Part shown: piece after piece, positions 1 to 64,000 of the stretch | Numbering within the stretch: position 1 is the first letter of the stretch | Layout: the number at the start of each line of letters is the position of its first letter | Assembly: GCA_030295235.1 (NCBI GenBank) | Contig: AP026126.1 | Location: 930,001-994,000, forward strand | From: Fistulifera solaris | Lineage: Eukaryota; Bacillariophyta; Bacillariophyceae; Naviculales; Stauroneidaceae | Length of the DNA stretch: 64,000 nucleotides | Direction of reading: 5' to 3' | Translations under genes and position numbers: made by a program | The notes under the pieces: generated by a model | Databases searched by the model: none | Told to the model about the DNA's origin: nothing | The model's input: only the letters and a program-made list of their open reading frames with translations

Positions 1-457
1 GCAATTCCTCGAGACGGTCTATGGACGGGGGTTTTTGAGGGTTGAATCGATTCAGCATTTCGGCGGGAGAAAGACCCAAATCAAGTGCACGAGCATCGTC
101 CTCTGACTCTAAAACATCACTATCGTCGCTATGCTCTGCTTCATAAGAAATATCTTCGCCCAATTCTAAATCCAAAGTGCTACCACCCCGCGAAATCGAA
201 TCCCGTTTCTCAAATTCTTCTCGATGCGGAAACATCTCCGCTATCGACTGGGCTGTAATATATTCCACGCGTTTATCTACTTCATCATCCATCCCATCTG
301 TCGACGCCCAATGCGCCAATACAGGCCGTGAACTGAAATCGGTTTGACGAAACGACAAGGCCAATTCGTTGACGGCGCGGTGTCTACGCGAAGCCCCTTG
401 CCGCCACAAGCGCACATGTTGCGCGGTCCGCCTCGATATCACTATAGCTGCTTGCAT
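1..457 (-). CDS. Partial unknown protein, N-terminal 152 residues
   Basis: An open frame starts at the ATG at 457 and runs leftwards off the window edge without a stop, so only the N-terminus is seen. It begins MQAAIVISRRTAQHVRLWRQ, rich in Arg and Ala and lacking acidic residues for about 30 residues, which resembles a mitochondrial presequence. It then becomes very acidic (runs such as EHSDDSDVLESEDD) and ends near SPAEMLNRFNPQKPPS. I do not recognise the family. It is divergent from the SF3B2 gene, with about 240 bases between the starts. The uninterrupted frame and the coding-like codon use support a real gene. Confidence 0.6.
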   Translation of the reverse strand, partial: MQAAIVISRRTAQHVRLWRQGASRRHRAVNELALSFRQTDFSSRPVLAHWASTDGMDDEVDKRVEYITAQSIAEMFPHREEFEKRDSISRGGSTLDLELGEDISYEAEHSDDSDVLESEDDARALDLGLSPAEMLNRFNPQKPPSIDRLEEL

Positions 458-698
458 GTCTTGTAGTGAATTATTCTATGCATGGACAAGTGTTGCGACT
501 TCTTGTTTCTCATAACCTTTTGGTTGACACGGAACAATTTTTTTTTGCTGAGAGAGAATGGCCGCGCTTATTTTCTGCGAGAGCTGAGCCAGTCGAAACG
601 AAAGCGGATGCACTGACGGACGACGGCCAGTATCCTAATGTAAATATAAAAAGAACTGTAGAATGGAATGTTGAGATGCGTGGACGTAGCAGTAACCG

Positions 699-2392
699 AT
701 GGCGGACGGACGCCTGATCGAAGCCGCAACTCCTTGCACCTCGTTACGTAGAAATAACAAGGGAGATGCATTTCAGATCGGCGGAGGTTTCTTGCTACTG
801 ATTATCAACAGCAACTCATTGTTACAACAGTCTAGGCGTATTAGAATGGGTGTATCTACTGCAGAAAAGAATCGACGAAAGCGAGAGCGCAAAAACAAGA
901 GCGCGAGGCCCAGAAGAAAGTCGACGATGACGCCCGTGACGACGCCGACCGTCCCAGTGAGGAGGAAGTAGAAATTGAGTACATTGCGGAACCAATCCCG
1001 GAAATAAAAGAATTTGAAACATTTCAACGCTTTCAGCAATTAGTGAACCTTGCTTTAGCCGAAAAAGGCAACGAAGACATCAAAAATAGGGCAAATGGCG
1101 ATGATTTCGAGGACGACTCGGACGGCAAAAACAAACTCATCAGCAAACGCAAGTTACGCGAATCACTGAGACCTTCCATCGCCACACTAAAACAACAAGT
1201 AAAAAGACCGGATCTCGTCGAGGCACATGACGTTACTGCGGCAGATCCCTTCTTTCTAATTGAGCTAAAGGCTGTCCCAGGGACAGTACCTGTTTCGCGA
1301 CATTGGGGTCGCAAGCGAAAGTATCTGCAAGGAAAAAGAGGCTTCGAAAAACCACCATTTCAGCTTCCTGATTTTATTGTGAGGACCGGTATCACGGATA
1401 TTCGTGATTCCGTTGCAGCGGATGAGGCCAAGATGTCAGCGAAGCAGAAGAATCGCGCACGAGTAGCACCCAAGATGGGTGCCATCGACGTCGATTATCG
1501 GACACTTCACGACGCGTTCTTCAAATATCAAACAAAGCCTAAGTCTCTTACAAAGTTTGGTGATACGTACTACGAAGGAAAAGAATTGGAAGTGAATATT
1601 AAGATAAAACCTGGAGGCCCGCTGAGTACCAAATTACGAGAAGCTCTAGGAATGACTTCCGAAACGTCACCCCCGCCGTGGTTGATCAACATGCAGCGAT
1701 ATGGTCCACCGCCTACATACCCGATGCTCATCATCCCAGGGCTCAATGCCCCACTACCAACTCCTGATTGTGTTTACGGATATCATCCAGGTGGATGGGG
1801 CAAACCACCTGTAGACAATTATGGTCGTCCATTATACGGTGGCAACCCATTTGACCCTCCTGGATCCAGCGCCGCGAAAGAGACCGAACAGACGACATTA
1901 GTCACGAGCGATGGGAAAACGATTCAAAAGGCGCTATGGGGTGCATTGCCTGTTGGTGCTGTTGTTGTAGAAGAGTCAGAGGAAGAATCGAGCGATGAGG
2001 AAATGGACGAATCTTCCGAAGAAGAAGGGGAGGAGAATGAAGCAGTGAAAGATATGGAGAACGGCATTGAGTCAGTCTTACCGCCCCCTCCCAGTATTAT
2101 GCCTACTCCCACAGCGGTCGATCTACGCAAACAGCCAGGTGACGAAACACCAGTCCCTTCCGCGCCCAAGCAACTTTATCAAGTTGTCGAACAGAGCCGT
2201 GCCGGCGCAGATCGGAACAAAGGTGCAGTCTTTGCGTCCGAGGTGGCGTACGTTTTGCCTGGGACACAAGCAACTGCTGCTCAAATCCCAGACGGAATTG
2301 AAAGTGTTTTAGGCAAAGGCGCTCCATCGGGGGCGAAACGCAAACGTAAGGACGACGATGAAGATGAATTGGACAAGAATTTCAAATTTTAG
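699..2392 (+). CDS. SF3B2: Splicing factor 3B subunit 2 (SF3B2/SAP145/Cus1), apparent frameshift
   Basis: This is a core subunit of the U2 snRNP SF3b complex, which holds the branch-point interaction in the nucleus. The DUF382 and PSP domains are clear: LVEAHDVTAADPFFL, VPVSRHWGRKRKYLQGKRG, PPPWLINMQRYGPPPTYP and YGYHPGGWGKPPVDNYG. An acidic Ser/Glu stretch and a basic tail ending DDDEDELDKNFKF follow. The conserved N-terminal block VEIEYIAEP lies in a different frame from NRRKRERK just upstream. One more A in the A5 run near 891-895 would join them, so I treat the break as an assembly error. The start is uncertain: 699 is the first ATG after an in-frame stop, and 846 (MGVSTAEKN) also fits. 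Lengths are about 564 or 515 residues, shorter than the human protein. Confidence 0.9.
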
Positions 2393-2449
2393 TTAGTCAC
2401 AAGAGATAATGCTAGTTAGAAAATCATCTTGGTTTTACTCTCACTAGGC

Positions 2450-3924
<1,475 letters not shown>

Positions 3925-4307
3925 TTTTGAAGCTTATAACAATATGCTGATGAGACGATAAAGTGTAAAGTAATAGGAGTGGAGAAGTGAGAAAACGATG
4001 GACCGCAAAACAGCTCACAATCATTTTATCACCGCGGGGATCGGATGATGGGGGCAATATTTTACTATAATATTAAAAGTAGTCTAGTTCAGAAGGTGCA
4101 GATTGGATAGGGAGGAATATTGAATTTTTAGAAAAATACCAGCAATGAGAACCGATCTCATTATTTATTCATGCATCCTGCGTCATCACAGCAGTCCTTT
4201 CTCGAACGACGATCGATGTCGTCCGCCTTATTTCGTTTCTTCTCTATCAATCAATCGATCAATAGAATCATCGATGTAACGGTGTATTTTGCAACCTCCC
4301 TGTTTAC
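3925..4307. promoter_or_regulatory. Shared divergent promoter region, ADH5 / glyoxalase II
   Basis: 383 bases separate the two ATGs of head-to-head genes that both act on glutathione adducts. The stretch holds AT-rich DNA near 4055-4080 and a cluster of ATCAATC / ATCGATC repeats at 4246-4275, just upstream of the glyoxalase start. No canonical TATA box is obvious. A shared bidirectional promoter is an inference from the geometry. Confidence 0.5.
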
Positions 4308-5343
4308 ATGATGCATTCAGTCTTTAGCATACAGAAGAAACATCGACTTTTCACCCAAACCGCCGCACTACTCACTCTCGTTTCTCTTAGAGCACCAACA
4401 CATACTTCCGCCTTTGCACCCTCTTCCCTTCTTCTTCCATCCGTCGTTACCCCGCTCTTCCTTTCGACTGCCGCTACCATGCCCGAAACACTCCAAGTCG
4501 TACAATTGCCTTGTCTCAAGGACAATTATGGATATCTCCTACACGATACGACCACTGGTGCTACGGCCGCGATCGATACACCCGAAGCCGGACCCTACCA
4601 AGCCGAACTTCGTGCCCGCGGTTGGACCTTGACGCATATTTTCAATACACATCATCATTGGGATCATACGGGAGGGAACTTGGAGCTGAAATCGTCCGAT
4701 GTATTGATTTATGGGCCCGCGACGGAAACAATTCCGGGGATAGATCGGCCGTTGCGGGGAGAAGATGAATTCGAGTTTGGGGGATCCAAGGTGCAAGTCA
4801 TTGATGTGGGAGGTCACACGAAAGGGCATATTGCGTACTACTTCCCTGACGAAAGAAAAGTGTTTGTAGGAGATTCTCTATTTGCTTTAGGTTGTGGGAA
4901 AATGTTTGAAGGAACTCCCGAGCAATTTTGGAGCAGTTTGAAGCGTTTACGCAATCTTCCCGATGAAACGATGGTATATTGGTAAGTCGTTTGCTTCACA
5001 GAGATGCACGTCTTGTCACGCGAAGATGGACTAATTTAATGTTCATGAAAAAAAACTGATCCAAAATAGCGCCCACGAGTACACGCAATCGAACGCCAAG
5101 TTTGCGCAAAGCGTCGAACCGGGTAACGCCGAGCTCCTGGAACGTGTGAAAGTAATTGCCGCTCAACGAGCCCGAGGACAATCCACGGTTCCTAGTTCTA
5201 TGGGACTCGAGAAACGAACCAATCCCTTTTTGCGATGTGATGTTAGCGACGAACTCCGCGCCAACGTCGGCGTTCGAGCAGGAGATTCCGATGCCGAAGC
5301 TTTTGCCAAAGTACGTCAAGCGAAAGATACCTTTAGGGGTTAA
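4308..5343 (+). CDS. HAGH: Glyoxalase II (hydroxyacylglutathione hydrolase), plastid-addressed
   Basis: This binuclear-metal beta-lactamase-fold hydrolase cleaves S-D-lactoylglutathione to lactate and GSH, the last step of methylglyoxal detoxification. Exons are 4308-4981 and 5070-5343, joined within the Cys codon of CAHEYT. The metal-binding THHHWDH is at residues 114-120, GGHTKGH at 168-174 and VGDSLF at 188-193. The N-terminus has a hydrophobic segment (TAALLTLVSL) followed by TSAFAPSS at residues 33-40. This is a good match to the diatom ASAFAP plastid signal, with Phe at the predicted +1 position. A second Met at residue 58 (MPETLQ) begins a normal-length cytosolic enzyme, so dual use of starts is possible. 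No frameshifts; 315 residues. Confidence 0.93.
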
Positions 5344-5986
5344 CTGATTAAACAAAATATATACACGTATCAGCACCGATGGCTTATCTACAAAATCAGT
5401 GGTGATCCATCGAGGGTAAGCGGAGTCGCAAGGTTGATATCGTTTTTTTGCACTCAGCTGAATGAAATGGCAAATGGACACAAACGAGCTTAGATAGGTC
5501 TTCACTTGTTGATGTCTTTGTAGGACTAATTGAGACTATACATATTGACATGCTGTGTCTACGACGACATTCGTTACGAATGAACTAAAATGTTGACGCT
5601 ACAATTGCCCACCAACTCCCAACAAGTCTTTGTGCGAGTATTTGATGTCGTCAATGGAGTCGCTGTTTCACTGATGATGTTTTTGGATAAAGTAGAGAAG
5701 CATTTTCTTTGTTGCTTTTTATTTACTAAGTACTCCGTATCTTTAATTGGCGAAATAATCGTGAAGGCGTCAAGGTGACTTTTTGTGACTCGAATGAGAT
5801 GCAGTCCCGGCATTCGTTGCCTATTTTTATTACTCCGGGTATACTTTGAATTTTCAGCGTGTCACCAAACTATTGTTGAGAAAGCAACTATTATTATCAA
5901 TCAATCGAGTTGTAGTATCTGGCCGATGATTTTGTTGTCACTATACTAATAACTCTTCTCTAGAGTGTCTGAGAAAACAACAAAGC
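5344..5986. other. Intergenic, no gene seen
   Basis: The stretch is AT-rich and lies between two genes on the same strand. The short open frames here have no recognisable protein and no splice context. I see nothing beyond presumable 3' and 5' untranslated sequence. Confidence 0.6.
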
Positions 5987-6801
5987 ATGTCGTTGGGTGA
6001 AGCCGAGCAAGTGCTTGTCGAATTTTTGCAAACATGCGCCGACTTTGAGACAGCTCCTCCCCGTGTCGTTTGCCCACTGTGTCGAACATCTCGCGCCATC
6101 TACTGCCCTACGTGTTATCAAATTCTGATTGAAAAGTCACAATGGCCTGAGGGTATTCAACATCTGCGGCTGCCGTTTCACCTTGATATACTGTTAGACG
6201 ATCGACGAACTTCGGCTACCGGTATTCCAGTGGGCAGTATATTCGGTTGCTCCCCGCTTTCCCGAAAATCATCAGACCCTGTTCGTATATTTGACTGCGA
6301 AAAGAATTAGATGAACTTCCATCATCCTACGGACCCAATACATACCTTTTGTTTCCGGGAGAGTCATCGCAACCGGTCTCGTACGTCGCTCAACATGGCA
6401 AAATTGATCGCGTGGTCGTCTTGGACTGCAAATGGCAACAAACGAGCATACGAATGCATCCTTCTGTAAAAGATCTACCTCAAATTCATTTGGACAGCTG
6501 TCCGCAACATAGTTACTTTTGGCGATGGCACAATGCAGGAGAGGGACGGGTCTCAACAGTCGAAGCCATTTACTTTTGTGCTTGGGACGTTGCGGCTTGT
6601 ATAGGGTGGAACGAGGACAAAAAACGAAATTTGGTGCATTTACTATGGTTGTTTGGTATTCAACGTGAAGTAATACGACGCAAATACGAGGAGGATGGAG
6701 GAGTTGTTCTACACGAACACATGCCTTTTACAGAAGAAGGCAAACAGTTTCAGCGCGACATGCGCAAACGTGTCGATGCTCACTCGAAAAAAGCACAATG
6801 A
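5987..6801 (+). CDS. DTWD1: DTW-domain tRNA-uridine aminocarboxypropyltransferase (DTWD1-like)
   Basis: Members of this SPOUT-related family transfer the 3-amino-3-carboxypropyl group of S-adenosylmethionine to uridine in tRNA (acp3U). The order of family motifs fits DTWD1: CPLCRTSRAIYCPTC (zinc-binding Cys), LPFHLDILLDDRRTSATGI, VVVLDCKWQQT (the DTW position reads DCKW) and the Ser-Thr segment RVSTVEAI. The frame changes near 6299-6303, where an A4 run would need one more A to continue KELDELPSSYGPNTYLLFPG in step with the second half. With that, the protein has 271 residues and no intron. Confidence 0.85.
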
Positions 6802-6861
6802 TTGTTCTCGAATTATTGAGCTATAAATTCTGTTTCCTTCATTTGTAATGTTCAATTCTTT

Positions 6862-7412
6862 TCAAGAATGATTGTAAAAGGAAATTAGCGTATCTGTTCG
6901 TTCCATCATCCGCACGACTCGTGTGGACATTTCTTTCTTCGTACTTTTAATTTCTTCCGTCGATATCACTTGATCAATTTGCGCTGCTAGTTGATCCAAA
7001 TCATGACTCAACAAAGCCAGGCTTTTTCGCAGATCGCGACCAGGCACATTTTGTTCCCACATTTGACGCAAAATCCGTGAGTGTGCGTCATCAATCGAAT
7101 CCAGACTCGCCCTTTCGAGTCCTTCCTCCATCGCACTCAGCGTTTTCTCTTTGCGTTCTAATTTAATGGCGATCGATTCTAAGGTCTGTTTGCGTTTTCG
7201 TATGTGGGGTGGATGAGGATCGCCTTCCCATATGTAAGTGAAAGCTCCCTTCCATCCATAGTCTCGCACGACGGGGTACAACCAAAAAGGGAAGCGGATA
7301 TCACGGCTGTGGCGGTCACTGCGGTGAGTGTTGTCGTCCAAGAGCGCTCTCTAGTGTTGTAATAATTGATGTCACTATATCCACGTCCGGAAAACATCAT
7401 TGTGGCCGACAT
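6862..7412 (-). CDS. Unknown small basic/coiled-coil protein
   Basis: The family is not recognised. From the ATG at 7412 the protein begins MSATMMFSGRGYSDINYYNT. After an apparent one-base loss near 7340 it continues with DIRFPFWLYPVVRDYGWKGA and a tail rich in Lys, Glu, Leu and Gln (for example RKRKQTLESIAIKLERKEK), predicted by eye as two long helices or a coiled coil. The total is about 183 residues. There is no signal peptide or membrane span. It is convergent with the DTWD1-like gene, with only 60 bases between stops. The aromatic segment before the coil suggests a conserved domain rather than random sequence, but no function can be given. Confidence 0.6.
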
Positions 7413-7687
7413 GATGCATCAATTACCTGGTATGAAAGGTGCGCGAGAGAATACAAAGTAATGAGACTTTTTATCAAACAGTCAAACTTAAACGCCAAAA
7501 ACAGCCTTTGTCTGTACTCCATCCGAAGACGAACGCACACCAGACGGAAGTACAGGACAAACAACAAAACAACCAAAGCGATGACGATCTTGTTGTTACT
7601 ACTTGTAGTTTAAAACCAATCACTGACATTTACTTTCATTCTACATCCTTGTGCTTCACAGCTACTACTTGAAAATCCTGATCGAAG

Positions 7688-8387
7688 ATGAAAAGAGTTG
7701 TTTCGTTCTTACTGCTGTGGCAAAGCTCTCTACATATCGCGCAAGCATTTTATGTCGCGACTCACGTCAGCCATTCTCGACACGGGCGCTCCCATCCAAT
7801 ATTACGGCTTCACCTGTCAGAGGAACCGAATATCTTTGAATCAAAAAAGCACGGACGAACCACTTTTGTCAGATGAAGAACTTTTGGCACAGAATCCTGA
7901 CTGGGACGATACAGTAGCTCGATTCAATACGGTACATTTGTCGGGCCGCATCGGGGCAGAGCCGAAAACCCGGTATTTTGACGATGGCAAAGTCGTCGTC
8001 AATTTAAACCTGGCAGTACAACGAAAGTATCACCCACTCGAACGCAAGCATTTCAATATTGCTTACGGACAAGAAGAGACGGACTGGTTTGGTCTTGAAA
8101 TCTGGGGACGAACGGCAGAATTTGCATCCAAATACGTAGATAAAGGCATGCGTGTCAGTGTCATCGGATCGTTGCAGGTTGATCAGTGGACAGACAAGGA
8201 AAGTGGTGAACCGCGCAGTCGAACGAAAGTGGTTGTACGGGAACTGGATATTATGGAAACGCGGGCCGAGGGTGATTTGAGGCGGTCGAAGCGATCTGGT
8301 AGCGGTAGCGGAGGAACCTCAAACTTCTTCTCAGAAGATGATTTCGGAGCATCCTCCGCTGGATCGGGCGGATTTTTTGACGATTGA
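7688..8387 (+). CDS. ssb: Single-stranded DNA-binding protein, organellar (plastid-addressed)
   Basis: This bacterial-type SSB with a single OB fold would coat single-stranded DNA during organelle replication and repair. The OB fold runs from NTVHLSGRIGAEPKTRYFDD through VVNLNLAVQRK, TDWFGLEIWGRTAEFASKYV, KGMRVSVIGSL and TKVVVRELDIM. The tail is Gly/Ser-rich with an acidic Asp-Asp end (GSGGFFDD), as in bacterial SSBs that recruit partners through the tip. The ATG at 7688 gives a signal-peptide-like start (VVSFLLLWQSSLHIAQAFYV) with an A-x-A-F cleavage motif, so plastid targeting is likely. An extra A in the A6 run near 7846 separates this leader from the OB frame. The corrected length is 232 residues. 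Confidence 0.88.
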
Positions 8388-9694
8388 AGGGCTTTTGTCC
8401 AGGAAAGACGCACGTGAACAAAACATATTATTCCTCCACGAATCATTTAGCGAACTATCAGCGCCGCTCTTACGGTATCTTGAGTTTCTATCGAATTGTC
8501 GTTTGTTAATATTGGTTCCAGCTTTCTCTCTCAAAAGGGTGGTGTTAACTCAACAGGCTCGATATTACATAGCTCTCGCGTTATTTCCTTCTCTCTTAGG
8601 GCAGTTAACTTCTGACATTATTAAGTCCGTAAATACCCACAAGTCTTTACCTAAAATAGGCGCTATCAACTGATAATATCTCATTTACTCTTTTCACGAA
8701 AAGTTTGCTCAACAACATCTAAAGTCCTCCCTGAGAAGAAGGGTATCATCTTATCTTTGTCGCGGATTAAGTCTACCGTATCGACCTGAACGAGCATTTG
8801 AGGCATTTCCTATAAATTTGAGTAAATGCTTCTGACCTGGAAAATCGTTGTTTTAATTCAAAAATGCAATAGTAAATTCTACTTATGAAAAAACATTACC
8901 GTATAATTCAACCAAAAAGAGAGGACGATAAAATTTAGTCTAGTTTCAGTCCTTCCTGGAAAGAGTTTAGATTGGTACCTGTAAGACATTTTACACTTGA
9001 TTAAAGTGAATGCGTCAACACTGCAGAGGTGTTTTCCAGTCTACCTCTCTGAGTAGGAAACGCAACTTCTGCTTGAGTCAAAAGAAACGATGTCGTCACA
9101 CCATTATGTACACTCAAGAGTGCATGACCCGCAATAGCCACGTTGAACATCCAATAGAAATCCAGGACCACTATGGTAAGTGACGTCGCTGTTGCAAAAG
9201 AACCGTTAAACTACGGTTAGCTGTTCTGTGTGACGCGCACTTTGAACAAGGGAGTGTAGCTTCTTCGCCATTCGGATTCGTTCTGCTCCGACTGCACCAC
9301 GATTTCCTCCAGCAATACCATTTGGCCGTTTTGATATCCTCTATAAAGTAGAAGCATTGAGCTGGACATTTTCTTTCCTCACTTCGGAGCGTGCTGGTTG
9401 TATGAAAGCATTGCATCCCTTCGACTTCGATCTCTTCGCTTGTCTCGCTTTTGTTAGTTGAGCTGACAGGATCGATAGCTTTTGGTTAACAAGGAGCCGG
9501 AACGTTGAACTCGAATGATACGGTCACCGTGAAGTTCGTTCTGTCGTTCAAATCTTGATTCACAAAAGATTCTTCTGTAAAGATTGACTCTGTTGCCTGT
9601 AGGGAATAAACAAACCCAGAATACTGCGATAGAAAAATCGAAGCAACAATTTTCGGTAGTTAAGGAGTTGATTGTGTGCATCGTATCGCCAGAA
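8388..9694. other. Intergenic, about 1.3 kb, no gene seen
   Basis: No convincing coding frame on either strand. A GTAAGT donor-like site near 9176 preceded by a short exon-like stretch could be part of a spliced 5' leader of the downstream zinc-finger gene, but no acceptor can be assigned. Confidence 0.5.
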
Positions 9695-11162
9695 ATGTCG
9701 ATGCCGCCGCTCTACGCAACTCCGACTGGACGAGGCGGGTCTGAACAACCAGAAGATTGCAGAGATTTCCTTCGAACTGGTCGCTGCAAATACGGAGCAT
9801 CATGCAAGTACAATCATCCTGCGAACGTTCAGAGCGGAGGAGGAATGAAGTCTCCGCTTGATCCATCGGAACCTTTGTTTCCACTGAGACCGAACGAGCC
9901 TCTTTGCCAGTATTACCTCAAGCACGGAACATGCAAGTTCGGGCAAGCCTGCAAATTTAATCATCCTCCGCATACATCTCAACGTGCAATTTTGAACGGT
10001 AACAGCATTGTTTTGATGAACATTGGACGTCAGAATGGCGAAACGCCGCAGTACGTTTTGAATCCGGATTCGTCAGTCCTTTTACAGGTTCTTCCGCAAC
10101 GCCCGGATGAGCCCGACTGCATTTACTTTTTGAAGAACGGAAGATGCAAATACGGAGCGACTTGCCGATACCATCATCCTTTAAACTATCACCAACAAAG
10201 AGCCGAGGAACAAAGAAGGCATCGAAATCAAATGTCACAACAAGGAGTACACTACGTCACCCAGCATGTTAGTGGAATGCCTCATCAGGGTCCCATTTAT
10301 CTGGACAATTCAATAGCGGTTGTTCCTGTCGATAGGGAAGGGCATCAATTGTATCAATATTCGTACATAAACAATTCCGATGGGTATTCGGCCCCGCTGG
10401 GATCGACTGTGCGAACGGAGCTCGCCTCATCTGCTTCATCTCTCGCGTCATCTTATGATGCAGCTCTCGAACAGATAGGGCATTCAGACAGGGGATCATC
10501 CAACTGGAATAGGACCCTTAGTGTAAACAGCTTAGGGGGAGAGCAGGGGGCCACCAAGGGGTGTCATGACTCATTCGGCAAGTGAAGGGCACATGGATAG
10601 AAGGCCCCGCGCAGCTTCTCATGGCAATACAACTGACTACATCTTCGAATCTAATAGTGGTCAGCTTCGTAGAATAAGTTCTGAAACTCCTATGAACGCT
10701 AACCCGTCACCCGTTGCAGGAAGTATGAACGGAGAGAGTTGGCAAGGTCAGCGTGGGCGATTCCTTCCGAAAAATCGCCGGGGAAGACACCGTGACGATG
10801 TCGAAGGTGGCTTCACTATGATGACATCTGCGTTACTGAACATGCTTGATACCACCGAAGAAGCATCTGGCGAAAATTTCAGCGACGAGGACAATTACCA
10901 TGCTCATCATCATTACTTGGCAGCCGACGAAGTCGACCACTCTCTTTTCGAGCGTCTGTCTTTGAACTCGGCGGCGCAAGGGGGAGGCTACGTCCCCAGC
11001 CCAGTTCCAAATACTACCGGTGGCAATCCAAATTGGCCCACCACTTGGGAAGGGCTATCTTATGACGATCAAGACCTACATTTAAGCATGTTGTCAAAGC
11101 GTGAGAGTGACAGGCGTCAGGGAAGTCCGAGTGAGAACAACGTGGGACTCTACCTCCCTTAG
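9695..11162 (+). CDS. Triple CCCH zinc-finger RNA-binding protein (plant ZFN type)
   Basis: Three C-x8-C-x5-C-x3-H fingers are seen: CRDFLRTGRCKYGASCKYNH, CQYYLKHGTCKFGQACKFNH and CIYFLKNGRCKYGATCRYHH. Each is preceded by the PLRPNEP / PQRPDEPD type linker typical of plant ZFN-like proteins, which bind RNA or nucleic acid. The C-terminal half is low complexity (Ser, His, Asn) with EDNYHAHHHYLAADEVDH. The start is the first ATG in frame, MSMPPLYATP. An extra G in the G5 run near 10545 breaks the frame. Downstream the reading continues PPRGVMTHSASEGHMDRRP to a stop at 11162, total 488 residues. A degraded copy of its middle section lies at 38481-38782. Confidence 0.85.
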
Positions 11163-11415
11163 ATTTTCTTTCATATAGATAATATGATTGGCGAATGCTA
11201 TCAGCCGATTTCGCGCGAAAGCCAATCGAGCTATCAATCTCTGTGCTATGCTTTGTTGAAAGCTATTCTCGAGACGGAGATATCTGAACTGAAGACGTTT
11301 AGAATGTACCAACTACAGCCACTGCTTAGAAATTCAACCTCAGTCCATTGAATGTATTTTTCCAATAGGTGAATTGTGTTTTCATTTTCTTTAGGATGCC
11401 TCATAGCATTTAATT

Positions 11416-13362
11416 TTACTTCACAACCGTCCCACCGGATGCGGTTGCAATGGCCGCTGTAGAGTAGATTATCGTCGCGCCATCAGCCCACTCAACGCGA
11501 AATCCGTATATCCCTTGCTTTAACACTCGTTTGGGCTGATTGCTAGGAGAAACCTTTGCGTTTGATTGATGAATTTTGACATCGGTATTTGTCGGCTCCG
11601 GTGAGATGGTTCGGAGAACATTGCCGTTCTTGGGATCACGAGCTCGGAGATCGGGAGGGCTGATTTGTTTTTGGGTTGCTCCAGACTCTGAGTAGAAACG
11701 GACCACGAACCGTTCGTCGCGTCCCAATTCCATAGTCGCTGTGGATAAATCAAATGATTCTTTTGCAGATCCGAAATGCACTTTCCCCACAATTTCATCT
11801 CGCTGTCCATACTGAAACTTTAAAAGAAACTCTGTTACTGTGTCGGCAAGTTGACCGAACGCTTCAAGCTCCAATTTCGACTCTTGCCCTCTCGACAGAC
11901 AGAAGGGGACGCTATTATCGATAGAAGAGTTCGTTGTCTGTGATATGGGCACGCGGATCGTGTGATGGCCATCTAGCGCACACATCTCGCTAGTATCGCC
12001 AAAGGGATAGTAACGCTTTCCGTCTCCCTTAATAAGTAAGGCCACGATAGGTGAGACGCTACTAACAGGATCAGCGATAATGCAACCAAAATATTACTCA
12101 CCTCAAAAAATGACATGTTCTCAACGACTGAAATTGTCGGCACGCCTAGGGACGTAAACATCTCAATACCTTTTCGTGTATCACTAATCGCTAGTTTCGA
12201 AGGCGTCGTGACAGCAACAGCTCCGCTGATTTGTAACTGTTGCAGAACTGCTAACTGCACATCTCCCGTGCCAGGTGGAAGGTCTAGCAGCAAAACATCT
12301 AGATCTCCCCAATCTGTGCTCTTCAATCTTTCAATGAAAGTAAGCCGTGATGTGTCAACTCAAGATATGCAATTAAAGCATGAGTAGTGACTTACAATTG
12401 AGTTACGACTTTCCCTACCAATGGGCCTCGCATGACAGCAGTTCCACTCTCTTTTCCCGATCCAGGCACGCCGCTCTAAGTGCACATGTCAGGTACATTT
12501 AAAATGGGGAGATTTTTAAATGCACGTTGTCTTACCTGTGAAGAGACGTACCCAAGAGAGAGTAGTTTGACCCCTTCATGATTGATAGGGTACACCATCC
12601 CTGGGCCACTGGGAGAAGGACGAACAGCAGTGTCTTTTGGGTCGACCAGAAGCGGTAACGATGGTCCGTAAATGTCCAAATCCAAAGTCCGACTCGCCCC
12701 CCTCGTGCGGCGAGCTCGTAGGCGAGGTTGACGGCGATGGTTGACTTTCCAACACCGCCTTTGCAAGAATACACAGTGACAACATGAGAAACGGACTGCA
12801 AACCAGGCCCAAGCATTTGCAAAAGCTCTTCCTTTCCTTCTGTTAAATGGAGCATGGCCGAAGTAGGCTTTGTGGCGATCGCCTCTACGTTGACATTAAG
12901 CTTCATTGTAGAGTTCATGGACACTTCTTTCGCCAGCCAAGCCGTAATCTCTGCTTCGAACTCCTCTTTGACTTTTGATTTGAGAGCGCTGATGTAAGGA
13001 TGAAGCATGGAAGGTAGTTTGAGCAATACTTGAAAGGTTCCGTCATCGGATATCGCCACACTCCGACTCAACCACCCAAGTTTGTCCAAGGTATGCTTCG
13101 TTACAGGATCTGAAACTGAAAATGCTACTTTCTTATATAAGTGTTCTTCCAAGTCAGCAATTTTTCGATTTGAAAGGTCCCACCGGCTTTTCGCATTTCG
13201 TTGTTTATCCTCATTTGAATAAGCTCGAGACCACGGCTTTTGGCGGTAAACAGAAAAATTCGGGATGGGGCGAAGGCGCAATGAAGGCTTACAACAACTA
13301 TGTAGCACTTTATAAGTTTGAACGTATGGTACCTTTAAAGAATGAGAGAAGAAATTGAGCAT
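11416..13362 (-). CDS. HCF101: HCF101-type Fe-S scaffold NTPase (DUF59 - MRP/NBP35 - DUF971)
   Basis: This P-loop ATPase carries and transfers [4Fe-4S] clusters. In plants HCF101 serves photosystem I and other plastid Fe-S proteins. Exons are 12536-13362, 12396-12475, 12102-12327 and 11416-12027. Domains in order are a MIP18/DUF59-like region around LKLPSMLHPYISALKSKVKE, an MRP domain with deviant Walker A CKGGVGKST, LDLDIYGPSLP, MRGPLVGKVVTQ and DVLLLDLPPGTGD, and a C-terminal DUF971-like GIYGFRVEWADGATIIY. Only the three-domain HCF101 group has this order. One T is missing near 12694 (GGRVG to LDLDIYG). The N-terminal 60 residues are basic and could be a mitochondrial or plastid leader; no clear ASAFAP motif is present. 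Length 581 residues. Confidence 0.88.
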
Positions 13363-13751
13363 GGTTTGTTGCTTGTTTCTTCCTTCAAAGTTTTGTTGAC
13401 ATTCTTAGTGATTTGTTGATTGATGTTGAATGTTGATGCTGAAGTCGTTCTGTGATCGCCTGGTTCTTGAGAGGCCAATTTTTATGTGACAACCAGCTGG
13501 TAATCAGAAAACGAATGTATTGATCTGTGCTTAACCTTTTGGATACCGTACTGAAAATGGCTTCAGCGGTTATCGGTTACCAGTTATCAATGCTCCAAAC
13601 TCACAGACGTCAGTGTTACCTTGAGATGTCCCACTACTATTCCTACATGCAGTCCGCGTTCCGCACGATGGTGAACGCCAACACAACATCCACACAATAA
13701 GATTCTTGTCAATGTATCTTGGAAATTGCAGTAAAGTCGTTGGAATCAGAG
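13363..13751. other. Divergent promoter region, HCF101 / frr
   Basis: About 390 bases lie between two divergently transcribed organelle-protein genes. No coding frame is convincing and no repeat or clear box is seen. Confidence 0.4.
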
Positions 13752-14435
13752 ATGAAAGCTTTTCAAATCTTCAGTTTGTTCACAATTCTTTGGACGACAG
13801 CTTTAGCCTTTTCAACTGCACCGATTTCGTTGCGAAATCACCGGGCTTTCGTATCGGATTCCTGCCTTTGGGCCGAAACGATCAAAGAAGTGACCGATGA
13901 CGCCGACACGCGCATGTCGAAATCGGTCGAATCCGTCAAAACGAACTTGGCCACAATCCGCACAGGACGTGCGTCTGCTAGCATCCTCGATCGCATCAAG
14001 GTGGACTATTATGGCGTCGCAACTCCTTTGAATCAGATGGCCACCATTTCCGTCCCATCAGCACAACAACTTGCCGTCGATCCTTACGACAAGTCGACCA
14101 TGAATGATATCCAGAAAGCCATTGCCGAATCTGATTTAGGTGTTTCTCCCAACAACGATGGTACTATTATTCGCATTAACATTCCTGAATTGACGGAAGA
14201 TCGACGTAAAGACATGATGAAGCAATGTAAATCAATCGGCGAAGAAGGAAAAGTTGCTGTTCGCAACGTTCGTAGAGATGGTATGGACCTGATTAAAAAG
14301 TTGGAAAAGGCGGCAACCATTGGAAAAGATGAAATGCAAGATGGTCTCGACTTGATGCAGAAAATGACGGACAAGAGAGTCAAGGAAATTGATGAAATCG
14401 TTGCGAAGAAAGAAAAGGAACTTTCCAAGGTGTAA
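13752..14435 (+). CDS. frr: Ribosome recycling factor, plastid-addressed
   Basis: With EF-G this factor splits the post-termination bacterial-type ribosome. The mature part shows the family signatures MSKSVESVKTNLATIRTGRA, DRIKVDYYGVATPLNQMA, IRINIPELTEDRRKDM and VRNVRRDGMDLIKKLEKA, and ends in the usual Lys/Glu-rich helix. The chosen ATG gives MKAFQIFSLFTILWTTALAF, a signal peptide, followed by STAP. ALAF-STAP is an ASAFAP-like plastid motif, so the plastid ribosome is the likely site. A further upstream extension has no ATG. 227 residues, intact frame. Confidence 0.93.
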   Translation: MKAFQIFSLFTILWTTALAFSTAPISLRNHRAFVSDSCLWAETIKEVTDDADTRMSKSVESVKTNLATIRTGRASASILDRIKVDYYGVATPLNQMATISVPSAQQLAVDPYDKSTMNDIQKAIAESDLGVSPNNDGTIIRINIPELTEDRRKDMMKQCKSIGEEGKVAVRNVRRDGMDLIKKLEKAATIGKDEMQDGLDLMQKMTDKRVKEIDEIVAKKEKELSKV

Positions 14436-14518
14436 CAAAAAAAGCGTAAAATTGTAGCGCTCTATCCCTCATCATTTGCTCGCCTGCTTTCTTGACGTAG
14501 ACTGATGCTAGTTTAAGA

Positions 14519-14757
14519 AATTCTGGAGACGGTCTTTTGATCAAACAGATATTCTGTATACATTCCAGACACGGTGACTTTGATCCTACAGAAATTCTAT
14601 GTACGTTCCAGGAATGCTGGACACAATATTTTGATCTTACAGAAAGTCTGTGTAATTTCCTGAAAATATGGATGCAATATTTTGATCTTACAGAAAGTCT
14701 GTGTAATTTCCTTTAAATCTGGAGAAGATGTTGTTGATCACACAGAAAATCTGTGAA
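14519..14757. repeat. Tandem repeat, five units of about 51 bp with CAGA-n-TCTG core
   Basis: The box TTGATC recurs at 14537, 14580, 14631, 14682 and 14734 (spacing 43, 51, 51, 52). Each is followed by ACAGA-nnn-TCTGTG and then a TTCC-type segment. Units 3 and 4 are nearly identical and the outer units are diverged. The core ACAGAAATTCTGT-like word is palindromic. Related cores are found at 33.3-33.5 kb and 63.6-63.9 kb. Confidence 0.85.
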
Positions 14758-15462
14758 CAGGACTATAAAATGAAATTCCGGGCACGTTCGTTTCAACCAT
14801 ACTGGATTAAGATAGTTCCTCCGTCGTTAACAAGAAGAGAAAGTGATACTCTAAAGGACCAGTTACAAAAAAGAAATACAGGAATACAGCAAACTGATTC
14901 TATTAACTACCAAGATCCAAGATTATTGCTCGAAGCCCGCACCGACTAGCCGGAGCTTACTCAGCACAACGCCAGATTGAAAGATTTGAGAGAAAATGAA
15001 AAGAGCAATGGAAAAATCAGTCGAATGTCAAATTGCATTCTGAGTTTAGGAAATTAGGGATAAATATTAGGTGAATTGGTTTTTTTACACGTAGCTCTTC
15101 CAGCAGTACCTGGTATCTGGTAAGGTTACCAAGTACGCCTGAAAAAAATGATGAGTACCGCTCTGACGGAAAACCGACCGATACTTGTTACTACTCCATG
15201 ATTGAACGGCGTAAATTCTCGTTTATGTCGTCCTTCCTTTTCTCGTCCAGCGCCCCATGCCCTCTACCTCTACTACTACTGGTACCGTACGTACCAGGTA
15301 CAATTTATTCGAAGAACAGCAGCAAAGGAAGAACAAGCAATTGAATCTTGCGTGTTACAGTGAACGATTGCAAGAACTCTATTGACACTGCATCAGCTTG
15401 TCTTTTATCTTGTCGCTCGTATTGAAAGTTAGAAACAAAGCAAAGGGAAGTTGAGCTGAGGA
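14758..15462. other. Intergenic, no gene seen
   Basis: The stretch contains GGTACC/TACCTGG-rich words around 15110-15135 and 15280-15300 but no convincing coding sequence. It separates the plastid recycling factor from the LNR membrane-protein gene. Confidence 0.5.
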
Positions 15463-17956
15463 ATGAATTGTGTTCGACATTTGGCCATATTTTCTGCGGC
15501 CCTTTTCGCCATTTCTTCAAATTTAATTGTTACAGCAAATCATTTTAACCGTCTCGACTCTTTGGCCTTGAATCGGTACGTGAGATAGCCGTACGCAAGA
15601 ATGTATACAGTTGATTTATGCATATTTAACGCCTTCCTTTCTTTCTGCAGCCTTATTGCGAGCAACCAAAAGTCATTCGCCGAGAGACGCCGTTTAGATG
15701 ACGGAACTATCAAAATGAATTGCGACGGCGCATTTCTCGGATGCATGGGAAACGCACAATGCGCCGCTTGTTTCTCGCAAATTGACGAATACGACATTGA
15801 TTGGGCGTCCGTCGCCAGTGAGACGCCTTGTGCCGAAGTCATTGCCTTCTTGAAAGATGAAAACATTTGTGCCACTCTCGGAGGCGATAAAATTGCGACA
15901 ACAGCGTTCTGTCAGACGTTTCACTCGTGTGCTTTCTGGACGAGAGATAAAGACGGAGATAAATCGGAATCCGACGATGATGGTGTCTGGATGGATTGTG
16001 GAAATTTGAAAGAATGCAAGTGGGAGGGCATGCATGCGAGTTTCATCGGAGATGGGATTTGCCACGAAAATCTTTTTGGAGAGTGTTACAATTCTGCAGT
16101 GTGCAACTGGGATGGCGGAGACTGCTGCAAAGACACCTGTGAAACAAGGGAGGACGCCTATGTGGAATGTGGACACGACGGTTACGCTTGTCGTGATCCT
16201 AGCAGCGATTTCTGCGACAGTGATTATACACGAGATTGCAAGCAGGATAACAGTGACAATGGCCAACCTATTGTCCCTACCTGTCCTGAAGGCCAGGGCA
16301 TTTACCGCCTGGTAATGTACGATTCTTTTGGTGACGGATGGGGCGGAACTCGTATAAAAGTTACTCCTAAGGACATGACCTCCACTGTCGTGTTCGAAGG
16401 AGAACTCAAGGACGGGTCCCAGGGTACGGAATACATTTGTCTTCAAAAAAGCAGCGCGTGTTATCACGTCGACTTAACGGGAGGGACTTGGGGAAAGGAA
16501 GTTTCATGGGACATCCGCGGGTTCTCGGATGGAGCGCAAGCTATCGCCATGGGCGGAGCACCATTGAGCTGCGACTTTAGTACAGGAAACGGCCAAGCCT
16601 GTGCTTCGACTTGCTTTGGGAGAGCAAACGTGGACCCAGCTGATGATCCTGATTACAAGGAATTTAAGGATATATACACATGTATTGAGAAGGCATGCGT
16701 TATCCAAGTTGGGGTCTGTGAGAAGGACATCAATTGCATTGACTGCCTTGCAGAGGAGGTGGACGAGCATTGCTATTCGATACCATCTTTTAATGCAGTG
16801 CTTGATTGCACGATGTGTCAATGCACCGATAAGAAGGGCAGTGACTTTTGCATGAATAAAGCTAGCCCAGGTATAGTTATTCCGGATAAAGGAAAGGAAC
16901 AAAAGTATCAAGACTGTACACCGGGGGAAATTCTCAAGGGCGGATCTGCAGTGATGGAGTTTACAAAGTGCACAGATTTTGACAGCATCGGAGTCATGGT
17001 GACGGATTTCGATCAGAACAACTTTGGTGATCTTGACAAGTTCGAAGCATGCGCTCATGGATTTGCAGACAAAGGCGATCATGGTGGGAAGTCAGCGCTG
17101 GAATGTCTACAAATACTCGTCGATGCGAAAAACGGCATGGACAAGTCTACAGGAAAGGACAATGCAGATACCGTTTCAGCTTTAGCAAAATTTATTTACG
17201 ATGACGGTGAGAGTTTTTGCGATTGCAGCAAGAGAGCTTCCGAAGACTGCCCGCTGTGTCCTTCATTCAAACACTTCAAGACGCTTTTATACGAGAGTCT
17301 AGATGCCTGTATGGCGCTTGATGAAATCGATTGCCCTGCGTGGTCAGAGTTTTACGAGGGATGCAAAACCAAAATCGAAGACGCTTTTGGAGTGATCGAC
17401 TTTCAAGGTAAACCAGAGCAGTGCAATTATGTTACAAGTGGGTGTGATGGAGTTGGGCCTTTTCCCGCTTTTCGAAGGTTGGATTGTTACAAGGAAATCA
17501 AGAGTTCGGCCTGGGACTTTCACAACAACTACATGAGTGCTTGTTCGGCAGGTCCGACCTCTCCTGTGCCTGCTCCAATCGCTCCTGCACCCGTTGCTCC
17601 TTACTCCCCTCCTTATGCTGCTCCTGCACCTAGCGGCTCGAAACCTTATGTTCCCACGGACGACTCGCAAGACTCCCCAGGGAAAAGAAATACATTCCGG
17701 ATGATGATAAGGGCAAGAAGAAGCATCACTCCCGGAATTTCGCGCTTTTTGCTTTGTAGGGTTTGGGGCATACTATTACTGCAAGCGTCGCCAAGAGGGT
17801 TTCAGATTCAACTCGTATGGTATGATGCATCGTAACTTTGGAGGCGATGATGGGATCTACCATGGATTGGCAATGGACGCATCGACGTCGTTCGAACCGG
17901 CTCATCTTCCTCCCCCTCCCTCAGCAATGGGAGGAAGCTACTACAACGAATACTGA
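15463..17956 (+). CDS. Secreted/type I membrane protein with LNR (Notch) domain
   Basis: Exon 1 (15463-15575) encodes a signal peptide, MNCVRHLAIFSAALFAISSN. A 75-base intron leads to exon 2 (15651-17956). The ectodomain is Cys-rich. An LNR module lies around residues 154-201 (CKWEGMHASFIGDGICHENL, then CNWDGGDCC), which binds calcium in Notch. Next is GIYRLVMYDSFGDGWGG near 254-270, then many Cys pairs. A Pro/Ala stalk (PVPAPIAPAPVAPYSPP) precedes a short membrane span FALFALVGFGAYYYC, a basic stop-transfer and a cytoplasmic tail ending SAMGGSYYNEY. Two one-base losses near 17690 (A) and 17757 (G) separate the stalk from the span and tail frame. 806 residues. Diatoms encode many such proteins; the ligand or substrate is unknown. 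Confidence 0.82.
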
Positions 17957-18641
17957 GTTCATAGCCTGTAGTGTTTTTTACAACGAGGCTGACTCTGGAC
18001 TCCAATTTTCAGTGCAGGAGTTTAAGTGGTAGAAAAGATTAGATACCTTAATGTATAATTGAAAGTAAACATGTTTTTGGAGAAATAGCGAGCCCATCAA
18101 GAACAACACTTGTTATTTGATATCAGAATCGTAATGTCCGCTTGTAATTTTGTGCTATAGCTAGACCTTTCGAGGTACAGGTAAAGCGTGTAAGTTCGAA
18201 CGAGACGTCGCTGCAGTTTGTTAAACGGACGAAAAAAATTTCACTATCAAGCATAGTGCACGCGATTCGTGGCGTAGAGGCAACCATTTGTACTTTAATG
18301 TTTCGCCAACGGCTACCGGCTATGAGGTACCGGTACTGTACCTGGTACTGGTAAGGAGAGAGATAGTCCTCCTTGTCAACTCAATGAACGTACCAGGGTA
18401 CTTTGTAGACTTTCTGGCAAAGATACTGCATGGCGATGCGGCGAGACGGCATGGTTCATGGTTTTACGAAACAACATCGAGGTACGGGCGCTCGAGAAGG
18501 CCCTGTTCTCTGAACATCTGTTCGACCTTTTCATACGAGAGAGTGTTGTTGCAATTGAATACTGGTACCGTCCTTCTTTCAAGGTCTTTGTATCTCTTCG
18601 TTCTATCGCACACTCTCAAGAAAAATTTGAAGTCGCCCGGA
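17957..18641. other. Intergenic, no gene seen
   Basis: An open frame extends upstream of the next gene, but its first 118 residues look unlike protein and are rich in GGTAC/GTACC words (18325-18360, 18388-18400). I regard it as 5' flanking sequence. Confidence 0.45.
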
Positions 18642-19965
18642 ATGTTCTGGCTGTACATGGAAACATCAGGAGTTCTTTCCGATTTGGTCTACCATTTTGG
18701 AGGTCTTGATGGGCCCACTCTACTTTTCTTAGCAGCGTTGGGTGCTATTACAATCTTCCGAAGAGAGATGAGCTGCAATCATTGTTATGTAGAAGAGCCA
18801 TCAACAGATTCTAGAATCGGAGAACGGACAGATGATGATGAGATATCCTCAAAAGACTGGGACGACGAAGAAACGGAAGAATTGCTTGAAGGGGCAGGAC
18901 GATACTATTCGGGCGCGTTGTTAGCTCCAGTCATCGACAATCTGCTAAAAATTATACACGGTAAAGGGAATAATATGGTCGATTCTTTATTAAATGATCA
19001 TCACCCGCAAACGACGGAGGAAATACTCGACGCTGCCGGGTGTTACTGCTCTGGTATTCCATTTCTCAGATCTTTTTTCGATCTCGACCGCCCCGATCCA
19101 TTCGAGTTATCTCGTTTTCGCACACATTCAATCAGCAAGGCTTCATTCCCTCGTTGCCTTTGGATGCCCAAATACACATGTTATCTTTTTGCACCCTCGA
19201 GATATTGTGAATGTTGCTTGTGTAAACAAAGCGTGCAATCGACTCATCGACGAAGGACCGTCATCCAGTTTAGTTTGGAAGACTATATGGAATCGCGACT
19301 ACGCCTGGCTCGTCGAATCTTGGGATATTGGTCGCCTGGCAAAACAAAGGTCTGGTACTGAGCCTAATTTCAGCAAAGGCTTTTATTTCCGTTTCTCTCT
19401 GGCATCCACCAACTACCTCTTGGCTGGACAGAATAACTATGATCGCTGCTTGGTGGGAATCGGTGGACACATCTACGACCTTTCTTTATTCTTAGCGGTA
19501 CACCCTGGATCACCCGAAACTGTTATGGCGCATGCTGGTCAAGATGCTACGGACTTTTTCGCTCGCATCAACCATTCCGCTGGGGCGAGACAAATTGCTA
19601 AGTCACACTGCGTAGTAGTAGACCTGGCGTTTGTAGACCCCGAAGACTGCGGAGCAAAGCCCACTAAAGCCATATCGATTGATGAAACTTACGCTTTGAG
19701 TACTTCTCCTGCCCAAGTTGATCCGCCGTCGACCTACCATTCCAATACTTTGATCACTAAACGGCCGATACTGGAAAGGATTCGGGATGAGTACTTGAGA
19801 GAAGAAATCGCACACAAAGCATTGGCATCTTTTATGGAAATTCCGGCTCTTCTGGGCGACGTTAATGTATATTATGATCCTCTGGCAATGAAATGGAAAG
19901 CTTGGTACACGAGCAAACAATTTGAGAGAATCTTCATCGATTTCAACAACAATGTAAAACAATGA
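18642..19965 (+). CDS. F-box protein with C-terminal cytochrome b5-like domain
   Basis: The N-terminus has a membrane-like segment (GPTLLFLAALGAITIFRR). Two copies of a motif of the form EE-x-L-x-x-AG-x-Y-x-SG follow (EELLEGAGRYYSGALLAP and EEILDAAGCYCSGIPFL). An F-box comes next, FIPSLPLDAQIHMLSFLHPR continuing DIVNVACVNKACNRLI. F-boxes bind Skp1 in SCF ubiquitin ligases. The C-terminal half has a cytochrome b5 fold: LVGIGGHIYDLSLFLAVHPG with His of HPGS and a second His in ARINHSAGAR as heme ligands. Two single-base losses (C near 19098, T near 19186) interrupt the F-box part. The start at 18642 is the ATG nearest the membrane segment. About 441 residues. The substrate is unknown. Confidence 0.75.
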
Positions 19966-20031
19966 ATAGAAAGAACGCCTTGCATAAGCAATAAAAGATA
20001 AACTAACCACGAAAGAAAGTAGTAGAACAAT

Positions 20032-23000
20032 TCATCGGCGAGCGACAGCGAAAGAATGAAACACATCCATTACCCGAGGCGCGATAGCACTCAAACAATC
20101 AGTGATCAATCCTGTGAAGTGTTTCTCAGCCTGCTCATCCGTCAAATCTAAACGATAACGTTGTTCGAAGCTCGCTATAACAAAATCCGCGTCTCCTGCA
20201 GGGTTGTTGCAGAGATCCTCGATTTCTGCGTCCGCCATCAAATGTACCAAATTCAATACCAAGCTAGCTGATTTTCTGAGCGCGTTATACGCTTGACAAG
20301 CAAGGGAACAAAATTGCCGATACTCAGTCGAATCAATACCACCCATACCATCAACCATCTAAGAGTGTGTCAGTTATAAGTTCTTAAACGATACAGTATC
20401 TGCAGAACATACTCACCTCACGAGTGAGACGGAAGGCAGGAGGCAAAGGCTTTGGATCTGTTGAGGATGCAAGGGTGAGAACAAATCACTTCTTCAATAA
20501 GAATATCAATTAAGTGAGTCACTGTTTACCTCTCCCAAAAATAAAGCCAAAGCTGCAAGGATTTCACAGTTAGAAGCAAGTGCATTGAGTTGTCAGTGCA
20601 GTTGCGATACGAGAAGATACGTACTCAATATGAAAGAAGTGACCAGTGTTCCTGAGAAGAATGTTATCCAAGTGACGATCTCCAACTCCCAACAAGTACG
20701 TTATAACGCAATATCCTGCGCAACTTCGAATGTAGGTGGACATGACATCAGGTTGGACGTCATACTTAGCACCTTTCTGTGGCGCAACAGACTGAAAGAA
20801 GTGAAGGATAGAACCATTGTGCTTCGACAGAACCTGGGAGATCGGCATAGAATTTGCCACGAATTCAACCAAACCGGAGGATGGAGATGTAGCGATTATC
20901 GAGTAAGGCGATAAACAAAGATCCAACGCAGACTTTTTTAAGCAAACGGTCCATAAGCTGTATCATCATAATCACCAGTTGGTCCTGGCGCAAGTCGTCT
21001 CCTGTTTTGACAATCACTTTATACGTGATCCCACCACCACTTCGGAGTAACGAGGATATGCTTTTAAGCTTTTCGTTTTGTTTAGGGACTGTTGATGCTT
21101 CGCCGTGAAGTGTGCCCTCGACATGAAACTCCAAAAGTGCCGGGTATAAAGCTGACTTGAACATCACAGCCGTCTCTGGGCGGACCCCGTTCACCAAAAC
21201 TTCGGGAGATGATGGCAACGGCACGGGGTCGCGTTTTTTGTCTTTATTATAATTCTCTTTGGCCAAAAGCAACTTTAGTTCGCTTTCTTTCGAGTCTTTT
21301 TGCCACGAGCATCACGACAGCGTCGCTGTAAGTCAAGAAGTCCAGAAATAAAGCTGTCCTGTAATACCAAAACATCCCACATTGAGCGATGTCCTCGGCT
21401 GTGAGTGTCGTCCCCTTCAGTGGTACCAGACTCTGTACCTCTCAACGTCGAGCCAATTTTCGATACGGATCCTACAATCGATTTCAGTTTTGTGGTCGAT
21501 GAAGACTCCGAGCCACCGTCGACGTCAATCTTTTGCTTGAATGGTGTCGCATCGAGCTTTGTCATTAATGCTGCTAAAACATCACGGTACCTAGATCCAT
21601 GCGTAGGGTGCTGGGTTTCCACCTTCAGATACCTATCGACAAATGAGAATGTATGTTTAACAAAGAAAAATCAAGGGGTCCTCATTCAGTAACTTACCAA
21701 TAAAGATAGTTGGCTAGCTCCATACTCATGGCAGCCCTATTTATAAGGAATGCAGCAAGAGAAGAGACAGATTGCGTTGACGCAGAGTCTATAGCTTTAG
21801 CTCTGGTCGCGCTGACGCTTGTTGGACTGGCCCTATTGGAGGATCCGTTGCTTTCGTACTTTAATGCCTGTACTAATTGAAGCAAGTACAAACGGAGCTC
21901 ACTGTCAGGAGCGGCAGCTAAGGTATCAATAGCATAGTCGCGAACTAGATTCGTTTGAAACGCAACATGCTTTCCTAACAGCTTCAGCGCATCTGTGACT
22001 TCAATAGGGCTACGCTTCCTCCACTGTTCTAGTAACTCTGCTGCTTGGACAACTTCGCTCTCCACTGTCCAGTCGACAGCCAGCAAAAACTTGGTAAGCG
22101 CACGTCGGTTTTCAACTAAACTGAATCGAAAGCGCCATAGCAAATCTTTTTCTTCTCGTGAAGGGTGCAAAGACGGCGAATCGATAATAGCAGTAAGCCT
22201 CGCACGCTGCTCTCGATCGGGTTTTAGAGCAGGGTCCACAAGACCCCGTATGACATCGTGCGCTAGAGTCCGGTATTTATCTTCCACTGAATTGTCGTTT
22301 TCGTTTTCATATTCTAGAATTGTCACCAACTGCAGCGGATGGAAAAGATCTGGGTCGAAAACGTCGGTAGAGTGACTGTCGTGCTTTTGGTGCAGAACTA
22401 AATCCAGAGGTGTGACGGCTCCAGACGCACCATTAGATGGAACAGGATAAAAAGTTTCTTCAAATAAAATAGGTATATCGAACGTGGGCAGTTCAACAAT
22501 CAATGACGCTTGGAGCTCGTCGTCAGGATCTGAGACTGGTAATGATTGATCTTCCGCAGCGTCTTTCAAGATTTCAAGCGCTCGTGCCTTTGTCAAGCCA
22601 TCAAGCCACGGTATCGAAGGGGGATCTCCGAACGATAGAACTTGTACAGGCGGGCGTTCCTCAAACCTAGTTATTTTGTCTAAAACTTGCGATGCTTCCC
22701 ATATTATGTCTGATTTCTCCTCTCCGTCATGGCAGAGACCCAAGTTAATGTCGCTGCGCAACAATCCCTTCTTGACAAGAATTCTTCGCAAACCCGTCAA
22801 AAGCTTTCCGTATTGGCTGAAGAAGGGCATGCTACCTTGGTAGACTCTAACATCTCCTTCAATAATGTCGAACACTAAATATGCGTCCCGTGGCAAATCT
22901 CTCCATCGTATGGGGATCTGAATTAAATAATCCCAGTAGCAATCGTGCGACGCTGACGAAACAGTTGGGTATATTTTCTTCGAAGTAGTTCCACCCAGTG

Positions 23001-23300
23001 CTGCATTTATTTCCTTACTGGCTGAATTTCTTCTTCGCCTCGAGTGCAACCTTGACGCGGGTGTTTGAGCTGCAACGGGCACCAAGGAAATACCCCCACG
23101 CCATATATTCGTACGCTAACTTTCCATTCATTTGTCTCGTCTTTTAACAAATCATCAATGGTGGCATGTGCGGACCGAATCGTGAGGCAAACATGAGAAG
23201 CTTGTGACAATGCTGTGTGCGGCATCCACGCCACATTGACCCACTTATCGTTGCCAACATCAGCATTTGCTTGCTGCGGTAGGCCAGGCCTGGTCACCAT
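20032..23300 (-). CDS. VPS34: Class III phosphatidylinositol 3-kinase VPS34
   Basis: This kinase makes PI3P for endosome sorting and autophagy. Exons are 21698-23300, 20625-21632, 20530-20552 (23 bases), 20417-20457 and 20032-20358. The C2 domain contains [20 protein letters not shown], and the helical PIK domain contains [13 protein letters not shown]. The kinase has [40 protein letters not shown] (catalytic loop), a DFG motif split over an intron, [11 protein letters not shown] and the C-terminal [13 protein letters not shown]. Three single-base discrepancies are seen (G short near 23089, A short near 21300, extra A near 20930). The start at 23300 ([10 protein letters not shown]) could be extended by an upstream exon. 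About 1000 residues. Confidence 0.93.
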
Positions 23301-24032
23301 TATTATCAAGTATCTCTTTAGTCGCAGAAGTAAAAAGTATAGCACTGCTAATGACTGAGAGAACAATAAGTTGCCTTATTCATGCGTTCATTCGATAGAA
23401 TACCAGTACAAGGTACTACGTACAAGTACCTTGTAGGAGTGAAAAAAGTGCTCAGCAGGCGCACGTGACTGAAAAGCAGTCGTGGTAAAGTTGACAATAC
23501 TAATTAGTCTATACACAAAGTATTACAAACGGAAGACATTAGTGACGACTCGCAAGAATTTTCGACTGAAAGGTTCGAGACTTTTTTCGAGAAGTCTTGC
23601 ATCTACTGCTAAATACTTTTGTATTGTACACGAAGCAATAAAGAAGACTTGACAATCTTGCAGGAAATCAATAGTTCAGGTAAAACGTAGCAGTCTGGCT
23701 CGGAGGGACAACGGTTCGTGACTCAAATGCATTCGCGGTGAAAGGTCGTCTATATTTCAGGCTACAAGTATAGTAAAATAAAAAAGACAGTGATTCGTGA
23801 GGTTTTTCGGCATTGTATAAATAGATGTATGCATTACGAATACTGAAGGGAATGATATTATTAGAGAGACAAGGGTGATTCACGAACCAGCGGAGCGATA
23901 AAACGAAGAATGCGGGCTGGCGATGGTAGTACCTAGAAATAATATAGCATTTCTAGAGGTAGTACGTAGTAGCACTATCAACAAAATGACATGTTGGGAA
24001 CTCCAGTACTAGCTTGTGATAACGAGGCATCT
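23301..24032. other. Intergenic, about 730 bp, with a GACTG/CAGTC hairpin
   Basis: No coding frame was recognised. A short palindrome GACTG-aaaag-CAGTC lies at about 23467-23481, and an imperfect inverted repeat CCTAGAAAT / ATTTCTAGAGG at about 23931-23959. GTACAAGTACC words cluster at 23403-23433. Confidence 0.5.
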
Positions 24033-25399
24033 TTAAAACTTCACCTCCATAAAGACATCCCCGGGATCTTTTGTCTCTGTCTCTTCATGCTGCACACTAG
24101 AATCATCCACAGAAAGAGCAGGCTGCACCGCCCTTCCACCGCCTATGGGTGCATGGTGAATCGACCAGAAGTCAGCGATCTCTTCACGCGTGCAAATCCA
24201 CACCTCTCTTCCATAGCTCTTTGCAAAATCCATGAACTCAGAGATGGCAGCGACGCGACCAGGACGAGCAAGTCTACAGTGAAGACCAACGGTCATCATT
24301 TTGGGATGTCCAGCTCTACCCTCTTCGACTAGATATCTGAATTGAACATCAAGGGATGGTGAGAAATCGTCTAGATGAAGCTATTTTTTCAAAGCATTGC
24401 CAAAGCACATACCTTAAATTGTTCTTCAGATAAGTGCAAAAATCGTCGCCGCTCGAAAAGCCACCCGGCGAGACGAATTTCATGTCATTCTCGCTCAAGG
24501 TGTAAGGAATTATCAGATGCGGAAAGCCTCCTTCGAAAGTCCAATAAGGCAAATCATCAGCGTAAGAATCAGAATCATATTTGAATCCCCCCTCTTCCAT
24601 GACGTATTTCCGAGTGTTAACATTCGGCTTCGCGTGCGCATTATAAGATAAGAAATTTTACTTAACCACGACACTTCTTTCTTTTTTCGCTGATGAAACT
24701 CACCTTGCCTTGATAGAAACCCGTCGGGCGCTTCCCGATGAGGCGCTTATGTATTTCAACAGTACGTTTAATATGCTCTCGCTCGGTTTCCTCATCAACG
24801 TCTTGGTAATCAATCCAGCGATAGCCATGAGAAGCAATTTCCCAGCCGGGAGCTTCTTTCAATGCATGGCAAATGGCAGGATTGCGCTCCAGTGCCATAC
24901 CGACGGCAAAGACTGTTGCTGGGATTTTCTTTCGGAGAAAAAGCCGATGAAGCCGCCAAAAGCCTGCTCGACTGCCGTAGTCATACAAGCTTTCCATGTT
25001 ATAGTGTCTTTTGTCCTCTTCAAACAAAGAATCACAATCAGAAACGCACACTTTATTTCCCATCAACGTAACAACAACTTCTTTGCTTCACATACCTAAA
25101 GCGGCTGCGCCAACGATTTCAGAGAGCAATTTCTCAGATTCTTTGTCACCGTGCAAGAGACATCGCTCTCCTCCTTCTTCGTAGTTAATGACAAAGTTCA
25201 GGGCTACTTTTCCGTACCCGGGCCATTTTGGGATCGGCGTTTTCTCTCCGTAACCCAAAAGATCGCGTCCTCCGTATTTGGTGAGACCGTCGTTTTCGTG
25301 ATGGCTTTTCCACACTTGCGGAGAAGCCTTCTTTCGGTCCGACATGGCAGATGCTTTCTTTTTTGAAGGCGGGTCGGGCCTTACAGACGTTGGATCCAT
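24033..25399 (-). CDS. puuE: PuuE-type allantoinase / polysaccharide-deacetylase family enzyme
   Basis: This NodB-fold metal hydrolase belongs to the group whose characterised members are cofactor-independent allantoinases (purine breakdown). Exons are 25096-25399, 24704-25017, 24413-24627 and 24033-24336. Diagnostic words are VALNFVINYEEGGERCLLHG, MESLYDYGSRAGFWRLHRLF, WEIASHGYRWIDYQ, YDSDSYADDLPYW and PKMMTVGLHCRL. The order and spacing match PuuE rather than chitin deacetylases. The start at 25399 (MDPTSVRP) is the first ATG in frame; 25345 is an alternative. 378 residues and no frameshift. A role in recovering nitrogen from urate is inferred from the family, since no other purine genes are near. 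Confidence 0.85.
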
Positions 25400-25585
25400 C
25401 CTGCTCAACAACCCTTTGTTTGATTGCCCCTCACGAGGTGGAGGTTTGGTGGTCTTCTCGTTACTAGTCAAAGCAAAACAAAAGAAATCGCGCTCAACGG
25501 AAAGATCCGTCTGTACCTCGCACGGACGAGGTGGCTTTTATTATTATTTCACTTTCATGTCAAAAGTCAAAAGTGTCCAGTACTT

Positions 25586-25656
25586 GTCCTTTCACGTTTT
25601 TAGATCACCTACTCAAATGCGACTAAAGTCCTTTCACGAGTTTTAGCGCACCTACT
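25586..25656. repeat. Short imperfect direct duplication
   Basis: The word GTCCTTTCACG followed by TTTTAG and CACCTACT occurs at 25586-25613 and again at 25628-25656, spacing 42. It lies in the 377-base gap between the puuE start and the 3' end of the RING gene. That gap otherwise holds no gene. Confidence 0.6.
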
Positions 25657-25776
25657 TAATGGCAACAACTAGTTACGGAGTAGTTTGAAATACTGGTACT
25701 TTACATGAGATATCTCATGAATAGCCAGAAATGCACATGCTTGTACAGCAAAAACAGAAACTAAATTACAAAATTA

Positions 25777-27287
25777 TCATCTCGCAGCTGCGTTTATCAC
25801 AGTTGCAAGTACCAACGAACTATCCGTGTCCTGTTCGGAATCGTTCGTGACGTTCCCTTCCACGAGGACACTCATTTTGCACAGAGGACAACAACCCTGT
25901 CGCTCCAGTAACCATGGTCTAATGCAATCGTTGTGAAAGGCGTGTCGACACCGAGGTAGAAGAGTTAACCTTTCCCCCACCTCGAAGTCGTCTATACAGA
26001 TGGAGCATTCGGTACAAATGGTTTTCAGCGTTGAAATGACTGGCAGTGGCGACTCGTTCTGTACGCTATCAGCGCCGGACTGAACGACGTCCTCGTTTGA
26101 TGGTTGGGGAGGAGTTAGAATGAGTTCGCTTTCCATCACCGGAGAAATAGTAGACGATGCAACCTTATCGTTGCTGCCCAATTCCAAATCATCTTCTGTA
26201 GCGCGTGGGTCAACCGCCTTGTCGCTGCCATCGTCGTGTCCGTCGTCCGGCGCAACAATTACATCACCTTCAACGGGAACAGCCTCGTAAATGATTTGTG
26301 GAAGCTCGTTGAACTGAGCAAGCGTTAGAGTTTCACTAGAGGGTGTAACAGGTCGTGGCGGCCTGCCATGTGACAGCCAGTATGGCATGGGGCTAGATGG
26401 CATCACGGAGAATTGTGAGTAAGACAAGGACACACGACAATCCTGGAGACGTTGAACTTACGGAATATACTGCAAACCAACGACCCTGCCCAAATCGTTA
26501 CGGCGAAAGTGGAGGCGGCCTCCTCCAGCATAGAAGAGGTAAATGGCTCGGATACATGGCGAAACGAGTAGCAAGGAAAAAAGTGTATACCGGATCCAGT
26601 CGTAGTCATCTTGACCATAGTAATCATCCGAACGAGCGTTCCTATCATCACTATCCACGCCTACAGGTTCCCACTCACCCACAATAGAGTGGACGAACGA
26701 CCACTGCTCGTTACCAGGATGCAAAAGAATACGCTTTCTCCAGAGGCGAATTCGTCCATCCGCCTGGCAAACTCCTGGAGCTCCAAGAAAGGGAGATACG
26801 TCAAAGAGATTTCGTTTAACTCTTTCGGAGCATTCTCTTCATCGGGTTTTAGCAGCAAGAAATAACCCATGTATCTCGGCTCCTCTTCATAGACAATGAG
26901 CATTTTCAGAGAACTAGAAATTTGTTTTTGCATTTCAAGAAGAACGTTCGCCCGATGTTGGTTAGAACAGGGAGAAGACCGAGGAACGAGAAGTGCTATA
27001 GGATGCGATATGCTATCGATTCGTTCTTGCAATTCTTCTTCGGTGCTGTTTATTGCTGTCAAGTTGGGATAGCTGCAGAGATGTCGGTCATCAGGTGGTA
27101 ACATAACATTAAATGCTGTTTCATTTTGTAGCTGGTCACCGAACGTTGCCATCAAAACTTGATATGAGTTTTCTGTCTTATTTTTCTCAACAAGAAACCT
27201 CCCTCCTGGTTTTTCTGCCAAGCAAACTGTAGCACTAGCGATAATGACAACAAATAAGAAGTCACGTCGACATCTCCACCCAAACAT
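25777..27287 (-). CDS. Membrane RING-H2 E3 ligase with luminal PA-like region
   Basis: Exons are 26462-27287 and 25777-26392. The protein begins with a signal peptide (DFLFVVIIASATVCLA), then has a luminal part of about 200 residues resembling the protease-associated domain of PA-TM-RING proteins (for example HPIALLVPRSSPCSNQHRAN). One span YTLFSLLLVSPCIRAIYLFY and a cytosolic tail with a RING-H2 finger follow: CSICIDDFEVGERLTLLPRC, then HAFHNDCIRPWL and CCPLC. This family ubiquitinates endomembrane cargo. One T is missing near 26723, splitting the luminal part. The tail is rich in Asp, Pro and Ser. 480 residues. Confidence 0.82.
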
Positions 27288-27935
27288 ATTGTTGTCGATT
27301 TAGAATCGTTTCCCCCCAAAATCGATCGTTTCACCTTCTCCACTGTTCAATGAACTAATATTCTTGTGTTTATGTAATGATCGTTACTTGTTACTTCTGT
27401 CGGATTGAGCAGGTTTTATGGAATAACGGAGGGGAGGATGAGAGGAGTCGTTTTGCAATTTTCTCCGATGCGTGCAGCGCAGCGATCATTCTTCGTTTTC
27501 TTTTTAGCTTTCGCGGAACACACCGCGTTTCGAATTCGAAACCCGCGAATGAGGACTGCCGGCAGTCGAGTGTAGTGGCACTTTGTACAGGTACTGATCG
27601 TACGTAGTACTGTTGGCCAAGCGACATGGGTGACGAACGTTTGACTGGTGACTGAGATTGACGCGGGAACGGGGAACACACACAACCTCTTAGAAAAAAT
27701 GGATCCCAACTGAGATGAGCATGCACAAGAACGAGCGACAACTAAAGCTAATCCATCTTTATTTGTTTGGATTCTCGACAGACTTCTCATTATATTGGTG
27801 TCGGATTGTTTTACAAACGTAACAGGTGCCCTTAGTCTGCGTTTGTTGCATATTAAATTATTGTCTAGAGTGCCTTAGAACACAAAGTTTTAAGCACATG
27901 CAAAGATGATTCAAATGATTTGCATTCATTCAAGC
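27288..27935. other. Intergenic, about 650 bp, no gene supported
   Basis: Open frames of 116-124 codons exist on the minus strand at 27391-27790. They overlap each other in different frames, lack a recognisable domain and have no splice context, so I leave them out. Confidence 0.5.
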
Positions 27936-28753
27936 TTAAAGCTCATTACTGGGTGCACCAAAGAAAACCTTTTCCAACCATGACGCGAAAGCATCCATCT
28001 CGTCTTCACAGGATTGATGACCCATCCTGTTGAGTCATGACATGTCAGGAAGGTTATTCGAGCGAAGTCATAATTGCTGAACATTACTTACGGGTAAGAT
28101 GAATCTTCAACTTGCACTCCTTGGTCTCTCAGCTTCGTTGCTCCAAAGTCTTGGTGTTCAAACAGAACCTTGTCATCATACCGACCATGACCCCAGAATA
28201 ACGGAGTCTTTTTCGCTACTTCTTGCGAAACTGTCAAATCATCTACAAGAGTTAACCACGCACTCAGTGAAGCACATCCAGCAAAAGGAGTTTTTTCGCC
28301 GTTTTGGTGGTAGGCACTCAACAAAGCAATCGCGCCGCCTTGAGAGAAGCCTCCAACAACAATTCGGTCTCTTGGAATGTTGTGTTCATTCACAATCTTT
28401 TCAACGTATTCTTCGACGATAGCAACAGCTTTTAGTTTACCCTCGCGGTCATCTTGTGCTCCAACTTCGATTGGCCAGTCATAGAGATCAAACCAACCAG
28501 GCATCGTCGCTCCTCCATTAATGGTGATCGATACAGTTGGTGACGGCGGAAAAACGTACAGAATATCTCCCAGCTTTGGCTTCAACGACGGTAGTTGAAA
28601 TTGTAGCATCGACCAACCAGCAGGGGTATCACCAAGACCATGCAAAAAGACTAGAGCACCTACTTTATTGCTTGAACTCGACGACATCATAGCTCTTGAT
28701 CCTGATCCGAGAGAAGCCAAAATTCCAGATACAAGCTTCCTGCGTGCAAGCAT
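27936..28753 (-). CDS. LYPLA1: Acyl-protein thioesterase / lysophospholipase (APT1 family)
   Basis: This alpha/beta hydrolase removes palmitoyl groups from proteins. Exons are 28092-28753 and 27936-28026. It shows GALVFLHGLGDTPAGWSMLQ (oxyanion region), the nucleophile motif GGFSQGGAIAL, the Asp in FWGHGRYDDKV and the His in YPMGHQSC from exon 2. The segment PGWFDLYDW is characteristic of the family. The first 22 residues (MLARRKLVSGILASLGSGSR) precede a second Met pair and could be a weak mitochondrial leader. 250 residues, intact frame. Confidence 0.93.
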
Positions 28754-29488
28754 CCGATCCAGGGCAAAGTTTAACTCAAAGCAGTTATGGAAAAATGCTT
28801 TTGCTCAAAGTAAGAAAGATATTTTTTATTTGCGACGAAAGCACACATCATCGCAATCCGAAGCAACAAGCAAAAATAAAAAAAATAATCTTCACCTGTA
28901 TAGTTGGGGATAGCTTGTAAAATCCTCAACCTTATTGTTTCTGCTCTCATGCACCACCCGACTTTGTCAACCATGGGTCGCGTAGCGGTAGCGAGCAAAG
29001 GTACAGTACGCTGAAAAGCAGAATTCAGTTTTATCCAGACTGTCTAGGATAGTGTTTTTGAAACACACCAGGTTACAATATAACTTAGATTAGAATACTT
29101 TTGAAAACTGTACTTAGGATGCATTTCGAACACATAGGCTGAATGCCGGACCGCCTCGCTCTTATTGTCTTCGTGTTTGATTGCTTCAAATCGAGTCAAC
29201 GAATAAAAATTGGTCGAAGCGTATTTAATTCATCATCTTGTGCTGAATAAAATATATCCTGTCACTTGCGCACAAATTGCCGCCACCACATTTTGATCGT
29301 CTAAAATTCTCATCCACCCGATCAATTCAGAGGAGTTCAGTGACGACAACAAAGGTACTGGGTAAATATCTGGTAAGGACCACCAGCTGGGTTGCTACCC
29401 CCAATGCCATGGCTGACTCGTTTTCATGAAAAGCAACTCACTTCTTGATGTCTAATTATTATTCTCATCCACAGAAATCCATTCGAGA
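28754..29488. other. Divergent promoter region, APT1 / HMG protein
   Basis: About 735 bases without a supported gene lie between two divergent starts. AT-rich stretches occur near 28876-28895. Confidence 0.4.
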
Positions 29489-30779
29489 ATGAGCGATAAA
29501 TCTAGCCAGAGAAAGGACGATGCGCCAGGGCTAAATGGTTCTGCCGATCATAAGGCGCCAACAGACAAGAAAGACCCTATCAATGAAGGTGAAGGAAAGA
29601 CCACAGAAGAACCAGAGAATGAAACTAATAAGGAAAACAAGAGACAAGACGAAGGTGACATTGAGGAGGAAGACGATGATGACGATACGGACTCTGAAGC
29701 TGAACTCTTTCAGTCGAAAAGTGAAGATAAATCGGAAGTCGACCCCGAAACCATGGAACAAAACGAACTGATCGAAAAGTCGACACCGACCACGCCTCTC
29801 GAGATAGCACTTACCGCTCTGTTGAAGCGAAAAGAAACTTATATTCAACGTATTACCGGTGAGATAGCTAAGCTTAAAAAGTTTGTGAGCAAGCGCAAGC
29901 AGACGTATAAGAGGAAGCGAAAGGAAGAAGGTGCACCGACGCGGGCACTTTCTGCTTATAACATCTTCATTCAAGATCGCTTCGCCAAGTTAGCTAAAGA
30001 GAATGAAAATGCTTTGAAGAGTGAAGACACCGAGGCAGAGCTGAAACGTGTTCCTCCCTCTTATATGGTTGCGTCAACAGGAAATGCATGGAAAGAGCTA
30101 CCTCCGGAGGAAAAAGGCTCTGTATTACGAACGGTAAGAAACGCTATAGTTTATTTTCGGTGTTTACCTTTGTTTGATCTCATTGACACGTGTTTTTCGT
30201 GATTTTCCGTTACAGAGCAAAGGCAGATCAAAAACGTTACGAAGAGGAAATGGCTGCTTACCAACCTCCCTGACAAGCAAGCAAACCGAAAGCGAAATAA
30301 AACAGGTTATAACATGTTCTTCACAGCTCACGTTCATCGTCTCAAACAGACCGAAAATGGGGTTCCTTCCGAACGTGGTTCTGTTGCCCGCCTGGTTGGG
30401 AATGCTTGGAAGAACCTAACTCCAGACGAGAGACAGTACTATGAACGGGAAGCTGACAAACACAACGGAATGAATCTTGTGAAAGATGGCGATGAAGACG
30501 ACGACGAGGATGAAGTTAAGCGTCAGCAAATGGAGCATTATCACATGCACGGCCCTCATCCTGAAATGCATATGCACCCGGGAATGCACCCGGTCATGCA
30601 CATGCATCCTGCCGTTGACCCGCGGCATGCCTATTATCCTCCCTCACATGTACGGACAGCCTATGTATAGCCATTACGACTATAGCCAGCATCATCGTCA
30701 TCAGCAGGCTCGTGCCCAGGGCTACAATCAAGCTTATCCCCCACCTCCACGGAGTTCCTACGAAACGGGCACAATTTGA
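29489..30779 (+). CDS. Two-HMG-box chromatin protein with His/Met-rich tail
   Basis: This is probably a nuclear architectural or transcription factor. Exons are 29489-30133 and 30216-30779. An acidic Lys/Glu/Asp N-terminus (EEEDDDDDTDSEAELF) leads to box 1 (PTRALSAYNIFIQDRFAKLA, then GNAWKELPPEEKALYYERAK) and box 2 (TGYNMFFTAHVHRLKQTE, then LVGNAWKNLTPDERQYYERE). The C-terminal tail is repetitive, with HMHPGMHPVMHMHPAV, then Tyr/Gln/Pro. Three extra bases disturb the frame: A near 30116, C near 30271 and C near 30645. With them removed the protein has 401 residues and both boxes are complete. The His/Met tail could bind metal, which is inference only. Confidence 0.85.
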
Positions 30780-31121
30780 ATAGAATGATCTACATTTGAA
30801 AGTTGTTTACAATTGAATATCTATATAATTTACATTCGAGTTTGTTAGTAATTTGCGTCTCATTTGTTTTCAATTTGTTATGATTATTGCTATATCGCTG
30901 TCCAGGGTCCAGGCACAATCATAGTACTACCTGGCAGATGTGTTTCCCACGACACGACGACTCGCCGCAACAATGACGTCGTTGGAGAAAATTTTATTGC
31001 ACACAGAATGCATTCGAGCGACCACAACATCCACAGCTCGTTCAGTCTAAACGACAATTGAAGTTCGACAGAGTAAAGAGAACTACAGCCATCACATTCT
31101 TGCTCACTTAGCAACGTAAGT
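30780..31121. other. Intergenic, no gene seen
   Basis: AT-rich 3' flank of the HMG gene and presumptive promoter of the small myristoylated protein. No features recognised. Confidence 0.4.
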
Positions 31122-31541
31122 ATGGGAAACGCATGTTGCGGCAAAAAATCGAGCGTCCAGGAACGACAGAATCTTACGAGCAACAATAAAAACAGCAAAG
31201 CATTTTCTGGCGAGGTAAGTCGTCTTTCTGCATTCATTCTATTATATGTTGCACATTCTAATGTGTAGACTTTCGTAAAAGGGCCATAGATTAGGAACAA
31301 CGACTGAGTCTCCAAAGCCTTCTTTAGAAGCAACTAATAAGCTACAGGATGACACACCAGAACCGACTTACGATCCTAGTTTGACTGATGAACAACGAGA
31401 AAAAATCCGAGCAGACCGAGCTGCTGCTGCCGAAGCTCGCTTAAAAAAAGGCAGCTGCTAAACCTGTAAAAAAAATCGAAGGATTCTGCGCCTCTCAGGG
31501 GTCCAAATTCACAGCCATTGATGCGATGGACGGCCTCCTAA
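31122..31541 (+). CDS. Small VCP/p97-interacting protein (SVIP-like), N-myristoylated
   Basis: Exons are 31122-31214 and 31269-31541. The protein starts MGNACCGKKSSV, a consensus N-myristoylation site with two Cys for palmitoylation, as in animal SVIP. The middle has LTDEQREKIRADRAAAAEAR followed by LKKAAAKP. This matches the VCP-interacting motif (Arg-rich helix, A-x-A-A-E-x-R). The end reads APLRGPNSQPLMRWTAS, like the GLRWTVS end of SVIP. Three extra bases (G near 31286, A near 31443-31449, A near 31468-31475) break the reading; without them 120 residues result. SVIP inhibits p97-dependent ER-associated degradation in animals; the same role here is inference. Confidence 0.72.
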
Positions 31542-31695
31542 ATATGTTGTTACTTTAATCGCAAGAAAACATAACCCAAAGTTTGATTGCTTTTCTGGTA
31601 AAGCGGTGATATGAGAATCAATGGTTTTATCTGTTGTTAATATGACTTGTAGCGCAGACGAAAGATCCCCCGTTGATGTACATGCGGCTAGATGT

Positions 31696-32587
31696 TTACT
31701 GGACCCAATCCAATCCTTCAGCCTGTGCTTTTGCTTTGGCAAGCTTCCATGCTGGTGGATTATCATCAATGAAATGATGCAAGTCATAAATTACTTGATC
31801 CGCTACAGCGGCAGTATCCATCTCTTCGGTAACTTTGACGCGGATGTCAGCGTTCTTGTATTTCGGCTTCCTTTCCTCCAGCAGTGCCTTTAACTTCTTG
31901 AGAGGATCTTCTGTTTGCAGCAGTGGCCGGTCCGTCCCTTGAATGCGCTTTATGATAACCTCAGGTTCGACATCAAGCCAGATTACCAATCCAGTTTGCA
32001 ACTTCGACCAGTTCTCCATTCGAGTCACAATACCCCCGCCTGTACTAATCACGCAACGAACATAAGGATGAACCGAGTCCAAGATCTGCGCTTCTACTTG
32101 CCGAAAACCTTCCTCCCCTTCTGCTTCAAAAATTTCCGGAATCGTCATCTTTGTGGCCTTTTCAATGATTGCGTCTGTATCTAGAAATGTGTAGCTTCCC
32201 ATTCCTGAGAATAAACATGTGAGCACGTGCTTGTAGTGCAAATGACCAAAACGAAGACCTCGACTTACTTCTGGCAACGGCTTCACCTACACTCGTCTTT
32301 CCAGAACCCATCATTCCGATAAAATACAAATTTGCGCCGTTCAGCCTTGGACTCAAAAGTCGTGCGGGGTCGATCTTCAGGCCGCCATCGGTCGATGTCA
32401 TCAAATCGGTGTTTTTGTAAGGATTGTCGACTCCCTGATCGAAGGCATTCACCGGATCTTCCCACTCAAAGCCTCCAGCGTTCAATACAATGATAGGACG
32501 TGGTGCGACGAAAGCCCGATGTGTGGTAAAGGCAACCACCGATGAGCCGAGCCATAAAGCGACTGCCGTTAGTAAATGAAGCCTCAT
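31696..32587 (-). CDS. aroK: Shikimate kinase, plastid-addressed
   Basis: This kinase phosphorylates shikimate in plastid aromatic amino acid synthesis. Exons are 32269-32587 and 31696-32204. Visible are the Walker A loop YFIGMMGSGKTSVGEAVAR, YTFLDTDAII (shikimate-binding Asp), CVISTGGGIVTR and the lid GTDRPLL. The ATG at 32587 gives MRLHLLTAVALWLGSSVVAF, a signal peptide ending in a V-V-A-F motif close to ASAFAP, then a transit-like region FTTHRAFVAPRP. The downstream tail includes LHHFIDDNPPAWKLAKAKAQ. 275 residues, intact frame. It is convergent with the SVIP-like gene, with 154 bases between stops. Confidence 0.93.
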
Positions 32588-32878
32588 TCTTGATAAGTGT
32601 GTTGTACAAGCGATAAACAATGTTTGACAGTGGTGTTAAAGGAACGGGTGACTTTCCTTTAGAAAGAACTTTTGAATAGTTGGAAATTTCAATTTACGAC
32701 AAAAAATGTACAGAGTAAATGGTTTGTTTGATCTGCCGAAACGCAACAAAATAAGCGCGTTCCATGCGATGATGATTGTGTTGTCTCGGTTTCGAGAAGA
32801 AGAGGACAGACGTTCATGACATAAACGTTAGCCCTCGTGAGACATCCAATCAAAATCTAGGGGGTTAGACCCTGGTCA

Positions 32879-33177
32879 AAATTTAATTTCAAACGCGGAT
32901 TCCGCTTGTGTGATACAAACAGGCCTGGCTCGCAGCTGCATTCATCATTATTGAAAGTATCCCGATGCATAAACCGTGACATTCATTTGCGGGTCATGCG
33001 ATCCCAACATTTGAAGAAATCCGTTGCTTGGCACAAAAATACTTAAACAGCTCCCTCTAAGTGATTTTAAATTCAGTTTATGAGAACAAACTTACTTTTG
33101 ATTTACCGTAGGATAAGCATCGCAAAAATAATGTTTCCCTCATTTTTTGCTACATTCTTCTTCTTATCACATGTCCG
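32879..33177. repeat. Dispersed repeat, copy A
   Basis: About 300 bases align by eye with 37340-37632. Shared landmarks are AATTTCAAA, CAGGCC-GGCTCGC-GCTGC-TTCATCA, CGACATTCATT-like GACATTCATT, GGATCCCAAC-like GATCCCAAC, GAAATACTTA-like AAATACTTA and ACATTCTTCTTCTT. Substitutions and small gaps are spread throughout, so the copies are old. Ends and family are unknown, and no coding capacity is evident. Confidence 0.75.
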
Positions 33178-33300
33178 ACTATTGCAACATGTCCGACTAT
33201 TGCAACATGTCCGACTATTGCAACATGTCCGACTATTGCAACATGTCCGACTATTGCAACATGTCCGACTATTGCAACATGTCCGACTATTGCAACATGT
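33169..33300. repeat. 18-bp minisatellite, about 7 units
   Basis: The word CATGTCCGACTATTGCAA is repeated in perfect register seven times plus a partial unit. All units are identical by eye, so the array is recent. It begins exactly where dispersed repeat copy A ends in CACATGTCC, the position that reads CACATCTCC in copy B. This suggests growth from sequence inside the repeat. There are no spacers. Confidence 0.9.
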
Positions 33301-33468
33301 GAAAACATTTATTTCCGAGATTTTTGGGCACGTGTGAAAACACCAAATTCCTAGATTTTCTGGGGACGCAGGAGAACATTATATGCCCAGATTTTCTGGG
33401 GGGATTTTCTGGTCACGCGTGAAAACACGAAATTCCCAGATTTTCTGGGGACGTAGGAAGTCACAACA
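33299..33468. repeat. CAGATTTTCTG-type repeat cluster, locus 2
   Basis: The unit has the form GTGAAAACAC-AAATTCC-AGATTTTCTGGGG-ACG and occurs three to four times with spacing of about 40-75 bases (cores near 33353, 33390 and 33438). It follows the minisatellite directly. The same core with the flank GTGAAAACA recurs at 63.6-63.9 kb. Confidence 0.75.
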
Positions 33469-34121
33469 CTCTTACATTATTATCTTTGGTCCTTGATGTT
33501 TCTTGTCGTTATGCAGTTGTCGTTCACTTTTTGTGGATGAACGATGAATGATCATCTTCTTGACAAATATTATCAAGTGTATTGTATCCTTGCTGATAGC
33601 ACTGACTCAATGTCAACGTTCTAGCGACCGGCACTCGCCGTCACGAGTCGGTCTATCACAGTAATCGACGCTGAAAGTATTCACAAGCAAATATAGCGTT
33701 TACGAAAAAAAGATGAAAACAAAAAATAAATTATACTCGCACTTCAGTAGATCACGGCCTTACTAGCTTCACTCGACCGCGTCGCCATGTCGTTAGCCTT
33801 TCTTCCCCTGTCATCCGAGTTTCCATATTCAACTTCTATGAAAGGGACAATAGCTTCCTTGTTCAGTGTCTGATACTGTCTACTCACTCTCCCACTTTAG
33901 GTCGAAAATGTATGACCCAAATGGACTATGATGTCAGGTATTGCTGTCTGGAGCTTATCCACACTCGCCACGCCTCTAGAGTAGCTGGTATAACGCTATT
34001 GACACTCATGATAGCTAGAGCATTGGTGGGTGCTTGTGAAAGCATTGTGCTATCTTCGACGCAACAATTTTGATATTTTGGACTTTGCAAGAAGAAAAGA
34101 GTCGATTGGTGTTTGTGTTGA

Positions 34122-34718
34122 GTGGCTTTGCTTCTGAGAACATTATGGAAATCGCTGTTTTATACGTACGGTTTGGTGGGGACGGCTTTGTTGATATCAT
34201 GGTGGATACTCGGTCAGGATGAACCCCCTTCATTGCTCCGTCAAGCCTGGAAAAGCAGTATTCGCGTCTCTTTTCGAACAAGCAATGACAAATGTCAAGA
34301 TGCTCCGTGGAAAGGGATTCTTCATTCAAAGAAGTGTGGGAAGTGACACTTGCCCACTGTTCCAGAAATTGGGGTTTTTATACTTATTGATTGAGTACGT
34401 AACATCTCACGTCGTTGGGATAATTGGGTCCGGCCGCTGTTGTGGCGTCAATGGTTTGGCACATTCCGGAAGAAGCATGGCTGGTGCAAGCTGGCTTGGA
34501 CTGTGTTTTTGGTTTACATTCTTTCAATTTAGGTTGATTCGAAGCAGTGTTGCACGAAAAGGCCGGGCCGCCCAAAAGGGATGTTCGGAGTGTGAGTGAC
34601 GGGAGTGCTACTGGATGCAACAATTCAAATTGGGGCACCATCTTTGCCATCAACGCGCTCGTCAATTTAGTGGGAGCTGTCGCCCTTGTTTCTCTGTTAG
34701 CCAAGGAAAGAGTTTGAA
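34122..34718 (+). pseudogene. Remnant of a membrane-protein gene (uncertain)
   Basis: Three hydrophobic segments lie in order but in different frames: SLFYTYGLVGTALLISWWIL near 34149, KLAWTVFLVYIL near 34490 and AINALVNLVGAVALVSLLA near 34650. Between them is charged, coding-like sequence. Multiple frame changes and stops, with no recognisable family, suggest a decayed or misassembled gene. Ends are approximate, and it could be non-coding. Confidence 0.3.
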
Positions 34719-35546
34719 TAAGGTCGAGCTGATTATTGTTCGCATATTTGTCGAGCTTTCTTGGTCGAGTGATTGATTGACGTATTCCTCCTCTTCCTCG
34801 GTACTTGATACTTGGGGCTGAAGAAAAGAGTTGGCCTATTTCACCGGCTCAATCTTTTTGGACGAGGATGAGTGAGAATTCCACTCGTTCCAAGTTTTGA
34901 CTTCTCCAATCGATCTGCAGCAGGGTGTAGCCCCAATACAATTTGTAATTTCTGTTTTCGAAATAAAATGTATTCATTTACGCAAAGATTTATATAGTGT
35001 CTTAATACTAAACCGACTGTAAAGCCCACCACTTGGTATCATATAGATCGAATACGTTGGCTAGCATAAGCTAGAGCACTGGGAACTTTGCAAATCACGC
35101 CACAACTGATCGACGGATAACTCAATTGTTTCATCTCGAAAAGCACCCTTCATCGCATTATCATCAGATCATCAGATATGATTGCTTGTCGCGCAATCCT
35201 TTTGACCGGAACTTTCACAGAATGAATGAGAATACCTCGTCAATCAGCGATACAATCTTGCACAGATCTTGCGTTTCTCATTGTGCTCTGCGATTTCTCA
35301 AACAGTCTCAAGTCAAGTCATCTCGAAACGGAGACCGGTATCGATACCTTTCTTTTTTGTCCTCCAGAGCCATCCAAAATGGAATTCCCACGCGTCACTG
35401 ACCCACCATTCATCGCATGCTAGATAGCTTGCATTTATCTATGTCTCTCGTCGCGCAAATTCGCCATCCGAAGGCACAAACAGCGCAGTGACTCGATCTC
35501 CCACTGAAAACTGTTTCATCGAATGCCTCCTTGAATGACGATGATT

Positions 35547-35637
35547 CGATTCTTCCACGAAGTTCCTGACCAAGTACAAACTAAAAACATCTTGTTTCCT
35601 ACATCATCGTCATGTCTTTTCCGTCAATGCCAATCGG
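35547..35637. repeat. Duplicated segment, copy 1
   Basis: About 90 bases match 36717-36808: CACGAAGTTC-TGACCA-GTACAAA, CATCTTG, ATGTCTTTTCC-TCAATGCCAATCGG. Both copies preserve ATG-TCT-TTT-CC-TCA-ATG-CCA-ATC-GG, coding MSFPSMPIG. An open stretch of 60 codons follows in copy 1 (NEADMDSSKALLSNIPNRS). It may be a fragment of a former gene family. Confidence 0.6.
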
Positions 35638-36716
35638 ATTAAATGAAGCGGACATGGATTCGTCGAAAGCTTTGTTAAGTAATATTCCCAATAGGTCGCT
35701 TTCGGTTTGTTGACCGTTTCGCAAGACAGACCCAATGCTAGAGGAAAGAAAGCGATCTGTCATCAGGTAGAAGGCCGGACTAAGACGAAAACATCTGGTT
35801 TCGTATCGTTCGAACACTTGCTGAAGACGGACCGTTCAAGTCCAGAGCCCACGCCAGTGTATTTCGATCCCAGCAACCAGCTTCATTGCCAAGTCGAGTG
35901 CGTCGTTCAACAGATCAATTGCTTCAATTTTGTTGCCCCTGCCATCATGACACTAGAAAGCCTCACTCCGGCCGGGCTCCAAATATAGCTATCGATTCAC
36001 CTTATTGTAGTTTTCATTGGTGCTTCACAGCGCGATAGGGCGGTCGTAAATCGACACCCTCACGACGCCGCTTGAACGAACTAAAGCCATGTATTTGGCG
36101 ACACTGCCCAAAGTTTCCAAACCAGGTTGCTCCAAATTAAAGCATGCCGTTGTGCTTTCGATGACAATCCATCTGCTTTTACTCTAGTCGCATAAATATG
36201 CAATGAACGTTCGCCAAAGCAAAGAAAGCACCGCGAAGAACGGCGGACAATCCAACGACTCCTAGACTTTTCAGTGGCGTCATGGTTGTTTTATTGCGCT
36301 ACCTTTATGGCGTATTATTCACAGCCGATATGGCTACCGTATTCTCCGTCGATGAATTTCTGACGAAATCATCGAATTGCAGTTTGATTGTCGTGCGAAT
36401 GGATGATTGTTTCGACTGAGATCAACACTTGAGTGGCACAATTGTACAAGACGACTTGTACCGATACCAACTTCGTGGGTCAGATCTTTCATGGTCCGTA
36501 CATGAATGTTTTTTGTCAAGGCGGAGGATGCATTCTAGAAGCGGAATTGTTTTGGTTTCAACTATCAAAGTGGTGATGATTCGTCCTGCGAACCTTGATG
36601 GAACAAATTGTCATACACTGGATCCTTCATTGTAATCGGATCTTACAAAACGAAAATGCGCATAGAAATTCCTCTAAGTGGATTGTTGTAATGAATAAGA
36701 CCTCAAGATGCTCCGT

Positions 36717-36808
36717 TCGATTATTGTACACCCACGAAGTTCATGACCAGGTACAAAAAGCCATCTTGATTCTCATAATCGTATGTCTTTTCCATCAATG
36801 CCAATCGG
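36717..36808. repeat. Duplicated segment, copy 2
   Basis: This is the partner of 35547-35637, about 1.17 kb away in direct orientation, with roughly four-fifths identity by eye. Here MSFPSMPIG continues SKYSDHHDVLNNAIE before a stop. No intact gene is associated. Confidence 0.6.
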
Positions 36809-37339
36809 TTCGAAATACTCCGATCACCATGACGTCCTAAACAACGCTATCGAATGATTGAGGCGTAGCGTTAACGTCCTCCGAATTCTCGATGCAAAGT
36901 AAACAGCAGCTTCCATCGTTCGATGATTGAGAAATGTTGGGGCACACCTGTCTCCCGAATCACTAATTGTTATGATCATCAATCAAAAGCGAATGGCGAG
37001 AGTATGCGAAATGCGAAATGCGAAATGCGACCTTCTCTCTCTCTCTACAAAGTCTACAAAGTATATATTAGTATTATTAGCTTGATCTGAATGCAAAATG
37101 TGTGTGTGGCTTGTTTATTTATTTGTGGATCTCGTCATCTTCGACTTCGACAGGGTTACGCAGACACGTACACGCAGACTAGCTACATATTGAAGGATTG
37201 CGCTTGAAATAACAAGACTGAAAAGCAAAGCACGAACGCGTCAAACAAAAATCGTCGTCTCACTCTCATCCATCATCATCGTCGAGGCAAACAAAAGTGC
37301 CCCCAATGTGGACTTGACCTCCATTCTTTTCCCCTTCTT

Positions 37340-37632
37340 AAAATTGAATTTCAAAAATACGAGCAGGCCGGGCTCGCGGCTGCGTTCATCAATATTGGAA
37401 AATATTAGGAGGCGTATATCGCGACATTCATTCGTGGAACGTGGGATCCCAACCAATACATGGAGAAAACCGTTGCTCGAGACAGAAATACTTAGATAGC
37501 TTCCTCTAAATAATTTTAAAATGAGTTTGTGAACACAAACTGATTTTGATTTTACGATAGGAGAAGCGGAGAAGCATCGCCAAACATCTTTCTCTCTTTT
37601 TTCGCTGCATTCTTCTTCTTCTCACATCTCCT
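37340..37632. repeat. Dispersed repeat, copy B
   Basis: This is the second copy of the 300-base repeat at 32879-33177, same orientation, 4.5 kb apart. It lacks the minisatellite. The sequence after it (37680-37960) has an open frame of 93 codons without recognisable domains. Confidence 0.75.
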
Positions 37633-38480
37633 CTCAAAGGCGACTGAGAGAGGTTTGATGTCCTCCCCGTATTCAGTTGTTGCCAAAGCTGTGGCCTGCG
37701 ATCACAGCTTGGGACCGTATGGTTGAATACATAGTGGGAGCGCATGAAGGGTTGTGGTGCGTATGTCCCGAGGAAGGAGGAGTCGTCTCGCAAAACGGCA
37801 ACCTCGTGTCGTCTCTAGACGATTCGCTTGCCTGCTTGCGAGACTTCCTGCCTTACCGGAAAACACGCAGTTGGAGCATTGTGCTGGGAAAAGTTCTTCA
37901 CCTGAGTTGTGGGATCCATGAGGCGTGCCGAAGAACTGTGTGCGCCAGTGATTGGTGAAGCAATGGTAACGGTTGAGCGGGGTTTGGGGTTCACCCGCTG
38001 AGCAGCTTATGAAAGCCACATTCGCCTTTCCGCTCCCAACCGGATACATGGGCGTTTGTGATCGCTTGTTGACATCTGCTTAACGTCTTCGGAGCTCTTG
38101 CGGTGCTTATGAGTTATCCTAGAAATAGGTTAGCGGTTACGGGCACTAGCAAGGGTCCCCCATATGTCTCAGCACAATGAAAAATTGACCACAACGCCTA
38201 CATGCTAACACTTGTTCATTTCAAAACCAAGTAATTTTAATTAATATAGAAATACAACTGATGGATGCGCGCGACGGGTAATGGTGACAGAGGAGCTCCT
38301 CCATCTAACACTGTCCAATTTTGTGCGCTCAAGCCGTTTCGTGGTCGTGAGACTTGTTGTTTGCTCATATTCGCCTCTTGTTGCGTCGTGCTTTATCTAG
38401 GATTTATTTTATTTTCGTTCCAAGAAGTCTTCAGGTTCGTCATTAAAGTACGAAACGGGCGAGAGCCGGTCCAACAGTCC

Positions 38481-38782
38481 TATCACCAACAACGGCTAGA
38501 CTTCGAAATCAAATGACAAACCAAAGCGTTCAATACGTCACCAAACATGTTTGTAAAGTCCGCAACAGACCCATTGTGAACAATTTAGAAGCACTATTTG
38601 GTTTCTTTGAGCTTCACGGTTGAATGGAACTTGTCTCTTTCTCTCGCGCCGCGTTTCGATGTCGCTCTCGAACCGATAAACGGGCACTCGGCTAGGCCGC
38701 CATCCAATTGGAATAAAACCCTTAAGCGTAAACAACATCTTGGGGAAATGGGGCTCTCCCGAGAGACGTCGTGACACATTCA
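38481..38782 (+). pseudogene. Fossil fragment of the CCCH zinc-finger gene
   Basis: The sequence parallels 10187-10577 of the intact gene in the same order. Matching words include TATCACCAACAA, CGAAATCAAATG, TACGTCACC-A-CATGTT, GCTCTCGAAC-GATA, GGGCA-TC, CCA-CTGGAAT-like CCAATTGGAATA, ACCCTTA-GTAAACA and TGACTCATTC-like TGACACATTC. About 90 bases of the middle are missing and stops are present in every frame. Neither the fingers nor the C-terminal half are preserved, so it is a dead partial duplicate. Confidence 0.75.
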
Positions 38783-40794
38783 AATTGCACCACTCGGTCC
38801 GTTGCGAGACTTCGCTATCAAGGCCGGGAAAGCCCCATACCTCATGTTGGTTCAAATGCCAATTCGTGGAATCGCACGACGAGGAACTTTTGTTTGCATA
38901 TTCTAAACCAAAGGGTCTGATACCGGCTTCTTGGCTCGGGACTATGAGTTGCGCGTCCACGGTAAAAGCGTATCGGTGCTGATGATACGCAATATATTGG
39001 TAAACGAACCGAACAACCCAGAGCCCCACTTCCGATTTGGCATCTTCTAGAGGCTCTCTTTGCATAAAAATCGAATTCGTTTCACAAATGCTATGATGTA
39101 CCTGGTAAGAGAACAGGCAGATTGTAATTGCTCCAATGAACTGAGGATGTTATCAAATCTTTCCGCAACGAGTCGTCCATTTCAGAAATATGGTTGGCAT
39201 AACCGAGGAGAGGACAATGAAGCCAAGCAAAGCAGCTTCTGCGGGAAGTAGCTGCAGCCTTCCGGGATGAATCATTTAGGGCGAAGGATGCCCTAACGAT
39301 GACACTGGCAATGGTCTCATCGCGATCATTCTTGCGATTCAGCGCCCATGTGTTGAATATCAGCAACCATACGGAGTACAAGATAGGTAAAAAGAGAGCA
39401 CCAATTCGGACTTTTCGCAATAGAAAATTCAGCATCTTGAAACTGTTGAAGAATCCCAAATGAGCGTTGATTTGGTCTTTGTGTCCTTTTTGTACCGCAA
39501 TTGACCCCACAACAGCTCACCAGACTTTGAAGTTACTGAACGAGATCACGGGTTATAACAATCGGCATGTCAATCGTCGGACCTTCTTTTTTCCAGACCG
39601 TTCGCTTTGCGCGATAGCGAATCAGAGTGGATACGGTGTTTCCCCATGGAACTTGCCAAGTACATTCGAACTAAATTCTGTCACAAATAATGTTCCATGG
39701 CGTTGGTGGCGGTAATAAATATGACTGCCACCGCAGTGTAACGTTGTTTCGGCGATACAGTGTCAATTGTCACGGTACATTTTACAAACGCTCGATTCCC
39801 ATTACAGTACGATCGGTCCTTCCACAGTACCCTAAAAAATGATTGCAAAAGAGGCCAGGTTGGTAATGTGCGTCTACAAATGACCCCGGTGATTGAATTT
39901 GGCTTATTCAGCGTATCTAAAAGGTTGTTTGACGTCTTGGGTTGAATAAAATTGGCTTCTTCGAGTAGTCGAATGAGCGGATTGCGACGTCCAGTGCACG
40001 ATTTTGTTTGGACGTTTCGATGGGATGTTTCCAGCCCGTCGGATCAATGATTGACCCTTATGATGTTACGCTTCGACAGACGGTGCTTTGTACGACATAA
40101 TCTGCATCGTACGGTCCTTCAAAAAAATCAAAAACACCTGAGCGAGAGAGAGAGAGAGAGAGAAACGAGGATTTGACGGCGCGATATATGTACGAAAGGT
40201 CAACATCATTCTCTGCATCCTTTTTGAGTTCACTTTCGCACAAACATGACGAATGCACGAAAGTACTCCGTATCAAAGTTTTAAAAAAAGAAGGTTGGTG
40301 CAGAAATGCTTGTTATATAGTGACGAAAATGCGAATGTCGAATGACAAGTCAAACATCAACAAGAACAAAATGCGTCGTTTGTCTTTGTTATCTCAGTAT
40401 CAGTCATCCGCGATTTGCGATGTGTGGTGTGTGGTGACTTTCGGTCGTCGTGACTGAATCTGAAATGCAGTCGTGAAAAAGGTCGCTTACACTTTGGTCT
40501 ATAGTACGAGCGGAAAATATCATATTGTAAGACTTTTCGACGTAATGAGCCGAGGCCTGTATTACAAATGCTACTGCAACTGATATAAACAAAGTTAAGA
40601 GACAACAAATGCAGCTTACGAAATGAGCAGAAGAAAGGGAGGTTTAAAAGCAATCTGGCGTCTGAGAATTCAGGTTCATGACTGAAATGCAGTCTTGTGA
40701 AAGTCGATTCCAGACTCATCCGTCATCCGTCAGTGAGTCATCAGTCATCAGGGACAGGGTTATTCTAAAAGAACAACGATACGACGCTCAAATG

Positions 40795-41023
40795 TACGTG
40801 AAATTCACGTAGGCCCCGTAGGAATTTTATTAATTTAGGGAGGACACGGTACTTATCATCCATTCTCGGATCCGAAAGCGACAAAGTTGATTGTAACAAT
40901 TCTCAACATACCTTCATAGAGATAGAGACCATAAGCAAGAAGCGACATTGATTGGAACACCAAACATGAAAAAGACAACAGATGGAATGTTGCGAATTTC
41001 TACGTGAATTTCACGTAGGCCCC
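40795..41023. repeat. Two copies of a 17-bp palindrome followed by GGCCCC
   Basis: TACGTGAAATTCACGTA lies at 40795-40811 and TACGTGAATTTCACGTA at 41001-41017. Each is followed directly by GGCCCC, in direct orientation 206 bases apart. The second lies 35 bases before the ATG of the next gene. Each half carries the ACGT core used by bZIP factors. Confidence 0.75.
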
Positions 41024-41051
41024 CTATAGAAGGGAAATTCTTTAGTAACAG

Positions 41052-42151
41052 ATGGGGCACCCGGAGATTACGCCGAGGCGCAACGCAAAAGATCCGGCGA
41101 CAAATAATAAGATTGCATTTCTCGTAAGCGCCATTTTCAAGAAGTTGCCTGGTTTACATTTTTTGCAGGAAAGTAATTTCATTATCATGAAGAAAGAACG
41201 AGATCCGAAGAAAACTTTATCGGCAGCCGCAAGTGCTTTACAATCGATTGCCAAACCAGCGGTTCAGTTTCTCACATTTGTGATTCCGCACGTCATCCTT
41301 TTATCGAAAGCGGCCTACAATTACTACGAAAGGCTACCTCAGAATGCGTTGCTTTTCATTTACGGATTTGTGATCTGCTTTTTCGGGGGGACTTTCCCGG
41401 TTCTTTTGCGGCTCTTCAAGCAGCGGAACACTCGGGAAGGAATGCTGTCGTGCTAGCCGTATCTGACTTGGCGAATGAAGCTATTGTGATCATCGAAGAG
41501 TCTAAAAAAGACGATGACAAGGACGAAGATAAAGATGGAAAAAGAGACGTGGATCAGATTTCCAACTCAGAATTCATAGCACGCAAAACGAAGCTTGTAT
41601 TAGCGAAAATGAACCCCGAAAAAGTTGACAATGCTATATCATCCATCTACAGAGTTTGGCTGGCCGTTGCTGCAGTCTTGATGATTGAGTTTGCTCAAAC
41701 TATTTCAATGGCCATGTCAATCTCTGACTTTCTGAAGAAACCAATTGATCGTTTCCTTGCGCCCACAGTACGAATGGCTGTCCCTGATCAGTATCACAAA
41801 TGGGTTCCAGTCGTTCTGGGTTGGACTGCAAAAGCCATCGCCATTGCAATCGCCTTTACCATCGACTCTGTTATATCCGGATTCGCATCAGCGCTCAAGG
41901 GTGGTCTTATGATGGCACAAGCTACCTATCAGTTTCTGGTTTTCCGTGATATCAAATTGGGTGGTCTTGTTAAATCCCCGGATCACAACGAGTCGAACTT
42001 GGACGAAGGATTATCGTATGTCTTTGCCGGGTTGGGATTCTTCTTTCAGCTCAGATTGGGTTTCTCGCTACCATTTCCGCTTAACTTTCTTCTATTCCCA
42101 TTTAGGTTTGCGGAGAACTGGATCAAATGGTCTCTTATCAAGAACTCCTAA
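41052..42151 (+). CDS. Unknown multi-pass membrane protein
   Basis: The family is not recognised. From MGHPEITPRR (41052) or MKKERDPKK (41187) the protein has hydrophobic segments VQFLTFVIPHVILLS, LLFIYGFVICFFGGTFPVLF, VWLAVAAVLMIEFAQTISMA, VVLGWTAKAIAIAIAFTIDS and YVFAGLGFFFQLRLGF. A Lys/Asp-rich loop DDDKDEDKDGKRD follows SDLANEAIVIIEES. One T is missing near 41403-41407, after GTFPVL, separating two clear coding halves. The 45 bases before GAAAGTAATTTC look like a possible tiny intron (GTAAGC to TTTGCAG), which would not change the frame. About 366 residues. Confidence 0.7.
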
Positions 42152-42248
42152 GTTTACTACGGCTCATTCATTTCATTGTGTTGTATCTCTTTAAATCTAG
42201 CTTTCCTATCTTTGCTCTACTCTCTACATCACTGTTTACACGGTGTTC

Positions 42249-43878
42249 CTACGGTTTATAGTCAGAGGGCATCTCGCCGCAATCGGCAATGATAACGTCG
42301 ACATCGGGCTTATCGCTCGCACCCGTCTTCACATTCTCCATCTTGCGAACAATATCCAAACCCTCGACAACGTGGCCGAAAACAACATGCTTGCCATCAA
42401 GGTGTGGCGTGTCACGGCAAGTAATAAAGAATTGTGATCCGTTTGTGTTAGGTCCGGCTGCACTCAGAAGCAAAGCGGTGATTCGAAATATTGAATGGTT
42501 AGTTAAGTGCAAGCATTTTGATACAAAGCAATGACAATAAAGACTTACAGTTTGCCATCGACAAAAGACCTTCTTTTGTATGCTTGATGGAAAAGTTCTC
42601 ATCTTTCTGCACAGCTGGTAATGCTGCCTCTCCACCGGTTCCGTCGCCATTTGTAAAATCTCCTCTGTGGACGGGTACAACACGACGCTGGTGAGCAAAC
42701 GGACGGAAAAAGAAACAATGCTTGGTCAGATGCATGCGTAACGTACCCTTGCAACATGAAGTCTTTGATGATTCGATGAAATGTGCACCCTTTGTAATGA
42801 AGAGGTTTTCCCATTTTGCCTTCTCCCTTCTCTCCGGTACACAACAAACGGAAGTTTTCGGCCGTCGTTGGCGTGATATCCTTATAGAGCTGCATAACGA
42901 TGCGACCCAGGTCCTCGTCACCGTGCTTGATTTGAAAGTACACATGGGGATTATCGCCTTTCGCATTTGGCACAATCAGGCCTTTTTGTCTCCGTACATA
43001 TCCACTTTGCCCAAAAAACCTCCAAACGCCGCTTTCTCTCTCTTTTTGTTTTCAACAATAGCTTCTTTCAGCTGCGCCAACGCCTTGCGAATGTCCTTGC
43101 TATTCTCATCGACTTCATAAGCCGCCATCAAATCTGCCTTAGCTTCCTTCAACAGCCCCATGTTCATACGAGCCAAGCCACGACGGTAAAGAGCTTTCAC
43201 ATTCTTGGCTTCCGAGTCGATTTCCAGCACCGAGCTACTCGCTCGGACTGCTTCGGGCCAATCCTTGGTCTTGATGTAGCACATGGCCGCATTCGACCAG
43301 CAGCTGACATACAATTCTCGCTCCTCTTCCGGCACGGCATTACCCGATATCCCCTCATCTACCGAATAATTAGCAGCATCCTCGTATTTGCTGACAGCCT
43401 CCGAGAATTTCTTTTGTTGAAACAAGTCGGTACCCTCCGTTTTGAGTTTTTTCGCTCGAACGAGTCGTTCTTCTGGAGTCATCTCCCACTTTTCTTTCTG
43501 TTTTTCGTTGAAGCCAAGTAATTCGACTTCGAAATGAAGAGTTGCATTGGGAGGGATCTTCGGTGGACTACCGCCATCGCCGTAACCGTACTCGGGCGTA
43601 ATTTCGAGCATCGCCTTTTCTCCGACTTTCATGGAAGCAAATCCTTCATCCCATCCTCTAATCACCATACCCTGACCAATTGTAAACTTGAACGGGACGC
43701 CTCGATCCAGACTGCTATCAAACTTGGATCCATCTTTGGCGAGAGTCCCCGTGTAGTGGGCCGTCACTTCGTAGCCTTCCGGGGGAGGTCCTTCGGCCGA
43801 TTCGGGGGCGGCTTGAAGGATTTTTTTCTTGACTCCTCCGTCTTGCTTTTTCGAGACATCAATCCACTCGTCGGACAT
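42249..43878 (-). CDS. Dual-family immunophilin: FKBP - TPR - cyclophilin (FCBP type)
   Basis: Exons are 42747-43878, 42549-42664 and 42249-42457. An FKBP prolyl isomerase domain comes first ([60 protein letters not shown]). It is followed by TPR helices ([40 protein letters not shown]) and a cyclophilin domain ([64 protein letters not shown]). A stop after MYGDKKA at 42976 precedes the cyclophilin frame by a few bases. One more A in that A5 run reads through as [16 protein letters not shown]. The usual loop SIYG after GGE reads AALPAVQK, same length. 485 residues. TPRs of this kind often bind Hsp90. Confidence 0.8.
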
Positions 43879-43952
43879 GTTAGATACTTTGTCTTTTTTT
43901 CTTTTTGATGATAAGGAAAGGATTGGAAACAATGAAATGGAATCGAATGTGT

Positions 43953-43984
43953 AAATGAAATGAAATGAAATGAAATGAAATGAA
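43953..43984. repeat. ATGAA microsatellite in immunophilin 5' region
   Basis: Six ATGAA units lie about 75 bases upstream of the immunophilin ATG, in the 398-base gap shared with the divergent helicase gene. The gap holds no other feature I can support apart from an AGAGAGACA-like run near 44120. Confidence 0.8.
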
Positions 43985-44276
43985 GGAAGACGAGCGAAAA
44001 TGCGGACGAATGCTTGAAAGGCTCGTTTGTCTGTGTCGCAGAGTACCCTGTACACGAATCCAAATGATACACGTGGAATAAATTAATGAGAAGAAAGCAA
44101 ACGTACGAATGACAAACCCTCTCTCTAGAGAGACAAAAAAATTGGTCGCGGCCATCAACGCGATAAACAGAGGTGCAACTCCCTGTTTGTAAACCATATT
44201 GCGTTCCATTTTTCTTTTGAAAACAATGAATGGATACGAACACCCTTTGTTAAATTGATGACATTTCTTCTGTCAA

Positions 44277-47200
44277 ATGAAACACTTTACAATTGTTTTG
44301 TTCTTGATGGCTCACCAATGCCGTTTCTTCAAACGAACGTCTCCTACGGTGGTGCTTGCATTTCGAGTCGGAATTTCGCCCAATCGAAACCGCTGCATTC
44401 GAACGGACAGCTTGAGAAGAACCTTTTCCCGCAATCAACTGCTTCCAATCTATACAATATCGAATACTATTTTACATAACCAGCTGTCAACCACAGCTGA
44501 TGATACAACACAACAACCTCCGTATTTAGTTGGCTTGAATCCGAGTCAGATCGAAGCCGTCACACAACCATCGCAAACCATCACACGGGTGATTGCGGGA
44601 CCCGGTTCAGGGAAAACGCGCGTATTGACATGTCGCATTGTTCATTTACTGCAACAAGATCCGCGAATACGCATTCTTGGAGTTACCTTTACGAAAAAAG
44701 CAGCAGGTGAAATGCAAAAACGTGTCGAAAGCTTACTAAGAGAACAAGATGCCATGCATCATGATCCCTACGGGGACATGAATAGTTTTTTAGTTCAAAC
44801 GGAAGATTCCACCGGCGACCCATCGTACAGTGCACCTCCGCGAGATTTACATCGAGTCTCCCTGGGCACATTTCATTCCATCTGTTCCAAAATTTTGCGA
44901 TGGAATGGTGCCTTGCTCTCCGGCCTGCCATCAGTGGCGTTTGACATGCAATATTCACAAAATGCAACACAACTTGATCAAAATTTTGCCATTATTGATC
45001 AATCGGATCAGGTCCGTATTATTCGGGAGTTGATGAACGCGAAAAAGGGGGACATCTCCGAGGAAATAAAACCCTTGGTTATTCTGACTGCCATTGCACA
45101 AATCAAGCAACAACTAGCACAAGGAGAGAATCCATTCGCATCAGGTGGTCGAAATAAGGACAAACCGCCCTCTTTTGTTTCCAAGCTGGCATTGGAATTC
45201 TATCCCAAGTATCGTGAAGAATTGCTTGCCACCAACTGTCTTGACTTCGATGATCTCATTTACATGACGAGAGAGTTGCTTATGGAGTATCCCCATATAC
45301 GAGCCCAGTTACATCAACGGTGGTCTCATATTCTTGTGGATGAGTTTCAAGATACCTCGCGTATTCAAATGGATTTGGTCAAGCTGCTCACGTCGGGCAG
45401 TCTTTTAGTCGTTGGGGATGCTGATCAATCAATTTACTCGTGGCGAGGCGCTCATGCTTCTAGCTTGATGGACTTTGAAGAAGAACTGGAAGGGCATCCA
45501 TCAGGGAAGATGAAGACAGTGTATCTGATGGAGAACTATCGAAGCACATCTAATATCGTCAAAGCTGCTCAGAAAGTAATATCTAGCTCTCAAGAAAGTA
45601 AATCAAAATCAGCAGCCGATAAGATACGACAGGAAATGAAACCTAAGCGTGGATCTGGTCCATCTCCTAGGGTAGTTGCATGTGCAGATGCTAAAGCAGA
45701 AGGTATGTGTTTTTATGTACATGACACCTATTGCAGTGGGACTTCATATCATTCTTATCCTTCACTTTAGCCGAATTTGTCGTTGATATTATCAAGGAGC
45801 GACTAAGGAGTGGAGATTGTGACTCGACGAAAGATGTGGCGTTGATTTACAGAACAAATGCTCAATCTCGTGCACTTGAAGAAGCGTGCGTCAAAGCGTC
45901 TTTGCCCTACGTCATTTTTGGTTCAGCCACCAGCTTCTACAAACGGCAAGAGATAAAGGATACACTTTGTTTTCTTCGTTGGATCAATAATGGGTATGAC
46001 AAATCGTCTATGCTTCGAGCAATGGTAACTCCCAAACGTGGGATTGGAGATGCTGCTTTGAATGAATTTGATGCTTTTTGCTCGGAATCGCAAATTCAAT
46101 GGAAGGACAAATCGACCGATCCAGGGCCCTCGCCCCTTGACGTTCTCCTTTCGCTGTCTGGGCCTACCAGGTTTGACGAAAAGATGTTTTTTGATCCGAC
46201 GGGTATCCTTTCAAGTCGGTCTTTGAAACCTTTGAGTGCGTTTTCGCAGCAAATTCGATCAATATGCGATGAAGCAAGGCGGAAACCGGTTGAAAAATTG
46301 CTTGCCATAATTGAATCTGAGCTCAAACTATTTGAGCACTTTGATAAGATATCCAAATCGAAAAGTGAGTTTTTGGAGCGAAAAGCAAATTTTGAAGAAT
46401 TGCAGAACGCAGCAAGAAAGTATACAGACGAAGGCCCTGCACTTGGCAAGCCTAACGGCGAAGCGAATGATAGTGAGCTTAGTACACCCCTGGGAAATTT
46501 TTTGGACGATGTTGCCCTCGTCACCGATGTTCTTGACGCTGCAAAGGACGGTGATAACGATTCTTTTGTTGTGAAGCTAATGACGATTCACGCGAGCAAA
46601 GGTATGGAGTTTGAAACCGTTTTTCTCGTCGGTAACGAAGACGGGACACTCCCCACCGCACAGGTAAGTTGACTGCATTACATAAGTTGCTCGTTTACGT
46701 TGCTAACCAGATTGTATCACAATCAGGCCATCTTAGAAGGCGAGGGCTCCGTGCAGCTGGAGGAAGAGAAGCGTCTCTGCTACGTAGCTATGACACGTGC
46801 CAAAACAGAGCTTCTGATGACTTGGAGAAAAGAGGTACCAATATTTACTAAAGAAGGGATACGCACAGTGAAGAAAACTAGAAGTCGATTTTTGGATGTT
46901 CTCGTCAAGAAGGCAGATTCCGAAGCAGTCAAAGGAGAAAAGGGGGAACGAAACAATGAGAAGAAAGCGACGGGGACATCGCATGTCTTTCAGAAGAAGT
47001 CGTCGGCTTCAGACCCAATTACACTGGGTCAGGGCCGCCGACAGTATTCGACGTTTCAGTCGGCACAAGCTAAATCGCGGCAGGCCCTGAATAGTAGCCA
47101 ACGAAGCAGAAAGTTGTACGACTTTGATTCCAGACTACCCTCTAGGAGACCAGCATCCACTGAACCATCTGCAGCTCGCAAAACTTCACATACAGTTACA

Positions 47201-47848
47201 GCAACCATGCCGTCTAATGATCAATCTAAGAGTTTCAAATCGGCGCCAGCCACCGAAAGCAGCGCGGCTGCGTTTAAGCGAGAGAGGTCGTTGTATGACT
47301 TTGATGCAAGACTTCCCCCTCGAAGCTTACCAAATAATGAACCATTTGCCGTTCGCAAACCCTTGTATAATGTCACAGCAACGCTCCCGTCTACCGACCA
47401 GTTTGCCGCTTACCGTTCGGAGCCTAAAAGCAGCGCAACGAATCCTGATCAACCGTATACAATGAAGGCAGCGTCAAGTCCGCTGCCAATTCGACCAATT
47501 TCAACACAGAAACGAACAGGTATCAAAAGCAACGAGTCGGGTCGATCTCTACAAATATATAACGAGCTTCACAAGAATGAACCCACGAACAAGGACACTA
47601 AGGTCACCTCCATGCCTTCGCCACCCAACTCCAAGGCATTCGAAAAGAATAGAGAGCCTAAAACTATGGATTCTACATGGTTTTACCCTGTTGGTTCCGT
47701 TGTGAGACACAAAACATTCGGTAGAGGTGTTGTTGTTCAGCCTGGGCAGTCCACTGAGCAGAAGCTGAATGTATTCGTCCACTTCGACAATGGCGAGAAA
47801 AAGGAATTTTGTGCTACGGGGAATGAAATCTCATTGTCTCTGTCATGA
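44277..47848 (+). CDS. uvrD: UvrD/PcrA-type DNA helicase, probably organellar
   Basis: This superfamily 1A 3'-5' helicase has exons 44277-45702, 45771-46663 and 46727-47848. Motifs are LNPSQIEAVTQP (Q motif), VIAGPGSGKTRVLTCRI (I), VTFTKKAAGEMQKRV (Ia), HILVDEFQDTSRIQ (II), VVGDADQSIYSWRGAHAS (III), YLMENYRS (IV), LMTIHASKGMEFETVFLVG (V) and CYVAMTRAK (VI). The C-terminus FYPVGSVVRHKTFGRGVVVQ matches the Tudor-like end of PcrA. Between them is a linker with two copies of a 60-residue unit starting LYDFDSRLP / LYDFDARLP. The N-terminal 60 residues are Arg-rich and basic, suggesting a mitochondrial or plastid leader. The bacterial-type domain order points to an organelle-derived gene. 1146 residues, intact frame. 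Confidence 0.92.
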
Positions 47849-47953
47849 CGTACTGAGTTGGGTAGTACAGCGATGGATGATTGCATTACGAAACATCTCG
47901 CACGAGTCAAGTAAACTCGACTAGAAGAATCAATACCATCGTGGGGTCCTTAA

Positions 47954-48358
47954 TTAGTTTATCTTTTCTAATTCTCGACGAAACCTACGAAAAACGGAGC
48001 TCTGTAAATACCTTTGTAATCGACGTGTTTTCCAGTCCTTGCTTTCTTTATTATTATCAGAATGACGCGATTTATGCGGTGTTTCCTTTTCCAGTGGCTG
48101 ATTCTGTCGCGACATGTCAATAATCTCGACACGCCCAGCAACAGCTTGTGGCTGCCGAACCACGTGCTGTGCTTGATAACCTTTTCCAACTTCAAAGTTT
48201 TGAAACTGCCGCAAATCGACCGCCGTGGGGGCACTAGAAACGAGTGGACGAGACTTAGTATCCATTTCATGATCACTTCTCCACCCCTTCGTCTCCAACA
48301 CTCCCTTTGATAAATGCGGACACCCGTTGGCAGAACTTTGCGACTCTGTATCGCTCAT
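47954..48358 (-). CDS. Unknown small hydrophilic protein
   Basis: An ATG at 48358 opens 134 codons: MSDTESQSSANGCPHLSKGV at the start, FQNFEVGKGYQAQHVVRQPQ in the middle and a basic end KTRRLQRYLQSSVFRRF. It has no signal peptide or membrane span, and I do not recognise a family. It is convergent with the helicase gene, with 105 bases between stops. Composition (acidic and Ser-rich start, basic end) is protein-like. The last 30 residues could change if the short word AGGTATTTACAG near 48005 is a splice site. Confidence 0.5.
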   Translation of the reverse strand: MSDTESQSSANGCPHLSKGVLETKGWRSDHEMDTKSRPLVSSAPTAVDLRQFQNFEVGKGYQAQHVVRQPQAVAGRVEIIDMSRQNQPLEKETPHKSRHSDNNKESKDWKTRRLQRYLQSSVFRRFRRELEKIN

Positions 48359-49253
48359 CCTTTATTATTTTTTACTTCGTTCGCTTCCCCTAACTTGATT
48401 GTCTCAGCTATTCATCTTATTATTTGTTAATCCGTATACCCTACCGGTATGCACTATGCACGCGATCTCAAACGATCGCTATGTCGATCGTGAAATTATG
48501 CATTCACGACTGAAAATGCAGTCGTGCTAGGCTTCCGTGTACGCGTACTGGTACTTGTGCTTGGGAGAGGCCAACTGGTAGGGACCGGGCTGGTAACATT
48601 TTCGCCGATAACAATCGCTGTTTTCATGGCCTTGATGTCAAAGATAACAAAATAACTGTCGAGGATTTACAGTTAGTATATCTTTTAAGAACACGCGAAG
48701 TTAAGTGAGCATATTAGACGCATAATATCTCAATCGCATACGTGATACACCTCTATCTCAACTCCTGACTGACGTGCAGTCGTGGTTCATTTGAAAGTAC
48801 ACCTGGGGCTATAGTAAATGTTCTTGAAACCGACCTGACAATTTTTCACCAAAATTATCGACTTAAACATTGCCAATGATACTGCTTTTGAAAAGCTGTT
48901 GCGTTCACAGTTGTTAGCAAACTAGAGATGCTCTTTAGAGAAAGAAGGGATGATAAAATTGGCACAAGAAGTCACAGAACGAACATCGTCCGTCGTCCGC
49001 CTACTGTCCTCATCACCTTCGCGTTAGTAGAAAAACAGTTCACCTTTGTAACGGTATGCAAAACATAGATATGAAACGTGAAGCTGAGTAAAGTTGACTG
49101 TTCACGCACTTGCGTACAGTTTCTCATTTAGAGCACTACGTATTGTGATGATGGAAATGCACGCAGTTAGCGGTTGTCGGCATTTTTCGGTTTCGGCACG
49201 ACATAAAGTCATTTGTCGTTCTACTCGAAGGTTGTTAATTGTGAGAGAAGACC
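48359..49253. other. Intergenic, about 900 bp, with two GACTG/CAGTC palindromes
   Basis: A perfect 8-bp-arm hairpin, CACGACTG-aaaatg-CAGTCGTG, lies at 48505-48526. A shorter one, GACTG-acgtg-CAGTC, is at about 48767-48781. No gene recognised. This would include the promoter of the following CRAL-TRIO gene. Confidence 0.6.
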
Positions 49254-50367
49254 ATGAAGCTTACGAAAGAGCTTGTACCCGCAGAGATCCTGCAAGAGAT
49301 CTTTGACTCTCCTATTCCTTACCGCGATGCAGCGGAAGAGAAATTGACCAAGGTAAGATTTGTGAAGCTTTGACCATTCGTCCGTCGGGTCATGATGTTG
49401 ATCGTCATTCGATTTCCTGATTCTCTTATTTACAAATAACAGGACTTGTTCGGAACTCTTTCGCCGGAAGATGTGGAAATGGCAGCTCAGGGCTCTTATG
49501 CATATTGGGTCGCTAAACACTCTTCCAATCCGCCAACAGAGGAGCAGAAGATTAAGATGGCCATGCGCGAAGCTCGGCGCCATATCTACGGAGTCAAATA
49601 CCCCGATGCCGTCAAGAACATTAAGGAAACATGCAAATACCGCAGGGTAAGTCTTGTTGAATGCAAAATCGATTCGTAACCGAGTGATCCTAACTTTTGT
49701 CTGTTTTCCAATTTAGGAGCGAAACATTTCGCTTTATCGAGCTTGCTTTGCGGATGGCGCTGAGTTCGAAACCGAGGAAGAGGCCCAATTCGTTGAGAAA
49801 CTGAAAGCATCCATTACATCGGAAATGAAGAAGCAGCTTGCGTACGTACGAGGCAAAGACAAGGAGAACCGGGCTTTGCTAGTCGTTCATCCACGCACGG
49901 ACAAGTCTACCGTAGACGAGGATTTCATTGCCAATCTAATCTTTATCGTTGAGCGAGCTGCCGCTGTAACGGAGTTTTCTTCACGTGGCAAGGAGGAGAA
50001 GCTTATTGTCGTCTTAGACTTCGGTACTTTCAGCTCGTCGTTATCGCCACCGATGAGTGCGGTCAAGGGAATCGTTGGGGTCTTGCAGTCAAAGTATTCG
50101 GAGCGTTTGAAAAACCTTGTTATTTTGGATCCTCCGTTGTGGATGAGAACGCTGTATGGACTTATTAAACCGTTCTTGGACCCTATTACGAAAGCCAAAT
50201 TTATCGTCGCGACGGGCGCCAAAAAGAAGCATGAAGTACTAGCTTCTCTAATTTCAGACGATCAGGCCATGCCCTTTATGCTTCCAAACGGGAAACTCGT
50301 TGGTGATGTGGAGATGGATCGATTCTTGAAAACAGTTCCGTTTCACTGTCTTTACGACGAAGTCTAA
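49254..50367 (+). CDS. CRAL-TRIO (Sec14-like) domain protein, paralogue 1
   Basis: Exons are 49254-49352, 49443-49646 and 49717-50367. The start MKLTKELVPAEILQEIFDSP is followed by a helical N-terminal part ending CKYRR at a splice site. The lipid-binding fold follows: ENRALLVVHPRTDKS, KLIVVLDFGTFSSSLSPPMS, VGVLQSKYSERLKNLVILDP and PLWMRTLYGLIKPFLDPITK. The sequence VVDDYYP-type exchange is diverged, but the strand-helix order fits CRAL-TRIO proteins, which ferry lipids or other hydrophobic ligands. It ends TVPFHCLYDEV, shared with paralogue 3. 317 residues, intact. Cytosolic by sequence. Confidence 0.75.
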
Positions 50368-50914
50368 GTCTGCCCAACCGTCTCTCGAATTTCCAGTAAA
50401 TGTCGAGAGGCGGGTCTCAAAGACAAAAGAGATTATGAATAATAGAATGCCTTGTCTCAACATATCTTTCATCTCTTCGTACTCTTAAGCTTTTCTAGTT
50501 AACCCGTATAAGTATAACATCTAGATGAAGTGAATTGAATTGAAAGATTCGTCTGCTAGCCAACGTAGGCGAAAAAGCGTTCACCCGTAATCTACAAAGA
50601 AAGTTACAAAACCTGATGCTTGCTGACGTGTTCGCACCTTTTCCGATGATACGGAAATAGGAAGAATGAGTACCGTATTGGAAGTCCATTATAAAGTACA
50701 ACCAATGTAAATCCACAGACCCAGAACAGAACGACACCCCCGGCGGATGTTGCAAGGATCGATGCCGTTGTTATTTCGATGGCGAAGAGGTCACAACAAT
50801 TTCAGCAGTTGTATCAAACAATATCCTCTTTCTTGGTAAAGCCGCACTCACAAAGGAAGGGGTATAAGTTTGGCGGACGAAGGATTGGGCCTAGCGACTG
50901 GTGGCTTTCTCAAA
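50368..50914. other. Intergenic and uncertain 5' end of the kinase gene
   Basis: An ATG at 50779 opens MAKRSQQFQQLYQTISSFLV in a different frame from the kinase that follows. It may be its true N-terminus if another single-base error lies near 50860. Otherwise no feature is seen. Confidence 0.4.
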
Positions 50915-53900
50915 ATGGCCTTCCATCTCGATTTTCTCGGCGTTCCGTCTTTCGCCGTTTCATGGGACGGAAAGATTGAAGCGTGGAACCAAAAGCTTGC
51001 CGCACTTAGTCAATTATCTGGAACTGAAGCGCTTCAATACTGTCTTCCGGACATTCTGGAATCAGACGAAGACCGTCGTCGATGGAAAAATGCATTAGGA
51101 AGATGTTTGGAAGAAAGGAGCCCCCAAAAGTGCACAGTGCACATGAATTGCTGCTCAGATACGTCGCCCTTGACCATTTGTATAGCAAACTACTCCTCAG
51201 GAGACGCTACGGTGGACTTTGCAGTATGTTTTGTTGAAGCCTGCGAAAGTACCGACAATAGTACGTTGGCATTTCACAGACCGAAGGAGAATGATACGTT
51301 GATAGAGTTGGCCGACTCAGATTACTGCACGATTGTCGAAACATCAAACTTTGCAACCATGGGAATAGATACAAACTATTCAATCTTTCTTTGGAATTCA
51401 AAAATGGCGGATATTTCGGAGTTTTCGCGATCAGAAGTCATAGGGAAGAAAATACCCAATACTTTTCTCAAATCACCCCATTTTGAAGAAAGTTGTAAAA
51501 AGGCGTTCGCGGGGGAGACCACATCACCATGCTATCTTGAATTGACAACAAAGTGCGGTAGTTTGCTGCATTTACGGCTGGTCTTTACTGCGTACATGGA
51601 CGAAAGGAATGCGACTCGAGGAGCTATCGTTATGGCGGAAGTTTGTATAGAGGACGCGTACTTTAACTCTGCAGTCGGACTTCGAGCTGAAAGCATTCAG
51701 CAAATAAAGGATGCTGGCACCATCTTAGTATTCGGGGTCGATCGGAATGGGTTGGTGGATGAGTGGAACACTGCTATGGCAAATGCAACCGGCTTTGAAA
51801 TGAATGACGCTTTGAACAAGAAGTTCATCGAGGCTTTCATACCCGAGGTCAAAAGAGAGTCAATACAACTTGTACAAAACGAAACTTTGCTTGGAAAAGG
51901 AACTTCAAACTACAAGCTTGACGTTATGACTCACAACGGCGAATCGCGACACCTACTTGTTTCGTCGGCGCCCCGTCTGAGTCAGAACAAGCAAGTGTGC
52001 GGGGTATTGTACATAGCACACGACATTACTGTAGTTTTTGACCAAGAATGGGCGGTCGAGGCAATGGAAATTAAATTGAAACGATTGATCGATGACGCGA
52101 ATGCTCCTGTCTTTGGCATTGATTGTGATGGGTAAGTGCTGCGCTGTCAAGTGGGTTATTGTCCTGTTGTCTTCGTCTCACCTAGTTGTGCTTGTCAGTC
52201 TGATAAATGAATGGAACGAGAAAACAGAGGAAATAACCGGATATAAGAGAAAAGAAGTCATTGGCTGCCCTCTTATCGCCTCTTTCATCCCATCAGCCTT
52301 TCAGAACTCAATGAAGGAAGTTCTTGACAATGCTATACAGGGAATAGGCACCACGAATTTTGGAATTGAATTCCGGACAAAATCAAACGAATTGAGACAA
52401 TATATTCTGAATGTTACGACACGGAGAGACCCAGGCAATAATATTGTGGGTGCTGTCATTATCGCTCAAGATATTACCGAGTCAGTGCAACGTGATCGCG
52501 CGGTCGCGGGTATGGCTTTCGAGCTGAGACAAATTATTGACACGGCTAATGCCCCGATCTTTGGAATCGATGTCAATGGAAAAGTTAATGAATGGAACAG
52601 AAGAGCCCAAATTCTTACCGGCTACTCGAAAGAGGAAACGTTTGACGAACCACTGGTCGATCGATTCATCGCACCCTCAATGCAAAAAAAAAGTTCGGGA
52701 AATTTTGTCATCTGCATTACAAGGAAATGAAACATCGAATTATGAACTTGAATTCGTTGCTAAAGACGGAACATCACGATTCTTATTAGTTAATGCGACA
52801 ACAAGAAGAGACCCTGAGCTCAATGTCATCGGAGGTAAGAAAGTGAAAGTTTTGTTCGTGTCTTCGTGCCATAGGACTGAAAAGATGTTTCTATGAAGTT
52901 GTTGGTGTCGCTCAGGATGTTACTGAAGATAGAAAGCAAGCCGCTAAATTACGTGAGATGCAGTATCTTCAAGCAACTCAAGAGGCCAAAGTAGAGACTG
53001 AAAGGAACATGACCGCATATTTTGCTCATGAATTGCGTAACCCGCTCGGGGCTATTGATAGCGCGCTGGCTGCAATGCCAGACGACCTACCTGAATCTGC
53101 ACTGGATCTTGTTTCTGGTATGCGTCTATGTACCAGTTTTATGTCATCAATTATGAATAACTTGCTGGACGTGCGAAAGATGGAAGAAGGTAAAATGACT
53201 TTGTCAAGACAGCTGATTAATCTGCGCAACGTTGCGACTGGCGTTCAGCAAATGCTTTTATCTTCAGTTAAACCTGGCGTTACTTTTAACGTTGTCTATC
53301 AAACTAATGGGAGGTCGTGGGTCATGGGTGATGAGCACCGAATTCAACAAGTGCTCACTAACGTCGTCACAAACGCTATCAAGTACACGGTAACAGGTTC
53401 TATCACTTTGAAAGTTACGTGGGAAGGGAAAAACGTAAGATTTGAAGTGGTGGATACTGGGCCAGGAATCCCAGCCAGTGAGCAGGAAAAACTCTTTCAA
53501 CGTTTTGTGCAAGAGGCGGGGCGCCAGGAACAGGCTTAGGGCTGGCGATTGCAAAACATCTGGTCAATCTAATTGGTGGTTCAATCTGGTTCATAAGCGA
53601 ACCTACAGTTCGGCCGGGAACCACCTGTGTTGTTTTGATGCCACTAGAGGAGTGCGATTCTCCAGTTACCGCGATAAACATTGGCGATATACACAAAATG
53701 ATTTGCGAGCCATTGCGCTTCCTCATTATCGATGATATAAAAATGAATCGGACCATGCTGAAAAGAAGAATATTGAAATGCATCGCACCAAATTCTATCG
53801 TAGAGGAGGCTGCAACGGGGGAAGAAGCCCTCACAATATGCGGAAACAGCAATTTCGATGTGATTATAGTTGACCAGTATATGGAAGAAGCGGGAGGGGT

Positions 53901-54095
53901 CATGGTTGGAACGGATGTTTGCTACGCAATGCGCCGTATGAATATCGAGGCGGTGATGATCGGATGCTCGGGAAATGATCTTGATAAAGAGTTCATGGAA
54001 GCGGGGGCAAATTTTGTTTGGAAAAACCTATGCCAACCAACGACATGATCATTGCAGATCTCAAACAAGCTCTCGGACTCAATCACCACCCATGA
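50915..54095 (+). CDS. Multi-PAS hybrid histidine kinase with receiver domain
   Basis: Exons are 50915-52131, 52199-52834 and 52899-54095. About five PAS-like units precede the kinase. The last two are clear (LINEWNEKTEEITGYKRKEV and APIFGIDVNGKVNEWNRRAQ with ILTGYS). The H box is AYFAHELRNPLGAI near residue 660, the N box QQVLTNVVTNAIKYT, G1 VDTGPGIP and G2 GTGLGLAI. The receiver starts FLIIDDIKMNR, has its Asp in FDVIIVDQYMEE and its Lys in VWKKPMP. Three single-base discrepancies are seen: extra A near 52684-52692, G short near 53517, A short near 54022. The start is uncertain, since 50915 is the first ATG in frame. About 1016 residues. No membrane span, so it is probably a cytosolic sensor. 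PAS ligand unknown. Confidence 0.85.
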
Positions 54096-54123
54096 TTCTT
54101 CATATGAATAGTCTTTTGGGTTA

Positions 54124-57096
54124 TTATTCCCCTCTCAAGATCTCATTTGTGCTTTGTACAAGCTCAAGAACATCCGGCCGGATTGGTATTCCTTTCGAAC
54201 GAGTAAATTTTATACAATCTGAAAATTTCTCTTGATTGCCGAGCTTCCAAAATGCCAATGAAAGATCTGACACAAAAGCACTGTCGCTACAAACGTCTGT
54301 GCGCTCAGCCTCGTGTGAAACTCTCAGGATGAGATCGTTCCATTGCTTCGCATCTTGAGGTACGCCCGGTATCTTCATCATTTCGTCTGGAGAAGCATCA
54401 AGGGCACCATACACAATTGAACACAGTGTTGTAGGTTCAGCGACTAGTCCCTCTGACACGCGTGACTCAAACATAGCAATTGACAAAGCTAATTCTTTCA
54501 AATGAGATGTTTTTATGTCATTCCAGCGCATCAATCGACGTAGAAGAGGGAAGCCCAGGTTCTCCTTCAATATCCAATACTTGGATTGAAGCCATTCCGA
54601 TGGTTTTTTCCTCATTAGGCTGGCAATCTCATCCACAATATTTCGAAGAAGACGAACGTTTCCAGAATCCGGACCATCCGCAACAGCTTTCATAGCGATG
54701 ACACTGAGATGTTCTGAATTGCAGCCAGTGCTCAATGCCTGGCCATAGAGCTCCGTGACACCACTCCATTCTTTGTTGTTGGCCAACCCAGTTGCAACTA
54801 TTTCAAATATTTCGGGATTCAAGCAAGTGCGTGGCAGACTCTGAAAAAGGTCTAGCGCCTCTCTGATTTTCCCTTGTACGAAAAAAGAATCGGAGTGCGT
54901 GGTTGCAGCTCAGTATCCACGAGGTCTCATCTTTCGTCAGAGAAGCGCGCAGTTTCGATGCAATCAGCTGGTGCGAGAGTCTATCATTGCCAGTAGCGTG
55001 GGCTATCGCAATAGAAGCAGCAAGATAGGAATCGGTGAATGGTAGCGAGTGATCGCTTGAACCAGGCAGCACCGACTCAAGCCACTGAGACAAAACGAGA
55101 CCGACACCCGGCTCCGACATAATAACAGAGCATCTCATGCAGGTGGCAGTAGCATCCGATATCAGCCGCAAGTCTTCCGCCGAAAGTATTACCTGGCCTC
55201 TACTAGCTCCTAAAGATAAGGCTGCAACCCGTTGAACTCGTTCGAAGAGAATTTGCCATTCGTCCGATACGACTTTATTGTTCTGCGATCGTGCCCAATC
55301 ATAGACTTCTTGGACTTCCGCTGCAACTAGACCAGAATTTGTCTCCTCAAAGATCATGCATGCTTCGGCAAATGAATCGATACCACAGAGTGAAACCATA
55401 ATTGCAGTCAAGAGTTCCTCTTTGCTGCTACAAGGCACCGATAAAAGTCTAAGCAAGCTGTCGATACAACCTCTGTGTTGATTTCCAAAAGAGGATTCGA
55501 ATTTTACATATTGCTCGTAGCATGTCGCGAAAAGGATTTGGCTCAATACAGCGGCTCCAGGAAATCCCTGAGACGTACACGTGCGAATCACCGGGAGCAA
55601 TAACATGTGAAGGGACCCGTCTAACGTCTCAGAAGGCGGGCCAGTTTCGCCAAATGTAGATAAGAGATGCTCATCGTCACTGGCTAATAGCGATCGGTAA
55701 TGAAAATGGAAAGGTAACAGCGCGATACGTATTGCATCCCTCCAGTTTCCATCTTTTCACAAGCGAGAAGAGTGCCAAATAGAGCTTTTGACGATATCTT
55801 TGCTCCATCTTCTAAAACCGCATTTAGAATAGCCAGCGCCCTTTCACTCGTTCCCGTTTGACTTGTTCGACCCAATGCAATGAGGGCAAGATCCCGACAA
55901 AGAGGATGTAACCGATCTTCCCCGCCACTCCATTGCCATTCATTCGCCACGTGATTTGCATCGAGTAGTTCGTTGTATAGCCGAACTGCATGGTCATATT
56001 GTTCGCACAGGATACAGGCCTTCATACCGGCTGCGACCAGAGGCTTCAAATAAATTAGAAGAATCAATGCAACTGTACGGTCGCAAGCTTTTAACACATA
56101 CCTGACCAAATTTACCAGCGTTTGAAGCTTTGTTTAAAAAGTCAACCACACCTTGCCATTCACCAACTAGTCCCATCGCAGTTCCAGCAGCAATAACATC
56201 TGAAGGAAAAAGGTTAGATGAAATGCGGAATAAAAAGCCCCATGATCGTTCCTCCACTTACAACGATCCTGATCGGACGGAGATACCATAGACATGCGAA
56301 GTACTGCATCGAACACACGTTCGACGGCGGATCGCTTCTTTTGTTGGGCATCACGTGCTATTGCATACAAACCAATTGGCTCTGTGATCGAAATATCACA
56401 GGGATTGTAGCCAGCACGATTGGGGTCAATATGCCGCCAGAAAACATCGGCGGCTTCGGACCATCGCTGTTCACGACTTGCAGTGACAACAGCATATTCG
56501 CAATGATTATGTTGCAGCTCGATCTTCCATTCCTTTTCCATCAGATCAAGGAGACGTCGACACTCATCAAACGGCGACAGTTCATCGGAGTGCGCACCAC
56601 ACAAGCTCAGAAGCCTCAAGATTTCCTCCAACAAAACAGAGCATTCATGCCGGTGTTTTCCATTCGCTTTGATGACACCTAATCGAACCTGATGCTCGAA
56701 ATCAGAAATAATAGCTTTCAAGCTGTGAAACGCATCATTTCTACGACTGTCTTGATAATCCTGTTCCTGAGCCCATACAGGAGGTAGATCATTTAACCCA
56801 CCGATCGTTTGTTTCAAATCAACCACTCTCACGAGTATATCTCGAAGAATATCTTTTACAGCTTGTGGATTGCCTAGCTTTTTCAAGCTCTGGCCTTCTA
56901 CTTTGTTAGACACCAAATTCGACCCTCGCTCCTCTCGTTTCCGTACGTCTCTACCATCGGAACTTCGTTTATTCACTTTTGCGTGCTTGTCAGATGCAAA
57001 AGACGCGCGAGCAAATTGGTATACCTGGTCCTGATGGCTGCGTCGGCGCACATTTTTAGCGCCGATTTGGAGAAGATAAGCATGGGATCGAAACAT
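54124..57096 (-). CDS. PPR-like organellar protein
   Basis: Exons are 56262-57096, 56102-56199, 55729-56043 and 54124-55683. The ATG at 57096 gives MFRSHAYLLQIGAKNVRRRS, an Arg-rich presequence that suits mitochondria. The body is made of helical pairs with PPR-like words, such as HCEYAVVTASREQRWSEAAD, AAGTAMGLVGEWQGVVDFLN, ACILCEQYDHAVRLYNELLD, ALRFFFVQGKIREALDLFQS and IFEIVATGLANNKEWSGVTE. Diatom PPR proteins act in organelle RNA processing. An extra T near 54880 breaks the frame, and one base seems missing near the exon 3-4 junction (55683-55729), where the splice is uncertain. About 935 residues. It is convergent with the histidine kinase, with 28 bases between stops. Confidence 0.7.
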
Positions 57097-57331
57097 GATT
57101 CTTGCACCAAAGTAACAAAACTGGTCTTTTTCTTTTCTTTCTTTTCTATCAAATAATCGCATTACACTTTCTGAATTTATTGTCGTTTTGTGAACCACCA
57201 TGGTCGTGACGAAACCAGCTCATTCTTTGTCGAAATACTTGTACTTTGTATTTCATCGTGATTCTTGATGCGCGCGAATCCCGGGACTGATCGACGAGCA
57301 GACGATAAAATACGCGGAGACATGGAAACGG

Positions 57332-57397
57332 CGTTAAAATTCTGCCTCTTCGTAGATGCTACGTAGAAGATCTTCTACTAGAGGCAGAATTTTAACG
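57332..57397. repeat. Perfect 18-bp inverted repeat with 30-base loop
   Basis: The left arm CGTTAAAATTCTGCCTCT (57332-57349) is the exact reverse complement of the right arm at 57380-57397. The loop is itself partly self-complementary (GTAGATGCTAC, GAAGATCTTC). It lies in the 571-base gap between the PPR gene start and the 3' end of the RING1-like gene; the rest of that gap holds nothing recognised. Confidence 0.9.
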
Positions 57398-57667
57398 TCC
57401 TTTCTCGGAGTAAGGTTACGTACAAAGTAAGAATTACGGAGTAGTAGATAAGCTGCGTATGAATCACCGCTATTATTTATCCTTTCCTTCTTTACATGTT
57501 CGTTTCGGTTCTTGTCTATAAAATAGTTCTAGTATTTCAGCATCTCAAGAATTAGTTGCTGCAATCGAAGCTAATGATAGCGCATCATCTAGAACAACAT
57601 GTTGTCGAGAATCCCCTACCAAGGACAGGAGTTGAATTTTGAGGTGGGGCCCTAAATTCAATTTTTG

Positions 57668-58366
57668 TTAAAGAAACATTTTGACCACTTGTACCGTTAC
57701 GGTATCTGGCGTTCGTATGTTAGGAAGATCTAGCTTATCAAGTTGATGTTCCAAGCAATCCGGTTCGTGACGGATGAGATCAAAGTCAATTATCATCGAG
57801 AGTCCATCCCGTAAACCCTCCGACGAAACTTGTCTATTTTTCTTCGATTGTTTTGTCCGGTTTAGCAGAATACCTTTCTGCAAAGACGTGGTTGCCAAAC
57901 TAGGAATATTGTGGAGTAATGATTCATCAGAGGCACACGCTTCCCCAAATATACCTTCAACAAGGCTATCAAACGCAGGATCCTGGAACAGCTTGCGCCT
58001 CGAAGGGATCGGAATTCGACACATGGGGCACTGTCCGGATGTCGTGCCCACCGTCAATGCTCGCTGGAAACACTCCTCGCAAAACCGATGTAAACATTCC
58101 ACGACAGCGGCCTTGTAAATTGTCTCCAAGCAAATGGCGCACTGAAAGCATTGTAACAGTGCATCTATCGGTCTCTCTATCTGTCCTGATTGAACTGGAC
58201 GCGGTTGGCGGTGCCACTCATACAAAGTGAGGCCATCTTCGCGATCGGGTTCCTGCCAATGGGACTTCTGGTGTAAAAAAGGCACCTTCTTGGAGCTTGA
58301 ATTGCGAGATGTTTTCTTCCTTTTGAAAAGAGGAGTAAAAAGATTTGTTTCCATCATCGCGTACAT
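57668..58366 (-). CDS. RING1-like (Polycomb-type) RING E3 protein
   Basis: A C3HC4 RING lies in the first half: CFQCAICLETIYKAAVVECL, HRFCEECFQRAL, then GQCPMCRIPIPSRRKL. It is followed by FQDPAFDSLVEGIFG. The CLHRFC word and the R-x-L-x-x-DPAFD-x-L extension are hallmarks of RING1/PRC1 subunits, which ubiquitinate histone H2A in animals and plants. The C-terminus LDLPNIRTPDTVTVQVVKMF could be the beginning of a RAWUL-like strand, but a full RAWUL domain is not visible. The start MYAMMETNLF at 58366 is the first ATG. 232 residues, intact frame. Other RING-HC proteins share parts of this signature. Confidence 0.75.
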   Translation of the reverse strand: MYAMMETNLFTPLFKRKKTSRNSSSKKVPFLHQKSHWQEPDREDGLTLYEWHRQPRPVQSGQIERPIDALLQCFQCAICLETIYKAAVVECLHRFCEECFQRALTVGTTSGQCPMCRIPIPSRRKLFQDPAFDSLVEGIFGEACASDESLLHNIPSLATTSLQKGILLNRTKQSKKNRQVSSEGLRDGLSMIIDFDLIRHEPDCLEHQLDKLDLPNIRTPDTVTVQVVKMFL

Positions 58367-58778
58367 TCACTTCACTTTTAGCAGTTGTTCGTCGACTAAT
58401 GTTCACTTTTGTGTTGCTTTCTTAAAGTGAGACCTCGCCATTAGAAAGTCTCTCTCTCTTCATTATCAGATGACCCTTCCATATCTGTTTCTTGAGCTAC
58501 GAGCTGGGAAGACCATTTTTGAACTCTGTGTCATTGTTATTTTGACACGATGTTATTGTGATTATTTGTGATCTCAACATGTCGTTTCTTTTGAGCCACG
58601 CTTACCAATGATATTTATAAGGGCTAGGGTTAATCGTAGTAAAGGTTGAAATCCGCATTAATAGGGATACGGGTTCGAAAGGCACATGACATTCGAAACT
58701 TGCCGTGATCCACATTTTCTCCGAATGATTTTTTTCATTTTTCCAAAACACAATCGTCATTCAAGTTAAAAGAGCTTG
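58367..58778. other. Divergent promoter region, RING1-like / CRAL-TRIO 2
   Basis: About 410 bases lie between two divergent starts, with no coding frame or repeat recognised. Confidence 0.4.
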
Positions 58779-60113
58779 ATGTCTCCTCCAGTGTTACCCG
58801 CTGCGTCCATTCGTTCGAGTTTCATTGAAAGTAGAGATCCTAAACAGAATCCGAGACAACGCGACGCACGAAAAGGGGTTCACAATATTGGTGCTACGAA
58901 ACAAATGAAGACAAGCAAACTCCGTCGTGTAATTGGTGCTCTTGCACTTGTTGCTAGCTTCGCACGATCGAATCCGTTGCTGGACATGCTTGATTCCGCG
59001 TTACTTTATGATATACTGGAGTATCCAGGGAATTTTTCACACAGAGAGGAAGAAGAGTCATGTGAAAAGATGGTACACGCCTTGACACTTGAAGAGCAGG
59101 AGATTGCCGCCCGAACGTCTCACGCATACTGGTTAGCGTCGTTGAAGAACGAGTACGTTTCGGCGGAGACACGCTTGCGCGCCGCCAAAAAAGAAGCACG
59201 TCGCCACCTTGTCGCAGAAAAGGGAAAGTGGGAGGGTGCAGTGATTCGATTAAAAGAAATGTGTCGACTTCGAAAGGTAAGGACGAAAACGATGATGATA
59301 ACAATGGGACGCGTAGTTTTCAGTTTTCCTAAGCAACAAATGAACAGGAGAAGAAGTTGGATCTTTTACGTCAATGTTTTGTGGAAAATGCCGGCTCTTA
59401 TATTGTTAACGAGGAAGATCGTCACTTGATTCGTCAATGGGAAGAACAACTCCAAAGAGAAATGACACGCCAGGCCACATGGGTAAGCCCTAACGAGAAC
59501 AATCAGCACGCAATACTGCATCGGTCTTCCCGGACGACACCAGACTTGGACGAAGAAGCGTACCACCTTCTCACACTTTACGCCACCGAACATGCCCTGG
59601 CGACGAGCGAGTTACTTTCGAAAGGCCAAACAGAGACATGCACCCTCGTGCTGTATTTTGAAAATTACCTTTCCGATAATATGCCGCCACTCAGCGTAGT
59701 GCGTACTTCTTTGACGGAGTTGCAGTTGCTCTATCCGGAACGAATCACCAAAATTTTGGTTTTGAATCCCCCGCGCTGGCTCAGGATTACCTACCGAATC
59801 GTATCAATGTTTTTGTCGAGTGAAACCAGGAACAAGGTGGGTCACTAGAGAGTCATCAATTTCATTTGTTATCATGGGATACGTAGTACGAGTACGAAAG
59901 CATTAACGTCATCTTCTTGTGATTATGAAGGTTCAAATGATTTCAGGGAAAGACTCCGACATGACCGAAGAGGGTTTATGCAATGAACATTCACAGATCG
60001 AATACAACATGAAGCAGGAACATTTCCTTCTTAAGCCTGACGCAATTGCGAGCATTACGACTACCTTCGATACAAGTCCGCAGAACTGTTCACTCGTGGA
60101 TGCGACATCCTGA
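58779..60113 (+). CDS. CRAL-TRIO (Sec14-like) domain protein, paralogue 2
   Basis: Exons are 58779-59276, 59348-59836 and 59931-60113. It shares with paralogues 1 and 3 the N-terminal helical unit (LYDILEYPGNFSHREEEES, ARTSHAYWLASLKNEYVSAE, AAKKEARRHL), the splice after LRK, and the fold LSKGQTETCTLVLYFENYLS, ELQLLYPERITKILVLNPPR and WLRITYRIVSMFLSSETRNK. The upstream ATG is used; MKTSKLRRVIGALALVASFA at 58905 looks like a signal peptide and is an alternative start. The last exon diverges from the paralogues and does not end in the PFHCLY motif, so its splice choice is uncertain. 389 residues. Confidence 0.65.
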
Positions 60114-61042
60114 GTTTGCAGACAACGAGCGCTTCTTTCATCGCTGAAATTCTTTCGTCATTGAGAGTCAAGCACACGCTTGATTCATTTTCGCATTTTT
60201 CTTGTAGTTCATAATGGGTCACGACTCGTCTCTTTTTTTCTTGGTGAAAGCTTCTTGTCGCCTTTTCGCATCGCCAGCTCCAGCCATTCTCCCTGCGTCT
60301 CATCACTCGTCATCTCGCATGCCGCATTCGAATGTAGGATAAAACTATGTAATACCTCCTTGGAAACTATAACAAACAGGAACCCCACTTCTTCGAATGG
60401 TTGCATGTTGAAGGAGTTGCACGAAGCACGAAGCCCATTGGTTTCTCATTATTTCGGAGGACAGGCCCAGAGCACACTATTTCAAATTTCAAAATAATAT
60501 TATGACAAGGAAGTCTTGCTTCGTGGATGACCTTTTAGTCCCGACTTTTTTAAGACAAACGCAAAAGGCCAAGCTGTTTAGCCCCTCGTGCGTTGGGAGC
60601 ACGCCTGCCGGCCCACATTCCCGGATTTTTAGGCGCGATAGCGAGGTTTGTAAATTTTACTTAAAGGTGCAAATTTTGTTCTCCAGAACGCCATTCATGT
60701 TGTATCGACCATTTTCCATGAAAGAAATTTATTTCGCTCACAAACACGGACTCTCCGATTCAAAGTGGTAGTGAAGCGGTACTCATATGAAATAATCTCC
60801 TAACTATAAAATTCGCACATCGTGTCTGTATGTAATCAAATGACCAAGACCAGATTTTCGGTGCCGTTACGGACATTCATGTGGAGGGAATTCCCCAAAC
60901 TCAACGTTCGCATCATCACATTTTTCGCAACGAAGTCCACCAATCCGTTTACCTCGTCCCATCGACTTCGTGCGGCCTTTCGCTGCATTTTCAGTCGTCT
61001 CATTCATAACGTGTCATCAATTTATAGTTTTAGGTTACCAAG
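60114..61042. other. Intergenic, about 930 bp, no gene seen
   Basis: Open frames at 60180-60497 and 60502-60771 have no recognisable protein content. The stretch separates two CRAL-TRIO paralogues. Confidence 0.5.
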
Positions 61043-62045
61043 ATGAAAGGCTTTGAACCACTATCAAACCAGATGATCCGCGACATTTTGACCTTCCCTG
61101 GCGACTTCCAAGGCAAGGAAGAAGCGGCTTGCCGTCAGCTCGTGGGAGAATTGTCGAAAGAAGAAAGGGAATATTTTGCGCGTCGATCATACACTTACTG
61201 GTATGCTGTCATGACCGATGAACCTCTACCAGAGAAGACTATTATTCGTATAGCTAGAAGGGAAGCTCTCCCTATTTACAGGGGCAAGAAGCATGATTAT
61301 GCTAAGACCCTGGCAAGTATGCGAGCGATTATCAGCTTCCGAAAGGTAAGACGCACCGCGACGACCCATTTTAAAGAATATTCATCGAGCATATATCTCA
61401 CGTCAATTGATTCAGGAATACCGACTAGACTTGATGAGATGCTGCTTTTCTGGAGACTTGTCGAAATTTAAACTCTCGCTAACCGAGCAAAAACATGTAG
61501 TGCAAATGGAAAAAATGATTGAAACCGAACTGGAAAGACATCCTACTTTTATCAGTGGGCACGACGAGGAAGGTCACGCGAATCTGCACCGTTTGGTACG
61601 ACGAGACCCCGAAGTGAACGAAGATGAATTCGTTTTAGGAGCATTGTATGTTGCGGAACGCGCTCTGACGTCCACAGAAATTCTTTCGAAAGGAACAACG
61701 CACATGATCAACTGCCTCTTTCACCAAGATGGCTACAAATGTTCCCTTGCCCCGCCAGCGTCAGCAATGAAGCGCGTGGCAAAGCTACTTGCTCAGCTTT
61801 ATCCTGGGCAATGCAACAGTGTTTTTATTCTAGATGCACCTCTCTGGGCTCGCGCAGCCTACAATGTTATTTCGGTCCTTCTCCCATCGGATACCCGCAG
61901 CAAAGTACGTCTCACTAGTGGAAGATCGGATAAGGTACAGCGATATATGCCTCAGGTTGACTTGTCGAATGTCAACATCAAGCAAACCTTGTACGATGTT
62001 CCGTTTCATTGTTTATACCAATCTACGGTAAGGGTGGCACAATAA
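61043..62045 (+). CDS. CRAL-TRIO (Sec14-like) domain protein, paralogue 3
   Basis: Exons are 61043-61345 and 61416-62045. The start MKGFEPLSNQMIRDILTFPG aligns with LYDILEYPG of paralogue 2. SYTYWYAVMTDEPLPEKTII and ARREALPIYRGKK follow, and the splice comes after FRK. The fold reads YVAERALTSTEILSKGTTHM, KLLAQLYPGQCNSVFILDAP and LWARAAYNVISVLLPSDTRS, ending DVPFHCLYQST. A GTAAGG after QST may be a donor to a further exon, but the frame stops six codons later. 310 residues, intact. Ligand unknown. Confidence 0.72.
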
Positions 62046-62153
62046 ATGCGCAACGTAAGATTGCAGCTATTCGAACCCTTGCACATGAGGCAAAAAAGTT
62101 TTAGAAAAAGATCAACAGCAAAGACAACCCTTTCTTACTCGCAAACATTGTTT

Positions 62154-63163
62154 TTATATCGTAAACTTTAATCGCCCCTCTCTTCGGCCCTTTATTGGTA
62201 GTCGGATGCAATAGAGTCCACCAGCGTGGGGTTCTTTCTTAGCATCTCTCCCCTCCGCAGCACTTGTGATGAAAAGGACGTCCATATCTTTGCCTCCAAA
62301 GCAGCAGCAAGTCACTTGCGATGTACCATCTGGCATGTGTACCGTGAACACAACTTGGCCACTTTGGGGATCGATGCGATGTACCATGCCTGGACCAGCA
62401 CCGGCTCGCCATACCGCATTCCAGACGTAGCCTTCGCTATCCACGCAACTTCCATCCGGGACGCTATGCTCGTCGATATTCTTCGTGTGCACAAGTGTCT
62501 TGTTGGATAGATCGCCAGATGTCGAATTGTAGTCAAACGAGTAAATTTGACGTGTCGGTGAGTCCGCAAAGTAGAGCTTGGAAGAGTCTGTACTCCAGCA
62601 AAGACTGTTGGCTGTAGAGACATTCTCAATAATGGGTCGATGGACTAGCGTTCCATCCGAGCTTTGCTCACACTGAAATACCTTCATCTTGATGTTAGAA
62701 TCTCCCCGTTGTGCCCACCTGAAAGGAATCGGTTACCCTGGGGTTCTACGCGCCCATCATTTAATCGACTACCACCCTTCATAGGATTGACATCCTCACC
62801 CACGCTTTCGCTACCAAGAGGCTTCTGTAATTCCACATCGTAGAGTTGAAAACCATCCTCCCAGGCAAACAAAAGAGGAAGTGATTCGCTTTCGATTTGG
62901 AGCAAGCCGAACGACCCTAATTGCTTCGGCAAATCATAAATCGTGTGAATAACTCTCGTATCATCCGTCAAATCCAGTTTGTGAAACCTTTTATGATTGA
63001 TATCCGACCAGAGAACGCAGTTCTTTCGGTCATCATAAATGATACCTTCGCCAAGATCGCAGCGACAATCGAGCAAAAGACGTGCCACCACAAAATCGCA
63101 GCGCTCCAGATCGACGGGAGTAATTTCCAAAAGACTCGATAAATTCATTCTCTCTGTTGTCAT
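62154..63163 (-). CDS. SMP-30/gluconolactonase/LRE-family protein
   Basis: This is a six-bladed propeller metal enzyme of the lactonase type. Metal-ligand positions are recognisable: Glu in CDLGEGIIYDD, Asn in STANSLCWSTDS, and Asp in SVPDGSCVDSEGYVWNAVWR. The words SDINHKRFHKLDL and LYFADSPTRQIYSFDYN are typical of the family, as is the end HAGGLYCIRL. One G is missing near 62718 (after RFLSGG), separating two frames that otherwise continue as NIKMKVFQCEQ. The start MTTERMNLSS at 63163 is the first ATG. No signal peptide. 336 residues. The substrate, often a sugar lactone, is not determined. Confidence 0.85.
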
Positions 63164-63298
63164 GGTGAGATTAATAGTAACATTAGATCAAATGAAATAA
63201 TGACAATAGCTTGCAATAGTATTACAACAAAGAGGCGGTAGGAGATGTCAAAGAAATGCGTGATTTTACTATAGCTTCAACGTGAAGGCGCCCTTTCT

Positions 63299-63539
63299 CC
63301 ACGACTGCATCTCAGTCATGAAACAAGATTCTCCCGAACGCCAATGCTACACAACCACCGCTCGTTCTGCTTGCCTTGTAAGCGAGAATTGTCGTGATCA
63401 TGATGCGGTTATCATCAAGACCTTTTTTATTGTAAAGCTTTTACTCTTCACTTCTCGAAAAGCCTTCGGATCGTGACAATCGGTATTTACTATGTACCCA
63501 GTGTGTCCTCTATTTTCCCATGACTGCATCTAAGCCATG
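63299..63539. repeat. Pair of GACTG/CAGTC-type palindromes
   Basis: CCACGACTGCATCTCAGTCATG at 63299-63320 and CATGACTGCATCTAAGCCATG at 63519-63539 are two versions of the palindrome described elsewhere in the window. The second has a mismatch in its right arm. They lie in the gene-free right end (63164-64000). Confidence 0.65.
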
Positions 63540-63613
63540 AATCGTTCTCCCGATTATTATTCTGCGTTGGGGAGGAGGAGCGCACTGTGTGACCTTGTAC
63601 CTGGTAACCTACT

Positions 63614-63856
63614 GCCCAGATTTTCTGTGCAGGTCGTCGTCTTGTCGCCTGCCCAAATAAATTTTCTGTGCAAGTAAAGACACCGCATAGCCAGATTTTC
63701 TGTGTTCCGTTTTTTTAGACACCACTCGCCCAGGTTTCTGGGCACGTGAAGGATCACCCCCCCCCCCAGATTTTCTGGGCAGTTGAAAACATCAAATTCC
63801 CAGATTTTCTGTGTACCGGTACTTAAATACACCTCTAGTTTAGATTTTCTGGGGAC
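63614..63856. repeat. CAGATTTTCTG-type repeat cluster, locus 3
   Basis: About seven cores of the form CCAGATTTTCTG(T/G)G occur at irregular spacing of 35-45 bases, some with GTGAAAACA flanks as at 33.3 kb and one with a C-rich run (63757-63768). No gene overlaps it. The remainder of the right end, to 64000, shows nothing further. Confidence 0.8.
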
Positions 63857-64000
63857 GATCCACCAAAAGGTCATGAACTTTTTAATTTCAGTTCATGAAA
63901 TGAAATTAACGGTGTAAATCAATCTCGTCTACACTGTCAACGAATTAAAGCAAAAGCGCTAGTTAAAGATTTTTCGATCAATATTTGTGACGATACCTTT

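What the first reader, a model, noticed from the sequence alone, without database searches (positions are those of the whole stretch)
42249..43878. FKBP-TPR-cyclophilin dual immunophilin in a diatom
The FKBP-TPR protein and the cyclophilin lie on the same strand with the FKBP stop only a few bases before the cyclophilin reading. There is no room for a promoter or UTR, and one homopolymer A makes them a single 485-residue protein. Dual-family immunophilins joining the FK506- and cyclosporin-binding folds are known from a few lineages (FCBP of Toxoplasma, CFBP of some bacteria). A diatom member with the same order as the apicomplexan type would be notable for drug response and Hsp90-linked folding.
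Basis: partly seen in the sequence, partly recalled or inferred. Interest (0 to 1): 0.75.

Follow-up and report, generated by a model that had tools for sequence, protein, structure and literature searches.

The report
Diatom FKBP-TPR-cyclophilin gene, known kind
This is a protein-folding helper gene that joins two kinds of drug-binding isomerase in one chain, a kind already reported from diatoms, and the break between its halves looks like a small sequence error in a run of A's.

Summary
On the minus strand, 43878-42249 encodes an FKBP domain, three TPRs and a complete three-exon cyclophilin. FKBP, TPR and cyclophilin models pass Pfam cut-offs. The two halves are one base out of frame at an A run just before TGA 42978-42976.

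The window lies on contig C6 of a 51.7 Mb genome with many paired contigs. The matching gene on C5 reads through the junction in one open frame, from the TPRs into cyclophilin exon 1. In the window the cyclophilin frame has no ATG upstream of its domain. Both halves are under strong purifying selection (dN/dS 0.04 and 0.06). Single-base gaps between the copies in long frames cluster at homopolymers (16 of 19, background 16%). A one-gene fusion broken by a homopolymer length error is therefore the best reading; a real mutation in this copy is the main rival.

It is not a new kind. FKBP-3TPR-cyclophilin proteins (FCBP) are in print from apicomplexans, ciliates, oomycetes, dinoflagellates and diatoms, with four diatom sequences in Barik 2018. 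This is a further, ordinary member.

The parts
42249..43878 (-). whole coding region of the FKBP-3TPR-cyclophilin gene, ATG to stop, introns included
   Evidence: homoeolog on C5
43516..43785 (-). FKBP_C domain (residues 32-121)
   Evidence: Pfam PF00254, 2.3e-34
43069..43473 (-). three-TPR region (about residues 136-270)
   Evidence: Pfam TPR_1 and TPR_2 over cut-off; alignment to the TPR part of FKBP51 and FKBP52
42983..42987 (-). A5 run where the FKBP-TPR frame and the cyclophilin frame differ by one base; the homoeolog has AAGAAA at this place
42976..42978 (-). TGA that ends the FKBP-TPR frame in this assembly; the homoeolog's frame has no stop here
42747..42982 (-). linker and cyclophilin coding part up to intron 1
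   Evidence: Pfam PF00160, 4e-14; dN/dS 0.038
42665..42746 (-). intron 1 (GT-AG, 82 nt), inferred from the reading frames
   Evidence: same borders in C5
42549..42664 (-). cyclophilin middle exon
   Evidence: no Pfam match for its frame alone
42458..42548 (-). intron 2 (GT-AG, 91 nt), inferred from the reading frames
   Evidence: same borders in C5
42252..42457 (-). cyclophilin last exon; stop TAG 42251-42249
   Evidence: Pfam PF00160, 1.3e-20

Best explanation
One nuclear gene of an allodiploid diatom (probably Fistulifera solaris, inferred) encodes a 485-residue dual-family immunophilin of the FCBP class: FKBP, three TPRs, cyclophilin. The TPR region probably docks on the C-terminal tail of Hsp90, as in FKBP51/52 and cyclophilin 40, and the two prolyl isomerase domains act on client proteins from either end. 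Shown here: domains, order, likely exon structure, conservation of both halves, and an open frame through the junction in the homoeolog. Inferred: that the window's frame break is an error in homopolymer length in this assembly, and the Hsp90 co-chaperone role. Isomerase and drug-binding activity are inferred from family.
For: Pfam domains in order on one strand. Match of the FKBP-TPR part to FKBP51 and FKBP52 over nearly its whole length, with the lysine, asparagine, lysine and arginine positions that I recall as the Hsp90 clamp identical in the printed alignments. Full cyclophilin domain, best match cyclophilin 40. The C5 homoeolog has an open frame of 281 codons across the junction and introns with the same borders. 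dN/dS 0.039 (FKBP-TPR, 298 codons) and 0.060 (cyclophilin, 184 codons) between homoeologs. The cyclophilin frame has no start upstream of its domain. One-base gaps between the homoeologs in long frames: 19 with clean flanks in 19,790 aligned bases, 16 of them near a run of 4 or more, background 15.7%.
Against: No reads or transcripts were available. The C5 copy differs from the window by three further single-base gaps in the FKBP-TPR part, so neither assembled copy is open from end to end. At least one of the 19 gaps (45708) lies in a likely intron. In a looser count, one-base gaps were rarer in frames of 200 codons or more (62 in 35,265 bases) than outside (121 in 15,957), and 49 of the 121 outside also lie near runs, so some such gaps are surely real evolutionary changes. 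Low dN/dS covers the time since the two parents diverged and would not reveal a recent loss in one copy.
Confidence: 0.86

Rival explanations
1. The frame difference is real: the window copy has lost its cyclophilin half by a recent one-base change, while the homoeolog keeps the full protein.
For: Allodiploids can tolerate loss of one copy (general knowledge). The TGA leaves an intact FKBP-TPR protein of 300 codons, a layout known from Plasmodium FKBP35 (recalled).
Against: One-base gaps near homopolymers recur in long frames between the two contigs, and three more fall in this same gene, where they break the C5 frame. The window's cyclophilin exons show no relaxed constraint.
Confidence: 0.11
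2. Programmed -1 ribosomal frameshifting at the A run makes both a short FKBP-TPR protein and the full fusion.
For: An A run followed by G just before a stop, and a one-base step back would enter the cyclophilin frame.
Against: The run is preceded by C, so it is not a canonical slippery heptamer (motif recalled). The run is not kept in the homoeolog, which reads through in the zero frame. The downstream RNA is no more structured than shuffles (z 0.46).
Confidence: 0.01
3. Two separate genes, FKBP-TPR and a free-standing cyclophilin.
For: The assembled sequence has a stop between them.
Against: No ATG in the cyclophilin frame before its domain; the first would cut off the start of the domain. 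No intergenic space. The homoeolog is one frame there.
Confidence: 0.02

Closest known systems
FCBP-class dual-family immunophilins (Toxoplasma gondii FCBP57; oomycete and diatom FCBPs)
   Same: FKBP, three TPRs, cyclophilin in that order in a single-celled eukaryote; diatom members already counted in print
   Different: No difference in layout seen. No published FCBP sequence was compared here, so identity to named members was not measured.
CFBP-class dual-family immunophilins of bacteria
   Same: joins the same two isomerase families
   Different: reverse order (cyclophilin first) and no TPR
FKBP51/FKBP52
   Same: FKBP domain and three TPRs; the second FKBP51 stretch aligns to 12-291 of the query
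   Different: they have two FKBP domains (two matched stretches) and no cyclophilin (recalled)
Cyclophilin 40
   Same: closest solved cyclophilin domain by sequence, same His at the cyclosporin-contact position; also a TPR co-chaperone (recalled)
   Different: cyclophilin is N-terminal there (residues 13-185 of 370 matched) and there is no FKBP domain (recalled)

Membership tests
FCBP (FKBP-3TPR-CYN) | N-terminal FKBP domain | tested here: met
   PF00254, 118 bits
FCBP (FKBP-3TPR-CYN) | three TPRs between the isomerase domains | tested here: met
   Alignment over the TPR region of FKBP51 and FKBP52. TPR_1 and TPR_2 pass their cut-offs with best stretches at 227-259; the first repeat rests on the alignment, not on Pfam.
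FCBP (FKBP-3TPR-CYN) | C-terminal cyclophilin domain | tested here: met
FCBP (FKBP-3TPR-CYN) | one polypeptide | tested here: inconclusive
   Window frames differ by one base. The homoeolog is open through the junction but has other single-base differences. No transcript tested.
FCBP (FKBP-3TPR-CYN) | isomerase activity inhibited by FK506 and cyclosporin | not testable with these tools
   Alignment only; His in place of Trp at the cyclosporin-contact position may weaken cyclosporin binding (role of the residue recalled)
CFBP (CYN-linker-FKBP) | cyclophilin before FKBP, no TPR | tested here: not met

The most novel reading that the evidence does not exclude
The two subgenomes of an allodiploid diatom have diverged so that one copy makes the full FCBP and the other a TPR-ending FKBP alone, giving a natural test of what the cyclophilin half adds.
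Probability: 0.08. Interest if true: 0.35.

Novelty: new member of a known kind. Interest (0 to 1): 0.14.

Why it matters
It adds a well-conserved, two-copy FCBP in a diatom and shows its likely exon structure. It also shows that frame breaks at homopolymers in this assembly should not be read as biology without checking the paired contig. The diatom FCBP could be used to test whether both drug sites work, given the His at the cyclosporin site.

Tried and rejected
Programmed frameshifting: rejected, since the run is not kept in the homoeolog and there is no excess RNA structure (z 0.46). Separate cyclophilin gene: rejected for want of a start codon. Relatives in viral contigs, searched with the FKBP-TPR part only: 3 stretches matched a pattern and 0 encoded a relative. 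The collections of bacterial genomes, phages and plasmids were not searched. Other places in the genome with both domains: of the 91 cyclophilin matches and 45 FKBP matches, lists that are lower bounds and that I compared by eye, only this gene and its C5 counterpart have the two within a few kilobases. The first count of frame switches between the contigs (33 and 24) was not used because it includes antisense frames and introns. The stricter count dropped 19 of 45 gaps for poor flanks, and the junction gap itself is not in that list because frame ends were trimmed. No structure prediction was run.

Full report
Observation. On the minus strand, 43878-42979 is an open frame of 300 codons with an FKBP domain (Pfam 2.3e-34) and TPRs (TPR_2 1e-09). 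It ends at TGA 42978-42976. A second frame, one base off and already open from 43051, carries the start of a cyclophilin domain (4e-14). With two GT-AG introns (42746-42665 and 42548-42458), placed by me from the frames, it gives a complete cyclophilin ending at TAG 42251-42249. The frame that holds the middle exon has no Pfam match by itself, but the spliced 186 residues match cyclophilin 40 over the whole domain.

Setting. The window is C6:930001-994000 of a genome of 51.7 Mb in 61 contigs, where many cyclophilin and FKBP matches come in pairs on neighbouring contig numbers. That fits an allodiploid diatom. Fistulifera solaris, described as allodiploid (PMC13276009, passages) with 42 pairs of homoeologous chromosomes (PMC5935921, passages), is the likely source, but this is inference from genome shape only.

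The homoeolog. The counterpart on C5 is 92% identical over the gene, with the same intron borders. Where the window reads GACAAAAAGGCC, C5 reads GACAAGAAAGAC. The C5 frame through the junction (near C5:1030861) is open for 281 codons. Its first few codons are out of register, because of a single-base difference in the first TPR, and its last ones run into intron 1; between them it reads from the TPRs straight into cyclophilin exon 1. So the joined reading exists in one copy without any adjustment at the junction. The C5 copy differs from the window by three more single-base gaps in the FKBP-TPR part, each at an A or C run, so neither assembled copy is open from end to end.

Error or biology? 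In long frames (300 codons or more in either contig, 19,790 aligned bases) there are 45 gaps, 26 with clean flanks. Of those 26, 19 are of one base, 5 of three and 2 of six. Of the 19, 16 lie near a run of four or more, against 15.7% of aligned positions. Relative to the other copy the base is absent in the window in 13 and in C5 in 6. Some of the 19 are not coding (45708 looks like an intron of the neighbouring helicase gene). A looser count (frames of 200 codons or more) gave 62 one-base gaps in 35,265 bases, 41 near runs, against 121 in 15,957 bases outside, 49 near runs. One-base gaps are thus rarer in frames than outside, as real evolution would also give, but those in frames sit at runs more often. 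I read the in-frame ones as mainly homopolymer length errors. Both halves of this gene are conserved alike: dN/dS 0.039 over 298 codons and 0.060 over 184 codons. The cyclophilin frame has no ATG before its domain; the first is 29 codons past 42982, inside the domain. A separate gene is therefore unlikely. A recent real loss in this copy cannot be excluded without reads.

What it does. The FKBP-TPR part aligns along FKBP51 and FKBP52. The lysine, asparagine, lysine and arginine that I recall as the Hsp90 tail clamp are the same in the printed alignments. The cyclophilin part is closest to cyclophilin 40 among solved structures (7.5e-67) and shares its His where the two other printed alignments have Trp, a cyclosporin contact (recalled). 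I infer an Hsp90-linked folding helper with two isomerase heads, with FK506 binding likely and cyclosporin binding perhaps weaker. None of this was assayed.

Known or new. Dual-family immunophilins of this order (FCBP) are reviewed in PMC6316441. I saw its abstract and outline, passages including Table 1 and its section 3 whole. Table 1 lists 44 FCBPs: 13 apicomplexan, 11 oomycete, 8 ciliate, 4 diatom, 2 dinoflagellate and 6 others; the running text says 40. PMC7168621 (passages) repeats the diatom occurrence and reports the arrangement in other stramenopiles and alveolates. PMC5852385 (passages) describes the two classes. The finding is thus an ordinary member of a known family, in a lineage where it was already known; whether this very sequence is one of the four diatom ones I could not tell.

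Noticed in passing
window 7425-7630 and 32670-40922, against C5: Two large size differences between the homoeologous contigs: about 8 kb present in C5 only near window 7.5 kb, and about 8 kb present in the window only at 32.7-40.9 kb. Possible insertions.
   Followed up: no
window 44262-46669 (+): UvrD-type helicase gene next to the FCBP, in two frames around 45.7 kb with likely intron borders there (Pfam UvrD-helicase 2.1e-68 and UvrD_C 2e-33).
   Followed up: partly
window 41177-42148 (+): Convergent open frame of 324 residues with no Pfam match, ending 97 bases from the FCBP stop; its last 256 residues are 96% identical in C5.
   Followed up: partly
window 42549-42664 (-): In the cyclophilin, the stretch after GTGGE reads [12 protein letters not shown] where cyclophilin 40 has SIYGEKFEDENF; the same in both homoeologs.
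   Followed up: no
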